In this document: piece after piece, positions 1 to 57,357 of the stretch | Position numbering within the stretch: position 1 is the first letter of the stretch | Layout: each line of letters opens with the position of its first letter | Origin: a bacterium | GTDB lineage: Bacteria; Sysuimicrobiota; Sysuimicrobiia; Sysuimicrobiales; Segetimicrobiaceae | Length of the DNA stretch: 57,357 bases | Assembly (NCBI GenBank): GCA_035691305.1 | Contig: DASSJF010000014.1 | Span: 1 to 57,357 of the forward strand | Reading direction: 5' to 3' | Notes under the pieces: generated by a model | Seen by the model: only the letters and a program-made list of their open reading frames with translations | Told to the model about the DNA's origin: nothing | The model's database searches: none | Position numbers and translations under genes: made by a program

Positions 1-250
1 TGATCAGCGCGTTATTGTAAAAGATTTCCGCCGGGTGCGCGAGGCCAAACTTGATTCCGCCAACGTACGCGGCGGCGTGTAGAATCTCGTCGACATCGCG
101 ATGGCGTTCAAAAAGTCGCCGGAACTGCGCGTAGTCGCGGAGATCCGTCCCGAGCGATTTCGAGACGGCGACGAACGGCCTCCCCTCCGCGGTCAACCGG
201 CGTGCCAGCCGTTTTCCTAGGAACCCCGTGGCGCCGAGAAGCAGGATCAT
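1..250 (-). CDS. NAD-dependent epimerase/dehydratase, GDP-L-fucose synthase-like (3' end outside window)
   Basis: The N-terminal 83 codons are present and the gene runs off the left edge. The ATG at 250 opens a Rossmann fold with the glycine motif GATGFLGKRLA. It then has HAAAYVGGIKFG followed by PAEIFYNN, which matches the pattern of GDP-L-fucose synthases (AAxVGGI...P..F...N). The family reduces and epimerises GDP-4-keto-6-deoxymannose, the product of the Gmd enzyme encoded three genes upstream. It starts 7 bp after the GNAT stop, so it is probably the last of four co-transcribed genes (Gmd, DegT, GNAT, this one). A generic SDR-extended epimerase is possible because the catalytic YxxxK lies outside the window. 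Confidence 0.75.
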   Translation of the reverse strand, partial: MILLLGATGFLGKRLARRLTAEGRPFVAVSKSLGTDLRDYAQFRRLFERHRDVDEILHAAAYVGGIKFGLAHPAEIFYNNALI

Positions 251-257
251 CGCGATT

Positions 258-803
258 CTAGGAGTTTGGCTGCCCCTCGCCGCGCTGCCGGTAACGGTCG
301 CGTGTCATCGACATGATAATGTAGTCCCAGTAGCGGTCGTGGCGATAGAGGTATTCTTCGTACCGCCCGGTCTCCTCGAAGCCGAGCCGGCCGTAGAGCC
401 GGCGGGCCCGTTCGTTGAACTCTGCCACCCGAAGATAGACCATGTGCATGTTGTAATGTTGGAAAAGAAATTCCAGTACCATTTCGTAGCTCGCGGCGCC
501 GAGACCCTTTCCCCGATGAACCGGCAGAATGTCCAAGCCGACTTCGCAGTGGGCGTTGACGGTGTCGATGTGCTGCACGCGGAGCATTCCAATGACCTCG
601 CCGGAAGGCACCGTTACGAGCGTGAAGAATCTGGCGGCACGGCTTTTGCCAAGCCCCTTCCACCACTCGACTTGCTCTTCCCGGGAGACGAACTCTATGG
701 TCCCCAATTGAAGCAACGTGGTCATGTCGTTGTGAAGAAGGCGCAAGACCTCCAAGTCGCCTTCGTCGATGGGGCGAAAGCCCACGGGGTGACGTACGTA
801 CAC
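258..803 (-). CDS. GNAT family N-acetyltransferase (RimJ/RimL-like)
   Basis: The 181-residue product carries a GNAT fold: the acetyl-CoA pyrophosphate loop is around residues 94-102 (HRGKGLGAA), and the C-terminal FNERARRLYGRLGFEETG motif is typical of RimJ/RimL-like and sugar N-acetyltransferases. The GTG start at 803 directly abuts the stop of the DegT aminotransferase gene, so translation is likely coupled. The position after an aminotransferase suggests that it acetylates the amino group made on a nucleotide sugar, as in 4-amino-4,6-dideoxy-sugar pathways. This substrate is inferred from context. A ribosomal-protein or small-molecule acetyltransferase cannot be excluded. Confidence 0.82.
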   Translation of the reverse strand: MYVRHPVGFRPIDEGDLEVLRLLHNDMTTLLQLGTIEFVSREEQVEWWKGLGKSRAARFFTLVTVPSGEVIGMLRVQHIDTVNAHCEVGLDILPVHRGKGLGAASYEMVLEFLFQHYNMHMVYLRVAEFNERARRLYGRLGFEETGRYEEYLYRHDRYWDYIIMSMTRDRYRQRGEGQPNS

Positions 804-2009
804 CTAAAGCCTCAGCGCCACGCGCTCAGAGTGCGGAATCACCTTCCGAACGGCGGCGACGACATCCGCCGCATCCTGATCCGACATCCCGGCATACATC
901 GGCAGGCGGACCAGTGACTCGAAGAACTTGACTGAGTCTTGAAACTCGTCATCGCGAAAATGGCAGACCTCTCGATAGTACGGGTTCAAATGGAGAGGGT
1001 GATAGTGGATGTTCGCGGTGACTCCCTCGGCCCGAAGCGCATCGATCACCCAATCTTTCACGCGCGGATTCACCAGTATGCAAAAGAGGTGCCAGTTCGT
1101 CTTCGCGTCCTGAGTCAAGGTGGGGAACCTAATGCCCTCGATGTCCCGAAGGTGTTCCCGATAGTATTCGGCGATCGCCCACCGGCGCGAATTCATGGAA
1201 TCGAGTTTCTTGAGCTGGGAGCGACCGAGGGCCCCGAGTATGTTCGACTGCACATAGCTATTGCCGCGAGCGACGTACGCATAATATCCCTTCATCTGCG
1301 GGTTCGACAGAAACCGGTGTTTGTCGGTCCCCTTCTCGCGGGCGATCAGGATCCTGGCGGCAAGGTCATCGTGATCCGTTGCGATCGCTCCGCCTTCGCC
1401 GACGGCTAGGTTCTTGGTTCCATGAAAGCTGAAACAGCTGACGTCTGCCACAGAGCCGATGCGGCGGCCACGGTACTCCGCGCCGATCGACTGCGCGGCG
1501 TCGTGGACGACGTAGAGTCCATGTCTCCGCGCGAGATGATTGACCTCATCCATCTCAACCGGGTTTCCGGCATAGTCGACCGGGACGATCGCAACGGTGC
1601 GGGGCGTGATCTTGGCCTCGATCTTGCCGACGTTGACATTTCCGTTGTCGGCGCGGACGTCGACAAGCACCACCCTCAGCCCGTTGAGAATCGGGCCCAG
1701 CGCCGACGACGTAAATGTAAAGTCCGGGACCAGCACCTCGGAGTCTGCGGGAAAGCCTTTGATCATAAATGCCAGGTCCAGAGCCGCGGTGCAAGACGTC
1801 GTGAAGAACACATGCTTCACCCCGAGGTAGCCCGACAAGTCCCGCTCGAACGCGCGGCAGGCGGGCCCGTCCCCGCTGACAAACGTCGACGTGAGCGCGT
1901 CTGTGACCGCGGCCAAATCGTCGCGGTCAAAGAGCGGCACGGTCAACGGCAGTGCCGTCCTCCGGACCGGAGTTCCACCTTCGAGCGCCAAGGCACCAGG
2001 TATCGGCAT
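804..2009 (-). CDS. DegT/DnrJ/EryC1/StrS family PLP-dependent sugar aminotransferase
   Basis: About 401 residues, the usual length of sugar aminotransferases. Family marks are visible: the PLP-contacting Asp in VVHDAAQSIGAEY, the Schiff-base Lys in SFHGTKNLAVGEGGAI, and the C-terminal NIHYHPLHLNPYY region. The open frame extends to 2054, but that would overlap Gmd. The ATG at 2009, two bases after the Gmd stop, gives the natural start PIPGALALEGG; an ATG at 2027 is an alternative. Next to Gmd the likely reaction is transamination of a GDP-4-keto-6-deoxyhexose, as in perosamine synthase. A dTDP- or UDP-keto-sugar substrate is also possible. Confidence 0.88.
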   Translation of the reverse strand: MPIPGALALEGGTPVRRTALPLTVPLFDRDDLAAVTDALTSTFVSGDGPACRAFERDLSGYLGVKHVFFTTSCTAALDLAFMIKGFPADSEVLVPDFTFTSSALGPILNGLRVVLVDVRADNGNVNVGKIEAKITPRTVAIVPVDYAGNPVEMDEVNHLARRHGLYVVHDAAQSIGAEYRGRRIGSVADVSCFSFHGTKNLAVGEGGAIATDHDDLAARILIAREKGTDKHRFLSNPQMKGYYAYVARGNSYVQSNILGALGRSQLKKLDSMNSRRWAIAEYYREHLRDIEGIRFPTLTQDAKTNWHLFCILVNPRVKDWVIDALRAEGVTANIHYHPLHLNPYYREVCHFRDDEFQDSVKFFESLVRLPMYAGMSDQDAADVVAAVRKVIPHSERVALRL

Positions 2010-2010
2010 A

Positions 2011-3069
2011 TTAGGGTACGACCGCATGCGCGGCCCAGTACTGATGACCCGCAAACCTATTTTCGAGGATGCGTACGCCTTCTCCCACCGGAGTCAGACC
2101 GATTGCCTCCATGTCCGCATCAACCATGATCCGCACCAATTCCTTGAACGTGACCTTCGGCTGCCAACCCAGGCGGCGCCGGGCGGCCGTGGCATCCGCG
2201 ACCAAGCAGTCCACATCCAGGGGTCGCTGGTAACGGGGGTCGCTCGCGACCCGCTCACGCCAGTCAAGCCCCGCATAGGCGAACGCCTCCTCGACAAACT
2301 CCCGAACCGAGTAAGCCTCACCCGTTCCTATGACGTAGTCGTCGGGCCGGTCCTGCTGCAGCATCATCCACATTGCCTCGACGTACTCGGGGGCGTAACC
2401 CCAATCGCGGCGCGAATCAAGGTTGCCTAGATACAATGTCTGCAGGCGCCCGGCCTTGATAGCGGCGACCGCTCTCGTGATCTTCCGGCTGACGAAGGTC
2501 TCGCCACGCCGCGGACTTTCGTGATTAAACAGGATGCCGTTGCACGCGAACATCCCGTACCCGAGACGGTAGGTGTTGACCATCCAGTACGCGTAGACTT
2601 TCGCCACCGCGTAGGGGCTTCGCGGTCTAAACGGTGTGTGCTCGCCTTGCGGAGCCGGAGCGTCACCAAACATCTCACTGCTGGATGCCTGATAAAATCG
2701 GGTCTTGACGCCGCTTCGGCGCAAGGCTTCAAGAACCCGCGTCGTCCCGAGTCCGGTAATATCGCCCGTATATTCCGGCATGTCAAAACTGACTTTGACG
2801 TGACTCTGCGCACCAAGATGATACACCTCATCCGGGCGCACATCGTAGATCAGGCTAACGAGTTGCTCCGAATTGGAGAGGTCGCCGTAGTATCCGGACA
2901 ACCGCCGGTGGGCGTCGTGCGGGTCCTGATAGATGTGCTCGATTCGCCGGGTGTTGAACGTCGAGGCCCTCCGTATGAGGCCGTGAACTTCGTAGCCCTT
3001 CGACAGCAGCAACTCGGCCAAATAGGATCCGTCTTGTCCCGTGAGTCCCGTCACGATGGCGCGCTTCAC
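2011..3069 (-). CDS. gmd: GDP-mannose 4,6-dehydratase
   Basis: Converts GDP-D-mannose to GDP-4-keto-6-deoxy-D-mannose in the cytoplasm. The start [20 protein letters not shown] carries the Gmd-type NADP-binding glycine motif. ASSSEMFG (catalytic Ser/Glu region), [12 protein letters not shown] (catalytic Tyr and Lys) and [19 protein letters not shown] are diagnostic of Gmd. I chose the GTG at 3069, which gives 352 residues, because it opens exactly at the conserved N-terminus. The upstream ATG at 3117 only adds a low-complexity extension and has its GGAGG site touching the start codon. The GTG overlaps the stop of a 13-codon upstream ORF (GTGA). The phosphomannomutase far upstream can supply the mannose-1-phosphate branch. 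Confidence 0.92.
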
Positions 3070-3107
3070 TCGAGCGTCGGGCCCGCGCGACGGTATGCCG
3101 CATCCAT
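3066..3107 (-). CDS. 13-codon upstream ORF overlapping the gmd start
   Basis: ATG at 3107 follows a GGAGG Shine-Dalgarno-like site (3118-3122) by 10 bases and encodes [13 protein letters not shown]. Its TGA overlaps the GTG start of gmd (GTGA at 3069-3066). The arrangement would allow ribosomes finishing the short frame to restart on gmd. This could equally be a chance open frame in GC-rich DNA; no homology can be claimed for so short a peptide. Confidence 0.35.
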
Positions 3108-3117
3108 GAAGGGCCAT

Positions 3118-3408
3118 CCTCCACTCACTGCCAACGTGCTCACGTAGCGACTACTGCTCGGCTGACGGAGTTACGCCTATTACGAGATGCGAACTCCGGT
3201 CTCCTCCGCAACTTCAGACGGAACGCGTGCAGGCGTGTTGTTTGCGTCGAGCGCTCGTCCCTGGGTACTATCAGTACTACCCGCTGCTGACTCTTTGCAT
3301 CCGATCCGATCGTCCAGAGTAAGTCGGGTTCGCAATCGATGTGAGCCAAAATCTATGTATTCTATGCGGTTCCTGCGCCCAAGACAGTACACACGCCGAC
3401 GCTCGCGG
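3118..3408. other. Non-coding spacer between the Wzy-like gene and gmd, lower GC
   Basis: About 290 bp without a convincing gene; one 60-base row here (3301-3360) is 48% GC by hand count, well below its surroundings. It holds an imperfect 8-bp inverted repeat with a 4-base loop at 3263-3282 (one mismatch). On the minus strand there is an AT-rich stretch with TAGAAT- and TACATA-like hexamers near 3345-3375. It could carry the promoter of the gmd gene set, but I see no TTGACA-type -35. Confidence 0.4.
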
Positions 3409-4746
3409 CTAGGCACGGCCGTCCACGGCGGTGAGGTCGTCCTCAGTCCCAGTCGCGGACAACATGGCAAGAAACAGGCTAAACGCGATGACGCTTTCTG
3501 GTATGTCGACTGCGGTGTGCAGAATGTTGGTAACGGCAAGAATTGCCACGCCTGCCGCGCCGATCGCGTGGCGCGGCCACCTGTTCGCGGTCCACTCGGT
3601 GCGCAGTTGTCGCCAGCCCGACCGTAGGCCGGTCACGATCATCGCCAAGTACAGCAGCAGGCCTAGGAAGCCGGTCCTGATGAGCAGGAAACCGTAGCCG
3701 GTTGACACGTAGTGCCACGGCCCTGTTTCGCCGGCGGGCGGTGGAATGGGAAGGGTGGCACCGAGCCCTCCACCGGCCATCGGATCGCGGGTGACCAGGG
3801 CCAGGCCCGCCTGAGATTCGCGGACTCGATAAACGAACGATCCATCGGAGAACGCCACGGACCATCGCAAGCCCGTGTACCTCACCCATGCACGTACCGG
3901 CGCGTCGACCGCGGCGACGATGCCCAGCACCAGGACGACTGCCAACAGAGCAGCCGCGGCCACCTTCACTCGGACCTTCCAAGACTTGCCGGAAGGCACG
4001 ACGATCGCGAAAACAACGCTCAGCACGGCCAGGACTTGAACAAACCGCTCGCCCGCCGCGAGAATGTACCACGCGACAACGACAAAGGCGATCAGCCATC
4101 CCGCCCGGGCGACCGCAGACCGCGCTGCTAAGATCCCCACTGTGGCAAGCATGAGCGCGATGACGGGAGTAGTCCATTGTAGATAGTTGACCGACTGCGG
4201 AACCACTTTCCAGCCGGGCACCACAAGCGTCAGGTCGTGATAACCGGGCAGCGGAACACCCCAACGCAGGTGGGCGAACACGAAGACCGCTGCGATAACC
4301 GTGCCGACAACGTACGCGCCCACAATCGCGCGATATTCGTCGGTCGCAAAGTTCTCCGCCATGAACGCGAGAGCCAGCGCGTAAAACGCAAGTCCACGTG
4401 CTTCCCGAACGGCGAAGAACCTGGCGTCAGACGCGTAGAGGCCGAGGAGCAGCGGGATGACCATGCCGCCGAGGAATGCGACCACCGACCACGACGCGAG
4501 GTCGCGCCGGCGAAGGCTCCGCACGATGCCGGGCAGGGCGAGACACACCGCGGCCGCCACCAGGACGTCGAGCAGATTGACCTTGGACGAACCCACCCTC
4601 ACCACCGGGAAGAGATGCAGAGTGTACCAAGGGACCATCGCGCTAAGGAGCACCGTGAGCAGCAAGATCCCCCGCCGGAGCCGAGCGATTCCGCTTTTTG
4701 CAGGTGAGGCGACGCCGGTCGCCGCGGCGGCAGCGCTTTCGGACAC
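3409..4746 (-). CDS. O-antigen ligase/Wzy polymerase-like polytopic membrane protein
   Basis: The 445-residue protein is dominated by about ten hydrophobic segments separated by short charged loops. One longer periplasmic-type loop lies near residues 270-330 with the pattern R-ESQAGLALVTRDPMAGGGLGA. An Arg followed by P-x-G-x-G is the hallmark of Wzy/WaaL (Wzy_C) proteins, which polymerise or ligate lipid-linked glycans at the outer face of the inner membrane. It starts one base after the methyltransferase stop. A second member of the superfamily lies at 11576-12862, so one may be polymerase and the other ligase; sequence alone does not say which. Confidence 0.7.
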   Translation of the reverse strand: MSESAAAAATGVASPAKSGIARLRRGILLLTVLLSAMVPWYTLHLFPVVRVGSSKVNLLDVLVAAAVCLALPGIVRSLRRRDLASWSVVAFLGGMVIPLLLGLYASDARFFAVREARGLAFYALALAFMAENFATDEYRAIVGAYVVGTVIAAVFVFAHLRWGVPLPGYHDLTLVVPGWKVVPQSVNYLQWTTPVIALMLATVGILAARSAVARAGWLIAFVVVAWYILAAGERFVQVLAVLSVVFAIVVPSGKSWKVRVKVAAAALLAVVLVLGIVAAVDAPVRAWVRYTGLRWSVAFSDGSFVYRVRESQAGLALVTRDPMAGGGLGATLPIPPPAGETGPWHYVSTGYGFLLIRTGFLGLLLYLAMIVTGLRSGWRQLRTEWTANRWPRHAIGAAGVAILAVTNILHTAVDIPESVIAFSLFLAMLSATGTEDDLTAVDGRA

Positions 4747-4747
4747 G

Positions 4748-5575
4748 TTACGTCTCCGCGGTCACGCAGAGATGCCAGCCCCACCGGCGCTCCATCCAGC
4801 GGAACACGGCGGGCGGCATCGCGCGAAAATACCACGTCTTGATGTAGCGGTATTGAACGTAGTCGGACACCCGGTATGGAAAGATGTGGTCCACCCACGA
4901 ATCGGTAACCCGGAACCCGAACCGCCCGAGCAAATCTCGTATCTCACCGGGCAGGTAGGTGTATGTCACGGGGCAACCGGTTTGGGCCTCGGAGTACCGC
5001 GCGATCAGTTCGGGAAACCTCCAGAAACGTCCCCGCCCGTATCCGAGTAAGACGCTGAGACTCTTCCACGACCGGCGATGATAGACCATCAACTTGAGAG
5101 TGCTGCCCGGCCCCGCGTACCGGCGCATCTCCGCGATCGCGCGTTCGGGATGCGGAGTATGGTGGACCACGCCGAACGAGTAGATGAGATCATAGTTCGC
5201 AATCGGAATCGACCGGCTCAGCTCCTCCGCATTCGCCACGTAAAAATCGATCTGCCGATCGAGACCACACACCTCCGCCCGCCGCCGGGCGAGGGCTACC
5301 GACTTTTCCGACAGGTCCACCGCCGTCACGCGGGCACCGTGCCGGGCGAAAGTGATCGTGGCGGTCCCGATGCCACAGCCGACGTCGAGAACACGCCTGC
5401 CGCGCCAGCGCGGAAATTCCGCGAGCCGCAGAATATGCGGTTCAACGAAGTATTTCCGCGCCTCGACCTCGTCGAAATACTCGCGGGTACCCACCGGCCG
5501 GGCGGAATGGCGGATGTTGCAGGGGCGCGCGTTCCAGTAGTCGGCCACCGTTCTAATCGGCACATGCTCGAACAT
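4748..5575 (-). CDS. Class I SAM-dependent methyltransferase
   Basis: The 275-residue protein has the SAM-binding motif I VLDVGCGIGTATITFARHG around residues 60-80, an acidic motif II (VTAVDLSEKS) and motif III region DLIYSFGVVHHTPHPERAI. HHTP is common in Methyltransf_11-type enzymes acting on lipids, quinones or sugars. The C-terminal third is rich in Tyr, Arg and Trp and resembles extensions seen in polysaccharide-cluster methyltransferases. It sits between UDP-glucose dehydrogenase and a Wzy-like protein, so a sugar or glycan methylation role is likely. The exact substrate is unknown. Confidence 0.8.
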   Translation of the reverse strand: MFEHVPIRTVADYWNARPCNIRHSARPVGTREYFDEVEARKYFVEPHILRLAEFPRWRGRRVLDVGCGIGTATITFARHGARVTAVDLSEKSVALARRRAEVCGLDRQIDFYVANAEELSRSIPIANYDLIYSFGVVHHTPHPERAIAEMRRYAGPGSTLKLMVYHRRSWKSLSVLLGYGRGRFWRFPELIARYSEAQTGCPVTYTYLPGEIRDLLGRFGFRVTDSWVDHIFPYRVSDYVQYRYIKTWYFRAMPPAVFRWMERRWGWHLCVTAET

Positions 5576-5602
5576 CCAGGATCTCCGATCGGCCGAACCC
5601 GG

Positions 5603-6892
5603 CTATCGGCCCATGCCGGCGTAATGAAACCCCAGCGCGCGGGCGCGCTGCGGATCGAGGAGATTGCGCCCGTCGATCAGAACGGGCCGCCGCATCAGAT
5701 CCTTGATCCGCGCAAGATCCAACGTACGAAAATCCTCCCAGTCCGTCAACAGAACGAGGGCGTCGCTTCCCCTGGCAGCGTCGTATGGAGTTGGGCAGTA
5801 TTCGAGGTCGGGCATGAGGCGCCGCGCGTTGGCCTCGGCGACCGGGTCGCACGCACGAACCGTCGCGCCTTCCTGACGGAGACGCGCGATGATCGGCACC
5901 GCCGGGGCGTCCCGCATGTCATCGGTGTTGGCCTTGTAGGCCAGGCCCAACACCGCGATGGTGCGGTTGGACAGGACCCACAGGGCGCTCTTCAGGTGAC
6001 GCAAGAGGGCGTCCCGCTGGCCCTCGTTGACGCGCGCCACCTCCTCCAGCAGGCGAAATTCGTAACCGATCTCGCGGGAGATCTGCACGAACGCGGATAC
6101 GTCCTTCGGAAGGCACGAACCGCCGTATCCGACCCCGGCGTCCAGGAAGGCCCGGCCGATGCGCTGATCGTGGCCCATTCCGTCGGCGACGACGCGGACG
6201 TCCGCGCCCACCCGCTCGCAGACACCGGCGACGGCGTTGATGTAGGAGATCTTCAAGGCCAGGAACGCGTTGCTGGCGTGCTTGATGAGCTCCGCGGTGG
6301 CGACATCGGTCACGATGATCGGGCAGTCGAACGGCGCGTACAGTTCGCGCAGCAGACGCTCGCTCCGCTCGCTCGTCACGCCCAACACGATCCGGTCGGG
6401 ATAAAGAAAATCCTTGATCGCCGACCCCTCCCGGGTGAACTCGGGGTTGCACGCGACGTCGAACGGCACCGCGCCGCGCGTCAGCAGGTGGATCTGATCG
6501 CGAACCCGCTGACCGGTGCGGACCGGAACCGTGCTCTTCTCGACGATCAGCCGGTACTCGCTGAGGGCGCCGGCGATTCCCTCGGCAACCGCGGCCACGG
6601 CCGCGAGATCGGCATCTCCCGTGTCAAGAGCGGGTGTCCCCACCGTGATGAAGATGATGTCGGAACCGCGGACGGCCTCCGCGATGTCGGTCGTAAAGCG
6701 CAGGCGCCCCGCGGCCTGCCCGCGGCTCAGCAACTCTTCCAACCCGGGCTCGTAGATCGGCGGGCGGCCCTCGCGGAGCATACGGATTCGTTCGGCATCG
6801 CGATCCACACCGATGACCGTGTGACCGTGATCGGCAAAGCAGACCGCGGTCACCAAGCCGACGTAGCCCGTACCGATGACGCTAAGCCTCAT
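5603..6892 (-). CDS. UDP-glucose 6-dehydrogenase family protein, intact active site
   Basis: Oxidises an NDP-hexose, most likely UDP-glucose to UDP-glucuronate, with two NAD molecules. All key elements are visible in the 429-residue protein: N-terminal GTGYVG, EKSTVPVRTG, CNPEFTREGSA, the KHASNAF substrate loop, the catalytic Cys260 in GYGGSCLPKD, and the C-terminal GLAYKANTDDMRDA motif. UDP-N-acetyl-mannosamine or GDP-mannose dehydrogenases share this architecture, so the substrate is not certain. It contrasts sharply with the degenerate paralogue at 8906-10285 in the same operon. Confidence 0.9.
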   Translation of the reverse strand: MRLSVIGTGYVGLVTAVCFADHGHTVIGVDRDAERIRMLREGRPPIYEPGLEELLSRGQAAGRLRFTTDIAEAVRGSDIIFITVGTPALDTGDADLAAVAAVAEGIAGALSEYRLIVEKSTVPVRTGQRVRDQIHLLTRGAVPFDVACNPEFTREGSAIKDFLYPDRIVLGVTSERSERLLRELYAPFDCPIIVTDVATAELIKHASNAFLALKISYINAVAGVCERVGADVRVVADGMGHDQRIGRAFLDAGVGYGGSCLPKDVSAFVQISREIGYEFRLLEEVARVNEGQRDALLRHLKSALWVLSNRTIAVLGLAYKANTDDMRDAPAVPIIARLRQEGATVRACDPVAEANARRLMPDLEYCPTPYDAARGSDALVLLTDWEDFRTLDLARIKDLMRRPVLIDGRNLLDPQRARALGFHYAGMGR

Positions 6893-6917
6893 AACGCTCG
6901 CTCTGAAAGAGACGCCG

Positions 6918-8021
6918 TCATTCCTGCGCGCTACCTCCGCTCCCGTAGATCTTCTCGATCACCCCGAGCGCCCGGCAGGCATCGAGCGCCGTCGCCGCCG
7001 CGGGACCCGCGTCGTGCGGCGGGATCGCGTCGCCGCCGGTTCCGAACACGGTCGAGACAAACCCGGACCATTCCGCGGACCAGACATCGCCCGCGGGGAA
7101 GTCGGGCGCGGGGCCGACGTCGTGGGCCGGCATCTCGATCTCCTCGGTGGCCGGCGGACCGCCCTCCGGCCGCCGCCGGCCCACAGTCAGACGCTCCGGC
7201 CCGTAACTTCCCCCCAACCCGTCAGCGGACACGAAGCCGTCCCGTCCGAACACCTCGAACGAGAACAGGTTCTTCCACTGCGTCCAGCTCGCATGCAGGG
7301 ACGCGACGCGTCCCTCTCGGGTTCGGAGTAGCAGAAATGCGTTGTCCTCCACCGGTTTCGAGAGCAGGGAGCCGGGCCCGGACGGCGGCTGCCAAAAGTA
7401 CCTCTCGAGAAAACCCGCGATATCCTCGAACTCGCCGAGAAAACAGCGACCCAGGTCGATGAGGTGCACCCCTTGGTCGAGCAATTCGCCGCCTCCGGAC
7501 AGGTCGGTGTTCATCCGCCACTCGCCGCCATATCCGGGGCGCCCCCCGTGGCCGTAGCGTCCCCGCACATAGCACGGCTCGCCGATCGCGCCCGCCCTCA
7601 CGAGACTCCACGCGCGCCGCACCGCCCGATGATAGCGCAGCGTAAACCCGACGACCACCCGCGGCCCGCGGCCCCCGGACGCGGCGGCCCGTACGGTCTC
7701 CGCTTCGGCGACCGTTCGCGCCATGGGCTTCTCGCAGAACACGTGCTTGCCGGACTGCATCGCCGCGCGCGACAACGGCGCCAGATACTTGGGCGGCGTC
7801 GCGACGACGACGGCGTCCACGTCCCGCCGGGCCAGGAGCCGGTCCGCATCGGTCCCGGCCTCGGCGCCGACCTCCGCGGCCAGATCGGCGGCGCGCCCTG
7901 CATCCGCATCAACGATGTATACAACTCGGCACCGCGGATCCGCCCGCGCCGTCCGGGCCCGGATCCGCCCCATGCGGCCCGCCCCGATTATACCGATTCG
8001 GAGGGGGTCGATCGGAGTCAC
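6918..8021 (-). CDS. Gfo/Idh/MocA family oxidoreductase
   Basis: The 367-residue protein starts with a GTG at 8021 and the nucleotide-binding motif IGIIGAGRMGRIRA. The family's EKP signature is present in HVFCEKPMART, and the GGGELLDQGVHLIDL helix carries the catalytic-site Asp and His typical of the Gfo/Idh C-terminal domain. Members oxidise or reduce sugars and NDP-sugars. In polysaccharide clusters next to UDP-glucose dehydrogenase they often act at C3 of UDP-glucuronic-type sugars (WlbA-like), which is a reasonable but unproven guess here. It is followed by Ugd after 25 bp. Confidence 0.85.
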   Translation of the reverse strand: MTPIDPLRIGIIGAGRMGRIRARTARADPRCRVVYIVDADAGRAADLAAEVGAEAGTDADRLLARRDVDAVVVATPPKYLAPLSRAAMQSGKHVFCEKPMARTVAEAETVRAAASGGRGPRVVVGFTLRYHRAVRRAWSLVRAGAIGEPCYVRGRYGHGGRPGYGGEWRMNTDLSGGGELLDQGVHLIDLGRCFLGEFEDIAGFLERYFWQPPSGPGSLLSKPVEDNAFLLLRTREGRVASLHASWTQWKNLFSFEVFGRDGFVSADGLGGSYGPERLTVGRRRPEGGPPATEEIEMPAHDVGPAPDFPAGDVWSAEWSGFVSTVFGTGGDAIPPHDAGPAAATALDACRALGVIEKIYGSGGSAQE

Positions 8022-8049
8022 ATCCGTCCCATGCCCACCGCGCCGGCCC

Positions 8050-8922
8050 CTATTCCGTTTTCGCCGCGTGCAGGAACGGCCGAATGGTCGCCGGGTCGAG
8101 CCGCCGCAGTGTGAACCACGGCAGCGTCATCACGTCCGCGATCTTCGCGGCATCCCAAGTTTGCCATCCGTCGTACGGCGCCGCGATCAGCTTCCCCGTT
8201 AGTCCGTTCGACGCGGGTGACGCCAGAAACACCGCAAGGGACGCGGGCAGATCGCGCGGCACACCGCCCTCCTGACGCTCCCGCAGGCGGCGGATGCGTT
8301 CGAAGAGCGGGCCCGCGCGATCTCCGGCGGCGAGAACGGCGTCCTGCAGGCGGGTGTCGACGGCGCCGGGCGCGATGGCGTTGACCTGAATGTTGAACGA
8401 CCGCACTTCCTCGGCCAGCGTCTCGGTGAACCGGACCACGGCGGACTTGGACACCGCGTACGCCGAGAAATACGGCAGCGGGGCCGTGGCGCCGCCGCCC
8501 GAGAAATTGACGATCTTGCCCTCGCGCTGTCGAATCATGTGGGGCGCCGCGGCCCGGCTGAGGTACATCGTTCCGAATAGGTTCACTTCGATCGCCCGCA
8601 CCCACTCCCGGGGGTCCGCTTCCCAGACGGGACCGATTGGACCGTAGACGCCCGCCGCGTTGACGAGAATGTCCACACGGCCATAGGTCTCGATTGCGGC
8701 TTGGACGATTCGATCCGCGGCCGCGGGGTCCGAAACGTCGGCGGGGACGGCCGATGCGGCCGCGCCGCTCGCCCTGACGGCATCCGCCGCCGCCACAACC
8801 TCGGAAGCCGTACGGGCGACGAGAATCGAGCGGGCGCCCTCGCGGGCGAACGCACCGGCCACCGCCTCGCCGATGCCCCTGCCCGCTCCCGTTACAATCG
8901 CGACCTTACCTTTCAGTGTCAC
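8050..8922 (-). CDS. SDR family NAD(P)-dependent oxidoreductase
   Basis: Classical short-chain dehydrogenase: LKGKVAIVTGAGRGIGEAVA cofactor motif, NAAGVYGP, catalytic Ser in NFSGGGA, and YAVSK for the Tyr/Lys pair. The open frame extends to 9018, but the GTG at 8922 is clearly preferred: GGGGGAGG ends six bases upstream, and the start falls just before the conserved strand. This gives 290 residues and a 17-base overlap with the upstream dehydrogenase-like gene. The C-terminus (about residues 240-290) is longer than in simple SDRs and contains an aromatic WQTWDAAK segment. The substrate is probably a sugar or NDP-sugar by context. Confidence 0.85.
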   Translation of the reverse strand: MTLKGKVAIVTGAGRGIGEAVAGAFAREGARSILVARTASEVVAAADAVRASGAAASAVPADVSDPAAADRIVQAAIETYGRVDILVNAAGVYGPIGPVWEADPREWVRAIEVNLFGTMYLSRAAAPHMIRQREGKIVNFSGGGATAPLPYFSAYAVSKSAVVRFTETLAEEVRSFNIQVNAIAPGAVDTRLQDAVLAAGDRAGPLFERIRRLRERQEGGVPRDLPASLAVFLASPASNGLTGKLIAAPYDGWQTWDAAKIADVMTLPWFTLRRLDPATIRPFLHAAKTE

Positions 8923-10285
8923 GACCGGCCTCCCCCATCGCATCGATCTCGACATTCTCGTCTTGGTCGACACCGTCCCGCGCGAAGCGCGCGCCCCGGC
9001 CGACCCCGGCGTACGCAAATCCGAGGGCGCGCATGTCTTCCGGACTCAAGAGGTTGGGGACGTCGAGAATGAGCGGCCGGCGCATTCGCTGCTTGATGCG
9101 CGTGAAATCGAGACGGCGCCATCCGGTCCAGTCCGTCAGCAGGACGAGCGCATCGGCGGCTTCGGCCGCAGCGTACACATCCTCGGCAACGGAAAGGCCC
9201 GCGGGGATCCGGACCTCCGCCAGGTTCGCGTCAGGGTCGAAGACCCTGACGTCCGCCCCCTCCTCCACCAGACCCGCCGCGATTTCCAGTGCGACGGACC
9301 GGCGCAGCGTGCTGGTGCCCGACTTGTAGGTCAACCCGAGCAGCGCGACGCGCAGGCCCTCCAGCGAACCGTAGGCGCGGGTCAGCCGGTCGCGCACCAT
9401 CCGGGCCCGTCCTCGATTCACCGCCATGACCGCGTCCATCAGGAGCGTCCGGCGACCGCGACGCTCGGCCAGCTGCTGCAGCGCGCGAATCTCGCGGCCG
9501 AGCGTCCCGCCGGCAAAACCCAGCCCGGGGGTCAAGAACGCGTTGGGTCCGATCCGTCGGTCAAGCCTCATGCCCCGCACGACATCGCGAATGTCGGCGC
9601 CGACCTCGTCGCAGAGATCGGCGATCTCGTTGACGAAACTGATTGACGCGGCCAGGTACGCGTTGCTGGCATGCTTCGTCATCTCCGCCGACCGTACGCC
9701 CATCACGACGATCGGCCGTCGCAACGGCGCGAACAGCGCGGCGATTCGCTCCGCGGTCGCGGAGTTGCGGGCCCCGATCACAAACCGGTCGGCCCGCCGG
9801 AAGGTGTCCACCGCGGTGCCCAGCCGCAGGAACTCCGGAACGTACGCCACCTCGCAAACACCGCCCGGCCGCTGCGATTCGACAAGGCCCTGAATCACGG
9901 CGCACGTGCCTACGGCGACTTGAGCCGTCACACAGAGAATCAGGTCGCCGGACATCGAGCGGGCCGCGCGGCGCGCCTCCTCAAACACCGAGCTCAGGTC
10001 AGGACGATCGTCCGCATCGACGGGAGTATCGACGGCGAGAAATGCAAATTCCGCGCCGGCCAGCGCGTCCGCGTAATTCGTCGTGTAGATCAGGCGGCCC
10101 GCGCGCAGGTTTCGCCGCATCATCGCGGGGAGCCTCGGTTCCCGAACCGGGGGCCGGCCCGCGTTTAGCTCGTCAACCGAACGGGCGTCGCCGCCGGCCC
10201 CGCGGACGTGGTGCCCCATGTCGGCGAAGCACGCAGAGAGCACCGAGGCCTGATGCCACAGCCCGAGTACGGCGATGTTAGCCAT
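8906..10285 (-). CDS. Degenerate UDP-glucose/GDP-mannose dehydrogenase-family protein lacking the catalytic Cys
   Basis: Full length (459 residues) and colinear with Ugd along its length: PEFLRLGTAVDTF, KHASNAYLA, RIGPNAFLTPGLGF, GLTYKSGTSTLRRS. The catalytic loop reads GFAGGTLGREI, so Thr261 stands where Cys260 is in the intact paralogue, and the following Lys and Asp are Arg and Glu. The N-terminal GxGxxG is eroded to GLWHQA, and the TDD of the C-terminal motif is TST. It therefore probably cannot perform the two-step oxidation. It is intact as an ORF and coupled by overlap to the SDR, so it is more likely repurposed (regulatory, scaffolding or different chemistry) than decaying. Confidence 0.8.
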   Translation of the reverse strand: MANIAVLGLWHQASVLSACFADMGHHVRGAGGDARSVDELNAGRPPVREPRLPAMMRRNLRAGRLIYTTNYADALAGAEFAFLAVDTPVDADDRPDLSSVFEEARRAARSMSGDLILCVTAQVAVGTCAVIQGLVESQRPGGVCEVAYVPEFLRLGTAVDTFRRADRFVIGARNSATAERIAALFAPLRRPIVVMGVRSAEMTKHASNAYLAASISFVNEIADLCDEVGADIRDVVRGMRLDRRIGPNAFLTPGLGFAGGTLGREIRALQQLAERRGRRTLLMDAVMAVNRGRARMVRDRLTRAYGSLEGLRVALLGLTYKSGTSTLRRSVALEIAAGLVEEGADVRVFDPDANLAEVRIPAGLSVAEDVYAAAEAADALVLLTDWTGWRRLDFTRIKQRMRRPLILDVPNLLSPEDMRALGFAYAGVGRGARFARDGVDQDENVEIDAMGEAGRDTER

Positions 10286-10310
10286 GCGGCGTCAGCGGCG
10301 CCCGCCCCGT

Positions 10311-11510
10311 TCAATCCCGGATCCGTTGCACCACGCCGCGCTCCCGCATGACACGCTCGGCCTCAATCAGCTGCTCCCCTCCCACCGCTTCATCACGCAA
10401 CCACGCCACGTATTCGGCGACGTTCTGTTCGACCGGAATCTCGGGCTCCCATCCAAGGGCGCGCAGCTTGGAAATGTCCGACACGGTGTGACGTGTGTCG
10501 CCGAGGCGAAACTCCCCGGGAACGACGGGCTCGAGATCACTCCCGAACGCTTTCAGCATCATCCGCGCGAACTGGAGCACGGTGACCGGCCGGCCGCCGC
10601 CGACATTGAAGACCTCGAAATCTGCCTCGTCGCGCTCCAAGGCGATCACGTTGGCGCGGGCCACATCCCTGACGTTCACGTAATCCCGCAACTGCCGGCC
10701 GTCCTCGTACACCGTGGGCGGCATGCCGTGCAGGATCCGCAGCGCGAAACGCCGGGCGATGCCCGAATACGCGTTGTGAAGCGAATTGCGCGGCCCCTGA
10801 ACGTAGGTATAGCGCATACACGCCGTGGGTATGCCGTAGCGGCGCCCCAGGCGGTCCGCCAAGAGCTCGATCGTGTACTTCGAAATACCGTACGCCGTAT
10901 GCGGAGCCACGGTCGCCTCGTCGATGAGCACCGGCCGCATCTCGCGTCCGCAGACAGGACACTTGATTTCCCAGTCCCCGCGCCGCAGCTGTTCCACCGC
11001 GCGGGGAGCCGGACTCTCCACGCTATGATGGTCCGCGCTTGCCCCACCGTCCTGGGGGACGCCGGGCACGGCGAGCGGCGGGTCGCCCGTGCGCCACCCG
11101 CCGCAGAGGTAGCGTCCCTCCCCGCACACGGCCTGAGAAGACGCCAGCACCATTTTCCGGACCGGAAACCGGCGCGGTTCGGAGACAATCAGCTCGAAGA
11201 GCAGCGCCGTGCTCTCCGCGTTCACGTGTAGGAAGGTGCTGAAGTCGGTCATGTAGTCCTGATAGGCCGCGAGGTGGAAGACGCTGTCCACACCTTCCAA
11301 CGACCGCGCCATGTCGGCCGGGTTGCTAACGTCGCCTTGAATGAACTCTGCTCCGGCAGGCACCCAACGCGGTTTGCCGGACGGGTGGACGCGTGGCTGA
11401 AGGCTGTCCAGTATGCGCACCCGGTATCCACGCCGCAACAGCAGATCCACGGTATGCGAGCCGATGAACCCGGCCCCGCCGGTGACGAGGACCAACCGCG
11501 GGTCAGCCAT
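10311..11510 (-). CDS. NAD-dependent epimerase/dehydratase with zinc-ribbon-like insert (dTDP-L-rhamnose 4-epimerase-like)
   Basis: Extended SDR: LVLVTGGAGFIGSHTVDLLL at the N-terminus and YGISKYTIELLADRLG for the catalytic Tyr/Lys. Between strands it carries an insertion of about 60 residues ending GDWEIKCPVCGREMRP. A WE..CP.CG..L.P insert before the YxxxK motif is, from memory, characteristic of dTDP-L-rhamnose 4-epimerase-type proteins. Here only one CxxC pair is clear; the other half of the expected ribbon is replaced by CGGWRTGD and an HH pair. It likely inverts or modifies an NDP-sugar for the polysaccharide. Confidence 0.78.
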   Translation of the reverse strand: MADPRLVLVTGGAGFIGSHTVDLLLRRGYRVRILDSLQPRVHPSGKPRWVPAGAEFIQGDVSNPADMARSLEGVDSVFHLAAYQDYMTDFSTFLHVNAESTALLFELIVSEPRRFPVRKMVLASSQAVCGEGRYLCGGWRTGDPPLAVPGVPQDGGASADHHSVESPAPRAVEQLRRGDWEIKCPVCGREMRPVLIDEATVAPHTAYGISKYTIELLADRLGRRYGIPTACMRYTYVQGPRNSLHNAYSGIARRFALRILHGMPPTVYEDGRQLRDYVNVRDVARANVIALERDEADFEVFNVGGGRPVTVLQFARMMLKAFGSDLEPVVPGEFRLGDTRHTVSDISKLRALGWEPEIPVEQNVAEYVAWLRDEAVGGEQLIEAERVMRERGVVQRIRD

Positions 11511-11575
11511 GGATTACCGGCCGACCCCGCATCCAATGTCCGTGTACGGGAACCTCCCGCATCGTCGCGCCCCGA

Positions 11576-12862
11576 TCACGAGACGGTTTCAGGACCGCGC
11601 ACATCGGTCCTGCCCGTGCCTGAGCCGGCGGCCGCAGGCGGCCGTCCCGGCACGGCGACGAGCGCGAGCAGGAGCCACAGCGCCGCGCTCGTGCTTATCG
11701 AAAACAGCGTGTTGTCGGCGAACTGATCGACGAGCAAACCCAGCCACAACGCGGCGAGGACCGACCGGCCAAAATCCGTCGCGTCATCCGCCGGTCGGCG
11801 CCGCCGCCACGTCAAGACGGCGGCAACCGCCACCCAGAGGGTGCCGGCGAGTCCGAGGATGCCCGTCTCAACCGCCAGGTTGAGCCATAAGTTGAAGGCG
11901 AAGGGCTCCGGACTCATCGCGACGCTCCGGTACCGGTCGTACGCCGTCTGAAATGTCCCGAATCCCGTGCCGAGCAGCGGACGTTCTTCGATCATCCTTA
12001 CCGATGTACGCCAGATCTGCACGCGGTTGCCGTTCACGTCGGTCACGGTGGTTTGCAGCCGGTTGGCCAGCTGCGGCGTCGCGGCCACGACCACCGCCAC
12101 CAGCAGCACACCCAGCACTGCTATGGCGGCCAGCGCTCGCGGACGTGTGCGCAACTCGCGGTAGAGCAAGTATCCGATGCCGATGATCCATCCGCCCAGT
12201 GACGCGCGCGAGCCGGTGGCGACGAGGCCCACGAGGACGAGCAGACCCCCGGCCGTCCATCCGCCGCGCTCCCAGCCGCGGGTACGAAGCGCGACGCCGA
12301 GCGCCAGGATACTGCCGAGGAGCAGCGTCGTCCCCAGCCCGTTCGGTCCCACGCCACGCGGAATCGCTGCTCGGGCATGCGCCAACTGGTCAGAAGAGGC
12401 AACGTGTACGTAGTTCGCGGCACTGTACGCGAGCCCGACGGCCGCGGCCACCACCGCCCCAGCAGCCCAGCTCCGCAGAAGGATCCGCCTGGATGCGGGG
12501 TCAGCTTGGAGAAGCCAAGCAAACATCCCATAGTAGACTGCGCCCGAAATGATCAACATCAGCGTCACTCCGAGCGCCAGCCGGTGATACGGTGACGCCG
12601 CGGCGGAGGCGAGGAGCACGGCGCCGAACACCGCCAGCGGGAGATCGAGGGACGTCCGGGCCCACGGGAACCCGCGCCGCATCGCCATGCGCCACAGGGC
12701 GCCCACGAACAGCAACCCAAAGCCGACGGTCGAATATCCGAGCGAATAGCCGAAAAGGGTGACGACGGCGGCGAAGCGCGTGTACCGAACCCATCCTCGA
12801 CGCGCCTCCGATGACCGTCCCTCCGTGGTGACCACCCTGAGGGAGGCGGACGTCTCCATCAT
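11576..12862 (-). CDS. O-antigen ligase family protein (Wzy_C domain)
   Basis: The 428-residue polytopic protein has about ten hydrophobic segments. The diagnostic region is NGNRVQIWRTSVRMIEERP followed by LLGTGFGTF near residues 285-315, the periplasmic loop of WaaL/Wzy proteins with the conserved Arg and P..G.G.G.F. These enzymes join undecaprenyl-linked glycans into polymers or onto an acceptor. It lies between the LptD-like gene (15 bp upstream) and the epimerase (65 bp downstream). The match to the O-antigen ligase profile is stronger here than at 3409-4746. Confidence 0.85.
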   Translation of the reverse strand: MMETSASLRVVTTEGRSSEARRGWVRYTRFAAVVTLFGYSLGYSTVGFGLLFVGALWRMAMRRGFPWARTSLDLPLAVFGAVLLASAAASPYHRLALGVTLMLIISGAVYYGMFAWLLQADPASRRILLRSWAAGAVVAAAVGLAYSAANYVHVASSDQLAHARAAIPRGVGPNGLGTTLLLGSILALGVALRTRGWERGGWTAGGLLVLVGLVATGSRASLGGWIIGIGYLLYRELRTRPRALAAIAVLGVLLVAVVVAATPQLANRLQTTVTDVNGNRVQIWRTSVRMIEERPLLGTGFGTFQTAYDRYRSVAMSPEPFAFNLWLNLAVETGILGLAGTLWVAVAAVLTWRRRRPADDATDFGRSVLAALWLGLLVDQFADNTLFSISTSAALWLLLALVAVPGRPPAAAGSGTGRTDVRGPETVS

Positions 12863-12877
12863 CCGGGCCTCATCGGA

Positions 12878-14413
12878 CTACTGCGGTCCGCCGAACCGGA
12901 AGGTGGTCGCGATACCCGGCAACGAGTTGAGGCCCAACGTGACCAGCCAGCGGTTCGACGACGGGGAGTTGGGGAACGTCTGGTAGACGACGCCGAGCGC
13001 CACGCAGTCGCACGTCGCGTTCACGACATAATCGATTTCACTGAATTGCTGCATCGTGACGTTGTACGATACGTTCGAACCGAACAGGAGCGTCGGGCTG
13101 ACCGCGAACACGACGCTTAGGCCCATCGTCGTCTGCTGGCCGAGAAAATCGTAGCTCGCGCTGATCGTGCCGCTTTGCAGAAAGTTCGCCGGATAGTAGC
13201 TGTAGCTCAACGAGATGACGCTGTCGGAACCGACGGCGTCGAACGCGAACGGCGTCGTGCCGGTGACCGTGGCATAGTTATACGACAGCGACGTCGAACT
13301 CGTCGAGTTGATGATCTGCGTCAGGGCCGCGGACGCCGCGGTGATGTTGCGGACGTTGCCGGTACTGTAGGAGTCGTACCGGTAGTAGCCGCCGGCCGAC
13401 ACGGTGAGCGACTTGTTGAGGGAGATGGAATCGGTCGTCAGCGTGAGGAGGCCGTCGGTCCGAAAAGCGCTCACCGACGTCTGACTCTCGCCGAAGTTCC
13501 CGGCCTGCACACCGAAGCTATACGCGAGCGGGAACCCGGTCAAATGGTGCGTCCAGATGTCGGCCTCGACGGTGTCCTGATCGATATTGAACTCGCTGCC
13601 GCTTTGATCGAACGTGATGGTACGCCCGAAGTGAAAGAGGAGCAGGTAGTCGGAAAACCGGCGGTCGAAGATCGCCTCCCCGGAAATCCCCGAGCGCGTT
13701 CCGTACAGGACCCGAATCTGGCTCTCCCAGCTTCCGAGCGGGATGTACTGACTGTACTCCGCCCACAGCCCGTTGAAGTTGTCGTACCCGAGGGTCGGGC
13801 CGCTCGAGACGTTTCGACCTTTCTTGAGCGACGCGGTGTAGGACGGCACGTAGAACACGGGGACGCCGTACACGTACAGCACCGCGTCGTACGCCGTGAG
13901 GTAGTCGTCGGGCACGATGACCACCCGCTTGGCCCTCACCTGAAACGCCGGGTGCGCGGGGTCGCAGGGGGTCGCGGACGCGGCGAGGGCCGCGGCCCGG
14001 CCGCTCGCCGTCGTGATCGTCTGGCCCGTCACGGTCCACGGCGCGTACTTCGCGACCGCTTTGCTCATCTCGCCCGCGCGGGTCCGGTAGTTGTACTTGA
14101 GATATTCTCCCGACGCCGTGCGGTTGGGCTGTGTCAGCACGACGTGCCCCGTCGCCTGGACGTCGCCCGACTTCAAGTTCCCGGTGAGGTGGTCGGCGGT
14201 AATCCTGGTGTCGCCCCGGGTGGCCACAACGTGGCCGTCCGCGACGACGTTGCCGGTCTGCGTATCGTACTCGATGTGGTCCGCCGTGAGCGCGACGGGG
14301 CCCTTGTCCGGCGTCGTCACGGTTTGCGCCGACGCGGGCCACGCGAGAGACATGATGACCACGATCGCCGCCGCGATGGCCGCGACCGCGCGCGTCCCCC
14401 GAGACCTCACCAC
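12878..14413 (-). CDS. LptD/OstA-like outer membrane protein (N-terminal OstA domain plus beta-barrel)
   Basis: The N-terminus has a basic stretch and hydrophobic core ending PASAQ, a good Sec signal peptide. Residues about 40-130 are an OstA/LptA-type repeat (LTADHIEYDTQTGNVVADGHV, RITADHLTGNL, GDVQATGHVVL), followed by a region matching LptD (VYGVPVFYVPSYTASLKKGRN). From about residue 210 the sequence alternates polar and aromatic residues as in a beta-barrel. Cysteines occur at TPCDP and NATCDC. LptD inserts lipopolysaccharide into the outer membrane. At 511 residues it is shorter than proteobacterial LptD. It overlaps the phosphomannomutase stop by 7 bp, tying it to glycan supply. Confidence 0.82.
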   Translation of the reverse strand: MVRSRGTRAVAAIAAAIVVIMSLAWPASAQTVTTPDKGPVALTADHIEYDTQTGNVVADGHVVATRGDTRITADHLTGNLKSGDVQATGHVVLTQPNRTASGEYLKYNYRTRAGEMSKAVAKYAPWTVTGQTITTASGRAAALAASATPCDPAHPAFQVRAKRVVIVPDDYLTAYDAVLYVYGVPVFYVPSYTASLKKGRNVSSGPTLGYDNFNGLWAEYSQYIPLGSWESQIRVLYGTRSGISGEAIFDRRFSDYLLLFHFGRTITFDQSGSEFNIDQDTVEADIWTHHLTGFPLAYSFGVQAGNFGESQTSVSAFRTDGLLTLTTDSISLNKSLTVSAGGYYRYDSYSTGNVRNITAASAALTQIINSTSSTSLSYNYATVTGTTPFAFDAVGSDSVISLSYSYYPANFLQSGTISASYDFLGQQTTMGLSVVFAVSPTLLFGSNVSYNVTMQQFSEIDYVVNATCDCVALGVVYQTFPNSPSSNRWLVTLGLNSLPGIATTFRFGGPQ

Positions 14414-15807
14414 GAGACGGGCGCCGCCTCGGGATACCTGCGAAGGGCTTCGGTGATCACGCCCTTCGCGCGGTCGAGCGCCGCGGGCGTCGTCCCCTCG
14501 GCGCGGACGACCAGGACCGGCTGTGTGTTGCTCGCACGGACGAGCGCCCAGCCGTCCGGAAATACGATGCGCGCGCCATCGACATCGACGACCTGGTACC
14601 TCGACCGGAATTCCGCGGTGAGCGATGCGACCACGTCGAACTTGCGCTCATCCGGGCACGCCACGCGGATCTCCGGCGTCGCGTAATAGTGCGGGATCTC
14701 GGCCGCGAGCGCCGACAGCGGCCGGTCCGTGCGCGAGAGGATCCGCAGGAGGCGCCCGGCCGCGTACACCGCGTCGTCGAACCCAAAGTACTCGTCCGCG
14801 AAGAACATATGTCCGGACAGCTCCCCCGCGAAAACGGCCCCGGCCTCCCGCATGCGGGCCTTGATCAGCGAGTGGCCGGTCCGCGTAAACTCGGGCCGGC
14901 CGCCGAGACGGCGGACCTCGTCGATCAGCGCCTGGGAGCATTTCACCTCGACCAGGGCGAGGGCGCCGGGATGGGCGGCCAGCACCTCGCGCCAGTAGAG
15001 GGCCATCAAGAGATCGCCCCACAGAATCGATCCGCGATCGTCGACGACGCCGATCCGGTCGCCGTCGCCGTCCAGACCGATCCCCACGTCGGCGCGCTGT
15101 TCCCGGACGACGCGGATGAGATCGGTGAGATTCTCGGGCGCGACGGGATCGGGGTGGTGGTGCGGAAACGTCGGGTCGGGGTCGCAGTACAGCGGGATCA
15201 GGTCGCAGCCCCACGCCCGCAAGACGTCCGGCGCGAAGGCCCCCGCGGTGCCGTTCCCGCAGTCGAGGACAACCCGCAGGCGCCGGTCGAGCCGGATCCG
15301 CTCCATCAACGTGTGCCGGTACGCGGGATAGACGTCCCGCATCTCCACCGCGCCGACGCGGCCGGCCGCCCCACCCGCCGACTCGGCCAGCCCCCGCACT
15401 TCCTGGATCTGGTCGCCGTACAGCGTACCGGGCCCGAGGCCGAGCTTGAACCCGTTGAACTCCGGCGGGTTGTGGCTGGCCGTGACCATCATCCCGCCCC
15501 GCAACTCGAAGTGGTGGATCGCAAAGTACAGCATCGGCGTCAACGCCAGCCCGACGCCCACCACGTCGCATCCGGACGCGGCGAGGCCGCGGATCGCGGC
15601 CGCGTATAGCTCCGGGGAACTCGCGCGGTTGTCGTGGCCGGCCGCGGCCTGCCGGACGCCCTCTCGCTCGAGAAACACGCCGAACGCGCGCGCGACTCTC
15701 TCCGCCACCTCCGCGTCGAGGTCGCGGCCGACCACGCCGCGGATGTCGTACTCGCGAAAGATCTGCGCGGGTAGGCTCATAGGGAGAAGGTTTGTCCTCG
15801 CCTGCAT
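14407..15807 (-). CDS. Phosphomannomutase/phosphoglucomutase
   Basis: Interconverts hexose-6-phosphate and hexose-1-phosphate, feeding GDP-mannose or UDP-glucose synthesis. All alpha-D-phosphohexomutase motifs are visible: the phosphoserine loop in TASHNPPEFNGFKLG, the metal-binding GLDGDGDRIGVVDD, the sugar-specificity loop (GELSGHMFF) and the C-terminal phosphate site (RASNTQPVLVVRAEGTT). I keep the start at 15807 because GGAGG and AGGGG sequences lie just upstream. The alternative ATG at 15780 (SLPAQIFREYDIRG) is closer to the conserved start. It is the first gene of the minus-strand polysaccharide block and diverges from the plus-strand unit at 15893. Confidence 0.92.
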   Translation of the reverse strand: MQARTNLLPMSLPAQIFREYDIRGVVGRDLDAEVAERVARAFGVFLEREGVRQAAAGHDNRASSPELYAAAIRGLAASGCDVVGVGLALTPMLYFAIHHFELRGGMMVTASHNPPEFNGFKLGLGPGTLYGDQIQEVRGLAESAGGAAGRVGAVEMRDVYPAYRHTLMERIRLDRRLRVVLDCGNGTAGAFAPDVLRAWGCDLIPLYCDPDPTFPHHHPDPVAPENLTDLIRVVREQRADVGIGLDGDGDRIGVVDDRGSILWGDLLMALYWREVLAAHPGALALVEVKCSQALIDEVRRLGGRPEFTRTGHSLIKARMREAGAVFAGELSGHMFFADEYFGFDDAVYAAGRLLRILSRTDRPLSALAAEIPHYYATPEIRVACPDERKFDVVASLTAEFRSRYQVVDVDGARIVFPDGWALVRASNTQPVLVVRAEGTTPAALDRAKGVITEALRRYPEAAPVSW

Positions 15808-15842
15808 CCGCCCCTACCGCCTCCGCGCGAAAAATCGGGCCG

Positions 15843-15875
15843 CGCCCGCCGGTCGAGAGGCGGGCCCGGCGGGCG
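15843..15875. promoter_or_regulatory. Perfect 10-bp inverted repeat in the divergent spacer
   Basis: CGCCCGCCGG at 15843-15852 is repeated inverted as CCGGCGGGCG at 15866-15875 with a 13-base loop. It lies between the divergent phosphomannomutase and leaderless unit, and covers the place where a -35 box for the TATAAT at 15881 would be. It could be an operator or a transcript hairpin of the minus-strand mRNA. A GC-rich spacer raises the chance of coincidence. Confidence 0.4.
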
Positions 15876-15880
15876 CATCG

Positions 15881-15886
15881 TATAAT
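15881..15886 (+). promoter_or_regulatory. TATAAT -10 element six bases before an ATG (leaderless start)
   Basis: Perfect TATAAT followed by GCCGCC and then ATG at 15893. With the usual distance from a -10 box to the transcript start, the mRNA would begin at or within a base of the ATG. No TTGACA-like -35 is present; an inverted repeat fills that region. Confidence 0.65.
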
Positions 15887-15892
15887 GCCGCC

Positions 15893-15934
15893 ATGCGTGA
15901 CCGCGGCGCCTCGAGGGCGACCGTCTCCGGATGA
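15893..15934 (+). CDS. Leaderless 13-codon upstream ORF coupled to the GT39 gene
   Basis: Reads MRDRGASRATVSG and stops with the TGA at 15932-15934, which overlaps the ATG at 15931 of the downstream membrane glycosyltransferase (ATGA). The start lies six bases after a perfect TATAAT, so the first codon of the mRNA would be this ATG. The likely role is to load ribosomes and pass them to the overlapping gene, perhaps with sensing through its codons (three Arg, two Ala, two Ser). A very similar arrangement is at 54573. Confidence 0.5.
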   Translation: MRDRGASRATVSG

Positions 15935-17505
15935 CCGGCGCACGGGATCGCCCCGCGCCCTGGGACGGCGCGCACTTTTCCGCCGGCGTCTACCGGATCG
16001 GCCTCGTCGCGGTCACACTGCTCGGCGCGGCGCTGCGGGTGGCGCACATCGCGCGGCCCTTCAACCGCCTGATGGCGTGGAACGAGGGACACTACGCCAT
16101 GACGGCGCTCAACTTCGATCGCTACGGACTCTGGTCCCAGCACAACGAGCTCGGCGTGGACCGGACGTTTTCACCGGGCGGGCCGTGGCTCATCTGGGCC
16201 TCGATGAAGGTGTTCGGCCCGTCGGAGGCGGCGGCGCGGCTGCCTATCGTCCTCGCCGGGATCGCGGCCGTTCCCTTGATCGCCGCGCTCGCGCGGCGCC
16301 TCGCGCGAAGCGAGCAGATCGCGCTCGTGGCCGCCGCGTTCGTCGCCGTCGCGCCCGGCCTGATCTACTTCTCGCAGAACGTGCAGCTCGACACGCTCAG
16401 CATCTGCTTCGCGCTCGCCGCCGCGGTACTGATGCTGCGATACCGCGACGCTCGCCGTGGGCGCGACGCGCTGTGGGCCGGGGTGTGGCTCGCCGCCGCG
16501 GTCTGGGTCAAATTCACGACGCTGCTGCTGTACCCGGCGTTTCTCGTGATGTGGTGGCCCGCCCGCCCGGCGGCCCGTGCCCCCGCGGGGGCGCGGGCCG
16601 CCGGCTTCGCCTTGATCACGGCGCTGCCGAGCCTGCTCTGGATCGCGGTCGGCTGGCTGTCGTTCCAGGCGTCTTCCGGGTTCACGAAGCGCTTCTTCTT
16701 CCGGGACTGGGATTTGCGCGGAATCGCCAAGGCCACGTCGGAGATCCCGCTCGCCGTGGAAGCGCATCTGTTCATCGCCGTGTTTCTTCTCATGCTCGCG
16801 GGCTTCGGGACCGCGGGGCGGTGGCGCGGCGGATTTCGCACCATTTGGGTGTGGTGCCTGCCGTGGGTGCTCCTGTATCTCTTGGCGCCGTGGGACAGCC
16901 TCGTGAACCGCTACTACGATCTGCCCGCCACGTATCTGTTGACGGTCGTCGCGGCGACCGGTCTTTGGACGTGGACCGCGAGACGGGCTCCAACGCCGTC
17001 GCCGCGGGCGCTCGCGGCGGCGCTCGTGGTGGTCGCGGGTCTGACCGTCGCCTACGACGTCTGGGATCCGATGACGGACCGCATCGCGCGGGCCTCGATG
17101 GCGCACGTGCCGCCGATCGATCCGTCGCCGTTCTACTCGGCGAAGATCGTCGCGGCGCTTCCGCCTGGGTCCACGATCGTAGATACGCCGCAGACGATGT
17201 TCTACGCCGGCGGCGACCCCGCGTGGATCGACATCACCGGCGGCGACGTCCGCTGGAAGATCGATCCGGAGACGTACGACTACGTCGTCCTCAACGATTA
17301 CGGCCACGGCCAGGAGCCGTACTACGCGATCGACGACGCGCTCCGCCGGCAGTTCGCGCGCCACCACTATGTGCAAATTGCGCCCGGGGCATGGGCGCAG
17401 GTCCGGACGCGCATCGCGGACCTCGGCGGCTACGGCGACCCGGCCGCGCCCCCGTGGGCCCCGGCCCGGGCGTGGCTGCGTCCCGGCATGACGGTCTGGC
17501 GGTGA
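15931..17505 (+). CDS. GT39/ArnT-like membrane glycosyltransferase
   Basis: The 524-residue protein has a transmembrane helix followed by a first loop with WNEGHYAMTALNFDRYG. This contains the acidic residues expected in the first periplasmic loop of PMT/ArnT-type transferases, which use polyprenyl-phosphate sugars outside the inner membrane. About ten further hydrophobic segments follow, then a soluble C-terminal region. The ATG at 15931 overlaps the TGA of the short upstream ORF, and its own stop overlaps the next start (GTGA at 17502). It is probably involved in decorating the surface glycan or lipid made by the neighbouring cluster. Confidence 0.78.
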   Translation: MTGARDRPAPWDGAHFSAGVYRIGLVAVTLLGAALRVAHIARPFNRLMAWNEGHYAMTALNFDRYGLWSQHNELGVDRTFSPGGPWLIWASMKVFGPSEAAARLPIVLAGIAAVPLIAALARRLARSEQIALVAAAFVAVAPGLIYFSQNVQLDTLSICFALAAAVLMLRYRDARRGRDALWAGVWLAAAVWVKFTTLLLYPAFLVMWWPARPAARAPAGARAAGFALITALPSLLWIAVGWLSFQASSGFTKRFFFRDWDLRGIAKATSEIPLAVEAHLFIAVFLLMLAGFGTAGRWRGGFRTIWVWCLPWVLLYLLAPWDSLVNRYYDLPATYLLTVVAATGLWTWTARRAPTPSPRALAAALVVVAGLTVAYDVWDPMTDRIARASMAHVPPIDPSPFYSAKIVAALPPGSTIVDTPQTMFYAGGDPAWIDITGGDVRWKIDPETYDYVVLNDYGHGQEPYYAIDDALRRQFARHHYVQIAPGAWAQVRTRIADLGGYGDPAAPPWAPARAWLRPGMTVWR

Positions 17506-18656
17506 GCCGCCCGCTGCGCGTCGTGGTGAACGCGGTGGCCGCGCGGATGGGCGGCGCGGCCACGCATCTGCCCAATTTCCTCGAGACCGCCGGACGGCGG
17601 TACCCCGACGACGCGTTCATCGCCTGCGTCAACTCGGAATGGCGGCTGCCCGGACTGCCCCCGAACGTCCGGCTCGTCGACGCCGGGACGCTGCGCAACC
17701 GCGCCGCTCACGCCGCGTGGGACCAGTGGGGCGTCGCCCGGGTCGCGGTCCGGGAGTCCGCGGACGCGCTACTGTCACTCCTCAATTTTGGTCCGATTCG
17801 ATCGCCGGTGCCGCAGGTCGTGCTGGAGCGCAACCCCGTGTACTTTTGTCCGTTTCACCTCGAGACGGTTCGTGGCGCGCGGGCGCTCAACGTGGCCGCG
17901 ACGCGGGCGCTCGCGCACGCCGTGATGCGGGGAGCCCACCGGATCGTCACACCGTCGGCGGCGATGCGGGACATGATTCGCGCGTGTTATCCGGGCCTGC
18001 CGCCGGCGAAGTTCAGGGTGATCCCGCACGGGTTCGCGGAGGCGGCCTTCCGCGGCGAGGCCGCGCTGCCGGACGCGGCGGCGGCCGAAATCGCCCGGTC
18101 CGAGGGCGCGCGCCTCTTGTACGTGTCACACGCCGCCTCGTACAAGGGGATCGAGATCCTCCTGGAGGCCGGCCGCGTGCTCCGCGACGAACTCGCGTTC
18201 CCCGCGACGACGTGGCTGACGGTGGCCCGGGAGGACTGGCCGGAGGGCTTTCCGCGCTACCTCGCGTTTATCCGTGCGCACCGGCTCGAGACCAATGTAC
18301 GGCTGCTCGGACGCGTGCCGCACGGAGCCGTGCATCGGGTGTACGAGGCGGCCGAGTTGTTCGTGTACCCGAGCCTGTGCGAGTCGTTTGGCTTTCCGCT
18401 CGTCGAGGCCATGGCCACCGGACTGCCGATCGTCGCGGCGGACCTACCGCTCAACCATGAGATGTGCGGCGACGCCGCGGTCTACTATCCGGCCCGCGAC
18501 CCCGCGGCGCTCGCGCGCGAGATCGCGCGTCTCGCGCACGACAAAGCCCTGGCCGCCCGGCTCGCGCTCGCGGGCCGCCGCCGCGCGCGGCAGTTCTCCT
18601 GGGACGATCACGTGGACGCCGTCATATCGGTGGTGCGTGAAGTCGCGGGCGTCTAG
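17502..18656 (+). CDS. GT4 family glycosyltransferase
   Basis: The GTG at 17502 overlaps the previous stop (GTGA), giving 384 residues. The N-terminal Rossmann half begins LRVVVNAVAARMGGAATHLPN with the glycine-rich acceptor loop. The C-terminal half has RVIPHGFAEAAF, LLYVSHAASYKGIEILLEA, and the donor-binding E-x7-E motif in YPSLCESFGFPLVEAMATG. This is the GT4 (Glycos_transf_1) pattern, retaining enzymes that use NDP-sugars in the cytoplasm. Coupled translation with the membrane transferase suggests one glycan pathway. The open frame continues far upstream, but the sequence there is out-of-frame coding of the previous gene. Confidence 0.9.
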   Translation: MSRPLRVVVNAVAARMGGAATHLPNFLETAGRRYPDDAFIACVNSEWRLPGLPPNVRLVDAGTLRNRAAHAAWDQWGVARVAVRESADALLSLLNFGPIRSPVPQVVLERNPVYFCPFHLETVRGARALNVAATRALAHAVMRGAHRIVTPSAAMRDMIRACYPGLPPAKFRVIPHGFAEAAFRGEAALPDAAAAEIARSEGARLLYVSHAASYKGIEILLEAGRVLRDELAFPATTWLTVAREDWPEGFPRYLAFIRAHRLETNVRLLGRVPHGAVHRVYEAAELFVYPSLCESFGFPLVEAMATGLPIVAADLPLNHEMCGDAAVYYPARDPAALAREIARLAHDKALAARLALAGRRRARQFSWDDHVDAVISVVREVAGV

Positions 18657-18663
18657 GGACCCG

Positions 18664-20376
18664 CTACTGGTCTCGAAGGTCCGCGAGGAACGCCTCGTTG
18701 GTGCCCTGGATAATCCAGAACGTGCCGGAACGGCCCGCCGCGACGGCGCCGAAGTCGGTGCGGAGGCCGTTGCGCGCGATGTAGGCGTTCTGCGCGACGG
18801 TGAAGATCTGTCCGTTCGCCAGCCGTACCGTGCGGGCACGGAAGTTTGCGTCCACGATCCGGCCGCTGACCGTCCGCACCGTGATCGGCTCGCTCAGGTC
18901 CACGAGAAAGGCCTGCGTGGTCCCCGTCGTCACCCAAAACCGCCCGTAGCGGCCGGCGGCCACCGCGCCAAAGTCCGTGGGCCCGCCGTCGCGGGCGATG
19001 AAGGCGTCCCCCGCCACCGCGAGCGTCTGTCCGTTCGCCAGGCGCACGGTGCGGGCCCGGAAGTTCGCGTCGACGATCTCGCCTTCGGTGAACCCGACGG
19101 CGGGAAAGGCGCCGGGACCGGCCGCGGCGTCCAGAAGATCGATGGCCACGACCTGACGCGTCCCGTCGACGACCCACAGCCGGCCGATCCGACCGGACGC
19201 GACCGCGCCGAAATCAGTGGCGCCGCCGTTGCGCGTCACGTGCAGGTTCGCCGGCGCGGTGAAGATCTCGCCGTCGGCCAGTTTGACCGTCCGTGCCGTG
19301 AAGTTCGCGTCCACGATCGCGCCCTGCACGGTCCGGATCTCCATGCGCTGCGTGATCTCGACCGCCACGGCTTGGTCGCCGTCCAGCACCCAGAAGCGGC
19401 CGAGGCGGCCGGCCGCGACCGCGCCGAAGCCGGCCCGGCCGCCGTTGTGCAGGATGTAGGCGTCGTTCAGAACCGTGACGGTTCGGCCGTTGTCCAGCCG
19501 GGCCGTGCGTGCCTGCAAATTGGCGTCAACGATCCGGCCCGCCACAGTCTGCACGGCGAAAGGTCGTGCCGGCGCAGGCGCCGGAGGCGGCGGCGGAGGC
19601 GCCGGCGCGGGGAGGCGGTAGAAGGCCGTGACCCGCGTGGCCGCGTACTGCGCATCCGTCGTGACGTTCACCGCGTCTCCCGGCTGCAGCGCCTGAACGC
19701 CGACAGGCCCGCCCGCGCGGGTATCGGCGTTGTAGCGCGCGACAATCGTCGACGGCGTCACGGCCAGCTTGTATTGCTGGCCTCCCGCGGCGACGACGAT
19801 GTAGGGGCTTGTGCCCGTGACGACCGCTACGAGCTGGCCGTTGATCGGGGGCAACGGCTGGGGGGCGGGCGGCGCAGACACCGGCGGCGGCGCGGGGGGC
19901 ACGTAAACCGGCGGCGGGGGCGGCGGACTGGGCTGCGGCGCGGGGGCCACCGCCGCGGCCGAGCTGATCAGAACAGTGCGGCTCGCGTCCACCCACCGCA
20001 CGTCTGCGCCGAGGGCTTCACTGACGAACCGTAGCGGCACCATGGTCCGTCCGGCGATCGTGAACGCCGGCACGTCGAGCAACGCGGGTTGACCGTTGAC
20101 CACCGCCTGGCGCGAGCCGACCGTCAACTCGACCGCCTGGCTTCCCCGCAGCGCGACGATGTGCTGGGTCGGGGCATCGTAGTCGACCGTCGCGCCCAGG
20201 CGCTCAAAGACGCCCCGAAGGGGCACGAGCACCCGTCCGTCAATCACGGTGGCCGGCACGTCAAAGTTGACGGGTTGGCCGTCCACGTAGACTTGGACGC
20301 CCGCCTGCGCAAGGCCGGCGTGCGGGGCCAGCGACAGCGCCAGTATCGCAACGAGACCAAGAATGAGATTTCGCAT
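18664..20376 (-). CDS. Secreted stalk-domain (copper amine oxidase N-terminal-like) protein with four C-terminal repeats
   Basis: A signal peptide (hydrophobic core, LAPHAGLAQAG) is followed by two stalk-domain units at about residues 30-135 (VLVPLRGVFERLGATVDYD; MVPLRFVSEALGADVRWVD), the pattern named after copper amine oxidase N-termini. A Pro-rich linker follows, then a beta-rich domain, then four repeats of about 70-80 residues, each with GxIVDANF.ARTV.LANG and DFGAVAAGR.GRFW. No enzyme residues are evident. A surface structural or adhesive protein is likely. A purine-rich AGAGGG lies before the ATG. It ends 7 bp from the convergent GT4 gene. Confidence 0.8.
   Translation of the reverse strand: MRNLILGLVAILALSLAPHAGLAQAGVQVYVDGQPVNFDVPATVIDGRVLVPLRGVFERLGATVDYDAPTQHIVALRGSQAVELTVGSRQAVVNGQPALLDVPAFTIAGRTMVPLRFVSEALGADVRWVDASRTVLISSAAAVAPAPQPSPPPPPPVYVPPAPPPVSAPPAPQPLPPINGQLVAVVTGTSPYIVVAAGGQQYKLAVTPSTIVARYNADTRAGGPVGVQALQPGDAVNVTTDAQYAATRVTAFYRLPAPAPPPPPPAPAPARPFAVQTVAGRIVDANLQARTARLDNGRTVTVLNDAYILHNGGRAGFGAVAAGRLGRFWVLDGDQAVAVEITQRMEIRTVQGAIVDANFTARTVKLADGEIFTAPANLHVTRNGGATDFGAVASGRIGRLWVVDGTRQVVAIDLLDAAAGPGAFPAVGFTEGEIVDANFRARTVRLANGQTLAVAGDAFIARDGGPTDFGAVAAGRYGRFWVTTGTTQAFLVDLSEPITVRTVSGRIVDANFRARTVRLANGQIFTVAQNAYIARNGLRTDFGAVAAGRSGTFWIIQGTNEAFLADLRDQ
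18667..19560 (-). repeat. Four tandem repeats of about 225 bp inside the stalk-domain protein gene
   Basis: Four in-frame copies of a unit of about 75 codons. Each contains the block RIVDANFRARTVRLANG (with variants) followed about 15 codons later by TDFGAVAAGRxGRFW and then a hydrophobic strand (AFLVDL, VAIDLL). The last two copies, at 18667-19110, are the most alike, suggesting the most recent duplication is at the 3' end. The third-from-last copy is separated by a short Gly/Pro linker. Confidence 0.75.
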
Positions 20377-20490
20377 CGGGTTCTGCGCCCTCTTCCGGTG
20401 ACGCCTCGACTGTACGTACGTGGGGCCGTCCCGGCAGGGTTCCAGATTTGTTATGCCCCGTGATGCGGGTATCGGCGCAATGCCGGCCCT

Positions 20491-20799
20491 TCAGGTCGGA
20501 TCGCAGTCGTACACATAGGTCTGATCACGATTGTGAAGTGTATCCTCCGCCCGGAAGCACGATTCCGCATCGGGGAACACGCGCTGCGTCTTCACCCACG
20601 TGAGAGACATGCTCGGGCGTCTGTAGAGCGCCCATGCCTTTCCCGCGGCGGGGGGCGTCGGAGGTAGCGGCGCCGCTGTCGCCGCCCCCCGAGGCGGCGC
20701 CGTTGCCTCCAAGTGCGCCGCGTTCACGACGTACCCGACCACCGCGGCCACCGCAGCCGCTCTTTTCAAGACGTGCCAGCGACGTTGGGATCCGGGCAT
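20491..20799 (-). CDS. Small hypothetical protein with signal peptide or membrane anchor
   Basis: ATG at 20799 gives 102 residues: a basic start (PGSQRRWHVLKR), a hydrophobic run of about 17 residues ending VNAAHLEA, a Pro/Ala-rich stretch, and a more structured tail with YRRPSMSLTWVKTQRVFPDA, ESCFRAEDTLHN and a C-terminal YVYDCDPT. Two cysteines in the tail could pair outside the membrane. The open frame continues upstream into the methyltransferase gene, but that part is antisense-like. It lies 23 bp downstream of the MTHFR fusion. I do not recognise a family. Confidence 0.5.
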   Translation of the reverse strand: MPGSQRRWHVLKRAAAVAAVVGYVVNAAHLEATAPPRGAATAAPLPPTPPAAGKAWALYRRPSMSLTWVKTQRVFPDAESCFRAEDTLHNRDQTYVYDCDPT

Positions 20800-20821
20800 G
20801 TGTCCACCGGCTTTGGCGCGA

Positions 20822-22699
20822 TCAGATTCGGGCGATCTTTCCTTCCGTCCCGACGCGCGCGCGAATCTCGCGCACCAGCGCCGCGCACACCTCGTACCGT
20901 CCGAACGACGGCATGAGGTAGGCACCGTCGATCCGCGCGACGAGACCGTCCAACAGTTCCCGGGCCAATCGGAAGCCCTCGTCGCGACCGGCGTTACCGG
21001 CGACCCGCATGCGATCCCGCACCCAGTCGGGGATCGTGATGCCGGGCACCTCATTGTGTAAGAATTCGGCATGGCGGAAGCTCTGAAGAGGCAGCACGCC
21101 GACCAGCACCGGCACCGGCAGCCGCCCCACCCGTCGCTCAAACAGGTCCAGCGTCTCCGGCTCGTAGATCGGCTGCGTCATGAAGAAGTCCACGCCCGCC
21201 TCGAGCTTCTTTTCCATCTTCGGCAGTTCGCGGTCGAGCGTAGCGGTCGTCATGTCGAGCGCCCCGCCGATGAGGAATCGCGCCGGGTGTCCGATCGATT
21301 TCCCGGCGAGGTCGAGGCCCTCGTTGAAGCGCTTGATGATTCGCATCAGGCCGGCGCTGTCGACGTCGTAGACCGCGGTGACGTTTGGGTAGTCGCCGCG
21401 CGGCGGTTCCCCGGTCAGCGCAAGCACGTTGCGCACGCCCATCGCGTGCGCGCCGATCAGGTCGGCCTGCAGGCCCACGACGTTGCGGTCGCGGGTCGTG
21501 AAGTGAATGATCGTTTCAATCCCGACGTGCCGCTGGATCAGGTAGCACATCGCGAGCGCGCTCATCCGCACGCGGCCGATCGGGCTGTCGCCGACGTCGA
21601 TGACGTCCGCGCCCGCCTCTTTGAGCAGCCGCGCGCCCTCGAGGTCCTTGGTAGCGTCGAGGCCCTTCGGCGGATCCACCTCCACGCTGATGACGAACGA
21701 CCGGTGCAGCTTCTGCGCGAGCTCGCTCGGCTGGCCGACCGCCGGCGGCGCCTCGTCGCGCGGAGCCGCCGGCGCCGCCTCCGGAACGGCCCGCTCACGC
21801 GCCGCGGCGACCTGCGCGATCGCCCGTCGGATCGCCGCGATGTGCTCCGGCGTCGTGCCGCAGCAGCCGCCGATCAGCCGGACACCCACGTCGACCATCT
21901 TCTTCGCGTAGGTCGCCATGTGTTCGGGCGACGACAGGTAGATGTACCGGCCCTCGACGAACGTCGGGAACCCGGCGTTCGGCTGTGCCGAGAGCGGTAC
22001 GTGCGCGACGGACGACATCTGCTGAATGACCTCGAGCATCGGTACGGGGCCGACGCTGCAGTTGGCGCCCACGAGGTCGGCGCCGGCGCCCTCGAGGGCG
22101 GCGACGACCTCCGCGGCGCCGTGGCCGTATTGGGTACGGCCGTCCTCCGTGAACGTCATCTGCGCGACGAGCGGCAGGTCGCAGGCCTCGCGCGCCGCCG
22201 CGACCGCCTCGAGCAGCTCGCTCAGGTTGGCGAACGTCTCGAGGATCAGAATATCCACCCCGCCCTCGACGAGCGCGTCGATCTGGGCGCGAAACGCGCT
22301 CCGGGCCTCCGCCGGCGTGATCCGTCCAAACGGCGCCATCGGGCGTCCGAGCGGCCCCACGGACCCGGCGATAAAGAACGCGCGGCCGAAGATGTCGCGC
22401 GTCTCCTTCGCGATCTTGGCGCCCTGCCGGTTGATGTCCCGGACGCGGTCGGCGAGGCCGTGCTGAGTGAGCTTGAAGGCGTTGGCCCCGAACGTATTGG
22501 TCTCGATGATCTCGGCGCCGGCGCGCAGGTAGTCGAGGTGGATGTTGAGGACACGCTCGCGGTCGGTCAGGTTCAGCGCGTCGAAGCAGTGGTCAAACGG
22601 CACGCCCCTCGCGTAGAGCAGCGTGCCCATCGCACCGTCGCACAGTAGCGGTCCGCGCGCGAGCCGGGCGCGGAACGGGTGTGAAACGGCGGCGGTCAC
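20822..22699 (-). CDS. Bifunctional homocysteine S-methyltransferase / 5,10-methylenetetrahydrofolate reductase (YitJ-type)
   Basis: Residues about 1-300 form a homocysteine methyltransferase barrel: LLCDGAMGTLL, then the zinc ligands Cys in GANCSVGP (about 213) and the Cys pair in GGCCGTTPEHI (about 280). After a Pro/Ala linker, residues about 330-625 match MetF: VEVDPPKG, IIHFTTRDRN, ALTGEPPRGDYPN, FFMTQPIYEPETL. The fusion could make methyl-folate or another methyl donor and methionine in one protein. The GTG at 22699 overlaps the upstream stop (GTGA), giving 625 residues, close to YitJ length. Longer upstream starts are rejected because they overlap the preceding gene. Confidence 0.9.
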   Translation of the reverse strand: MTAAVSHPFRARLARGPLLCDGAMGTLLYARGVPFDHCFDALNLTDRERVLNIHLDYLRAGAEIIETNTFGANAFKLTQHGLADRVRDINRQGAKIAKETRDIFGRAFFIAGSVGPLGRPMAPFGRITPAEARSAFRAQIDALVEGGVDILILETFANLSELLEAVAAAREACDLPLVAQMTFTEDGRTQYGHGAAEVVAALEGAGADLVGANCSVGPVPMLEVIQQMSSVAHVPLSAQPNAGFPTFVEGRYIYLSSPEHMATYAKKMVDVGVRLIGGCCGTTPEHIAAIRRAIAQVAAARERAVPEAAPAAPRDEAPPAVGQPSELAQKLHRSFVISVEVDPPKGLDATKDLEGARLLKEAGADVIDVGDSPIGRVRMSALAMCYLIQRHVGIETIIHFTTRDRNVVGLQADLIGAHAMGVRNVLALTGEPPRGDYPNVTAVYDVDSAGLMRIIKRFNEGLDLAGKSIGHPARFLIGGALDMTTATLDRELPKMEKKLEAGVDFFMTQPIYEPETLDLFERRVGRLPVPVLVGVLPLQSFRHAEFLHNEVPGITIPDWVRDRMRVAGNAGRDEGFRLARELLDGLVARIDGAYLMPSFGRYEVCAALVREIRARVGTEGKIARI

Positions 22700-23439
22700 G
22701 GGACGAGCTGGAGCGGCGGTCCCCCGCAGGCGTTGCAGGGCTGGGCGAAGTCGCGCTGGCTGCTGAGCACGAAGCCCTCCGGCGTCTGCTTGAACGTGCG
22801 GATCTTGAACTGCACGGGCCACGTCCGAAAGTCGACGACCGGGTTGATCTGGCGCTCGAGGTTCGCGGCCAGGACGTACGGCACCGGGATCGAGTTCACC
22901 GACAGCGCCTGGATGTGGAAGAACACCTCCGGATCACCGTAGACCTGGAAGACGCCCTGCATCCGGACGCGCGCCGGCACCCCGTTGTAGACGACCGTGG
23001 CCGCGCCGGTGATCGCCTCGGCGTTCACGCCCAACTGCACGTCCTTGACCGCCGCCTGCTTGTTTAGGTAGTCCTGGACCGCGGCGAGCGATAGCCTGCC
23101 GTAGATCGCGTTGTCGCGGATATCCGTGACCTTCAGATTGCCGCGCTTGAGTTCCGCCGGATCAAACGATACGCCGACGAGCTTGATCCACAGTTCGTCG
23201 ATCAGCATGCCCTTGATGATGACGTGGCGCCCGTAGACGCTCACGCGCGCGTAGCCGCCGTCGTAGATGTCCGGGATCGCTTCCATGTGGATCAGCGGCG
23301 GATCACCGAGCAGGTGGCTGAACAGCGTTCGCAGCTCCGGCGTCGACGTGCTCTGCGGCTCGGCCCCGGCGGGCACCAGCAGCCCGGCGACGAAGGCGAC
23401 CACGGTCAGGAATGCGAGACACCGGGAAACGCGAGCCAT
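22696..23439 (-). CDS. LmeA/DUF2993-like secreted phospholipid-binding protein
   Basis: A signal peptide (MARVSRCLAFLTVVAFVAG) ends near PAGAEP. The mature part has the DUF2993/LmeA pattern of beta strands and a C-terminal double-strand region: VSVYGRHVIIKGMLIDELWIK, FDPAELKRG, DVQLGVNAEAITG, PVPYVLAANLERQINPVVD. In mycobacteria the LmeA family binds phospholipid and acts in periplasmic lipoglycan processing; in cyanobacteria the family is common but uncharacterised. GAGGGGGG lies just upstream of the ATG. A TATAGT hexamer is at 23503-23508. Role in envelope lipid handling is inferred from the family. Confidence 0.7.
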   Translation of the reverse strand: MARVSRCLAFLTVVAFVAGLLVPAGAEPQSTSTPELRTLFSHLLGDPPLIHMEAIPDIYDGGYARVSVYGRHVIIKGMLIDELWIKLVGVSFDPAELKRGNLKVTDIRDNAIYGRLSLAAVQDYLNKQAAVKDVQLGVNAEAITGAATVVYNGVPARVRMQGVFQVYGDPEVFFHIQALSVNSIPVPYVLAANLERQINPVVDFRTWPVQFKIRTFKQTPEGFVLSSQRDFAQPCNACGGPPLQLVP

Positions 23440-23642
23440 CCGACCCCCCTCGGTACACGCGGTCCGGCCGAGCGTACGCGCCCGGCCGTGCCCAACCGAC
23501 TAACTATACCATGAAACGCCCCGGGACCGCGGTCAAACCGAGGCCGAAATTCCCAACGATCGCCGGCGCACGCCCTCAAAGTCGCGCCGTCGCTGCTTCA
23601 TTCATGCCCTTATCCTGCCCGATTCCGGACCCGCGCGGCGTG

Positions 23643-23648
23643 TATAAT
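23643..23648 (+). promoter_or_regulatory. TATAAT -10 element six bases before the ABC transporter ATG
   Basis: Perfect TATAAT, then GGCGGC, then ATG at 23655. The transcript would start at or next to the ATG, leaving no room for a Shine-Dalgarno site. No TTGACA-like -35 is found 15-19 bases upstream. Confidence 0.65.
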
Positions 23649-23654
23649 GGCGGC

Positions 23655-25439
23655 ATGGCCGACCTGCGGCGGCTCGCGGTGTTTCTGCGCCCGTATATGG
23701 TCCAACTGGTCGGGGGCGTCAGCGCGGCAGTGCTGGTCGCCGTCGCCTGGCTGTACGTGCCCCGGTATCTCGGCGAGCAGGCGGACCGCGTCATCCAGAC
23801 CGGCAGCCTCGGCATCCTCAACCACGCCGCGCTCATCGTGCTCGGCATCTACGCGTTCCGCAGCATCTGTCTCTACGTACAGTTGTCGCTGCTCGCGTTC
23901 GTCGGGCACCGCCTCGTCGCCGATCTGCGGGCGCGCATTTTCCAGCGCGTGCAGCGCTGGTCGCTCGCGCGGTTTGCCGCGTGGCACAGCGGCGAAGTGA
24001 TCTCGCGCACGATTCAGGACACGCAGCTCGTCGAGCAGCGCCTGCTCGGCGGGATCGTGGACGTGATCACCACCGCCCTCACGCTGGCCGGCATCATCGT
24101 GATGGTGTTTCTGATCAACTGGCGGCTCGCCGTGCTCACCTTCGTCGCGCTGCCGGCGTTCGTGCTCGCGGCGCGCCTCTTCGGCCGCGAGGTGCACAAG
24201 ATCTCCGCCCGGGCGCAGCGGCAGGTGGCGTCGCTCACCGCGCTGATCAAGGAGTCGGTGATCGGGGCGCGCGTGATCCGTGCGTTCGTCCAGGAAGGAC
24301 GCGAGGAGCAGCGGTTCGATCGAGAGAACGAGCGCACGTTCCTGGCCAACTACGGGATCCGGCGGCTGATCGCGGTGGAGGTGTCGTTGGTCAGCCTCCT
24401 CACCGCCCTCGCGCTGGTGCTCGTGCTGTGGGCCGGTGCGCAGTACGTGGCGCGCCACGAGATGACCCCGGGGTCGCTGCTGGCGTTCCTGGGATACCTC
24501 GCGCTGGCGATGGACCCGGCGATGAGCCTCACGCGCCTGTACTCCGAAGCGCGGCAGGCCATGGCCGGGCTCGAGCGCGTCTACGAGCTGCTCGACGTCC
24601 CTGAGACGGTGCGGGACTCGGCGGACGCGATCCCCATGCCGCGCATCGCCGGGCGGGTGCGCTTCACGAACGTCTCGCTCGCGTACGAGCCGGACCGGCT
24701 CGCCCTGCGCACCATCACGTTCGAGGTGGAACCGGGCGAGCACGTCGCCATCGTCGGGCCGAGCGGCGCCGGCAAGACCAGCCTCGTGAACCTCATCCCG
24801 CGCTTCTACGATCCGACCGGCGGGACGGTGGCGATCGACGGCCACGACCTCCGGCGCGTCCGGATCGCCTCGCTGCGCGCGCAGATCGGACTCGTGCCGC
24901 AGGAGACGATCCTGTTCGCCGGCACCATCGCAGAGAACATCGCCTACGGCCGGCCGTCGGCGTCGCGCGCGGAAATCGAAGACGCGGCGCGGGTGGCCAA
25001 CGCGCACGGCTTCATCGCCGCCCTGCCGCGCGGCTACGACACCTCCCTCGGCGAGGACGGAATGCAGCTCTCGGGCGGGCAGCGCCAAAGGCTCGCGCTC
25101 GCGCGCGCCGTGCTGCTCGATCCGGCCGTCTACATCCTCGACGAGGCGACGTCCGCCCTCGACGCGGAGTCCGAGGAGGCGATCCAGGAGGCGATGGCCC
25201 GGCTCACCGAACGGCGCACGACCTTCATCGTCGCCCACCGCCTCTCCACCGTGCGCAGCGCCGACCGCATCATCGTCATGCTGGACGGCCGGATCGTCGA
25301 GACCGGGCGCCACGACGAGCTGGCGTCGCACGAAGGACCCTACAGCCGGCTCGTCCGCAGCCAGCTGCTCGAAGAGGCGGCGCCCGTGCCGGCCGGAACC
25401 GCGCGCCGCGCGGGCGAGACGCCGGCGGCCGCCCCTTGA
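23655..25439 (+). CDS. ABC transporter, fused permease/ATPase (MsbA-like)
   Basis: Half-transporter of 594 residues. The N-terminal ABC exporter membrane domain has about six helices, beginning LRRLAVFLRPYMVQLVGG. The nucleotide-binding domain has Walker A GPSGAGKTS (about 367), the Q-loop in LVPQETILFAG, signature LSGGQRQR (about 472), Walker B VYILDEATSALD (about 492) and the H-loop in VAHRLSTV. The family flips lipids or exports glycolipids, peptides or drugs. Followed by glycosyltransferases, lipid-linked glycan export is likely. The open frame reaches back to 23412, but the ATG six bases after TATAAT opens exactly at the first helix. Confidence 0.9.
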   Translation: MADLRRLAVFLRPYMVQLVGGVSAAVLVAVAWLYVPRYLGEQADRVIQTGSLGILNHAALIVLGIYAFRSICLYVQLSLLAFVGHRLVADLRARIFQRVQRWSLARFAAWHSGEVISRTIQDTQLVEQRLLGGIVDVITTALTLAGIIVMVFLINWRLAVLTFVALPAFVLAARLFGREVHKISARAQRQVASLTALIKESVIGARVIRAFVQEGREEQRFDRENERTFLANYGIRRLIAVEVSLVSLLTALALVLVLWAGAQYVARHEMTPGSLLAFLGYLALAMDPAMSLTRLYSEARQAMAGLERVYELLDVPETVRDSADAIPMPRIAGRVRFTNVSLAYEPDRLALRTITFEVEPGEHVAIVGPSGAGKTSLVNLIPRFYDPTGGTVAIDGHDLRRVRIASLRAQIGLVPQETILFAGTIAENIAYGRPSASRAEIEDAARVANAHGFIAALPRGYDTSLGEDGMQLSGGQRQRLALARAVLLDPAVYILDEATSALDAESEEAIQEAMARLTERRTTFIVAHRLSTVRSADRIIVMLDGRIVETGRHDELASHEGPYSRLVRSQLLEEAAPVPAGTARRAGETPAAAP

Positions 25440-26371
25440 GCCTCACCGCGAGCGTCATCACCCCGACGCGCAACCGGGCCGCGATGGTGGCCGGTTGCCT
25501 GCGCTATCTCTCCGAGCAGACGCTCGCGCCCGATCGCTACGAGATCCTCGTCGTCGACGACGCGTCGACCGACGAGACGCGCGGCGTGATCGAGGCCGCG
25601 GTCCGGACATCCCGCTGCGCGGTGCGGCCGTTCTTCCTCACCGAGCGCAAAGGCGTGCCGGGAGCGCGCAACCACGCCATCCGGCAGGCGCGCGGGGACG
25701 TCATCGTCTTCGTCGACAGCGACAATTTCGCGGCGCCGACGTACCTCGCGGCGCATCTCGCGATCCACGAGGCGCACCCGAAGGCGGTCGGCCGCGGCCC
25801 CGTCATCCTCACCCGGTCGATCGACCGGCCCTTTGCGGTCCGCGCCGGGATCCTCGACCTGTCGACGGCCTACTTCGATACGGACAACGCGTCGGTGCGG
25901 CGCACGCACCTCGACCGGGCGGGCCTGTTCGACGAGGTGTTCTATCCGTACGGCTGGGAAGGCCTCGATCTGGGATTCCGCCTGCGCAAGCTCGGCCTGC
26001 GGCGGTTCTACCGCCGCGACGCCGCCCTCTACCACTATCACGAGGAGGTCTCACCCGGCAGCCTCGACGGTCTGCTCCGGAAAGAGGCCGACCGTGCGCG
26101 GACCGCGTGGCTGTTCTACGAGAAGCACCCCACGCTCGAGGCGCGCTTCGCGCTGCAGTTCACGCCCTTTCACTTGGCGCTGAACTCGGTGCAGCGGCTC
26201 TTCGGCCTCGTCGGGCCCGAGAACGTGGAGGGATGGGTGCGCCGGGCGGACCGCGCCGGCATGCCGGGCCTCGGGCGGCTGCTCCTGTCGGGCGTGCTGA
26301 ACGCCCACTACCTGGCGCACCTGCTCGAGAACGGTCAGATGCGCCCCGGGTCGCGCGCGCATGGAAATTAG
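25436..26371 (+). CDS. Glycosyltransferase family 2
   Basis: The GT-A fold is clear: VITPTRNRAAMVAGCLRYL, the nucleotide-binding Asp in ILVVDDASTDETRG, then GVPGARNHAIRQARG and the metal-binding DSDN of VIVFVDSDNFAA. The acceptor region YPYGWEGLDLGFRLRKLG carries the conserved W-x-ED-like motif as WEGLDL. The start is a TTG at 25436 overlapping the transporter stop (TTGA); no better start lies downstream before the conserved strand. At 311 residues it is a single-domain cytoplasmic enzyme. It overlaps the next GT2 gene by 11 bp. Confidence 0.88.
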   Translation: MSLTASVITPTRNRAAMVAGCLRYLSEQTLAPDRYEILVVDDASTDETRGVIEAAVRTSRCAVRPFFLTERKGVPGARNHAIRQARGDVIVFVDSDNFAAPTYLAAHLAIHEAHPKAVGRGPVILTRSIDRPFAVRAGILDLSTAYFDTDNASVRRTHLDRAGLFDEVFYPYGWEGLDLGFRLRKLGLRRFYRRDAALYHYHEEVSPGSLDGLLRKEADRARTAWLFYEKHPTLEARFALQFTPFHLALNSVQRLFGLVGPENVEGWVRRADRAGMPGLGRLLLSGVLNAHYLAHLLENGQMRPGSRAHGN

Positions 26372-27395
26372 CGTCGTCATCCCCACCTACAACAACCGCG
26401 ACGTCCTGCGGGAAACGGTCCGGCATCTGCGCGGGCAGACGCTGGCCGCCGATCTTTACGAAATTGTCGTCGTCGACGACGGCAGCACCGACGGCACGGC
26501 CCAGATGCTCGACGAGTTGGCCGCGCAGCCGGGCGCGGCCGTCCGCCGCGTGAGCCAGGCAAACCGCGGACGCTCCGCCGCGCGCAACCTCGGGGTCCGG
26601 ACGGCCCGGGGCCGGATCGTCGTCTTTCTCGATTCCGACTTGTGGGCCGCCCCGACGCTGCTCGCCGAGCATCACGGCCACTACCCGCCCGGCGCCGCCC
26701 GGCGCGGCGTCCAGGGCCGGACGGTCACACATCCCGAGTCGCGCGTCACCCCGTTCATGCTGGTCAAGGAGATGACGCCGGACCTCACGATCCGGCGGCG
26801 CCGCGACCTCTCGCCCTTCCACGTGACGACGCGCAACTGCTCGATGCTGCGGGAGGACGTGCTGGACGCCGGCGGGTTCGACGAAACGTTCAGCGGGTAC
26901 GGTTGGGAGGACATCGAGCTCGCGATCCGGATGCACGAGCGCGGGACCCGGTTCGAGTACGAACCGCGGGCGCTCGGCCACCACCACCACGTCGAAGACC
27001 TGATGGGCGTGCGCGAGAAGCTCCGGCAGGCGGGCGTCGGGGCGGTCTACTTCTGGCGGAAATACCGCCGGGCGGCGCGGATCGGCATCTTTCTCGAAAT
27101 CGCGTCGTTCATGCTGCCGGTGAAGTGGCTGGTGTACCGGACGCCGCTGATCGCGCCGTGGATCTGGTGGATCGTGCCGCGGGCGGAAAAGCGCCGGTGG
27201 CTCTTGATCCTCAATGAATGTTACAGCTTCTTGCTCTGGGACGCGTTTTACGAGGGCGTGTTTCGGGCGCTTCGCACGCCGGACCCGACACCGGACGGCG
27301 CCGTGTCGCCCGGGGCCGTGCGGCCCGCGACCGGCCGCGGCGACGTCACCTATGTAACGCCGGCGACGGGACGGACGGAGGAGTCGGCCAGGTAG
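26361..27395 (+). CDS. Glycosyltransferase family 2
   Basis: A second GT2 of 344 residues, related to the preceding gene: ISVVIPTYNNRDVLRETVRHL, EIVVVDDGSTDGTAQ, RSAARNLGVRTARG, VVFLDSDLWAAP, and FSGYGWEDIELAIRMHERG with the W-ED acceptor/catalytic motif. The C-terminal region (about 230-290) has a hydrophobic, amphipathic stretch that could associate with the membrane. Tandem duplication of the two GT2 genes is likely from their shared layout. It ends 6 bp from the convergent PMT-like gene with no visible terminator. Confidence 0.88.
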   Translation: MEISVVIPTYNNRDVLRETVRHLRGQTLAADLYEIVVVDDGSTDGTAQMLDELAAQPGAAVRRVSQANRGRSAARNLGVRTARGRIVVFLDSDLWAAPTLLAEHHGHYPPGAARRGVQGRTVTHPESRVTPFMLVKEMTPDLTIRRRRDLSPFHVTTRNCSMLREDVLDAGGFDETFSGYGWEDIELAIRMHERGTRFEYEPRALGHHHHVEDLMGVREKLRQAGVGAVYFWRKYRRAARIGIFLEIASFMLPVKWLVYRTPLIAPWIWWIVPRAEKRRWLLILNECYSFLLWDAFYEGVFRALRTPDPTPDGAVSPGAVRPATGRGDVTYVTPATGRTEESAR

Positions 27396-27401
27396 CAGGC
27401 G

Positions 27402-28997
27402 CTACGGGCACTTGAGGCCGGCCGGCTTCACGAGCACGTCGATCCCGTCACGCCCCGTTAACCGCGCGAGACCCGTCGGAAGCGCGACGCGCGCCCGCTC
27501 CGACGCGGCGATGACGATGAACGCCCGGCCCGGCAGGCACGCGTCGTTGGCCAGTTCCAGCGGCGTGTCCAGCCACTCGACGCGGTGCCCCGAGTAGTAG
27601 ATCAACGACGAGTAGATGTCCAGCCGGTATCCGAGGATGCGGTCGCCGGGCCGCCATGCCGCAGCGATCGCCCGGGCCGCGACGGGCATCGGCTTCTGCG
27701 TCTCGACGAGCGGCATGACCCACCTGATGACGCCGAGCCACGTCAGGGCCATCGCGGCGCACAGCGCCGCGAGCGCGCCGGCCCGGCGCCCGGTGACCAG
27801 CAGTGCGATCGCGACCGCGACGCCGGCGGCAAGCGCGACGGCGGGCGGAATCAACACCCGGCTGAACTCGCGGTACTGCTGCGGGTACAGGTGACCGAGG
27901 TAGCGGCCGATGCCCGCCTCGAGCGCGGCGACGACAACGCCGAGCAGCACCGCGGAGATCACGAGCCACCCGGCGCGCGTCTGCGGCGCGCGGTCGAGCA
28001 CCCCGTCCCACATCGCCGCCACGCCGACCGCGGCGAGCGGGTAGACCGGCAGCACGTAGTTGGGCAGCTTCGTCTGCGCGAGCGAATAGAAGACGATCAC
28101 GATGCCGCACCAGAGCAGCACGAAGAGGCTGCCGTCCTCGCGGCGGCGCCGCCAGTGCCAGACCGCGGCCGCGGGCCAAAAGGCGGTCCACGGGAATCCC
28201 CCGATGACGAGAATGGGGAGGTAGTAGTACCACGGCCCCGCCTGGTTCTCGACCACGCCGAAGAACCGGCCGACGCCGTAGTAGCCGAGCACCGTTCGAA
28301 CGAAGGTTCCTCCGTGCAGCGCCGCCTCGGCGGCGTACCAGGACAGGCCGATCACGGCGTACAGGACGAGCCCGGCCGCCCACGGGACTTCGCGCCACCG
28401 CCCCCAGGCGCGGCGCCCCGAGACGAACGCCGCCATCGCGAGACCCGGCAGCACCAGCCCGATCGGGCCTTTCGTCAGCGTGGCGAGCCCGGCCAAGATG
28501 AAAAATCGGAGATAGTCGCGGCGACGCCCGGTCTGGTAGCCCCGCACGGCCGCGTACGCCGCGAGCAGCATGAACGCGAGCAGCACGGTGTCGAACACGG
28601 CGAGACGGGACTGCACGAGGAAGTGAAACGTCACGGCGAGCACCGCGCCCGCGAGGATGCCGGTCCGCGCGTTGAAGAGCGCGCGGCCGAGCAGCATCGT
28701 CGCGTACACCGCCGTCACGCTGAACACGCCGGACCACAACCGCACCGTGAGGGTGCTGAAGCCGGCGATGCGGCCGGTCGCCGCGGTCAGCCACATGTAG
28801 AGCGGCGGGTGCACGTACCACGGGGCGCCGTTCACGTGCAGGGTGATCGGGTCGCCGGTCTGGAGGATCTCGCGCGCGACCTGCGCGTACTTCGTCTCGT
28901 CCTGGTCCCACAGCGTTCCCGCGCCGAGCCGGTAGAACGTGAGAACGACGGCGGCCGCCAGCACGGCCGCGGCCCACACGCGTTCACGGTCCCGCAT
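27402..28997 (-). CDS. ArnT/PMT-type (GT39/GT83) membrane glycosyltransferase
   Basis: The 531-residue polytopic protein has a first loop with GAGTLWDQDETKYAQVAREI, the DE pair typical of ArnT and PMT catalytic loops, followed by HVNGAPWYVHPPLYMWL (a second conserved ArnT-type motif). About eleven hydrophobic helices and a small C-terminal periplasmic domain follow. ArnT moves a sugar from undecaprenyl phosphate to lipid A. The donor and acceptor here are unknown, but the location immediately downstream of two LpxB-related genes supports a role in modifying an outer-membrane glycolipid. Confidence 0.85.
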   Translation of the reverse strand: MRDRERVWAAAVLAAAVVLTFYRLGAGTLWDQDETKYAQVAREILQTGDPITLHVNGAPWYVHPPLYMWLTAATGRIAGFSTLTVRLWSGVFSVTAVYATMLLGRALFNARTGILAGAVLAVTFHFLVQSRLAVFDTVLLAFMLLAAYAAVRGYQTGRRRDYLRFFILAGLATLTKGPIGLVLPGLAMAAFVSGRRAWGRWREVPWAAGLVLYAVIGLSWYAAEAALHGGTFVRTVLGYYGVGRFFGVVENQAGPWYYYLPILVIGGFPWTAFWPAAAVWHWRRRREDGSLFVLLWCGIVIVFYSLAQTKLPNYVLPVYPLAAVGVAAMWDGVLDRAPQTRAGWLVISAVLLGVVVAALEAGIGRYLGHLYPQQYREFSRVLIPPAVALAAGVAVAIALLVTGRRAGALAALCAAMALTWLGVIRWVMPLVETQKPMPVAARAIAAAWRPGDRILGYRLDIYSSLIYYSGHRVEWLDTPLELANDACLPGRAFIVIAASERARVALPTGLARLTGRDGIDVLVKPAGLKCP

Positions 28998-29008
28998 CGG
29001 CCGCCGGG

Positions 29009-30145
29009 CTAGGCCGCGAGCCGCTCGAGGAGATACCGGGCGATCGCGGCGGCGCCACCCGGACCGCCCTGCCGGTCACGGCCGACCCGTCCCCGCCGCT
29101 CGCGCTCCGCCGGATCACGCAAGAGGCGCAGGACCGCCGCGGCGGCCTCCTCGGGGGAGGCCACCGCGACCAGCGCGTCGCCGAGCAGGCGCTGCTGTTC
29201 CGCGAGAAACGCCGGCGTGAATTGCGGGCCGGTCCCCGGAAACGCCACGATCGGCTTGCCGAGCCCCGCCGCCTGCTCGTGCGCCGCTCCGGCCATGCCG
29301 AGGACCAGAGCGCCCCGCGCGAGCGCGTCGGCGAAGTGCGCGGAGTCGACCGTCACGTCGAGCGGACCCATCCGGAAATGCCGAGGGTCCGTCCACGCGC
29401 CGCCCGCCGCTTCGACCGTCCGCCGCAGGCGTTCGGGCGCGAGGTTGGGCGGCCAGGCGACCAGCACGGCCGGCGCGGGCGTCAACCGGGCCGCCGCGAG
29501 ATCCATCGCGCGGAGCAGCAGGACGAGGTTGTCGAACGCGGGCGGCTTGCTGCCCGGCAGGACCGTGACGACGGGCCGGGTGTCGGCGAGGCCGAACCGC
29601 TCGCCCGTAAGCGCGAGCGTGTCCATCAGCGTGAAGCCGACGTATGCCGCCGCGATGCCCTGCCGGCGCAACGCGTCCGCCGTGACCTCGTCCCGTGCGA
29701 ACACGCGCGCGGCGTACCGCCGGATCAGCGACCGCTCGAGCGGCGAGTGCGGCGCGACGTACTCGGACTTCGGGAGCGCGAGATACACGGTGGGGCCGCC
29801 GGCCGCCGCGGCCATGCCGAGGCAGTAGACGTCGCCCGCCGCCAGCACGAGCCCCGCCCGTCCCCGCTGCGCGCGCAGCGTTTGCCGCTGGCGGCGCCAG
29901 AACGCCACCCAGCCCGCCCGCACGTCCTCCCACATGCTGCGCCATCCGGCGCGGAGGCCGAAGCCGCCGCTTGGAAAGTCGCGCCGCGGATCGAGGAGCT
30001 CCACGCCCGCGGGATAGGCGTGGCCGAGGCCGACGAGCGGGAAGGCGGCCACCTGGACGCGGCCCGGCGGCAGCGCCCGGACGATCTGCGCCGCCTCGAG
30101 GTCCTCGCCGTAGCCGTTGCTGACGATCAGCAGACGCGGCGTCAC
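29009..30145 (-). CDS. LpxB-related glycosyltransferase (lipid-A-disaccharide synthase-related protein)
   Basis: 378 residues with N-terminal LLIVSNGYGEDLEAAQIVRAL, an LpxB-like GT-B start, and VVTVLPGSKPPAFDN plus LVLGMAGAAHEQAAGLGKPIVAFPG, the donor-site region shared with LpxB and MurG. The NGYGED start and GTGPQFT region recall the lipid-A-disaccharide-synthase-related family known mainly from cyanobacteria and Deinococcus, whose reaction is not established. It lies 28 bp downstream of another LpxB-like gene. It is therefore probably a glycolipid glycosyltransferase rather than true LpxB; no LpxA, LpxC or LpxD gene is in this window. Confidence 0.78.
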   Translation of the reverse strand: MTPRLLIVSNGYGEDLEAAQIVRALPPGRVQVAAFPLVGLGHAYPAGVELLDPRRDFPSGGFGLRAGWRSMWEDVRAGWVAFWRRQRQTLRAQRGRAGLVLAAGDVYCLGMAAAAGGPTVYLALPKSEYVAPHSPLERSLIRRYAARVFARDEVTADALRRQGIAAAYVGFTLMDTLALTGERFGLADTRPVVTVLPGSKPPAFDNLVLLLRAMDLAAARLTPAPAVLVAWPPNLAPERLRRTVEAAGGAWTDPRHFRMGPLDVTVDSAHFADALARGALVLGMAGAAHEQAAGLGKPIVAFPGTGPQFTPAFLAEQQRLLGDALVAVASPEEAAAAVLRLLRDPAERERRGRVGRDRQGGPGGAAAIARYLLERLAA

Positions 30146-30173
30146 GCCGAACGCGGAACTCCGTCCGAACGAG

Positions 30174-31385
30174 TCACGCGAGCACCGCGGGGCGCCCGGT
30201 GGCCGCCGTCAGCGCCGGCGCCATGACGTCCAGCATGCGCTCGGCGACGCCGGGCGGCGTGTGGTACACGTCGCGAAGATCGCGCGCGGTCGTCTCGAGG
30301 CCGCCGCGGTCGTCGAGCATCGCGAGCGCGCGCCGCGCCACGTCCGCCGGGTCGAGGCGTCCGACCATCTCCGGCACGATCATGCGTCCCGCCTCCCGGT
30401 TGGGCCAGGCCAGCGCGTGCGGCCGGCGCAGAAACCGCCACGCCATCACGCCTTTGATGGCGCCGCCGAGCCCCGGAATCCGGGCGAGCCACTCGCTCAG
30501 GCCTTCGGTCCGGATCCGGCCCGGCCGGTCGAGCGGCAGCACGACGAGCATCGGCACACCCAGGACCGCGAGCTGCACGGTGTTGGTGCCGGGCAGCGTG
30601 ATCGCGAGGTCGGCGTTCGCGGCGGCGCCGAGGTCGTCGCCGTCGACGATGGTGATGCCGAGCCGTCGGAGGTCCGCGCGCCGGCCGTCGAGGGCGCTGT
30701 CGATCGCGTCGCGGCGGAGGAACGGGGACGCGATCAACGTGAAGGCGAGGTCGCCGCGGCGTGCGTGCATCGCGTCGACGGTCCGCAAGAGGAACGGCAG
30801 GAACCCGCCCACGATCCAGCGCCGGCTGCCCGGAAAGAGCGCGACCCGCACGCCGTCGTGCGCCGGCCGGACCGTCGACCGCGCCCGGGCCAGCGCGTCG
30901 ACGCGGAGGTCCCCGGCGACGGCGACCCGATCCGCGCGCACGCCCGCCGCCGCGAGTTCGTTGGCCAGGATCTGCGACGGCACGAAGACACCGGCGAAGC
31001 GATGCGCCCGCGACCGGATCAACGCGGTTTCGACGTAGGCGTACGCGGGCACGCCGGCACGGCGGGCCACCGTCGACGAGTACCACAGGTCGCCGCCGAG
31101 GTGCAGTACGCAGCCGGGAGCGGCGAGCGCAAGCCGCCGGAGCCCGGTCACCACGGCGAGCGTGTCCCGCGGGCCCAGCACGCGGGCGAAGAGCCCCTGA
31201 CGCCGGGCGAAGGCCGCTTCCTGGCCGCTCGCAAACTGGCACGGCGGCAGCACGAGCGACAGCGTGAGCGCCTCGCCGCGGGCGGCGGCCCACGCCCTCG
31301 CGGCGCGCGCCATCGGCACGGCCCACGTCGAGACTTCGCCGGGGCCGCTCGAGACGATGACGAGTTCCGCGGACGGGCGCGCCAC
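30174..31385 (-). CDS. LpxB-like GT-B glycosyltransferase (second copy, leaderless start)
   Basis: The open frame reaches 31418, but the GTG at 31385 (ARPSAELVIVSSGPGEVSTW) is preferred: it lies exactly six bases after a perfect minus-strand TATAAT and opens on the first strand. LpxB-type features: SGPGEVSTW, GCVLHLGGDLWYSS, VAVAGDLRVDAL, VALFPGSRRWIV and the C-terminal LAITLPGTNTVQLAVLGVPM, matching the LpxB donor-site G-T-x-T-x-E region with Gln in place of Glu. The 403-residue product is longer than the following paralogue. Function: probably glycosylation of an envelope lipid. Confidence 0.78.
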   Translation of the reverse strand: MARPSAELVIVSSGPGEVSTWAVPMARAARAWAAARGEALTLSLVLPPCQFASGQEAAFARRQGLFARVLGPRDTLAVVTGLRRLALAAPGCVLHLGGDLWYSSTVARRAGVPAYAYVETALIRSRAHRFAGVFVPSQILANELAAAGVRADRVAVAGDLRVDALARARSTVRPAHDGVRVALFPGSRRWIVGGFLPFLLRTVDAMHARRGDLAFTLIASPFLRRDAIDSALDGRRADLRRLGITIVDGDDLGAAANADLAITLPGTNTVQLAVLGVPMLVVLPLDRPGRIRTEGLSEWLARIPGLGGAIKGVMAWRFLRRPHALAWPNREAGRMIVPEMVGRLDPADVARRALAMLDDRGGLETTARDLRDVYHTPPGVAERMLDVMAPALTAATGRPAVLA

Positions 31386-31391
31386 GCCTGG

Positions 31392-31397
31392 ATTATA
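31392..31397 (-). promoter_or_regulatory. TATAAT -10 element six bases before a GTG start
   Basis: On the minus strand TATAAT, then CCAGGC, then GTG at 31385. The mRNA would begin at the GTG or within a base of it. No TTGACA box is visible at 15-19 bases upstream. The oppositely oriented kinase gene starts 68 bp away. Confidence 0.65.
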
Positions 31398-31465
31398 ACG
31401 CGCAAGATCCCCACCCACCGTGTCTCATTGTACACGAAGCCCAGGACTTCACGGCAGCGGGCCGA

Positions 31466-32458
31466 ATGTGTTGCGCCGTGATTATCACGCGCACGCCGCT
31501 GCGGATCAGCTTCGCCGGCGGCGGCTCCGACTTTCCCGCCGTCTACCGCCGCGGATTCGGCGCCGTCGTCGCGACGGCGATCAACAAGTACATGTACATC
31601 ACGGTCAACCGCAAGTTCGACGAGAAGATCCGGGCGAGCTACTCGATCACCGAGATGGTGGACCGCGTCGACGACCTCAAGCACGAACTGATCCGCGAGG
31701 CGCTGCGCATGACCGGAATCGCCGGCGGCATAGAGATCACGTCGATCTCCGACATCCCGTCGCGCGGCACCGGCCTTGGATCCTCGAGCACCTACACGGT
31801 CGGCCTCCTGCACGCGCTCCACGCCTTCGCCGGGCGCCACGCCGGCGCGAAGCGGCTCGCGGAGGAAGCGTGCGCGATCGAGCTCGACCGTCTCGGCAAG
31901 CCGATCGGCAAACAGGACCAGTACATCGCCGCCTACGGCGGCCTGCAGTTCGTCCGGTTCGAGCCGGACGGCGTGCTCATCGAGCCGCTGCTGCCGGGCG
32001 AAGCGTTCCGGCGCGACCTCGAGGCGCACCTCGTCTTGCTCTATACCGGGCTCACCCGGCGCGCCGATTCGATTCTCGCCGAGCAGCGGCGAAACTTGGA
32101 GGACGGCGACGCGACGCTCGACGACGCGATGCGCCTTCGGGACCTGGCGCTCGACCTGCGCACGGCGGTCCTCGACCGCCGGATCGGCGCGGTGGGCGAG
32201 ATCCTCGACGCCGGGTGGAAGATCAAGCGCGGGCTCGCGAGCGGAATCTCGAACCCGCAAATCGACGAATGGTACGATCGGGCGCGGGCCGCCGGCGCCA
32301 TCGGCGGGAAGCTCGTCGGCGCCGGCGGCGGCGGGTTCTTGCTCCTCTTTGCCCCGCCCCGGGATCAACCGCGGATCGTGGAGCGGCTTCCGGAGCTGCG
32401 CCGCATCCCCATCCAGCTGGAACCGTTTGGGAGCCGCATCATCTATGTCGAAGAGTAA
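31466..32458 (+). CDS. GHMP kinase, D-glycero-D-manno-heptose 7-phosphate kinase-like (HddA)
   Basis: 330 residues with VIITRTPLRISFAGGGSDFP, the HddA/GHMP start. The ATP loop is PSRGTGLGSSSTYTVGLL and the C-terminal motif is KLVGAGGGGFLLLF. HddA phosphorylates D-glycero-alpha-D-manno-heptose 7-phosphate at C1 on the way to GDP-heptose; L-fucokinase-like relatives are close. It overlaps a phosphoheptose isomerase gene by 14 bp, which strongly supports a heptose pathway. ATG at 31466 is used; the GTG at 31478 (IITRTPLR) may be the true start. A further nucleotidyltransferase is not in this window. Confidence 0.85.
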   Translation: MCCAVIITRTPLRISFAGGGSDFPAVYRRGFGAVVATAINKYMYITVNRKFDEKIRASYSITEMVDRVDDLKHELIREALRMTGIAGGIEITSISDIPSRGTGLGSSSTYTVGLLHALHAFAGRHAGAKRLAEEACAIELDRLGKPIGKQDQYIAAYGGLQFVRFEPDGVLIEPLLPGEAFRRDLEAHLVLLYTGLTRRADSILAEQRRNLEDGDATLDDAMRLRDLALDLRTAVLDRRIGAVGEILDAGWKIKRGLASGISNPQIDEWYDRARAAGAIGGKLVGAGGGGFLLLFAPPRDQPRIVERLPELRRIPIQLEPFGSRIIYVEE

Positions 32459-33179
32459 GCGCCGGCCGGCCGCGCGCGGCGGCGCGAAAAGTCCGGCCAG
32501 GCGTCCTGGTGCCGGCGTCGCTCAGGTCGCGGCGGGCGCCGCGCGGGCGGCGATGGACGATCATGTCTTCCGGCTCCGGGCGGCGCTCGCGGCCGTGGAC
32601 ACCCCGGATCTCGTCGCGTTCGCGGAACGGCTCTGGCAGACCGCGCGCGCCGGCGGGCTTATTCTCATCGCCGGGAACGGCGGCAGCGCCGCGAACGCCT
32701 CGCACATGGCGGTTGACCTCGGCAAGTCGTCGCTCGGCCGGCCGCCCCGAGCCGGCGCGCCGCGGGTGCGCGCGCTGGCGCTCAGCGAGGCGGTGGGCAC
32801 GCTGACGGCCTGGGCCAACGACGACGCCTACGAGAGCGCGTTCGCCGAGCAGGTCACGACGCTCGCCGGCGCCGGCGACGCGGTGCTGCTGCTCTCCGTC
32901 AGCGGGCACTCGCCGAACATCACCGCCGCGGCGCAGGCGGCCCGCGACGCGGGCGCGAGCGTGTTCGCGCTGCTCGGCGGAGACGGCGGCGCGGTGCGGG
33001 CGTTGGCCGACCACGCGATCGTCGTGCCGAGCGACGACTACCAGATCGTCGAGGACGCGCACCTCGCGATCAACCACATGCTGACCACGTACATTCGCCT
33101 CGCCCTGGGGGTCCGCACGCCGCGTGTCGCGGCGCCGGCGGCGCCGCCCAAGGCGCGGCGCCGCCGGCCGCGCGGGTAA
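32445..33179 (+). CDS. SIS-domain phosphoheptose isomerase-like protein (GmhA)
   Basis: The SIS domain matches GmhA: ILIAGNGGSAANASHMAVDL (sugar-phosphate loop), VLLLSVSGHSPNITAAAQAA, VFALLGGDGGAV, IVVPSDDYQIVEDAHLAINH. GmhA converts sedoheptulose 7-phosphate to D-glycero-D-manno-heptose 7-phosphate, the substrate of the neighbouring kinase. ATG at 32445 gives 244 residues with a basic N-terminal tail of about 35 residues. The ATG at 32553 (DDHVFRLRAALAAVD) would give a canonical length and may be the real start. A basic Arg/Pro-rich tail ends the protein. It stops 3 bp from the convergent PHP gene. Confidence 0.85.
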   Translation: MSKSKRRPAARGGAKSPARRPGAGVAQVAAGAARAAMDDHVFRLRAALAAVDTPDLVAFAERLWQTARAGGLILIAGNGGSAANASHMAVDLGKSSLGRPPRAGAPRVRALALSEAVGTLTAWANDDAYESAFAEQVTTLAGAGDAVLLLSVSGHSPNITAAAQAARDAGASVFALLGGDGGAVRALADHAIVVPSDDYQIVEDAHLAINHMLTTYIRLALGVRTPRVAAPAAPPKARRRRPRG

Positions 33180-33182
33180 CCG

Positions 33183-34070
33183 TTACACCGGGTTGATCCA
33201 GAATGCCTGCGACCACGCGGTCGCGGGGACGCCCATCCGGGTCGTCGTGCGTCCGGCGCACTCCACCCTGACGAATTGCTCATCGCCCGCCGGCTCGTAG
33301 GTGGCGGACGGACCGGACAGCTCTGCGCGGACCGCATCCGACGCGTCGAGAAACCGGATCACCGGCGCGTCGGTCCGGACGGCGATCGCCCCGTCCCGCA
33401 CGCCGAACTCCGCGGCCGGTCCCGTCGACGCGTAGAAGGCGAGCGAGCGCAGCGCATCGAGGAACGTCCCCGCCGCCACGTCGGGCGTCTTCACCATCAC
33501 CCACCCTGTGTTGAGATCCCGCCGGCGGTGCAGGTCGTCCGCCGCCACCGCCCCGACCGCGCCCGCGGGTCCGCGGCGCCGCAGGGCGGCCGTCCAGCGT
33601 CGAAGATCGGCGCAGGTGCCGCTGTGATGGTTGCTGATCTCGACGAGATGGTAGCCGCGAAGCGCCACCATCTCGTCGGCCGACCAGCGCCCCGTCCACA
33701 AGTTGCCGCTCCAGGAGGGATGATGCAGCGACACGACGCCGCCCGCGGCCGCGGTCGCGTCGACACAGGCCTGCGCGCCGCGCGGCGCAAGCGATCCCGG
33801 CGCGCCGAGACGGCCCATGTGGGGCCCGAGCGGGCGGAACGGACGCGCGATCGTGGTCTCCACGCCGGGCAGCGCCAGAAACGCGTCGTCGTTGAAGTCC
33901 GCGCACGCCGTGACGCGATTGTGGTCGGTGAAGACCACGAAAGTGTACCCGGCCGCGCGGTAGCGCTCGAGCACGACGCGGGGGTCGTCGCTCCCGTCCG
34001 AGCGCGTCGTGTGGCAGTGCAGCTGGGCCTTGCGATAGGTGCCCGGCGCGGCGTACGGATCCGCGATCAC
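33183..34070 (-). CDS. PHP-domain metal-dependent phosphoesterase
   Basis: 295 residues. Metal-binding motifs of the PHP family are visible: LHCHTTRSDGSDDP near residues 18-31, FVVFTDHNRVT near 50-60, the conserved Glu in LPGVETTI, and VVSLHHPSW further on. The C-terminal third lacks PHP motifs and may be a small beta domain (EQFVRVECAGRTTTRMG). Related stand-alone PHP proteins hydrolyse phosphate esters such as AMP-like or sugar phosphates. Here the substrate is unknown. It is 21 bp downstream of the M48 protease gene, likely the same transcript. Confidence 0.8.
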   Translation of the reverse strand: MIADPYAAPGTYRKAQLHCHTTRSDGSDDPRVVLERYRAAGYTFVVFTDHNRVTACADFNDDAFLALPGVETTIARPFRPLGPHMGRLGAPGSLAPRGAQACVDATAAAGGVVSLHHPSWSGNLWTGRWSADEMVALRGYHLVEISNHHSGTCADLRRWTAALRRRGPAGAVGAVAADDLHRRRDLNTGWVMVKTPDVAAGTFLDALRSLAFYASTGPAAEFGVRDGAIAVRTDAPVIRFLDASDAVRAELSGPSATYEPAGDEQFVRVECAGRTTTRMGVPATAWSQAFWINPV

Positions 34071-34091
34071 GCCCGGGATTTCGGGCCGCGG

Positions 34092-34967
34092 CTAGTTGTG
34101 ATCCTGCGCGGGCGTCAGCGCCGGTGCGTCGCCGGGCTGCGCGGGCGCGGATCCGGCGCCCGGCGTGCCGGGCCGCACAGCGGGGGCCGGCTTCACCGGG
34201 CACGTGATGTGGTATCCCATCCCGTCGAGCTCCGTGCACAGCGCGCCGATCCGCGCGGGCGTCTCCGGGTGGTCCTCGAACGCGCGGGCCAGGCCCGGCT
34301 GCGTCTTTTCTTGAGCCTGCAGCCGCTCGAAGAACGCGATCGACTGCGTCGGGTCGTAGCCGGCTTTGCGCGCGTAGATCACGCCGTAGTGATCGGCCTC
34401 GGACTCCTTGTCGCGCGAGAACTTGGCGTCGATCATGTTGCGGCCGATCTGGCTCAGGATGTATGCCGGGTATCCGCCGCCGAACAGCACCTGGGTCACG
34501 ATCAACGCGCCGAACTGCAGCTCCATGTCCTTCTGTGCCAGATCCACCGCGTGGCGGTGCGCCACGTGCGTCGTCTCATGGCCGATCACGAACGCGAGCT
34601 CGTCCTGGGACTTCACAAACCCGAAGAGGCCGCGCGTCGCGAAGACGTAGCCCCCGGGCGCGGCGATCGCATTCACGCTGGTGTCCTTGAGAATGTGGTA
34701 GGTCCACGGCAGGTTGGGTCGCTCGGACACCGCGGCGAGCTTGTGCCCGAGTTCGCTGAGGTTCCGCGTGAGCCCCGGATCGTCGACGAAGCCCGGTTTC
34801 GCCCGCAGCTGCCGCTCGACTTCGCGGCCGATCTGGATCTCCTGCTGCTCGCTGACGCTGAAGAGCGCCGCGTTCGCGGCCGGCATCGGGCCCGCCACCG
34901 GAAACGCGCCCGCGGCCCCAACCGCGGCTGCGAGTGCGGCAATCGCGATCCGTCGAAAGTTGAACAC
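34092..34967 (-). CDS. M48-family zinc metalloprotease, secreted or periplasmic
   Basis: GTG start at 34967 with GAGGGG about ten bases upstream. The N-terminus has FNFRRIAIAALAAAVGAAGA, a signal peptide or membrane anchor. The zinc site is clear: HExxH in VIGHETTHVAHRHAVD (HETTH) and the third ligand in KESEADHYGVIYARKAGYDP. This is the pattern of BepA/LoiP/YcaL-like M48 proteases that maintain outer-membrane proteins, including LptD in E. coli. The 291-residue length fits. A Pro/Ala tail ends the protein. With an LptD-like protein in the window, envelope quality control is a fair inference. Confidence 0.88.
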   Translation of the reverse strand: MFNFRRIAIAALAAAVGAAGAFPVAGPMPAANAALFSVSEQQEIQIGREVERQLRAKPGFVDDPGLTRNLSELGHKLAAVSERPNLPWTYHILKDTSVNAIAAPGGYVFATRGLFGFVKSQDELAFVIGHETTHVAHRHAVDLAQKDMELQFGALIVTQVLFGGGYPAYILSQIGRNMIDAKFSRDKESEADHYGVIYARKAGYDPTQSIAFFERLQAQEKTQPGLARAFEDHPETPARIGALCTELDGMGYHITCPVKPAPAVRPGTPGAGSAPAQPGDAPALTPAQDHN

Positions 34968-35098
34968 GTCCGCCGTCCCCTCACGGTCCCTGACTTCGGA
35001 CTGCCGTCTTGTTTCGTAACGCGCTCGCGCCGCCCCCGGTTTCCACGACCGGCGGCCCGCAAGTGGAGTCTTCCCGGAGCGGCCGATGGTTCCTATGC

Positions 35099-35104
35099 TA
35101 GAAT
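35099..35104 (+). promoter_or_regulatory. TAGAAT -10-like element seven bases before the MoaD-MoaE GTG
   Basis: TAGAAT (five of six consensus bases) ends seven bases before the GTG at 35112, another near-leaderless arrangement. There is no clear -35 and no strong Shine-Dalgarno. A TATGCT at 35094 is an alternative hexamer, six bases before the in-frame GTG at 35106. Confidence 0.45.
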
Positions 35105-35111
35105 CGTGGCC

Positions 35112-35777
35112 GTGAAGATCAAGGTCCGCCTGTTCGCCTCATACCGGGAAGCCGTGGGCGCCTCGCAGGTCGAACTCCCGCTGCGCGACGACGCCGACGG
35201 CGCCGCGCTGTGGGCGGCGCTCGTCGCCCGGTACCCCGGTCTCGAGACCCTCCCGCCGCCGTCCGGATACGCGATCGACGACGAGTACGTGAGCGGCAAC
35301 CGCCCGCTCCACGGGGCCGCGGAGGTCGCGTTGATTCCGCCGGTCAGCGGCGGCGGTCAGACCGTGACCATCGAGCTGACGGAAGGGCCGATCTCCACGG
35401 ACCGCGTGCTCGCGGCGGTCGCGGACCCGCGCGCCGGCGCGGTGGTGCTGTTCCTCGGGGTGGTGCGCAACAACGCGCGCGGCCGGCGCGTCGACCATCT
35501 GGTCTACGAGGCGTACGACGCGCTCGCCCGCCGGGAGCTCGAGAAGATCGCCGCGGCGGTCGCCGAACGCTGGCCGGTCACCCGCGTCGCGATCACGCAC
35601 CGCACGGGCCGCTTGGGCGTCGGGGAGACCAGCGTCGCGGTCGCGGTCTCGGCACCGCACCGGGGCGAGGCCTTCGAGGCCGGCCGCTATGCGATCGACA
35701 CGCTCAAGCAGACCGTGCCCATCTGGAAGAAAGAAGTGTGGGAAGGCGGCGCCGCGTGGATCGGCGCCGGGCGCTGA
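35112..35777 (+). CDS. MoaD-MoaE fusion (molybdopterin synthase, both subunits)
   Basis: Residues 1-78 are MoaD/ubiquitin-like (VRLFASYREAVGASQVELPL ... VALIPPVSGGG). They run directly into a MoaE domain (ELTEGPISTDRVLAAVADP, VVLFLGVVRNNARGR, YEAYDALARRELEKI, ITHRTGRLGVGETSVAVAVS, and KKEVWEGG with the catalytic Lys). Molybdopterin synthase converts precursor Z to molybdopterin using a thiocarboxylated MoaD C-terminus. In the fusion that Gly-Gly is internal, so cleavage is probably needed, as reported for mycobacterial MoaX. GTGs at 35106 and 35112 are both in frame. The MoeZ-type activator is at 53155. Confidence 0.9.
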   Translation: MKIKVRLFASYREAVGASQVELPLRDDADGAALWAALVARYPGLETLPPPSGYAIDDEYVSGNRPLHGAAEVALIPPVSGGGQTVTIELTEGPISTDRVLAAVADPRAGAVVLFLGVVRNNARGRRVDHLVYEAYDALARRELEKIAAAVAERWPVTRVAITHRTGRLGVGETSVAVAVSAPHRGEAFEAGRYAIDTLKQTVPIWKKEVWEGGAAWIGAGR

Positions 35778-35781
35778 CGCC

Positions 35782-36810
35782 TTAGGGCTCCAGCACCAGC
35801 TTTCCGAAGTGCTCGCTCCGCTCCATCGCTTCGTGCGCACGCCGCGCGTCTTCGAGCGGCCGCGCGTCGTGGACGACCGGACGCAGCCGTCCGGCCTCGA
35901 CGAGGCGCAGGATCTCGTACATCGTCCCCTTGCCGCCCATGAAGGTGCCGCGGATGAGGAGCTTCCGCGCGAAGACGTAGCGCAGATCCGTCTGCGCGGT
36001 GAAGCCGCTCGTCGACCCGCACGTGACGAGGCGTCCCCCGCGGGCGAGCGCCTTGAGGCTCGTCTCCCACGTCGCCTGCCCGACGTGCTCGAAGACGACG
36101 TCCACCCCGCGCCGTCCGGTCAGGCGGCGCACCTCGTCGCCCACCTGCTGCGTGGCGTGATTGATGGTCTCGTCGGCGCCGAGGGCTCGGGCCCGTTCGA
36201 GCTTCCAGTCCGCGCCGGCGATCGCGATGACGCGCGCGTCGAATTCCTTGGCGATCTGGATCGCGGCGCTGCCGACGCCGCTGCCGGCGCCCCAGACCAG
36301 CACGGTCTCCGACGGCCGCACGCGCGCGCCGGCCACCAGCATGTCCCAGGCCGTCAGGAAGACGAGCGGAACCGCCGCCGCTTCACGAAAGGACAGCCGC
36401 GCGGGCTTCGGCAGAACGTTGGCCTCGGGCACGGCCACGAGGTCCGCGTAGCCGCCCGGGAGGTGCTCGCCGAGGATCGCGTACTCGCGGCAGAGGTTGT
36501 CGTCGCCGCTGAGGCACGCTTCGCAGTGGCCGCAGCTCAGCCCCGGGTTGACGACGACCGCATCGCCGGCCTTGCACGACGTGACGCCCGGCCCGACCGC
36601 GGCCACCTCCCCCGCCACGTCGCTGCCGAGCGTATGCGGCAGCGGCAGCTTCATCCCGGGGATGCCGCGCCGCACGTGGATGTCGAGGTGGTTCAACGCG
36701 CAGGCGCGCACGCGGACGAGCACCTGATGCGGCCCCGGAACCGGGTCCGGCGCCTCCTCGTAGGTGAGAACCTCGGGGCCCCCGTGCTGGTGGAACCGAA
36801 CGGCACGCAT
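35782..36810 (-). CDS. Zinc-binding MDR family dehydrogenase (quinone oxidoreductase/alcohol dehydrogenase-like)
   Basis: 342 residues: GroES-like domain, then Rossmann domain with VLVWGAGSGVGSAAIQIAK. The structural zinc lobe is intact (CGHCEACLSGDDNLC). The catalytic zinc site is not: the usual CxxH/D position reads CALNHLD and the GHE position reads LGSDVAGEV, so it resembles the NADPH-dependent, quinone-reductase-like branch with only structural zinc. The substrate is unknown. A TAGGAT hexamer lies five bases before the ATG and could be a -10 or an AGGA ribosome site. It converges on the MoaD-MoaE gene with a 4-bp gap. Confidence 0.83.
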   Translation of the reverse strand: MRAVRFHQHGGPEVLTYEEAPDPVPGPHQVLVRVRACALNHLDIHVRRGIPGMKLPLPHTLGSDVAGEVAAVGPGVTSCKAGDAVVVNPGLSCGHCEACLSGDDNLCREYAILGEHLPGGYADLVAVPEANVLPKPARLSFREAAAVPLVFLTAWDMLVAGARVRPSETVLVWGAGSGVGSAAIQIAKEFDARVIAIAGADWKLERARALGADETINHATQQVGDEVRRLTGRRGVDVVFEHVGQATWETSLKALARGGRLVTCGSTSGFTAQTDLRYVFARKLLIRGTFMGGKGTMYEILRLVEAGRLRPVVHDARPLEDARRAHEAMERSEHFGKLVLEP

Positions 36811-36875
36811 CGCCGATCCTAGTTCTCGGTGCCGCCGGGGCCGCCCTGCGATGCCGCCGGCCTCGCCTGATCCGT

Positions 36876-36902
36876 TATACTGAAAACGTCGCCGATAGGA
36901 GG
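36876..36902 (+). promoter_or_regulatory. TATACT -10 element and AGGAGG ribosome site of the TPR gene
   Basis: TATACT at 36876-36881 places the transcript start near 36888. AGGAGG at 36897-36902 follows, nine bases before the ATG at 36912, which selects that ATG over the one at 36903 that touches the site. No clear -35 is visible. Confidence 0.55.
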
Positions 36903-36911
36903 ATGCCGCTG

Positions 36912-37598
36912 ATGAGTTCGCGTACGCACCGCCGCCGCACGCCGTTCGCCGTCTCCGCCGCGACCGTCCTCGCGTTGTTCGCCGCGCTCCTCGCGGCCGG
37001 CGGGCTCACCGCACGGGCGCAGCAGGCGGGCTCGAGCTGGCGCAGCCTGATCCCCGGGCTCAAGGCGCAGGCCGCGCAGCACCCCGATCCCGAAACGTCC
37101 TACCGGCTCGCGATGGTGTACGCCCACGAAGGCATGCTGATCGACGGCTGGCACGTCTTCAAACAGATCGACCGGATGGTGGGCGGCGAATCCGGCCGGC
37201 CCGCGCTCGAGCGCCGCATCATTCAGCGCGCGTCCGCCGACGTGCAGAAGAACCCGAAGGATCTGCTCGCCCGGTACTCGCTCGCGTTTGCGTCCTGGGT
37301 GTCGGGCGATCACGACACGGCCTTCCGGGAGCTGCAGGAGGTGACCCGCCAGGAGCCCGGCAACGCGATGAACCACGGCTACCTCGGGTACGCGTACTCG
37401 ACCCACAACGACGCGAAGAACACCGTGGCACAGTGGGAAGACGCCGTGCACCTCGACCCGAGCAACAGCGTACTGCACTACATGCTCGGCTCGGCCTACT
37501 ACCGCACCGGTCGCAACCGCGACGCGGCGATACAGTTCAACCTCGCCTACCGGGACCGGACGCTCTACAACTACATCACGCGCGGCGAGGAGCCGTAA
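36912..37598 (+). CDS. Secreted tetratricopeptide-repeat protein
   Basis: ATG at 36912, chosen from the AGGAGG spacing, gives 228 residues. The N-terminus (SSRTHRRRTPFAVSAATVLA) is a signal peptide with basic and hydrophobic parts, ending near ARAQQAG. The remainder has helix-turn-helix periodicity with TPR hallmarks: PETSYRLAMVYAHEGMLIDG, ARYSLAFASWVSGDHDTAF, MNHGYLGYAYSTHNDAKNTV and HYMLGSAYYRTGRNRDAAIQ. It likely mediates protein interactions in the periplasm or at the surface. The partner is unknown and no neighbour is in the same transcript. Confidence 0.75.
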   Translation: MSSRTHRRRTPFAVSAATVLALFAALLAAGGLTARAQQAGSSWRSLIPGLKAQAAQHPDPETSYRLAMVYAHEGMLIDGWHVFKQIDRMVGGESGRPALERRIIQRASADVQKNPKDLLARYSLAFASWVSGDHDTAFRELQEVTRQEPGNAMNHGYLGYAYSTHNDAKNTVAQWEDAVHLDPSNSVLHYMLGSAYYRTGRNRDAAIQFNLAYRDRTLYNYITRGEEP

Positions 37599-37626
37599 CC
37601 GAGAACTCTGCATGTTTGTTCGCTTG

Positions 37627-37638
37627 TATGTATACATA
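37627..37638. repeat. 12-bp perfect palindrome in an AT-rich patch
   Basis: TATGTATACATA lies in the 218-bp spacer (37599-37816) between convergent genes. The spacer holds no convincing gene: a plus-strand open frame from about 37629 to 37804 lacks a clear ribosome site and codon bias. No hairpin-plus-T terminator is visible here. Confidence 0.4.
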
Positions 37639-37816
37639 TAGTGCACGCGAGTTACACGTGGGTGCCGGGTGGGGTCTTATCGCGACTTGGAGTTCGACCG
37701 CAATTTCGGCGCGAGTTTGTGGAGCCTACACAATGGAAGGCTTCGGTGTAGCTCCGGACCCTGTCAACCGTAAATTGGTCCGAGTTCGAGGACTGGCCGT
37801 TTAGATCACGGCGGCG

Positions 37817-38197
37817 CTACCGTCGCCGGACCACCGCGCGCCCGGCGGCGAGCAGCACCCCCCCTGTGAGCGCGGTAATCGACCACGGCAAGCCAAACGC
37901 AAGGATCAACACCACGCCGGTCTCCGGCGGCAGTTGCGCGCCCTGCAGGACGCCGATGAAGCGGTCCGCGCCGATCCGCGTCCAGACCGCCCCGACAGCG
38001 GCGAGCAATCCGTAGCGCGCCATCGGTGGCGCCGCCCACGCCGCGACCAACCCGGCAATGCCGGGGGAGATCACGGGAAGCCACAGAAGCACGCCGGCAA
38101 ACGGACCGGCGGGCCGGCCGTTCAGCGACGACCCCGACCCGGCGCTGAGCCCGTCGATCAACTCAAAGACCGCGGCTCCGATGATGACGGCCAGCAC
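37817..38197 (-). CDS. Small membrane protein, unknown function
   Basis: GTG start at 38197 gives 126 residues with about four hydrophobic segments (LAVIIGAAVFELIDGL; FAGVLLWLPVISPGIAGLVAAW; YGLLAAVGAVW; TGVVLILAFGLPWSITALTGG) and a short basic C-terminus AVVRRR. It lies about 50 bp downstream of the LptA-like gene on the same strand and may be co-transcribed with it. I do not recognise a family. The start is uncertain because no good ribosome site is visible and the frame stays open upstream. Confidence 0.5.
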   Translation of the reverse strand: MLAVIIGAAVFELIDGLSAGSGSSLNGRPAGPFAGVLLWLPVISPGIAGLVAAWAAPPMARYGLLAAVGAVWTRIGADRFIGVLQGAQLPPETGVVLILAFGLPWSITALTGGVLLAAGRAVVRRR

Positions 38198-38249
38198 CCA
38201 GCGGCCGGCTGCGCGGGCCGGACCCCCCGGACCGGGGCGGGCGGTGCGG

Positions 38250-39134
38250 TTATGGCTTATCGTCGCTCTCGAGGTCGGTGAAGTGGGCGTGCGTCCCGCC
38301 CTCGGCGATGAAACGGCGGGTTTGGTAGTAGATCGTGACCTTGTCCGCGGTCAGCGTGCCCTGGCGGCGCGTCACGAAGGTGTGTCCCGTGAACACCGCG
38401 ACCGACTTGGCGAAATCCACGTTCGCGACGCTCGAGGTGATCGTCGCCCCGTAGACCTCGGCGGTCACCGGGCCGTGGACCGTGGCCCGCTCCTGCTTCT
38501 GGTAGAACTCCACCCAGTCGCCGAGGATCCGCCCCACCCGGTTCGACGCCACGACGTGGCCGCTGATGACGCCGTAACGAGCGCCTTGATTGTAGACCAG
38601 GCGGTCGCCGTTGACGATGAGGTCGGGCGCCATGAACATCGTGATGTGCCGGTCGGCCACGAGCCGGCCGGCCCCACGGTCGGCGGCGATGCGGTCGGCC
38701 TGGAGCGCGTAGTCTTTCGTCTCCGCGCTCGCGCTGCCGGCCATGACGATCCTGCTCACCTGGTTCGCCTGGGTAAAGGTGACCGTGATGTCGTCCCCTC
38801 CCGCCTTGCCCTGCGTGTCCGTGAGGACGACGTGGCCCGTCAGCCGGGCCGTGCGGTCGTCGCGCCGGAGGCGCAGAACGTCGGCCGTCGCGACGCCGGT
38901 CTGGTACGTGAGCCGAACGTGGCCGCGGGCCGTCAGGCCCGTGCCGGTGTTCGCGAGCACGACCTCATCGGCGGTGATGTTGAGCGGACCTTGCAGGGCC
39001 GGGAACGGCTGCGCGCCGGCGGGCACCGGGGCCGCGCGCGCCCGCGGCGACGGGACGGCACCGAGACCGGCGAGGCTCAGCACGATCGCCGCGGCGCCCG
39101 CGAGGGCGCGCCGCGGGAAGCGGGACCGCGTCAC
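38250..39134 (-). CDS. LptA/OstA-like periplasmic protein
   Basis: GTG at 39134 overlaps the Fur stop (GTGA) and gives 294 residues. It begins with a signal peptide (TRSRFPRRALAGAAAIVLSL). The mature part is built from repeated OstA/LptA beta-jellyroll units: LNITADEVVLANTGTGLTA, RTARLTGHVVLTD, LQADRIAADRGAGRLVADRH, VNGDRLVYNQ and LTADKVTIYYQTRRFIAEGG. LptA bridges the periplasm in LPS transport. With the LptD-like protein at 12878 this supports an Lpt-type route. The longer open frame to 39500 lies inside Fur and is rejected. Confidence 0.82.
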   Translation of the reverse strand: MTRSRFPRRALAGAAAIVLSLAGLGAVPSPRARAAPVPAGAQPFPALQGPLNITADEVVLANTGTGLTARGHVRLTYQTGVATADVLRLRRDDRTARLTGHVVLTDTQGKAGGDDITVTFTQANQVSRIVMAGSASAETKDYALQADRIAADRGAGRLVADRHITMFMAPDLIVNGDRLVYNQGARYGVISGHVVASNRVGRILGDWVEFYQKQERATVHGPVTAEVYGATITSSVANVDFAKSVAVFTGHTFVTRRQGTLTADKVTIYYQTRRFIAEGGTHAHFTDLESDDKP

Positions 39135-39697
39135 CCGCGTCCGGCCTGGCTCCGGTCGGCGGCGCGGTCCTCCGGAAGCAGCGCACCGGCTCCGACCTCG
39201 CGGCACGCGGCGCAGTAGCCGTAGAACTCGATCCGGTGGCTGACGACGCCGAACGCGGGGTCGGTGAGCCCGGACTGCTCGCGCTCCAGCACCTCCGCCA
39301 CGCGTCCCTGCGGCAGATCGACGACGGCGCCGCAGCGCAGACAGGTGCCGTGGTAGTGCGGCTGCGGGTTGGCGCAGAAGACGGCGCGCCCGTCGCCGTA
39401 GGTCAGCCGGCGCACGATCCCGAGCCGGCCGAGCAGCTCGAGCGTGCGGTATGTCGTCGCGAGGTTCACGGTGGGACACAGCGCGCGGGCGCGGCGGCAC
39501 ACGTCCTCCGCCGGCACGTTGATCCGCCCGGTGCTGAGCAGGCTCTGTAGAATCGCGCGGCGCTGCGGTGTGGCCCGGTAGCCCTGCCGCTCCAGCGCGC
39601 GGAGATGAGCCGCGACGCTGCCGGGCCGGCGGCGTCGGGGCGCGCGCCCGACGCCGCGGGCAGGACGGCCGCCGGCCGTGATCGCCGGCGACCGCAT
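39131..39697 (-). CDS. Fur-family transcriptional regulator (Fur/PerR/Zur)
   Basis: ATG at 39697 gives 188 residues with a basic, Arg-rich N-terminal tail of about 35 residues. The winged helix follows (YRATPQRRAILQSLL, NLATTYRTLELLGRLGIVRR), then the dimer and metal domain with HYHGTCLRCGAVVDL and IEFYGYCAACRE. The two CxxC pairs form the structural zinc site. Which metal is sensed cannot be read from sequence alone. It sits 40 bp after the ferredoxin oxidoreductase beta gene and overlaps the LptA-like gene. A Fur-type inverted repeat is found upstream of mrp at 44492. Confidence 0.88.
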   Translation of the reverse strand: MRSPAITAGGRPARGVGRAPRRRRPGSVAAHLRALERQGYRATPQRRAILQSLLSTGRINVPAEDVCRRARALCPTVNLATTYRTLELLGRLGIVRRLTYGDGRAVFCANPQPHYHGTCLRCGAVVDLPQGRVAEVLEREQSGLTDPAFGVVSHRIEFYGYCAACREVGAGALLPEDRAADRSQAGRG

Positions 39698-39737
39698 CCC
39701 CACTTTGTTGGACGGAACCGCCACGGCCGGCCGTCCG

Positions 39738-40607
39738 CTAAAAGAATTCCCGCCGCAGCGCGTCCGCCTGAGCCGACGTGAGCGGCGCGAGCGTGCGCTT
39801 CGCGACCGGACCAACCTTCAGCTCGCTGACCTGGTCCTCGTACGTCGGCTCGCCCTGGACCTGGTAGAAGATGCCGATCGGGATCTTGTCGCCCCATTCG
39901 TGCGCCTTGTGCCAGGCGGCGGTGCGGTCCGTCGGGTCGTGGCCGGCCTCGTCGAGCTTGTACACACGCTCGCGGTAAAAATCGTAGGTGTTGATCTTGT
40001 TGTAGATGACGCAGGGCTGCAGCACGTCGACGAGCGCGTAGCCCTTGTGGTGGATCGCCGCCATGATCAGTTTCGCGAGGTGCTTCGGATCGCCGGAGAA
40101 GCCGCGCGCCACGAAGGTTGCCCCGCCGTTGATCGCCGTCGACAGCGGGTTGAACGCGACCTCGATGCTGCCCTCCGGCGTGGTGCTCGTCTGGAAGCCG
40201 CGGGGGCTCGTCGGCGCGTACTGGCCCTTCGTCAGGCCGTAGACCATGTTGTTTTCGGCGATGTGGACGATGTCGGAGTTGCGGCGCAGCACGTTCATGA
40301 AGTGGTTGCCGCCGATACCGTAACCGTCGCCGTCGCCGGTCACGCAGATCACGTGCAGGTCGTGGTTGGCGAGCTTGGCGCCCATCGCGATCGGCAGCGA
40401 CCGGCCGTGGATGGTCGTGAACGCGTTGGCGTTCAGGTAATCCGGCAGCTTGCTGCCGCAGCCGATGCCCGAGTAGAACATGACCTCGTTGGGACGAATC
40501 TCCAGCTGCGCGAGCGCACTCTTGACCGCGTTGAGGATGCCGTAGTCCCCGCAGCCGGGGCACCACGTCACCTTGATGGCGTTGTTGTAGAGCTTCTGAT
40601 CAAGCAT
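39738..40607 (-). CDS. 2-oxoacid:ferredoxin oxidoreductase, beta subunit
   Basis: The 289-residue thiamine-diphosphate subunit has WCPGCGDYGILNAVKSAL, SGIGCGSKLPDYL, THGR-like TIHGRSLPIAMG, the TPP/Mg site VICVTGDGDGYGIGGNHF, and NMVYGLTKGQYAPTSPRGF. The four conserved Cys positions ligate the [4Fe-4S] cluster. The enzyme decarboxylates 2-oxoglutarate or pyruvate with reduction of ferredoxin. 2-Oxoglutarate (KorB-like) is more likely than pyruvate because the partner is a fused gamma-alpha subunit. It overlaps that subunit gene by 8 bp. Confidence 0.92.
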   Translation of the reverse strand: MLDQKLYNNAIKVTWCPGCGDYGILNAVKSALAQLEIRPNEVMFYSGIGCGSKLPDYLNANAFTTIHGRSLPIAMGAKLANHDLHVICVTGDGDGYGIGGNHFMNVLRRNSDIVHIAENNMVYGLTKGQYAPTSPRGFQTSTTPEGSIEVAFNPLSTAINGGATFVARGFSGDPKHLAKLIMAAIHHKGYALVDVLQPCVIYNKINTYDFYRERVYKLDEAGHDPTDRTAAWHKAHEWGDKIPIGIFYQVQGEPTYEDQVSELKVGPVAKRTLAPLTSAQADALRREFF

Positions 40608-42366
40608 GGACCTTGGCCTCCTCGAGCTGCGCCAGAATGTACTCGGCGGACAGCGGGCGGCCGTCCCACCGCAGGATCATCTTGTCGGCCTTCCGGCCGG
40701 TCATCGCCCTGATGAGCTGCGCGAACTGGCCGGTCTGGTTGCCCTCCACCGCGACCAGCTGCCGCGCCGCCTCGATCAGCGGCGCCGCCTTCTTCTCCGG
40801 GAAGGGCCAGATGTCGCTGAAGTGCAGCAGGTTGGCGCGGCGGCCCTTGGCGTTGAGCAGGTCGACCGCCTCGCGCGTCGCGCCGTAGGTCGCCCCCCAG
40901 CCCATCAGCGTGATCTCCGCGCGCTCGGGCCCGTAGAGCGCCGGGGCCTTGAGGTCTTCCGCGATGTTGTGGAACTTGCGCATGCGCTTGCCGGCCATCT
41001 TCAGGCGGTTCGCGGCGTCCTCGTCCTCGAAATGGCCGTACTCGTCGTGCTCGTCGCTGCACGCCTGCTGCACGGCCTTGGGGTGCCCCGCGAACGCCCG
41101 AGGCGACACGCCGCTCGGCGTGTCCATGTAGCGCAGGTACGGCCCCGCGAGCTTGTCCAGCTGCGCCGGCGTCAGCAGCTCGCCACGGTCGATCGCGACC
41201 TTCTCGATCGGAAACTCCGACGGGGCAAGCGTCCGCATCGTGTTGGTCAGATAGAACTCCGTCATCACGATCACGGGACACTGCCACTTCTCGGCCAGGT
41301 TGAACGCCCGGACGGACGCGTCGAAACACTCCTCCTGAGTCCCGGGCGCCAGAACGATCCGCGGGAACTCGCCCTGGCTCGCGAAGAGCGCGAACAGCAG
41401 GTCGCCCTGCTCCGTCTTGGTCGGCATGCCGGTCGACGGCCCCGGCCGCTGCGCCTCGATGATCACGACCGGCACCTCCGCCATGCCGGCGAGGCCGAGC
41501 GCCTCCGCCATCAGCGCGAAGCCGCCGCCGCTCGTCGCGGTCATCGACCGCGCGCCGACGTTGCCGGCGCCGATCGCGAAGCAGATCGCCGCGATCTCGT
41601 CTTCGGTCTGCTTGATCACGATGTCGTATTTCTTGGCGTGCGCGGCCATGAACTCGAGGACCGAACTGGCCGGCGTCATCGGATACCCCGACATGAACCG
41701 GCACCCCGCGGCGATCGCGCCGACCGCGAGCGCCTGGTTGCCGTTGATCAGCATCCGGTCGGACCGGTCCGTGAGCGGGCTGACCTTCCAGTCAAACGAC
41801 TTGGCGTAGCGCTCGGTCGCGATCCGGTAGCCTTCCCGCGCGACTTTGAGGTTGCCCTCGACCACCGCGTCGCCCTTGCGCTTGAAATTCCTCGTGATGA
41901 CGTCGGCGATGAACTCGAACGGATACTCCACGATGCCGGCGAGCGCCCCGAGCCCGCAGGTGTTGGCCATGATCTTGTTGCCGCCGAGCTCTTGGGCGAT
42001 CTTGGAGAGCGGCAGGCTGAACAGCTGCGCGCCGCGCCGGACCGCCGCGGCCGTGTCGACCTTGAGGCCCTCGTCGAAGACCAGCGCGCCGCCCTGCACG
42101 ACGTGCTCCCCGTAGTCGGTGATCGCCTCCGGGCTGAAGGCCAGCAGCACCTGGACGCCCTCGTGGTGGCTCCAAAGCGGGCGCTCGGAGACGCGGATCT
42201 GGAAGAAGTTCAACCCGCCGCGAATGCGGGACATGTACTCGGGATAGGTATGCAGCCAGAGCCCCCCGTGGCTGAGGGCCTGCGCGAACCCGGCGCCGCC
42301 GGACTCCACGCCCTGGCCGGCCTCTCCTGCGAGTCGGATCGATAGATCGTTGACGAGCTTAGCCAC
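40600..42366 (-). CDS. 2-oxoacid:ferredoxin oxidoreductase, fused gamma-alpha subunit
   Basis: The N-terminal gamma domain (DLSIRLAGEAGQGVESGGAG, MSRIRGGLNFFQIR, GGNKIMANTCGLGAL) is joined at about residue 190 to the alpha domain (LINGNQALAVGAIAAGCRFM, GYPMTPASSVLEFMAAHAKK, VEGNQTGQFAQLIRAMTG). Together with the beta subunit it forms the ferredoxin-reducing enzyme of central carbon metabolism. The 588-residue length fits KorA-type gamma-alpha fusions. The ferredoxin-NADP reductase at 54617 could use its electrons. Transcription likely starts upstream of mrp; the 81-bp gap before it shows no promoter that I trust. Confidence 0.92.
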   Translation of the reverse strand: MAKLVNDLSIRLAGEAGQGVESGGAGFAQALSHGGLWLHTYPEYMSRIRGGLNFFQIRVSERPLWSHHEGVQVLLAFSPEAITDYGEHVVQGGALVFDEGLKVDTAAAVRRGAQLFSLPLSKIAQELGGNKIMANTCGLGALAGIVEYPFEFIADVITRNFKRKGDAVVEGNLKVAREGYRIATERYAKSFDWKVSPLTDRSDRMLINGNQALAVGAIAAGCRFMSGYPMTPASSVLEFMAAHAKKYDIVIKQTEDEIAAICFAIGAGNVGARSMTATSGGGFALMAEALGLAGMAEVPVVIIEAQRPGPSTGMPTKTEQGDLLFALFASQGEFPRIVLAPGTQEECFDASVRAFNLAEKWQCPVIVMTEFYLTNTMRTLAPSEFPIEKVAIDRGELLTPAQLDKLAGPYLRYMDTPSGVSPRAFAGHPKAVQQACSDEHDEYGHFEDEDAANRLKMAGKRMRKFHNIAEDLKAPALYGPERAEITLMGWGATYGATREAVDLLNAKGRRANLLHFSDIWPFPEKKAAPLIEAARQLVAVEGNQTGQFAQLIRAMTGRKADKMILRWDGRPLSAEYILAQLEEAKVHA

Positions 42367-42447
42367 GCCGCTTCACCCCCGTTGAAGGTTGGGCGTCCCG
42401 CCCCGAAAACTCCGCCCTCATGGAACGGCCCGGGACGGTCCGCCCGC

Positions 42448-43266
42448 TCACTTTCGCTCTTCTTCCTCCTGCCACATCGCCTCGAGCCGGCGATACTTCT
42501 CGGGAAACTCGCCGGTATAACGCAGGTACGCCGGAATCGGATACCGGACGCCGCCGCGCTGCGTCCCCCGCAGGCCCTCGACCAGTTCGCCCGCGAGGGC
42601 CCACGGAAACGCGAACGCCATCTCGTGGTCCTCCGTCTGGCCGAAAACACGGTCGCCGTAGCAGGGCAGGATGACCTGCGGCTCTCCGCTCTGCATCGTC
42701 TCGATCACCGCGTCCGCGCAGTCGAGCCGCGCGGAGAAGCTGCTGCGCAGCCGGCCGCCCCGCCGGTACAGCGCGGCGGCGACAAGCCGCATCACCTGCG
42801 CCGAGTTGCCGTACATGAGGCCGACGGCCGGCTCGAAGGTGGCGCGGCCGAGCGGCGCCACCAGGATCCGGTCGTACTCGCCGAGCGTAAACTTCGGCAC
42901 CTCGGCCTCGGTCCTCACGGCGGCTTCCGGCGTTCCCACGTACATGCCGCACGCCAGGTTCCCCTCGGCATAGTACGGGAGCACCGGCTCGAACCCGAAC
43001 GCCGTCTTCGCAAGCGGACAACTGAGATCGTCGCGGCCGACGGCGAGCGCCCAGCCGTAGCGGCGGGCGATCGAAAACGTCTGGCAGATCGCGACCTTGA
43101 TGCCCATCTCCGACGGGGTGCGGACCTTGTCCGGCAGCGCCTCGCCGGCGCGCAGCATCCGGATCGCCAGCGGAAACGTCTGGGGCCGGACGTGCTGCTC
43201 GATCTCGGTGTTGACCTGCGCGGGGGTCGGCCCCGCGGTGGATTCCGTCTTCGCGCCGCCGTTCAT
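42448..43266 (-). CDS. DUF169-family protein
   Basis: ATG at 43266 overlaps the Mrp stop (ATGA), giving 272 residues. Characteristic DUF169 blocks are GIKVAICQTFSIARRYGWAL, DDLSCPLAKTAFGF, GEYDRILVAPLGRATFEPAV, LMYGNSAQVMRLVAAALYR, SARLDCADAVIETM and PCYGDRVFGQTEDHEMAF. Several conserved Cys (in ICQ, SCPL, LACGMY, LDCADA, PCYGD) could bind a metal or cluster. The family is widespread in anaerobes and archaea and has no firmly established function. Tight coupling with the Fe-S carrier Mrp hints at a cluster protein; this is inference. Confidence 0.8.
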   Translation of the reverse strand: MNGGAKTESTAGPTPAQVNTEIEQHVRPQTFPLAIRMLRAGEALPDKVRTPSEMGIKVAICQTFSIARRYGWALAVGRDDLSCPLAKTAFGFEPVLPYYAEGNLACGMYVGTPEAAVRTEAEVPKFTLGEYDRILVAPLGRATFEPAVGLMYGNSAQVMRLVAAALYRRGGRLRSSFSARLDCADAVIETMQSGEPQVILPCYGDRVFGQTEDHEMAFAFPWALAGELVEGLRGTQRGGVRYPIPAYLRYTGEFPEKYRRLEAMWQEEEERK

Positions 43267-44342
43267 TCGGCCTTGAGCAGCGCGTCGGCGATCTCGTAGA
43301 AGACACGCGCCGACGCGGCGTCCGGCGCGGCGGCGGTCACCGGCTGCCCCCGGTCCCCGGCCTCGCGGATCGCGGGGTCGAGCGGGATCTGGCCGAGCAG
43401 CGGCGCGTGCACGAGGCCCGCCAGCCGTTCGCCGCCGCCGCGCCCGAAGATGTAGACGGGCTCGGCGCCCGGCGCCGGCAGAAAGTACGACATGTTCTCG
43501 ACCACGCCGACCACGGGGGTGTTGACCTTTTCCGCCATCCGCCCGGCGCGGTAGGCCACGCCGGTCGCGGTCTCCTGCGGCGTGGTGACGATCAGCATCT
43601 CGGCCCGCGGCAACGTCTGCGCGATCGTCAGCGAGACGTCGCCCGTCCCGGGCGGCAGGTCGATCAGCAGATCCTCGACGTCGCCCCAGTACACCTCGCC
43701 GAGGAACGTCGTGATCGCCTTGTGCAGCATCGGCCCGCGCCACATCACGGCTTCGTTCTCGTCGACCATGAAGCCGATCGACATCACGCGCACGCCGAAG
43801 CGCTCGAGCGGGATGATCATCTGGTCGATGATGGTCGGCTTGCCGTTGATGCCGAGCATCCTCGGGACGCTGAACCCGTAGACGTCCGCGTCGACGATGC
43901 CCACCTTGCGCCCGCGCCGCGCAAGCGCGACGGCCAGGTTGGTCGTGACCGTGGACTTGCCCACCCCGCCCTTGCCGCTCGCGATCGTGAGAATGCGCGT
44001 CGTGGAGGTCGGGGACAAGAGCGGCGACTGCTTCTGCGGTCCCGGCCGCAGCCGGCCGATGAGGGCCTGGCGCTGCTCCTGGGTCATCACGCCCAGCTGG
44101 ACGTCGACGCTGTCCACGCCGGGCAGAGCCCGGACCTTGTCGCGGATCGAATCGGTGATCGTCTCGCGGAGCGGACACCCGCTGATCGTCAGCAGCGCGT
44201 CGACCTTGACCGCGCCGCCGCGAATCTGGACGTCCTTCACCATGTCGAGCTCGACGATGCTCTTATGGAGCTCCGGATCCATGACGTCGCGGAGCGCTTC
44301 GAGCACCTGCTCGCGCGTCACCGCGATGGACCGCGTCGCCAT
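43263..44342 (-). CDS. Mrp/NBP35-type Fe-S cluster carrier ATPase (ApbC-like)
   Basis: 359 residues: an N-terminal MIP18/DUF59 domain (EALRDVMDPELHKSIVELDM, TISGCPLRETI) followed by the ParA-like ATPase with the deviant Walker A GKGGVGKST near residue 130, and LIDLPPGTGDVSLT. Such proteins hold and deliver [4Fe-4S] clusters. The C-terminal CxxC seen in E. coli Mrp is absent (VENMSYFLPAPGAEP), as in some other bacterial versions. AGGAGG lies six bases before the ATG. Its transcript likely starts at a TTGACA/TATTCT promoter with a Fur-like box. Confidence 0.9.
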   Translation of the reverse strand: MATRSIAVTREQVLEALRDVMDPELHKSIVELDMVKDVQIRGGAVKVDALLTISGCPLRETITDSIRDKVRALPGVDSVDVQLGVMTQEQRQALIGRLRPGPQKQSPLLSPTSTTRILTIASGKGGVGKSTVTTNLAVALARRGRKVGIVDADVYGFSVPRMLGINGKPTIIDQMIIPLERFGVRVMSIGFMVDENEAVMWRGPMLHKAITTFLGEVYWGDVEDLLIDLPPGTGDVSLTIAQTLPRAEMLIVTTPQETATGVAYRAGRMAEKVNTPVVGVVENMSYFLPAPGAEPVYIFGRGGGERLAGLVHAPLLGQIPLDPAIREAGDRGQPVTAAAPDAASARVFYEIADALLKAE

Positions 44343-44491
44343 TCCGTGCCTCCTCGTGTTTCTACCGTCTCACCGGGCGCCCGCGCCCATGCCGCACCGC
44401 GCGCCTGCTTCCCGGCGCACGCTCTCGCTCTTCCCAAGCACGGGAACGGCGGCCGGGGTTGCTGCGCGTCGGGGCGCACCGACCGGACCGG

Positions 44492-44506
44492 TGAGAACAA
44501 TTCTCA
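44492..44506 (-). promoter_or_regulatory. Fur-type inverted repeat (7-1-7-like operator) upstream of mrp
   Basis: TGAGAACAATTCTCA is a perfect 6-bp inverted repeat with a 3-base centre. On the minus strand it reads TGAGAATTGTTCTCA, matching 11 positions of the Fur/PerR consensus TGATAATNATTATCA. It begins about four bases after the predicted transcript start of mrp, a position where bound repressor would block RNA polymerase. Confidence 0.55.
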
Positions 44507-44516
44507 GCCTAGAACC

Positions 44517-44546
44517 AGAATAGTGTCGGGACAACGGCCTTGTCAA
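44517..44546 (-). promoter_or_regulatory. TTGACA-N18-TATTCT promoter of the mrp operon
   Basis: On the minus strand TTGACA (44546-44541), an 18-base spacer and TATTCT (44522-44517). It implies a 5' leader of about 165 bases before the Mrp ATG, containing the Fur-like box at its start and AGGAGG at its end. Confidence 0.6.
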
Positions 44547-44576
44547 TAAGACCATTGACCGGATGGGGATGAGATG

Positions 44577-45521
44577 TCAGGAATCGTCGGCCGGACCCGA
44601 CGCGGGCCCACCGGCAGAGCCGCCTCCGGCGCTGCCCCGCCCGCGACGCCGCCGCCGACGTCTGCGGCGCGGCCCCTGGCCAGACGCGTCTCCGGCCGGC
44701 GTCTGCGCATGCGAATCGCCCGTCGCGGCATCGTGCGGCGGGCCACCCGTCTCCGGCGATTGCGGCGCCCCCGCCGGACGCTGTGACGCCGAGAATCGCT
44801 GCGGACGCGGTCTTCGCTGGGGAAACGGACGCCGCGGCCGCCGCGGGGCCGGTCCGGTGTTCGCCGCGGGTTCAACGGCGGCCCGCCCATCGACTGCCGC
44901 GCCGCCGGCCCCCGCCTCGGCGGCCGCGCGATCGTCCCTCGCGGCGTCTGCCGACGCGATCGCATCCTCGGCCGCGGCATCCGCGGCCTCGGCGTCCGCA
45001 TCACCGGGAGTGGCGGCCTCTTTCGCCGCGGGCCGCGGGCGCCGCGACGGCGCGCGCCGCTCGGCGGCGAGGCGCAGCCGGTCCAGCATCCGCTCGACGT
45101 ACTGGATGAGGAAATGCTTCGCCGCCTCGTCCGAGAGCATCGGAATACCGGGATCGGCTTCAACCCGGCAGGTGAGCACTGCGCCGTCCTCGTCGGTCTC
45201 GATCTTGAACCACTGGGAAAACCCCCGCAGCGTCCCGCGCACCTGCGTGATCTCGAGACTGTGCGGCGCGCGGGCCGCCGTGCGGACCACCGCCTCGACC
45301 GGCAGGCCCGCGAAATAACCCCGCAGCGTGATCAGCGGCTCCCCCCCGGCGGGGACTGGTCCGCGGGATGCGCGGGCATCGGCGCCTCGCCGGTCCTCGA
45401 GATCGCCGGACAGCCACAGCGGCCCGCCGTACCGGGGCAGGTGTTCCGGGTGCGCCAGAAACGCAAACACGTGCTCTCGCGAGGCGCGCAGCAGGCGGTG
45501 CGCCTCGACGACGATGACGAG
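44577..45521 (-). CDS. SRPBCC-domain protein with long Arg/Pro/Gly-rich disordered tail; start codon unclear
   Basis: Residues about 1-175 look like a START/SRPBCC lipid-binding helix-grip fold (VEAHRLLRASREHVFAFL, PEHLPRYGGPLWL, ITQVRGTLRGFSQWFKIETD, MLSDEAAKHFLIQYVERMLD). The remaining 130-140 residues are low complexity, Ala/Asp-rich then Arg/Pro-rich, ending with a run of Arg and Gly, as in nucleic-acid-binding tails. No ATG, GTG or TTG exists between the MetE stop (45539) and the conserved N-terminal strand. The first in-frame GTG, at 45470, would cut off that strand. Start is therefore marked at the beginning of the conserved region. Confidence 0.6.
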   Translation of the reverse strand, partial: LVIVVEAHRLLRASREHVFAFLAHPEHLPRYGGPLWLSGDLEDRRGADARASRGPVPAGGEPLITLRGYFAGLPVEAVVRTAARAPHSLEITQVRGTLRGFSQWFKIETDEDGAVLTCRVEADPGIPMLSDEAAKHFLIQYVERMLDRLRLAAERRAPSRRPRPAAKEAATPGDADAEAADAAAEDAIASADAARDDRAAAEAGAGGAAVDGRAAVEPAANTGPAPRRPRRPFPQRRPRPQRFSASQRPAGAPQSPETGGPPHDAATGDSHAQTPAGDASGQGPRRRRRRRRRGRGSAGGGSAGGPASGPADDS

Positions 45522-45538
45522 CGGCGGGACGGGCGGAG

Positions 45539-46540
45539 CTATGCGCCGAGCTCCTTCCGGACGCGCTTGGTGCCCTCGACCATCGACGCGAGCTTCGCCG
45601 TCGTCTCGTCGATCGTGCGGGTCTTGAGCCCGCAGTCGGGCGACACCTGGATCTGCTTGGCCGGGATCACGTCGAGCGTCCGGCGGATGCCGTCGACGAC
45701 CTCCTCCGGCGTCTCCGCACGATGGCTGTGCGCGTCGAGCACGCCGAGCCCGATGTCCTTGGTAAAGCGCGGCGAGCGGAACGTCTCGAGCAGCGCGAAG
45801 TCCTCGTTCTTGAGCGCGAGGTCGATCTGGTTGACGGCGAGGCGCAGCATCGCCGGATAGATCTTCGGCACGTCGCCGTAGCAGACGTGGGTGATCGTGT
45901 ACGTTTTGAGGCCGCTCGTCACGACCTCCATCGCTTCCACGGCGAGGTCGAAGTCCTCGTCCGGGCGCGTGTGGATCGCCGGCTCGTCGATCTGGATGTA
46001 GCGTGCGCCTGCCCGCTCCAGGTCGACCGCCTCGTCGTGGATCGCCCGGGCCAGCTCCATCACGAGCTCCCGCCGCGACGGGTAGTACTCGTTGAACGAC
46101 CACTCCGCGATCGTGTACGGCCCGGTCAGCATGCCCTTGACGGGCCGCGCCGTGAGCCCCTGCGAGAACTTGTACCAGTCCACCGTAAGCGGCCCGCGCC
46201 GGCCCACCGGCCGGACGACGACCGGCTTCGGGTAGTAGCGGTTGCCGTACGATCGCACGAGCCCGGCGATCTCGAAGCCGTCCATCTGGTCGGCGAAGAA
46301 CGCGACCATGTCGCCGCGGTACATCTCGCCGTCGACCAGGATGTCGATGTCGAGCTCCTCCTGGCGGCGGATCCACTCCTCGGTGGCGCGGCGCTCGAGC
46401 GTGGCGAGCTCCGCCGCCGGCATCTGCTTGCGCGCGACCTTCCGGCGCGCCTCGAGGAGATACGGGGGCTTCGGGAAGCTCCCGACGGTCGTCGTCGGCA
46501 GGAGCGTCGCGACGGCCGTGGGCGCGGCGGACGGGGTCAT
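45539..46540 (-). CDS. MetE-type (cobalamin-independent methionine synthase C-terminal-like) barrel with zinc motif
   Basis: 333 residues, a single MetE C-terminal-type barrel: TTVGSFPKPPYLLEAR, TGPYTIAEWSF, ARYIQIDEPAIHTR, ITHVCYGDVP (His and Cys zinc ligands) and VSPDCGLKTRTIDET (third ligand Cys). The Glu ligand of E. coli MetE (TIETS) seems to be Ala here (DLALKNED). Length equals one domain, as in core-MetE proteins of archaea and some bacteria that may use methylcobalamin instead of methyl-folate. It overlaps the following-in-window gene 46537-47511 by 4 bp, so both are translated together. Confidence 0.85.
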   Translation of the reverse strand: MTPSAAPTAVATLLPTTTVGSFPKPPYLLEARRKVARKQMPAAELATLERRATEEWIRRQEELDIDILVDGEMYRGDMVAFFADQMDGFEIAGLVRSYGNRYYPKPVVVRPVGRRGPLTVDWYKFSQGLTARPVKGMLTGPYTIAEWSFNEYYPSRRELVMELARAIHDEAVDLERAGARYIQIDEPAIHTRPDEDFDLAVEAMEVVTSGLKTYTITHVCYGDVPKIYPAMLRLAVNQIDLALKNEDFALLETFRSPRFTKDIGLGVLDAHSHRAETPEEVVDGIRRTLDVIPAKQIQVSPDCGLKTRTIDETTAKLASMVEGTKRVRKELGA

Positions 46541-47511
46541 GCGGCACCTCCGTTGGCGAGACGAACTCCGGATACCAGGGTCTCGAGCTTCTTCCTGGCG
46601 ACGCGCCGCGGCAGAAACTCGAGCCCGGCGCTCGGTCCGACCTGCAGTGTCTCCGCGGGGGCGATCTCCGCGGCCTTGCGAGTCTGCGCGGCGATCTCCT
46701 CCGGCGACTCAAGCCGGGTGTTGCGGGCGTCGAGCAGCCCGGCCCCCAGAGCCTTCGTGAACCGCGCGCGGCGCAAAATCTCCCAGTTGCGCGGACCGGC
46801 GACCAAGTCGACGCCGATGATGTCGACCGGGAGGTCCAGGATCGCCGGATAGAGCCCGTCGAGATGGCCGAAGTAGGTGTAGAGGGCGCGGGTCGCCGTA
46901 ATCCCATCCCACAGCGCGTTCGACGCCCGACGGAACAGCGGGAACCGGTCCCGCCGCGTCAGCAGCCCCGGCTCGTCGACCTGGATCACGGCCGCGCCCG
47001 CGGCGGCGAGCGCGCGCAGTTCCTGGTTGAGCGCCGACGCCAGCGCCATGACGAACTGGTCGAGGTTTCCGTAGAACTCGTCCTTGCTCAACACCGCGAG
47101 CGTGAACGGCCCGGTGACGACGGGCTTCACGGGCCGGGTGCTGTGCGACGCGGCGAACTGATAGTCGGCCACCGTGATCGGCGCCCGCCACGACACTTCG
47201 GCCGTCGCGACCGGCTGGCGATAGTAGACGTTGGTGTCGAAGTAGCGCTGCAGGCCGTTGACCGTGAAGCCGTGCAGACCGCGGGCGAAATACGTGAAGC
47301 CGTCCTCCCAGCGGATCTGCCCGTCGGTGAGAAGTTCGACCCCGGCGTCGGCCTGCTCGCGCAGCACCTCGGCGGTCACGTCGTCTTCGACCTTGTGGAG
47401 GTCCTCCCCGGTGATCTCGCCGCGCTGTAGCTTCTCCACGCTGGACCGCCAGCGGCCGGGCGCCGGCGGATCTGGAATCTTCGGATAACTGCCGACCACC
47501 GTCGTCTTCAC
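46537..47511 (-). CDS. MetE-like barrel lacking the zinc ligands
   Basis: The GTG at 47511 (KTTVVGSYPKIP) is preferred to GTGs at 47520 and 47526 because it opens on the first strand and follows a G-rich ribosome-site region. The product is about 324 residues: TGPFTLAVLSKDEF, AVIQVDEPGLLTR. The zinc region reads LYTYFGHLDG instead of T-H-x-C, and GPSAGLEFLPRR instead of x-P-D-C-G-L, so His and both Cys ligands are gone. It precedes the zinc-containing barrel in the same operon, resembling the two halves of MetE as separate chains. A role as a structural or substrate-binding partner is inferred. Confidence 0.78.
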   Translation of the reverse strand: MKTTVVGSYPKIPDPPAPGRWRSSVEKLQRGEITGEDLHKVEDDVTAEVLREQADAGVELLTDGQIRWEDGFTYFARGLHGFTVNGLQRYFDTNVYYRQPVATAEVSWRAPITVADYQFAASHSTRPVKPVVTGPFTLAVLSKDEFYGNLDQFVMALASALNQELRALAAAGAAVIQVDEPGLLTRRDRFPLFRRASNALWDGITATRALYTYFGHLDGLYPAILDLPVDIIGVDLVAGPRNWEILRRARFTKALGAGLLDARNTRLESPEEIAAQTRKAAEIAPAETLQVGPSAGLEFLPRRVARKKLETLVSGVRLANGGAA

Positions 47512-47556
47512 TCGGTGCACCCCCACCCCGTGATCGTCCGGCCTGCGGCGCGCGCC

Positions 47557-48735
47557 TTAGGCGAGCGCGTGGCGCGCGATGATCATCCGCTGCACTTCGG
47601 ACGTGCCCTCGCCGATCTCGCACAATTTGACGTCGCGGTAGATCCGCTCGACCGGATAGTCCTTGATGAATCCGTAGCCGCCGTGGATCTGCACCGCGCG
47701 GTTGGCGGCGCGGGCCGCCGCCTCCGACGCGTAGAGTTTCGCCATCGACGCGGCCTGCCCGTACGGCTCGCCGCGGCCGGCCCGCGAAGCGGCATCCATC
47801 ACCAGCAGCTCCGCGGCGTCGAGCTCCGACGCCATGTCGGCGATCATCCATTGAACAGCCTGGAAATCGCCGATCGGCCGGCCGAAGGCCCGCCGGCTCC
47901 GCGCGTACTCCAGCGAGGCGTCGAGCGCCGCGCGCCCCAGCCCGAGGGCTAGTGCCCCGATACCGATGCGGCCCCCGTCGAGCACCTGCAGCGCCTGCTC
48001 GTAGCCCCGTCCCGGCTCGCCGATCAGCTGCCCGTCCGGGACGGCGCAGTCCTCGAACACGACCTCGGCCGTGTCGCTCGACCGCATGCCGAGCTTGTCT
48101 TCGTGCTTGCCGACGCGCAGCCCGGGCGTGCCGCCCTCCACGATGAACGCGGCAATGCCGCGCCGTTCCGCCGCCGACGCCGGCGCATCCCCCCGGCTGG
48201 TCCCCGACGGGGGGATGCCGGTCCGGGCCATCACGACGTAGACGCCGCCGATACTGCCCTGCGTCACGAAGGCCTTCGTCCCGTTGAGGACCCAGCGGCC
48301 GCCGCGGCGTTCGGCACGGGTCGCGAGCGCCGCCGCGTCGGTCCCCGACGCCGGCTCGGTCAGGCACCACGCTCCGAGCATCTCGCCCGACGCCAGCCGC
48401 GGCAGGTACGCGCGCCGCTGCTCCGGCGACCCGAACCGCGCGATGTGGCCGGCGCAGAGCGAGTTGTGGGCCGCAACGCTGAGCGCGATCCCGCCGTCGC
48501 CCCAGGCGACCGCCTCGATCGCGAGCGCCATCCCGACCGCGTCGATGCCTGAGCCGCCGTGGTCGGCCGGCGCCGTCATGCCCCAGAGTCCGAGCGACGC
48601 GAGTTTGGGCACGATGGCGAGCGGAAAGGTGTTCTCGGCGTCCCAGCGCCGCGCGTGCGGGCGCAGCTCGCGCGCCGCGAACTCGCGAACCGTCCGGTGA
48701 ATCAGCCGCTGTTCCTCAGTATAGTCGAACCGCAC
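47557..48735 (-). CDS. Acyl-CoA dehydrogenase
   Basis: GTG at 48735 with GAGGT seven bases upstream gives 392 residues, the normal family length. FAD-dependent acyl-CoA dehydrogenase marks: WCLTEPASGTDAAAL, VKLCEIGEGTSEVQRMIIAR with the catalytic-base Glu of the EGTSE motif, and QIHGGYGFIKDYPVERIYRD. It oxidises an acyl-CoA at the alpha-beta bond, passing electrons to electron-transfer flavoprotein. Chain-length preference cannot be told from sequence. The longer open frame to 48855 is not used. It lies 46 bp upstream of the MetE-like pair and may share their transcript. Confidence 0.9.
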   Translation of the reverse strand: MRFDYTEEQRLIHRTVREFAARELRPHARRWDAENTFPLAIVPKLASLGLWGMTAPADHGGSGIDAVGMALAIEAVAWGDGGIALSVAAHNSLCAGHIARFGSPEQRRAYLPRLASGEMLGAWCLTEPASGTDAAALATRAERRGGRWVLNGTKAFVTQGSIGGVYVVMARTGIPPSGTSRGDAPASAAERRGIAAFIVEGGTPGLRVGKHEDKLGMRSSDTAEVVFEDCAVPDGQLIGEPGRGYEQALQVLDGGRIGIGALALGLGRAALDASLEYARSRRAFGRPIGDFQAVQWMIADMASELDAAELLVMDAASRAGRGEPYGQAASMAKLYASEAAARAANRAVQIHGGYGFIKDYPVERIYRDVKLCEIGEGTSEVQRMIIARHALA

Positions 48736-48824
48736 CCGGGACCTCGCGCGTCCGTACGTCGTACGTCGTCGGTGCCCGTTCCGGCGCCCGCAGGGCGCTA
48801 TAGACGGCGGCATGCGCCGCCGTC

Positions 48825-48864
48825 GCAAAGCAAAGAGCCTCCCGTCGCGTTCCACGAGAGGCTC
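48825..48864 (-). terminator. Rho-independent terminator after the NifU-like gene
   Basis: On the minus strand GAGCCTCTCGT pairs with ACGGGAGGCTC (11 bp, one G-T) around an 8-base loop, at 48835-48864, followed by TTTGCTTTG. It lies 27 bp after the NifU-like stop and just before the acyl-CoA dehydrogenase start. Confidence 0.75.
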
Positions 48865-48891
48865 AGGGTTCCTCTCCGGTACTCGCGGTGC

Positions 48892-49152
48892 CTAGAGCGG
48901 TACGGCTTCGACCGCCTTGATCTCCGGCACGCGCTCCTTGAGCATGCGCTCGACGCCGGCCTGCAGCGTCATCATCGAATACATGCAGCCGACGCAGGAC
49001 CCGGCGAGGCGGATCTGGACCACGCCGTTCACGATGTCGACGAGCTCGATATCGCCGCCGTCCGCCTGGACGTGCGGCCGGATCTGGTCGAGCACGTCCT
49101 GCACGCGCGCGTTGAGCGCGAGATCGGTCACCGCGCCCGCGGTCTGGTCCAT
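48892..49152 (-). CDS. NifU-like C-terminal-domain Fe-S scaffold protein
   Basis: ATG at 49152 overlaps the stop of the A-type carrier (TGATG), giving 86 residues: VLDQIRPHVQADGGDIELVD, VVQIRLAGSCVGCMYSMMTL, ERMLKERVPEIKAVEAV. The CxxC in GSCVGCMYS binds a [4Fe-4S] or [2Fe-2S] cluster in Nfu/NifU-C proteins, which pass clusters to targets such as lipoyl synthase. Coupling to the SufA/ErpA-type gene gives a compact two-gene assembly unit transcribed from the TTGACA/TACAAT promoter at 49581-49610. Confidence 0.88.
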   Translation of the reverse strand: MDQTAGAVTDLALNARVQDVLDQIRPHVQADGGDIELVDIVNGVVQIRLAGSCVGCMYSMMTLQAGVERMLKERVPEIKAVEAVPL

Positions 49153-49529
49153 CAGGCCTTCGCCTCCGTCTCCTCGCCGCATTCTTGGGGTGCGCCTGCC
49201 TCCTCGCGCGTATGGAACGAGTGGCCGCAGCCGCAGGTCGACACGGCGTTGGGGTTGCGGATCGCGAATCCCTGGGCCGTCACGGAAGTCACGTAGTCGA
49301 TCTCGGAGCCCTCGAGGAGGCGCGAGCTCGCTCTGTCTACGAGCACTTTGACCCCGCCGCGCTCGAAAATCTGGTCCTCCACGTCCTGCGCCTCGTCGAA
49401 CGTCATGCCGTACGAGTAGCCGTCGCATCCGCCCTGGGTGATGAATACGCGAAGGCAGAGCTTCGGGTCGCTTTGCTCGGCCAGCAACTCCTTGACCTTC
49501 GTGACGGCGCGGTCGGTGAGCGTGATCAT
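49152..49529 (-). CDS. A-type Fe-S cluster carrier (SufA/ErpA/IscA family)
   Basis: ATG at 49529 with GGGAGG upstream gives 125 residues. The three conserved Cys are present: GGCDGYSYGMTFDE and VSTCGCGHSFHTREE (CGCG). A-type carriers take clusters from the scaffold and deliver them to apo-enzymes. The tail after CGCG (about 20 residues, Glu/Ala/Gly-rich, with one extra Cys) is longer than usual. The wider open frame upstream to 49772 is antisense-like and rejected. The promoter with TTGACA and TACAAT separated by 18 bases lies 52 bp upstream. Confidence 0.9.
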   Translation of the reverse strand: MITLTDRAVTKVKELLAEQSDPKLCLRVFITQGGCDGYSYGMTFDEAQDVEDQIFERGGVKVLVDRASSRLLEGSEIDYVTSVTAQGFAIRNPNAVSTCGCGHSFHTREEAGAPQECGEETEAKA

Positions 49530-49580
49530 GAAGATACGTCCCTCCCGAGGCGGCGAGTCTCTGGCCACCTGATCTGGATT

Positions 49581-49610
49581 ATTGTACGGGCGGCCGGTCT
49601 GGTTTGTCAA
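49581..49610 (-). promoter_or_regulatory. TTGACA-N18-TACAAT promoter of the Fe-S carrier/NifU operon
   Basis: On the minus strand TTGACA (49610-49605), an 18-base spacer and TACAAT (49586-49581). The leader would be about 45 bases and ends in GGGAGGGAC before the ATG at 49529. This is the best-matching sigma-70-type promoter in the window. Confidence 0.7.
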
Positions 49611-49675
49611 ACGAGTGCGGGACCCATTCGGGGCTTCCGCGTGCTCACGCCGAGGCGTCGCGGCAGCCGTCCCAC

Positions 49676-50494
49676 TCACGCTACCTTGTTGCGCGAAACG
49701 CCCGGAACGGCGAGAAGCCACCGGTTGTGCACGACCGGCAACCGATGCTCGGGATAGATAGCGCGCCACCACGCGTTTGGAATGACTTGAACCGCGTAGC
49801 CGCGCGCGGCAAGAAACTCCCGGCAGGCGCGCTCTCGATCGAGACCGTGGACCTCGACGAACACGGCCGGCCGGTAGTCTCTCAGCAGCCGGCGTGCGCC
49901 CTCGAGTACGGCCAGTTCCCCGCCATCGACGTCGATCTTGATAAACTTGGGCGGCGGCACCGAGCCGGCGGCGGCAACCGCATCAAGCGTCGTTGTGCCG
50001 TTACCGGCACGCGCTCCTACAAATGCCGGGACGACGCGCGGATTTGGGACCGTCGGGTTCAGCCTCGCATTCTCCATAAGACGCGCCCGCAAGCCGGCGT
50101 CGGGTTCGAACGCGACGACCTCCCCTGGTGCCGCGAGGCGCGCCAGGAGAAGCGCAGAGTCACCGTCGGCGGCGCCTACGTCATACACCGTGCTCCCGGG
50201 GCCCACGCATCGCGCATAGACCGCCTGAGCCTCGACTTCCCAGAGGCCGAGTTCCTTCTGCAACTCGTGCCTCCGGTTCAGGTGGAATACAAGGCCGCGT
50301 CCGATACCGAAGCGCACCGTTCGGGCGACCACCTCGTCTCGAAACACAAGCGGTTTCAAAAGACCCTTCAGCCGGGCCTGAACGGCCAACACGGCACCGG
50401 TCAGACCATGTCGACCGCGGCTCCGAACGGACGGCGTCGCGGAGGAAGGCGTTGCGTGAACCGAAAGGTGGTCCACGCGGGACACGAGACCCAT
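49676..50494 (-). CDS. FkbM-family methyltransferase
   Basis: ATG at 50494 gives 272 residues. FkbM/Methyltransf_21 pattern: STVYDVGAADGDSALLLAR for SAM binding, VVAFEPDAGLRARLMENARL and FIKIDVDGGELAVLEGARRL. The family methylates sugar hydroxyls or small molecules in surface polysaccharide and natural-product pathways. The gene has somewhat lower GC than its flanks (one row counted at 65%) and sits alone between the Fe-S genes and the Dxs operon. It may be a recent arrival. The open frame continuing to 50686 has no family content. Confidence 0.78.
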   Translation of the reverse strand: MGLVSRVDHLSVHATPSSATPSVRSRGRHGLTGAVLAVQARLKGLLKPLVFRDEVVARTVRFGIGRGLVFHLNRRHELQKELGLWEVEAQAVYARCVGPGSTVYDVGAADGDSALLLARLAAPGEVVAFEPDAGLRARLMENARLNPTVPNPRVVPAFVGARAGNGTTTLDAVAAAGSVPPPKFIKIDVDGGELAVLEGARRLLRDYRPAVFVEVHGLDRERACREFLAARGYAVQVIPNAWWRAIYPEHRLPVVHNRWLLAVPGVSRNKVA

Positions 50495-50623
50495 ATTCAC
50501 CCCCGGCCGCCCAGGCCATTCGTGCAGGTGCACATCGAGAGCGGCGGCTGCAAGACGCGGACGGGATCTATCTGCACCAAACGGCGACCCGCCAGACGCC
50601 CGAGAGTGCGAAATGTGAAAACC

Positions 50624-50652
50624 TTGCCGCGCTAACCCGCGAGTGCTACACT
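50624..50652 (+). promoter_or_regulatory. Candidate TTGCCG-N17-TACACT promoter of the DUF3303-dxs unit
   Basis: TTGCCG at 50624-50629 and TACACT at 50647-50652 are separated by 17 bases, with TGC just before the -10 (extended -10). It would give a leader of about 115 bases before the ATG at 50776, containing a 6-codon open frame at 50685-50705. The -35 match is only four of six. Confidence 0.45.
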
Positions 50653-50775
50653 CGGCCGCAGACGCGTCGTATCCACGTGCCGGCATGGGAGCGGAGCGTC
50701 CGTAAGGCGCGCGGCCCGCTTCGATTTCATCGTGGCCGGCGAGTCCGGCGGAGCCGGTCCGCCGGCGGAGAGCGC

Positions 50776-51048
50776 ATGCTGTTCATGGTGGTCGAGCGCT
50801 TCAAGGGCCGCGATCCAAAGCCCATTTACCGCCGGCTGCGGGACGAAGGCCGCCGCATGCCGGACGGTCTCAGATACGTGGGGTCCTGGATCGAAGCGAA
50901 TTTCGACCGGTGCTGGCAGCTGATGGAGTGCGACGACGCCCGGGCGCTCCAGCAGTGGGTCGCCGGGTGGAGCGACCTCATCGAGATGGAGATCGTGCCG
51001 GTGGCGCCGTCGGCCGACGTGCGGGCGATGATGGAGCCTCTGCTCTGA
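50776..51048 (+). CDS. DUF3303 domain-containing protein
   Basis: 90 residues, the whole family domain: [60 protein letters not shown] and [15 protein letters not shown]. This is a dimeric ferredoxin-like alpha/beta domain of unknown function; relatives may be small stress or heme-associated proteins, which I cannot support. GGAG lies five bases before the ATG. It lies 4 bp upstream of dxs and is almost surely co-transcribed with it. The long frame upstream has no support. Confidence 0.82.
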
Positions 51049-51052
51049 TCCT

Positions 51053-52960
51053 ATGACCGTGCTCGACGGCATCCGCGGCCCCCGGGACCTGCGCCGGCTC
51101 ACGCCCGCGCAGCTGCGAGAGCTCGCCGCCGAGATCCGCGCGCTGCTGGTGGAGACGATCTCCCGAACCGGGGGCCATCTTGGCCCCAACCTGGGCGTCG
51201 TGGAACTCACCATCGCCCTCCACCGCGTGTTCGATTCCCCGCGCGACCGCATCCTCTTTGATACCGGACACCAGGCGTACGTGCACAAGCTGCTCACGGG
51301 ACGGCGGGCGGGCTTCGAACGGCTGCGCCAGCGGGGGGGCCTCTCCGGTTATCCGTCGCGCGACGAGTCGGACCACGACATCATCGAAAACTCCCACGCC
51401 TCGACCGCGCTCTCGTACGCCGACGGCCTCGCGAAGGCGTACGAACTGCGGGGCGAGCGCGACCGGCGTATCGTCGCGGTCGTTGGCGACGGCGCGCTCA
51501 CCGGCGGCATGGCCTGGGAGGCGCTGAACAATCTCGCCGGCGGGCAGCGGCCTGTCATCATCGTCGTCAACGACAACGGCCGCTCGTACTCGACGACCGT
51601 CGGGGGCCTGGCCCAGCACCTCAACGACATCCGCACGAACCCGCGCTACGAGCAGGCGCTCGCGGCGGCGAAAACCGCCCTCGATCAGACGCCCGTCGTG
51701 GGGCGCGCGATGTACCGCGCGATCATGGCGGTGAAGAAGGGCCTCAAGGAAGCGCTCGTGCCGCAGATGCTCTTCGAGGATCTGGGCCTGAAGTACATCG
51801 GCCCCGTCGACGGGCACGACGTCGGCGCGGTGGAGCGCGCGCTGCGGCAGGCCGTGCGAGTCGAACGGCCGGTGATCGTGCACTGTCTGACGCGCAAAGG
51901 GTACGGCTACGCGCCCGCGGAGACCGATCACGTGGACAACCTCCACGGGCCCGGGCCGTTCGACTCGGCGACCGGCCGCCCGGTCGCGTCCCCGGCCACG
52001 ACGTGGACATCGATCTTCCGCGACGAGATGGTCGCGATCGGCCGGGAGCGGCGGGACGTGGTCGCGGTCACGGCCGCGATGCTGCACTCGACGGGCCTGG
52101 ACGCGTTTGCGGAAGCGTTTCCGGGGCGCGCCTTCGACGTGGGCATCGCCGAGCAGCACGCCGTGACGTCGGCGGCGGGCCTCGCGCTCGGCGGGATGCA
52201 TCCGGTCGTCGCCGTGTACGCCACGTTCCTGAACCGCGCGCTCGACCAGCTGCTGCTCGACGTCGCGCTTCACCGCTGCGGGGTCACGTTCGTGCTCGAC
52301 CGCGCCGGCGTGACCGGCGACGACGGCGCGAGCCACAACGGGGTGTGGGATCTCTCGTTCCTCCAGGCGGTGCCGGGGCTCCGGCTCGCCGCGCCGCGCG
52401 ACGGAACTCGGCTGCGCGAACTCCTGCGCGAGGCGGTCGCCGTCCGGGACGGTCCCACCGTCGTGCGCTTTCCGAAGGGCGCCGTTCCACCCGATCTCGC
52501 GGCGGTGGATCGCGCCGGCCGGGTCGAGGTGCTCTACCGGGCGGGCGCCCGCGACGTGCTGCTCGTGCCGGTCGGCGCGATGGCGGGCGCTGCGGTCGCG
52601 GCGGCGGAGCGGCTCGCGGCGCGGAGCATCGGCGCGACGGTCGTCGATCCGCGTTGGGTGAAGCCGGTGCCCGCGGAGATCCCGCAGCTCGCCGCGGACC
52701 ACCGGCTCGTGATCACGATCGAGGACAACGTCCGCGCGGGCGGTGCGGGCTCCGCGGTGGCGCAGGCGCTGCGCGATGCCGCCGTCGGAACGCCGTTGCG
52801 CGATCTCGGAATCCCCGCGCGGTTTCTCACGCACGGCAAACGCCAGGATATTCTCGCGGAAGCCGGCCTGACCGCGGACGGCATCGCCGACGCGGCCGCG
52901 CGCGCGCTCAGCCCGGCGGCGGCCGGCGAGCGGGAACCGCTGCCGAGTCACAGGCGCTGA
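51053..52960 (+). CDS. dxs: 1-deoxy-D-xylulose-5-phosphate synthase
   Basis: First enzyme of the methylerythritol phosphate isoprenoid pathway, condensing pyruvate and glyceraldehyde 3-phosphate with thiamine diphosphate. 635 residues, the usual length. TPP/Mg motif [16 protein letters not shown] (about residue 145), [34 protein letters not shown], transketolase acid [15 protein letters not shown] and [20 protein letters not shown]-terminal transketolase-C domain includes [14 protein letters not shown]. The plus-strand terminator-like hairpin at 53105-53128 follows. Isoprenoids here are needed for undecaprenyl carriers of the surface glycan genes. Confidence 0.95.
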
Positions 52961-53104
52961 TCGACCGCTGCCGTAACGGACGCTGATCGCGGCCGCCGCC
53001 GGGCTCGCGGCACAAGCGTGTGTCGCGCTCGCACTGCGGCGCGCGGGCTCTCGACGCTGACCTTCCGCCCATCGGCCGGCGGGGATCGAGTCCGCAAGAC
53101 AAAA

Positions 53105-53128
53105 GGGCCGGCCCGAGCGGGCCGGCCC
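53105..53128 (-). terminator. Strong hairpin between dxs and the MoeZ-type gene
   Basis: GGGCCGGCCCG pairs with CGGGCCGGCCC (11 bp) around a 2-base loop. On the minus strand it is followed by TTTTGTCTTG, so it fits a rho-independent terminator for the MoeZ-type gene ending at 53155. The plus-strand side (CATTGCTTCG) is a weaker T-tract but may also stop dxs transcripts. Confidence 0.7.
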
Positions 53129-53154
53129 CATTGCTTCGTCTACGCTGTCCCGCC

Positions 53155-54312
53155 TTACTCCGTCGGCAGCTGCGCGTTGATCCAGGCCAGAATGCCGCCC
53201 TTCAGGTTGACGGCCTTCTCGTAGCCGCGGTCCCGCAGCAGGCCGACGGCCTTCCCGCTGCGGCCGCCGGACCGGCAGTAGATGATCGCGGGCGCGGCGG
53301 GATCGATCTCCGCCAGCCGCTCCGGCACCTGGCCGAGTGGGATCAAATGGCCGCCGTGGATGTGCGCGTCCGCGTATTCCCACGGCTCCCGGACGTCGAT
53401 CAGCTGGACACCGCCGCGGTCGAGCAGCGCCTTCGCCTCGACCGGCGTAATCTCGGGAATCGGCTTCGCCGCGGCGCGGTCGTGCGACGGCATGCCGCAG
53501 AACTGCTCGTAGTCGATCAACGCCCTGATCGTCGGCCGGTCGCCGCAGACGGGGCACTCGGGATTGCGGCTCCAGCGCACGACCCGTGTTTCGCCCTCGA
53601 GGGCGTCGAAGATCAGCAGGCGGTTGGAGAGGGTCTCGCCGACGCCGAGGAGCAGCTTCAATACCTCGAGCGCCTGCCGCGACCCTACGTGGCCACACAG
53701 GGCGCCCAGGATGCCGCCCTCCGCGCAGCTCGGCACCATCCCGGGCGGGGGCGGTGTCGGGAACAGGCAGCGGTAGCAGCCGTGACCGGGCACGAAAGTG
53801 GTCGCCTGCCCCTCCCACTTCAAGATGCTCGCGTCGACGAGCGGCTTGCCGAGCAGGACGCACGCGTCGTTGACAAGGTAGCGCGTCGGGAAGTTGTCGC
53901 TGCCGTTGACGACGACGTCGTACTCGCGAATGATGTCGAGCGCGTTGACGCTCGTCAGCACCGCCTGGTACGGCACCACGGTGACGTCCGGATTGACGCC
54001 GCCCAGGGTCCGCCGGGCCGAGTCGGTCTTCGGCTGCCCGAGCGCCTGGGTCGGATGGAGAATCTGCCGGTGCAGGTTGCTCAGGTCGACGCGGTCGCCG
54101 TCGACGATCCCCAGCGTGCCGACGCCCGCGGCTGCGAGGTAGAGCGCCACCGGGGACCCGAGACCACCCGCGCCGACGATCAGAACTTTCGACCGCAGCA
54201 GCTTTGCCTGGCCCTCGAGGCCCATCTCCTCGAGGATGATCTGCCGGCCATAGCGCTCCATTTGGGTGTCGCTGAGGAGCGGAGCCTGCGCTTCCCTCAC
54301 CTTGGTCGCCAC
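53155..54312 (-). CDS. MoeZ-type adenylyltransferase/sulfurtransferase (MoeB/ThiF domain plus rhodanese)
   Basis: GTG at 54312 with GGAGGG eight bases upstream gives 385 residues. The MoeB/ThiF domain has VLIVGAGGLGSPVALYLAAA for ATP, DGDRVDLSNLHRQILH, the CYRCLF and CPVCG zinc Cys pairs (about 180 and 252) and a C-terminal rhodanese with IYCRSGGRSGKAVGLL (active Cys about 346). It adenylates and thiocarboxylates ubiquitin-like sulfur carriers, here most likely the MoaD part encoded at 35112, and perhaps ThiS or CysO. The promoter TTGACA-N17-TATCGT lies upstream. Confidence 0.92.
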   Translation of the reverse strand: MATKVREAQAPLLSDTQMERYGRQIILEEMGLEGQAKLLRSKVLIVGAGGLGSPVALYLAAAGVGTLGIVDGDRVDLSNLHRQILHPTQALGQPKTDSARRTLGGVNPDVTVVPYQAVLTSVNALDIIREYDVVVNGSDNFPTRYLVNDACVLLGKPLVDASILKWEGQATTFVPGHGCYRCLFPTPPPPGMVPSCAEGGILGALCGHVGSRQALEVLKLLLGVGETLSNRLLIFDALEGETRVVRWSRNPECPVCGDRPTIRALIDYEQFCGMPSHDRAAAKPIPEITPVEAKALLDRGGVQLIDVREPWEYADAHIHGGHLIPLGQVPERLAEIDPAAPAIIYCRSGGRSGKAVGLLRDRGYEKAVNLKGGILAWINAQLPTE

Positions 54313-54347
54313 GATGCGATCCCTCCAAACTTCGGGTACATCCGTTT

Positions 54348-54376
54348 ACGATAGGCCGTCCCGGGGGGCCTGTCAA
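54348..54376 (-). promoter_or_regulatory. TTGACA-N17-TATCGT promoter of the MoeZ-type gene
   Basis: On the minus strand TTGACA (54376-54371), a 17-base spacer and TATCGT (54353-54348). The leader is about 30 bases with GGAGGG near the GTG start. Confidence 0.6.
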
Positions 54377-54560
54377 GAAAACCCGACCGCCCCCCGGCGC
54401 GTTCTCTTAATGAGAGGATGAACGCGTCGGTTGCCTGCCGCGGAGCCTGATCACCGGGTCTAAACGCCGCGTCTCGCTGATTCCTTCCGGCGCCCGCACG
54501 TCGGGCGGAGACTCGATCCGCGTGCGGCCTCGAACCGATGGCGGTGCTAAGTCCCGGTGC

Positions 54561-54566
54561 TATAAT
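54561..54566 (+). promoter_or_regulatory. TATAAT -10 element six bases before a GTG (leaderless upstream ORF)
   Basis: Perfect TATAAT with TGC before it (extended -10), then GGCGCG and GTG at 54573. No TTGACA is seen 15-19 bases upstream. Same spacing as at 15881, 23643 and 31392. Confidence 0.65.
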
Positions 54567-54572
54567 GGCGCG

Positions 54573-54620
54573 GTGGTTCGGGAGGCCCGAGACCGACAAA
54601 ATGAGGTGTGCAGCGCATGA
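54573..54620 (+). CDS. Leaderless 15-codon upstream ORF coupled to the ferredoxin-NADP reductase
   Basis: The GTG at 54573 opens MVREARDRQNEVCSA, and the TGA at 54618-54620 overlaps the ATG at 54617 (ATGA). A GAGGTG inside the short frame lies 9 bases before that ATG and may serve as its ribosome site. The start is six bases after a perfect TATAAT. A single Cys is near the end. It likely acts as a translational coupler or attenuator. Not proven to be made. Confidence 0.5.
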   Translation: MVREARDRQNEVCSA

Positions 54621-55636
54621 GTCCCGAGGTTGATCTCTTCGACGTCACGATCATCGGCGGCGGCCCGGTCGGCCTGTACGGCGCCTACTACGCAGGATTT
54701 CGAACCCTCCGCACCAAGATCGTCGAGAGCCTCGACGCCCTCGGCGGTCAGGTCACCGCGCTGTATCCCGAGAAGCCGATCTACGACGTCGCCGGGTTTC
54801 CGAAGATCGTCGGCCGGGAGCTGGTCGACAACCTCGTCGAGCAGGCAAGCCAGTACAATCCGACCGTCTGCGCCGGCGAGACCGTGGACAAGCTCGAACG
54901 CGCGGCCGACAACACCCTGCGCCTCACGACGAACAAAGCCACGCACGCGAGCAAGGTGCTGTTGATCACGGCCGGGATCGGCGCGTTCCACCCGAAGACG
55001 TTCAAGAATCCGCTGATCGACTCGTTCGAGGGCCGGGGGCTGTACTACTTCGTGAAGAGCTTCAAGGAGTTCGCCGGAAAGCGTGTCCTCATCACCGGCG
55101 GGGGCGACTCCGCGGTGGACTGGGCGAACGGGCTCGTCGGCGTCGCCCGGTCGGTGACCCTGATTCACCGCCGCGACGGGTTCCGGGCGCACGAAGATTC
55201 CGTGCAGAAACTGCTCCACTCACCGGTGAACGTCAAGCTCTTCTACGAGCTGCGCCGGCTCGAGGGCAAGGACAAGATCGAGCGCGCCGTCATCTTCCAG
55301 AACAAGACGAACGCGGAGGAGACGATCGAGGTCGACGCGGTCATCGCGTCCCTCGGGTTCCTCAGCACGCTCGGACCGATCGCCGACTGGGGCCTCGAGC
55401 TCGAGCGCGACAGTATCCGTGTGAACAGCAAGATGGAGACGAACCTTGCGGGCGTCTACGCGGCGGGCGACATCGTCGTCTATCCCGGCAAGGTCAAGCT
55501 GATCGCGACGGGCTTCGGCGAGGCGGCCACCGCCGTCAACAACTGCGCGCAGTACATCAACCCGAAGGCGAGCGTCTTCCCGGGCCACAGCAGCAGCCAG
55601 GACGTCCACAAGCAGAAGGCCGGCGCGACCGCGTAA
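54617..55636 (+). CDS. Ferredoxin-NADP reductase, thioredoxin-reductase type (YumC-like)
   Basis: ATG at 54617 gives 339 residues. FAD-binding DVTIIGGGPVGLYGAYYAGF at the start, NADP-binding VLITGGGDSAVDWANGL in the middle and YAAGDIVVYPGKVKLIATGF at the end. The CxxC of thioredoxin reductase is absent, as expected for type-2 ferredoxin-NADP reductase. It transfers electrons between reduced ferredoxin and NADP, linking the 2-oxoacid:ferredoxin oxidoreductase at 39738-42366 to NADPH. ATG is preferred to the GTG at 54608. It is driven from the leaderless promoter through an overlapping 15-codon ORF. Confidence 0.92.
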   Translation: MSPEVDLFDVTIIGGGPVGLYGAYYAGFRTLRTKIVESLDALGGQVTALYPEKPIYDVAGFPKIVGRELVDNLVEQASQYNPTVCAGETVDKLERAADNTLRLTTNKATHASKVLLITAGIGAFHPKTFKNPLIDSFEGRGLYYFVKSFKEFAGKRVLITGGGDSAVDWANGLVGVARSVTLIHRRDGFRAHEDSVQKLLHSPVNVKLFYELRRLEGKDKIERAVIFQNKTNAEETIEVDAVIASLGFLSTLGPIADWGLELERDSIRVNSKMETNLAGVYAAGDIVVYPGKVKLIATGFGEAATAVNNCAQYINPKASVFPGHSSSQDVHKQKAGATA

Positions 55637-55661
55637 GGTCGAAGCGCTCCGTTCACCGGCC

Positions 55662-56597
55662 TTACGGGGCCGCGGCGGAGACCGCCTGCTCGTCCGCGTG
55701 GTAGCTGCTGCGCACGAGCGGCCCCGACTCGACGTGCCGGAAGCCCATCGCCAAGCCTTCCCGTTTGAACGCCGCGAACTCGTCCGGACAGTAGTAGCGC
55801 TCGATCGGCACGTAATCCGTGCCGGGCCTCAGATACTGGCCGATGGTGAGGATGTCGCACCCGACGCCCCGGAGGTCCCGCATCGTCCGCACGACCTCAT
55901 CCGGCGACTCGCCCAGCCCGACCATCATGCCGCTCTTCGTGAGCCACCGCCCCGCCCGCGCCTTCGCGCGCCGCAGCAGTTCGAGCGACCGCCCGTAGCG
56001 GCCGCCGCTCCGGACGGCCGGGAAGAGGCGCGCCACCGTCTCGATATTGTGGTTCAGGATGTCCGGCGCCGCGTCGAGGACCGTGTCGAGCGCCGCGGGG
56101 TCGCCTTTGAAGTCGGGAATCAGCACCTCGACCGAGCAGCGGGGCACGCGCTCCCGCACGAGCCGGATCGTCCGCGCGAACATCTCCGCTCCGCCGTCGC
56201 GCAGGTCGTCGCGGTCCACCGAGGTGACGACGACGTGGCGGAGGCCCATTGCCTCGACCGCCGACGCGACGCGCTCCGGCTCCCCCGCGTCCAGCTCGGT
56301 CGGGAGGCCGTGCGCGATCGCGCAGTAGGCGCAGTGGCGCGTGCACACGTTGCCGAGAATGAGAAACGTCGCCGTCCGCCGCTCCCAACAGTCGCCGATG
56401 TTCGGACAGCGCGCCTCCTCGCAGACGGTGTGCAGCGCCTGCGTACGCATGACACCGACCAGGTCGCGGAAGTTCGGACCGGCCGGCAGCCGGACTTTGA
56501 GCCACTCGGGACGCCGCGCGTTCGCGAGGCGGGCCCCGCCCCGACCGCCGGTGGGCGCCTGCGGGGCTGTGCTGTCGGCATCCATCGGTTCCACCAC
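55662..56597 (-). CDS. lipA: Lipoyl synthase
   Basis: Radical SAM enzyme that inserts two sulfurs into octanoylated lipoyl domains. The auxiliary cluster motif is CEEARCPNIGDCW (C-x4-C-x5-C) and the radical SAM motif CTRHCAYCAIAHG. VVVTSVDRDDLRDGG, the HNIETVARLFPAVR region and TKSGMMVGLGESPDEV are typical LipA blocks. 311 residues, with a variable N-terminus; ATG at 56585 is an alternative to 56597. It lies 4 bp after the E2 acyltransferase gene, whose lipoyl domain it would modify. Nfu-type proteins (48892) are known to resupply its auxiliary cluster. Confidence 0.95.
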   Translation of the reverse strand: MVEPMDADSTAPQAPTGGRGGARLANARRPEWLKVRLPAGPNFRDLVGVMRTQALHTVCEEARCPNIGDCWERRTATFLILGNVCTRHCAYCAIAHGLPTELDAGEPERVASAVEAMGLRHVVVTSVDRDDLRDGGAEMFARTIRLVRERVPRCSVEVLIPDFKGDPAALDTVLDAAPDILNHNIETVARLFPAVRSGGRYGRSLELLRRAKARAGRWLTKSGMMVGLGESPDEVVRTMRDLRGVGCDILTIGQYLRPGTDYVPIERYYCPDEFAAFKREGLAMGFRHVESGPLVRSSYHADEQAVSAAAP

Positions 56598-56601
56598 CGT
56601 C

Positions 56602-57357
56602 TCAGAACTCCGTAGAGTCGCCGGTGGGCGAGAACGACTCGAGCTGCCGCTTGATGTGGTTGAGGAACTGCATCGCCGCCGCCCCGTCGAACGCCCGGTG
56701 ATCGAACCCCAGGCCGAGGTGCATCATCTCGCGGATGGCGATACCCTCGCCGAGGACCATCGGACGCCGGACGACCGCGTCGGTGGAGAGAATCGCCGCC
56801 TGCGGGTAGTTGATCACCGGCATCGAGAAGATAGACCCGAAGACGCCCGGATTCGTGATCGTGAACGTCCCGCCCGAGACGTCCTCCAGCGTCAATTTGC
56901 CCGCCCGCGCCCGCATCGACAGCGTTTCGAGGTCGCGTCCGAGGCCGGCGACGCTCTTCTGATCGGCGTCCTTGATCACCGGGACGATGAGCCCCTCGGG
57001 AATCGCGACGCCGACGCCGATGTTGATCGCGTGCCTGCACAGCACGCCGTCGGGCGTAAACGTGGAGTTCACGACCGGCACGTCGCGCAGCGCCCGGCTG
57101 ACCGCCCGCACGATGAACGCGGTGAGCGTGATGTTGACGCCTTCGCGCGTGCGCCAGACCGCCTTGTGCGTTTCGCGGTGGCGCACCAGGACGGTCATAT
57201 CGACTTCGACCACGCCGTAGGCGTGAGGAATCTCGCGCTTGCTGCGGGCCATCCGCTCGGCGATCGTCCGGCGCAGCGCGGTCAGCGGCTGAAGCTGATC
57301 CCCCGCTGAACGCGTCGCGGCCGCCCCGGCGGGAGCCGGTGCCGCGGACACGCCGCC
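56602..57357 (-). CDS. 2-oxoacid dehydrogenase E2 acyltransferase catalytic domain (5' end outside window)
   Basis: The C-terminal catalytic domain is complete: LTALRRTIAERMARSKREIP, GVAIPEGLIVPVIKDAD, FTITNPGVFGS and the catalytic LGLGFDHRAFDGAAA (HRxxDG-like). The frame continues in-frame through the right edge with no stop, so the N-terminal lipoyl and subunit-binding domains lie outside. E2 transfers acyl groups from lipoamide to CoA in pyruvate, 2-oxoglutarate or branched-chain dehydrogenases; which one cannot be told here. The neighbouring lipA fits co-expression of the enzyme and its cofactor maker. Confidence 0.9.
   Translation of the reverse strand, partial: GGVSAAPAPAGAAATRSAGDQLQPLTALRRTIAERMARSKREIPHAYGVVEVDMTVLVRHRETHKAVWRTREGVNITLTAFIVRAVSRALRDVPVVNSTFTPDGVLCRHAINIGVGVAIPEGLIVPVIKDADQKSVAGLGRDLETLSMRARAGKLTLEDVSGGTFTITNPGVFGSIFSMPVINYPQAAILSTDAVVRRPMVLGEGIAIREMMHLGLGFDHRAFDGAAAMQFLNHIKRQLESFSPTGDSTEF

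Follow-up and report, generated by a model that had tools for sequence, protein, structure and literature searches.

The reductase leader

The stretch of DNA analysed here (the window, 57,357 nt), from an uncultured bacterium of soil, carries a gene for a thioredoxin-reductase-like flavoprotein of 339 amino acids, called ferredoxin-NADP reductase in the initial annotation, whose top NCBIfam match, TRX_reduct, stays below the cut-off (149 bits vs. 343). A short frame following a promoter element overlaps the start of this gene. Its parts are given below, where G000 is the genome of this window and G001 and G002 are its two congeners, the three genomes of the genus being compared throughout.

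54556..54576, forward strand: 21-base block GGTGCTATAATGGCGCGGTGG, spanning the -10, the probable start point and the GTG; identical in G000, G001 and G002
54558..54566, forward strand: extended -10 promoter element TGC-TATAAT (TGC at 54558-54560, TATAAT at 54561-54566)
54567-54572, forward strand: six-base spacer GGCGCG between TATAAT and GTG
54573..54620, forward strand: candidate leaderless small ORF, with GTG at 54573-54575, 15 sense codons (MVREARDRQNEVCSA) and stop TGA at 54618-54620
54603..54608, forward strand: reductase Shine-Dalgarno GAGGTG, within the small ORF and 8 nt 5' of the ATG; GAGG core kept in the genus
54617..54620, forward strand: ATGA stop/start overlap (reductase ATG at 54617-54619); kept in G001, unused in G002
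54617..55636, forward strand: thioredoxin-reductase-like flavoprotein gene

The succession of TATAAT, six bases, GTG, 15 codons and a TGA overlapping the reductase ATG is exactly the one originally reported, and its coordinates were confirmed. Absent from that description were the TGC extending the -10 and the Shine-Dalgarno sequence of the reductase; since the gene carries its own, it has no need of the small ORF. With a third-position GC of 0.60, vs. 0.92 in the reductase gene, the small frame does not resemble a gene, although 15 codons are little data for such a comparison; its single Cys codon, TGC, stands at position 13 of 15. On its own strand, the reductase leader showed no -35 element, terminator, Rfam match or unusual fold (z about +0.5 to +0.6, not significant).

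Leaderless initiation at a spacing of six bases

The premise that a GTG in such a position can act as a leaderless start proved sound at the level of both genome and family. Among the 103 readable TATAAT sites of the genome, an RTG follows at a spacing of six bases 16 times vs. about 3.1 times at each other spacing (Poisson P about 2e-7), and a pattern search over the whole genome returned 16 occurrences of TATAAT-N6-RTG vs. 1 of the reversed pattern. GTG is as frequent as ATG among these starts, 11 of which open frames longer than 60 codons, most of them recognisable main genes (UvrB-like, TyrS-like, ABC transporter). The excess at spacing 6 thus arises because most such RTGs start leaderless main genes, and TATAAT-N6-RTG genuinely marks leaderless starts here. 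Spacing 6 also prevails over spacing 9 in family f1 of Ca. Sysuimicrobiota (143 vs. 82), and no spacing-6 excess was present elsewhere in the phylum (119 vs. 141). There is therefore good support for leaderless initiation as a general trait of the genome and the family. The distance from the -10 to GTG 54573, six bases, coincides with the leaderless peak of the genome and, as 11 of the 16 RTGs so placed start long frames, leaderless translation from this GTG is plausible.

Leaderless genes with a -10 adjoining the start codon have been described in Deinococcus-Thermus and Actinobacteria (PMC3160421, PMC12340547, PMC3898074). The -10 is placed there, as here, so that start codon and transcript start would coincide, but the RTG considered here opens a short frame and not the main gene.

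Four of the 16 genomic sites lie on the contig of the window (15881, 23643, 31397 on the minus strand, and 54561), which makes up 1.6% of the genome (binomial P about 1e-4). Several TATAAT-N6-RTG sites also occur on contig C9 of G001 and contig C97 of G002, which carry orthologous genes.

Conservation of the leader and its possible role

A close reductase orthologue with its 5' side was available in 25 genomes of the phylum and 23 leaders could be placed, L121 and L130 being excluded as unplaced by the start motif. All 23 have a -10, either TATAAT or a near match to it, at 26 to 103 nt from the reductase ATG, and an RTG at spacing 6 occurs in 3/23, namely the three genomes of this genus, which constitute one lineage; the mini-ORF has its GTG start in this genus alone. 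Its three members share an identical GGTGCTATAATGGCGCGGTGG and identical ten bases 3' of the -10, GTG included; the aligned sequence from the block to the Shine-Dalgarno varies, with large indels, and is followed by GAGG with ATGAG. The small ORF of G000 (15 codons) contains a Cys, that of G001 (MAQEVRRA, 8 codons) contains none and ends on the same overlapping stop, and in G002 there is no small frame, the GTG reading in frame through 19 codons (MVWGPGRRELRPDRRGVQG) into the reductase. The presumed leaderless start is kept in three congeners and the coupled linkage in two of them, and neither was found outside the genus among the 23 leaders. Relatives devoid of such a frame, which the initial annotation had considered decisive against its proposal, are hence found outside the genus and, as one of three members, inside it. 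With an overlapping stop in G000 and G001 and an in-frame reading in G002, a ribosome starting at the GTG would reach the reductase in all three genomes. Peptide and Cys differ among the congeners, and thus no selection on them is visible; selection may act on where the GTG lies.

The reading that we favour, at a probability of roughly 0.5, is that the reductase mRNA begins on the GTG and that the small ORF modestly raises the supply of ribosomes to the gene, whatever peptide it encodes; it would be a naturally occurring leaderless bicistronic design and not a sensor. The conserved extended -10 would set the transcription start at or next to 54573, and in this genus the mRNA would open with GUG. 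A 70S ribosome would initiate at the 5'-terminal RTG without a Shine-Dalgarno sequence, translate the 15 codons as far as the UGA that overlaps the reductase AUG, and there either initiate anew or hold the site accessible; this supply would act beside ordinary initiation at GAGGTG. We infer start point, small-frame translation and coupling alike, as all of these steps lie beyond the DNA. The reading is favoured by the overlapping stop, kept in G000 and G001 despite a length of 15 vs. 8 codons, and by the similar stop/start overlaps at accD in the three congeners and at nusB. Against it stand a Shine-Dalgarno sequence that may suffice by itself, a GTG absent outside the genus, a codon use that is not gene-like and coupling that is not enriched in the short spacing-6 frames of relatives. 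The effect on the reductase alone is expected to be small. If the frame is translated, the class of coupled leaderless small ORFs known in mycobacteria would reach into an uncultured phylum on which little work exists. Its GTG being coupled in two of the congeners and in frame in the third, the genus would then provide a natural comparison for the evolution of leaderless starts.

The strongest alternative is that the leader is an ordinary one and the triplet has no consequence. The reductase, with a leader of 44 nt, would then be translated only from its Shine-Dalgarno, at 54603-54608; the GTG would be fortuitous, either untranslated or translated to no effect. We regard this as a real possibility, short of an even chance. 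It agrees with a -10 that is always kept across the phylum, at distances from the ATG as variable as reported above, next to an RTG confined to one genus, as well as with the codon use of the frame; moreover, for the majority of novel short frames in M. tuberculosis no selection is apparent (PMC9094748). An RTG falls at any given spacing after about 3% of the TATAAT sites of the genome, one frame in three is suitable and about 69% stay open, which gives a joint chance of roughly 0.7% per gene. Over about 100 TATAAT sites an occasional chance case is then unsurprising, and in the reductase family the chance that at least one of about 21 lineages has an RTG at spacing 6 is about 0.48. A fortuitous triplet is, however, harder to reconcile with the identity of the ten bases past the -10 in three congeners whose remaining leader is not identical, and with a spacing that is exactly the leaderless one of the genome.

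The suggestion that the single Cys could make the frame a cysteine-sensing leader of the mycobacterial type did not withstand comparison with the congeners. The leaderless architecture and the one TGC codon fit such an attenuator, but with the Cys missing in G001 and no small frame at all in G002, cysteine sensing is unsupported. The leader also has no run of Cys codons, significant fold, terminator or Rfam match, and the gene that follows encodes a thioredoxin-reductase-like flavoprotein and not a cysteine-pathway enzyme. An unconserved Cys in an unconserved peptide, together with the lack of structure, led us to reject this candidate, which we hold to be extremely improbable. As far as the polycysteine leaderless uORF attenuators of mycobacteria are described in the sources consulted (Canestrari et al., 2020, via PMC9031893 and PMC13236596), the resemblance consists in a leaderless short ORF containing cysteine 5' of a gene. 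In that same account the Cys codons are contiguous, compared with one unconserved Cys here; the reductase frame encodes no conserved Cys-rich peptide, does not precede a cysteine or sulfur assimilation gene and belongs to a leader devoid of a significant fold or terminator.

The nearest known kind is instead the mycobacterial "coupled" leaderless small ORF, of which the reductase case may be regarded as a candidate member in a new phylum. Such ORFs are over-represented in mycobacteria, their peptides are divergent, and ribosome delivery to the downstream start has been proposed for them (Shell et al., 2015, PMC4633059). The likeness to this class comprises an RTG at the presumed mRNA 5' end, a frame within 5-50 codons, a TGA overlapping the downstream start (RTGA, here ATGA) and a linkage that persists in a relative although the peptide does not. 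Unlike that class, the present case belongs to a different phylum (Ca. Sysuimicrobiota), its linkage is kept in one of two congeners only, the downstream gene has its own Shine-Dalgarno, and genome-wide enrichment is not proven. Termination-reinitiation at ATGA overlaps has been measured for overlapping gene pairs (PMC6728339), which share the 4-nt overlap and a Shine-Dalgarno inside the upstream frame, but both partners are full genes there, whereas the upstream frame here has 15 codons. An engineered leaderless fore-cistron raises downstream expression in Corynebacterium glutamicum (PMC10367133); in this bicistronic design, too, the fore-cistron is leaderless, contains a Shine-Dalgarno and ends with a stop that overlaps the following start, but the construct is synthetic, with ATG fore-cistrons of about 60 nt and a TAATG overlap.

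Small frames at other genes and shifting starts

Leaderless small frames exist at other genes as well, and some of them are conserved. Those compared with the reductase frame are the following.

15881..15934, forward strand: TATAAT, N6, ATG 15893, 13 codons and TGA overlapping ATG 15931
accD leader: L252 from base 901 (G000 C82:63143-), reverse strand; also L262 and L298
nusB leader: L260:100-235 (G000 contig C87 from 21137); also L273, L292, L332, L306, L348, L354, L303 and L367

The case at 15893, adduced in the initial annotation as an independent instance, does have the architecture described, TATAAT-N6-ATG with an ATGA overlap, over 13 codons. Its small frame has no counterpart in G001 or G002, the two congeners compared, the gene at 15931 having a leaderless start in frame in G001 and no such promoter in G002. 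Ahead of accD, a leaderless GTG small ORF of 11, 12 and 9 codons is found in the three congeners, its stop always overlapping the accD start (GTGCTGA); the remaining readable leaders of the family have no RTG at spacing 6. Several orthologues of accD and of the 15931 gene were unplaced by the start motif.

The nusB leader is the conserved example, of more interest than the reductase case. Its leaderless GTG small ORF, of 18-49 codons and in the arrangement TATAATAC(N4)GTG, is kept in 9/9 family genomes examined. A strong hairpin (GACCACC...GGTGGTC) lies at about +65, with a T-rich tail and directly 5' of nusB, and no Rfam match was obtained for this leader. The arrangement resembles a transcription attenuator through which an antitermination factor would be controlled. 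A short leaderless frame also precedes a YceD/DUF177-like gene, with a conserved beginning, MFVCPA..AGH or MCPGA.PGHAA (L214, L272, L300, L305, L347), and consists for the most part of a GC-rich hairpin, e.g., GTGCCCGGCGAGATCCGCCGGGCAC.

That leaderless small ORFs constitute a general coupling device in this clade, as the two cases of the window had suggested, is weakly supported and unproven. We counted short frames (3-60 codons) starting at spacing 6 and ending with RTGA on a long coding-like frame, the other spacings serving as controls. In the own genome 3/5 short spacing-6 frames were RTGA-coupled vs. 10/87 at other spacings (Fisher P 0.02), two of the three being the very cases that had prompted the question. 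In the relatives the proportions were 10/41 vs. 8/51 (P 0.22), and five of the ten coupled frames belong to nusB. Coupling in the relatives is no commoner than at control starts, and the frame at 15893, being unconserved, lends the proposal no further weight.

Indels seem to switch leaderless starts in and out of frame. The leaderless RTG of an ABC transporter gene is out of frame in G011 and in frame in the others, and that of a methyltransferase-like gene is out of frame in G003 and in frame in G000. Pairs of relatives that have the RTG in frame in one, and out of frame and ending near an internal start in the other, are L304/L275, L331/L255 and 15893/L269. The reductase GTG could accordingly be the former leaderless start of an N-terminally extended reductase, as read in G002 through 19 codons into the gene; indels in G000 and G001 would have shifted its frame, and a small ORF ending on an internal start would be what remains. 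The same switch at the ABC transporter gene, the methyltransferase-like gene and the 15893 gene, in frame in G001, lends this relic some credit; nevertheless, the 19-residue extension of G002 has no counterpart in other orthologues, G002 keeps the Shine-Dalgarno at the shorter start, so that the extension may itself be due to chance, and three genomes do not fix the direction of change. We deem it quite unlikely.

A broader proposal would join the ribosome feed favoured for the reductase to this toggling. In family f1, that of this organism and probably Ca. Segetimicrobiaceae, the transcript start would be held on an RTG at many genes, indels would switch that RTG between in-frame start and small ORF, and the small ORFs, exemplified by those of the reductase, accD and nusB, would serve beyond Actinobacteria as a widespread device for coupling or as an evolutionary buffer; at present this appears doubtful. 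If the reductase frame is translated, automated gene prediction in this family would probably overlook such genes or assign them a wrong start. An apparent leaderless start was also seen at a prfB-like (release factor 2-like) gene, with an early TGA after 24 codons (L238, L281), as expected from the known programmed frameshift of prfB.
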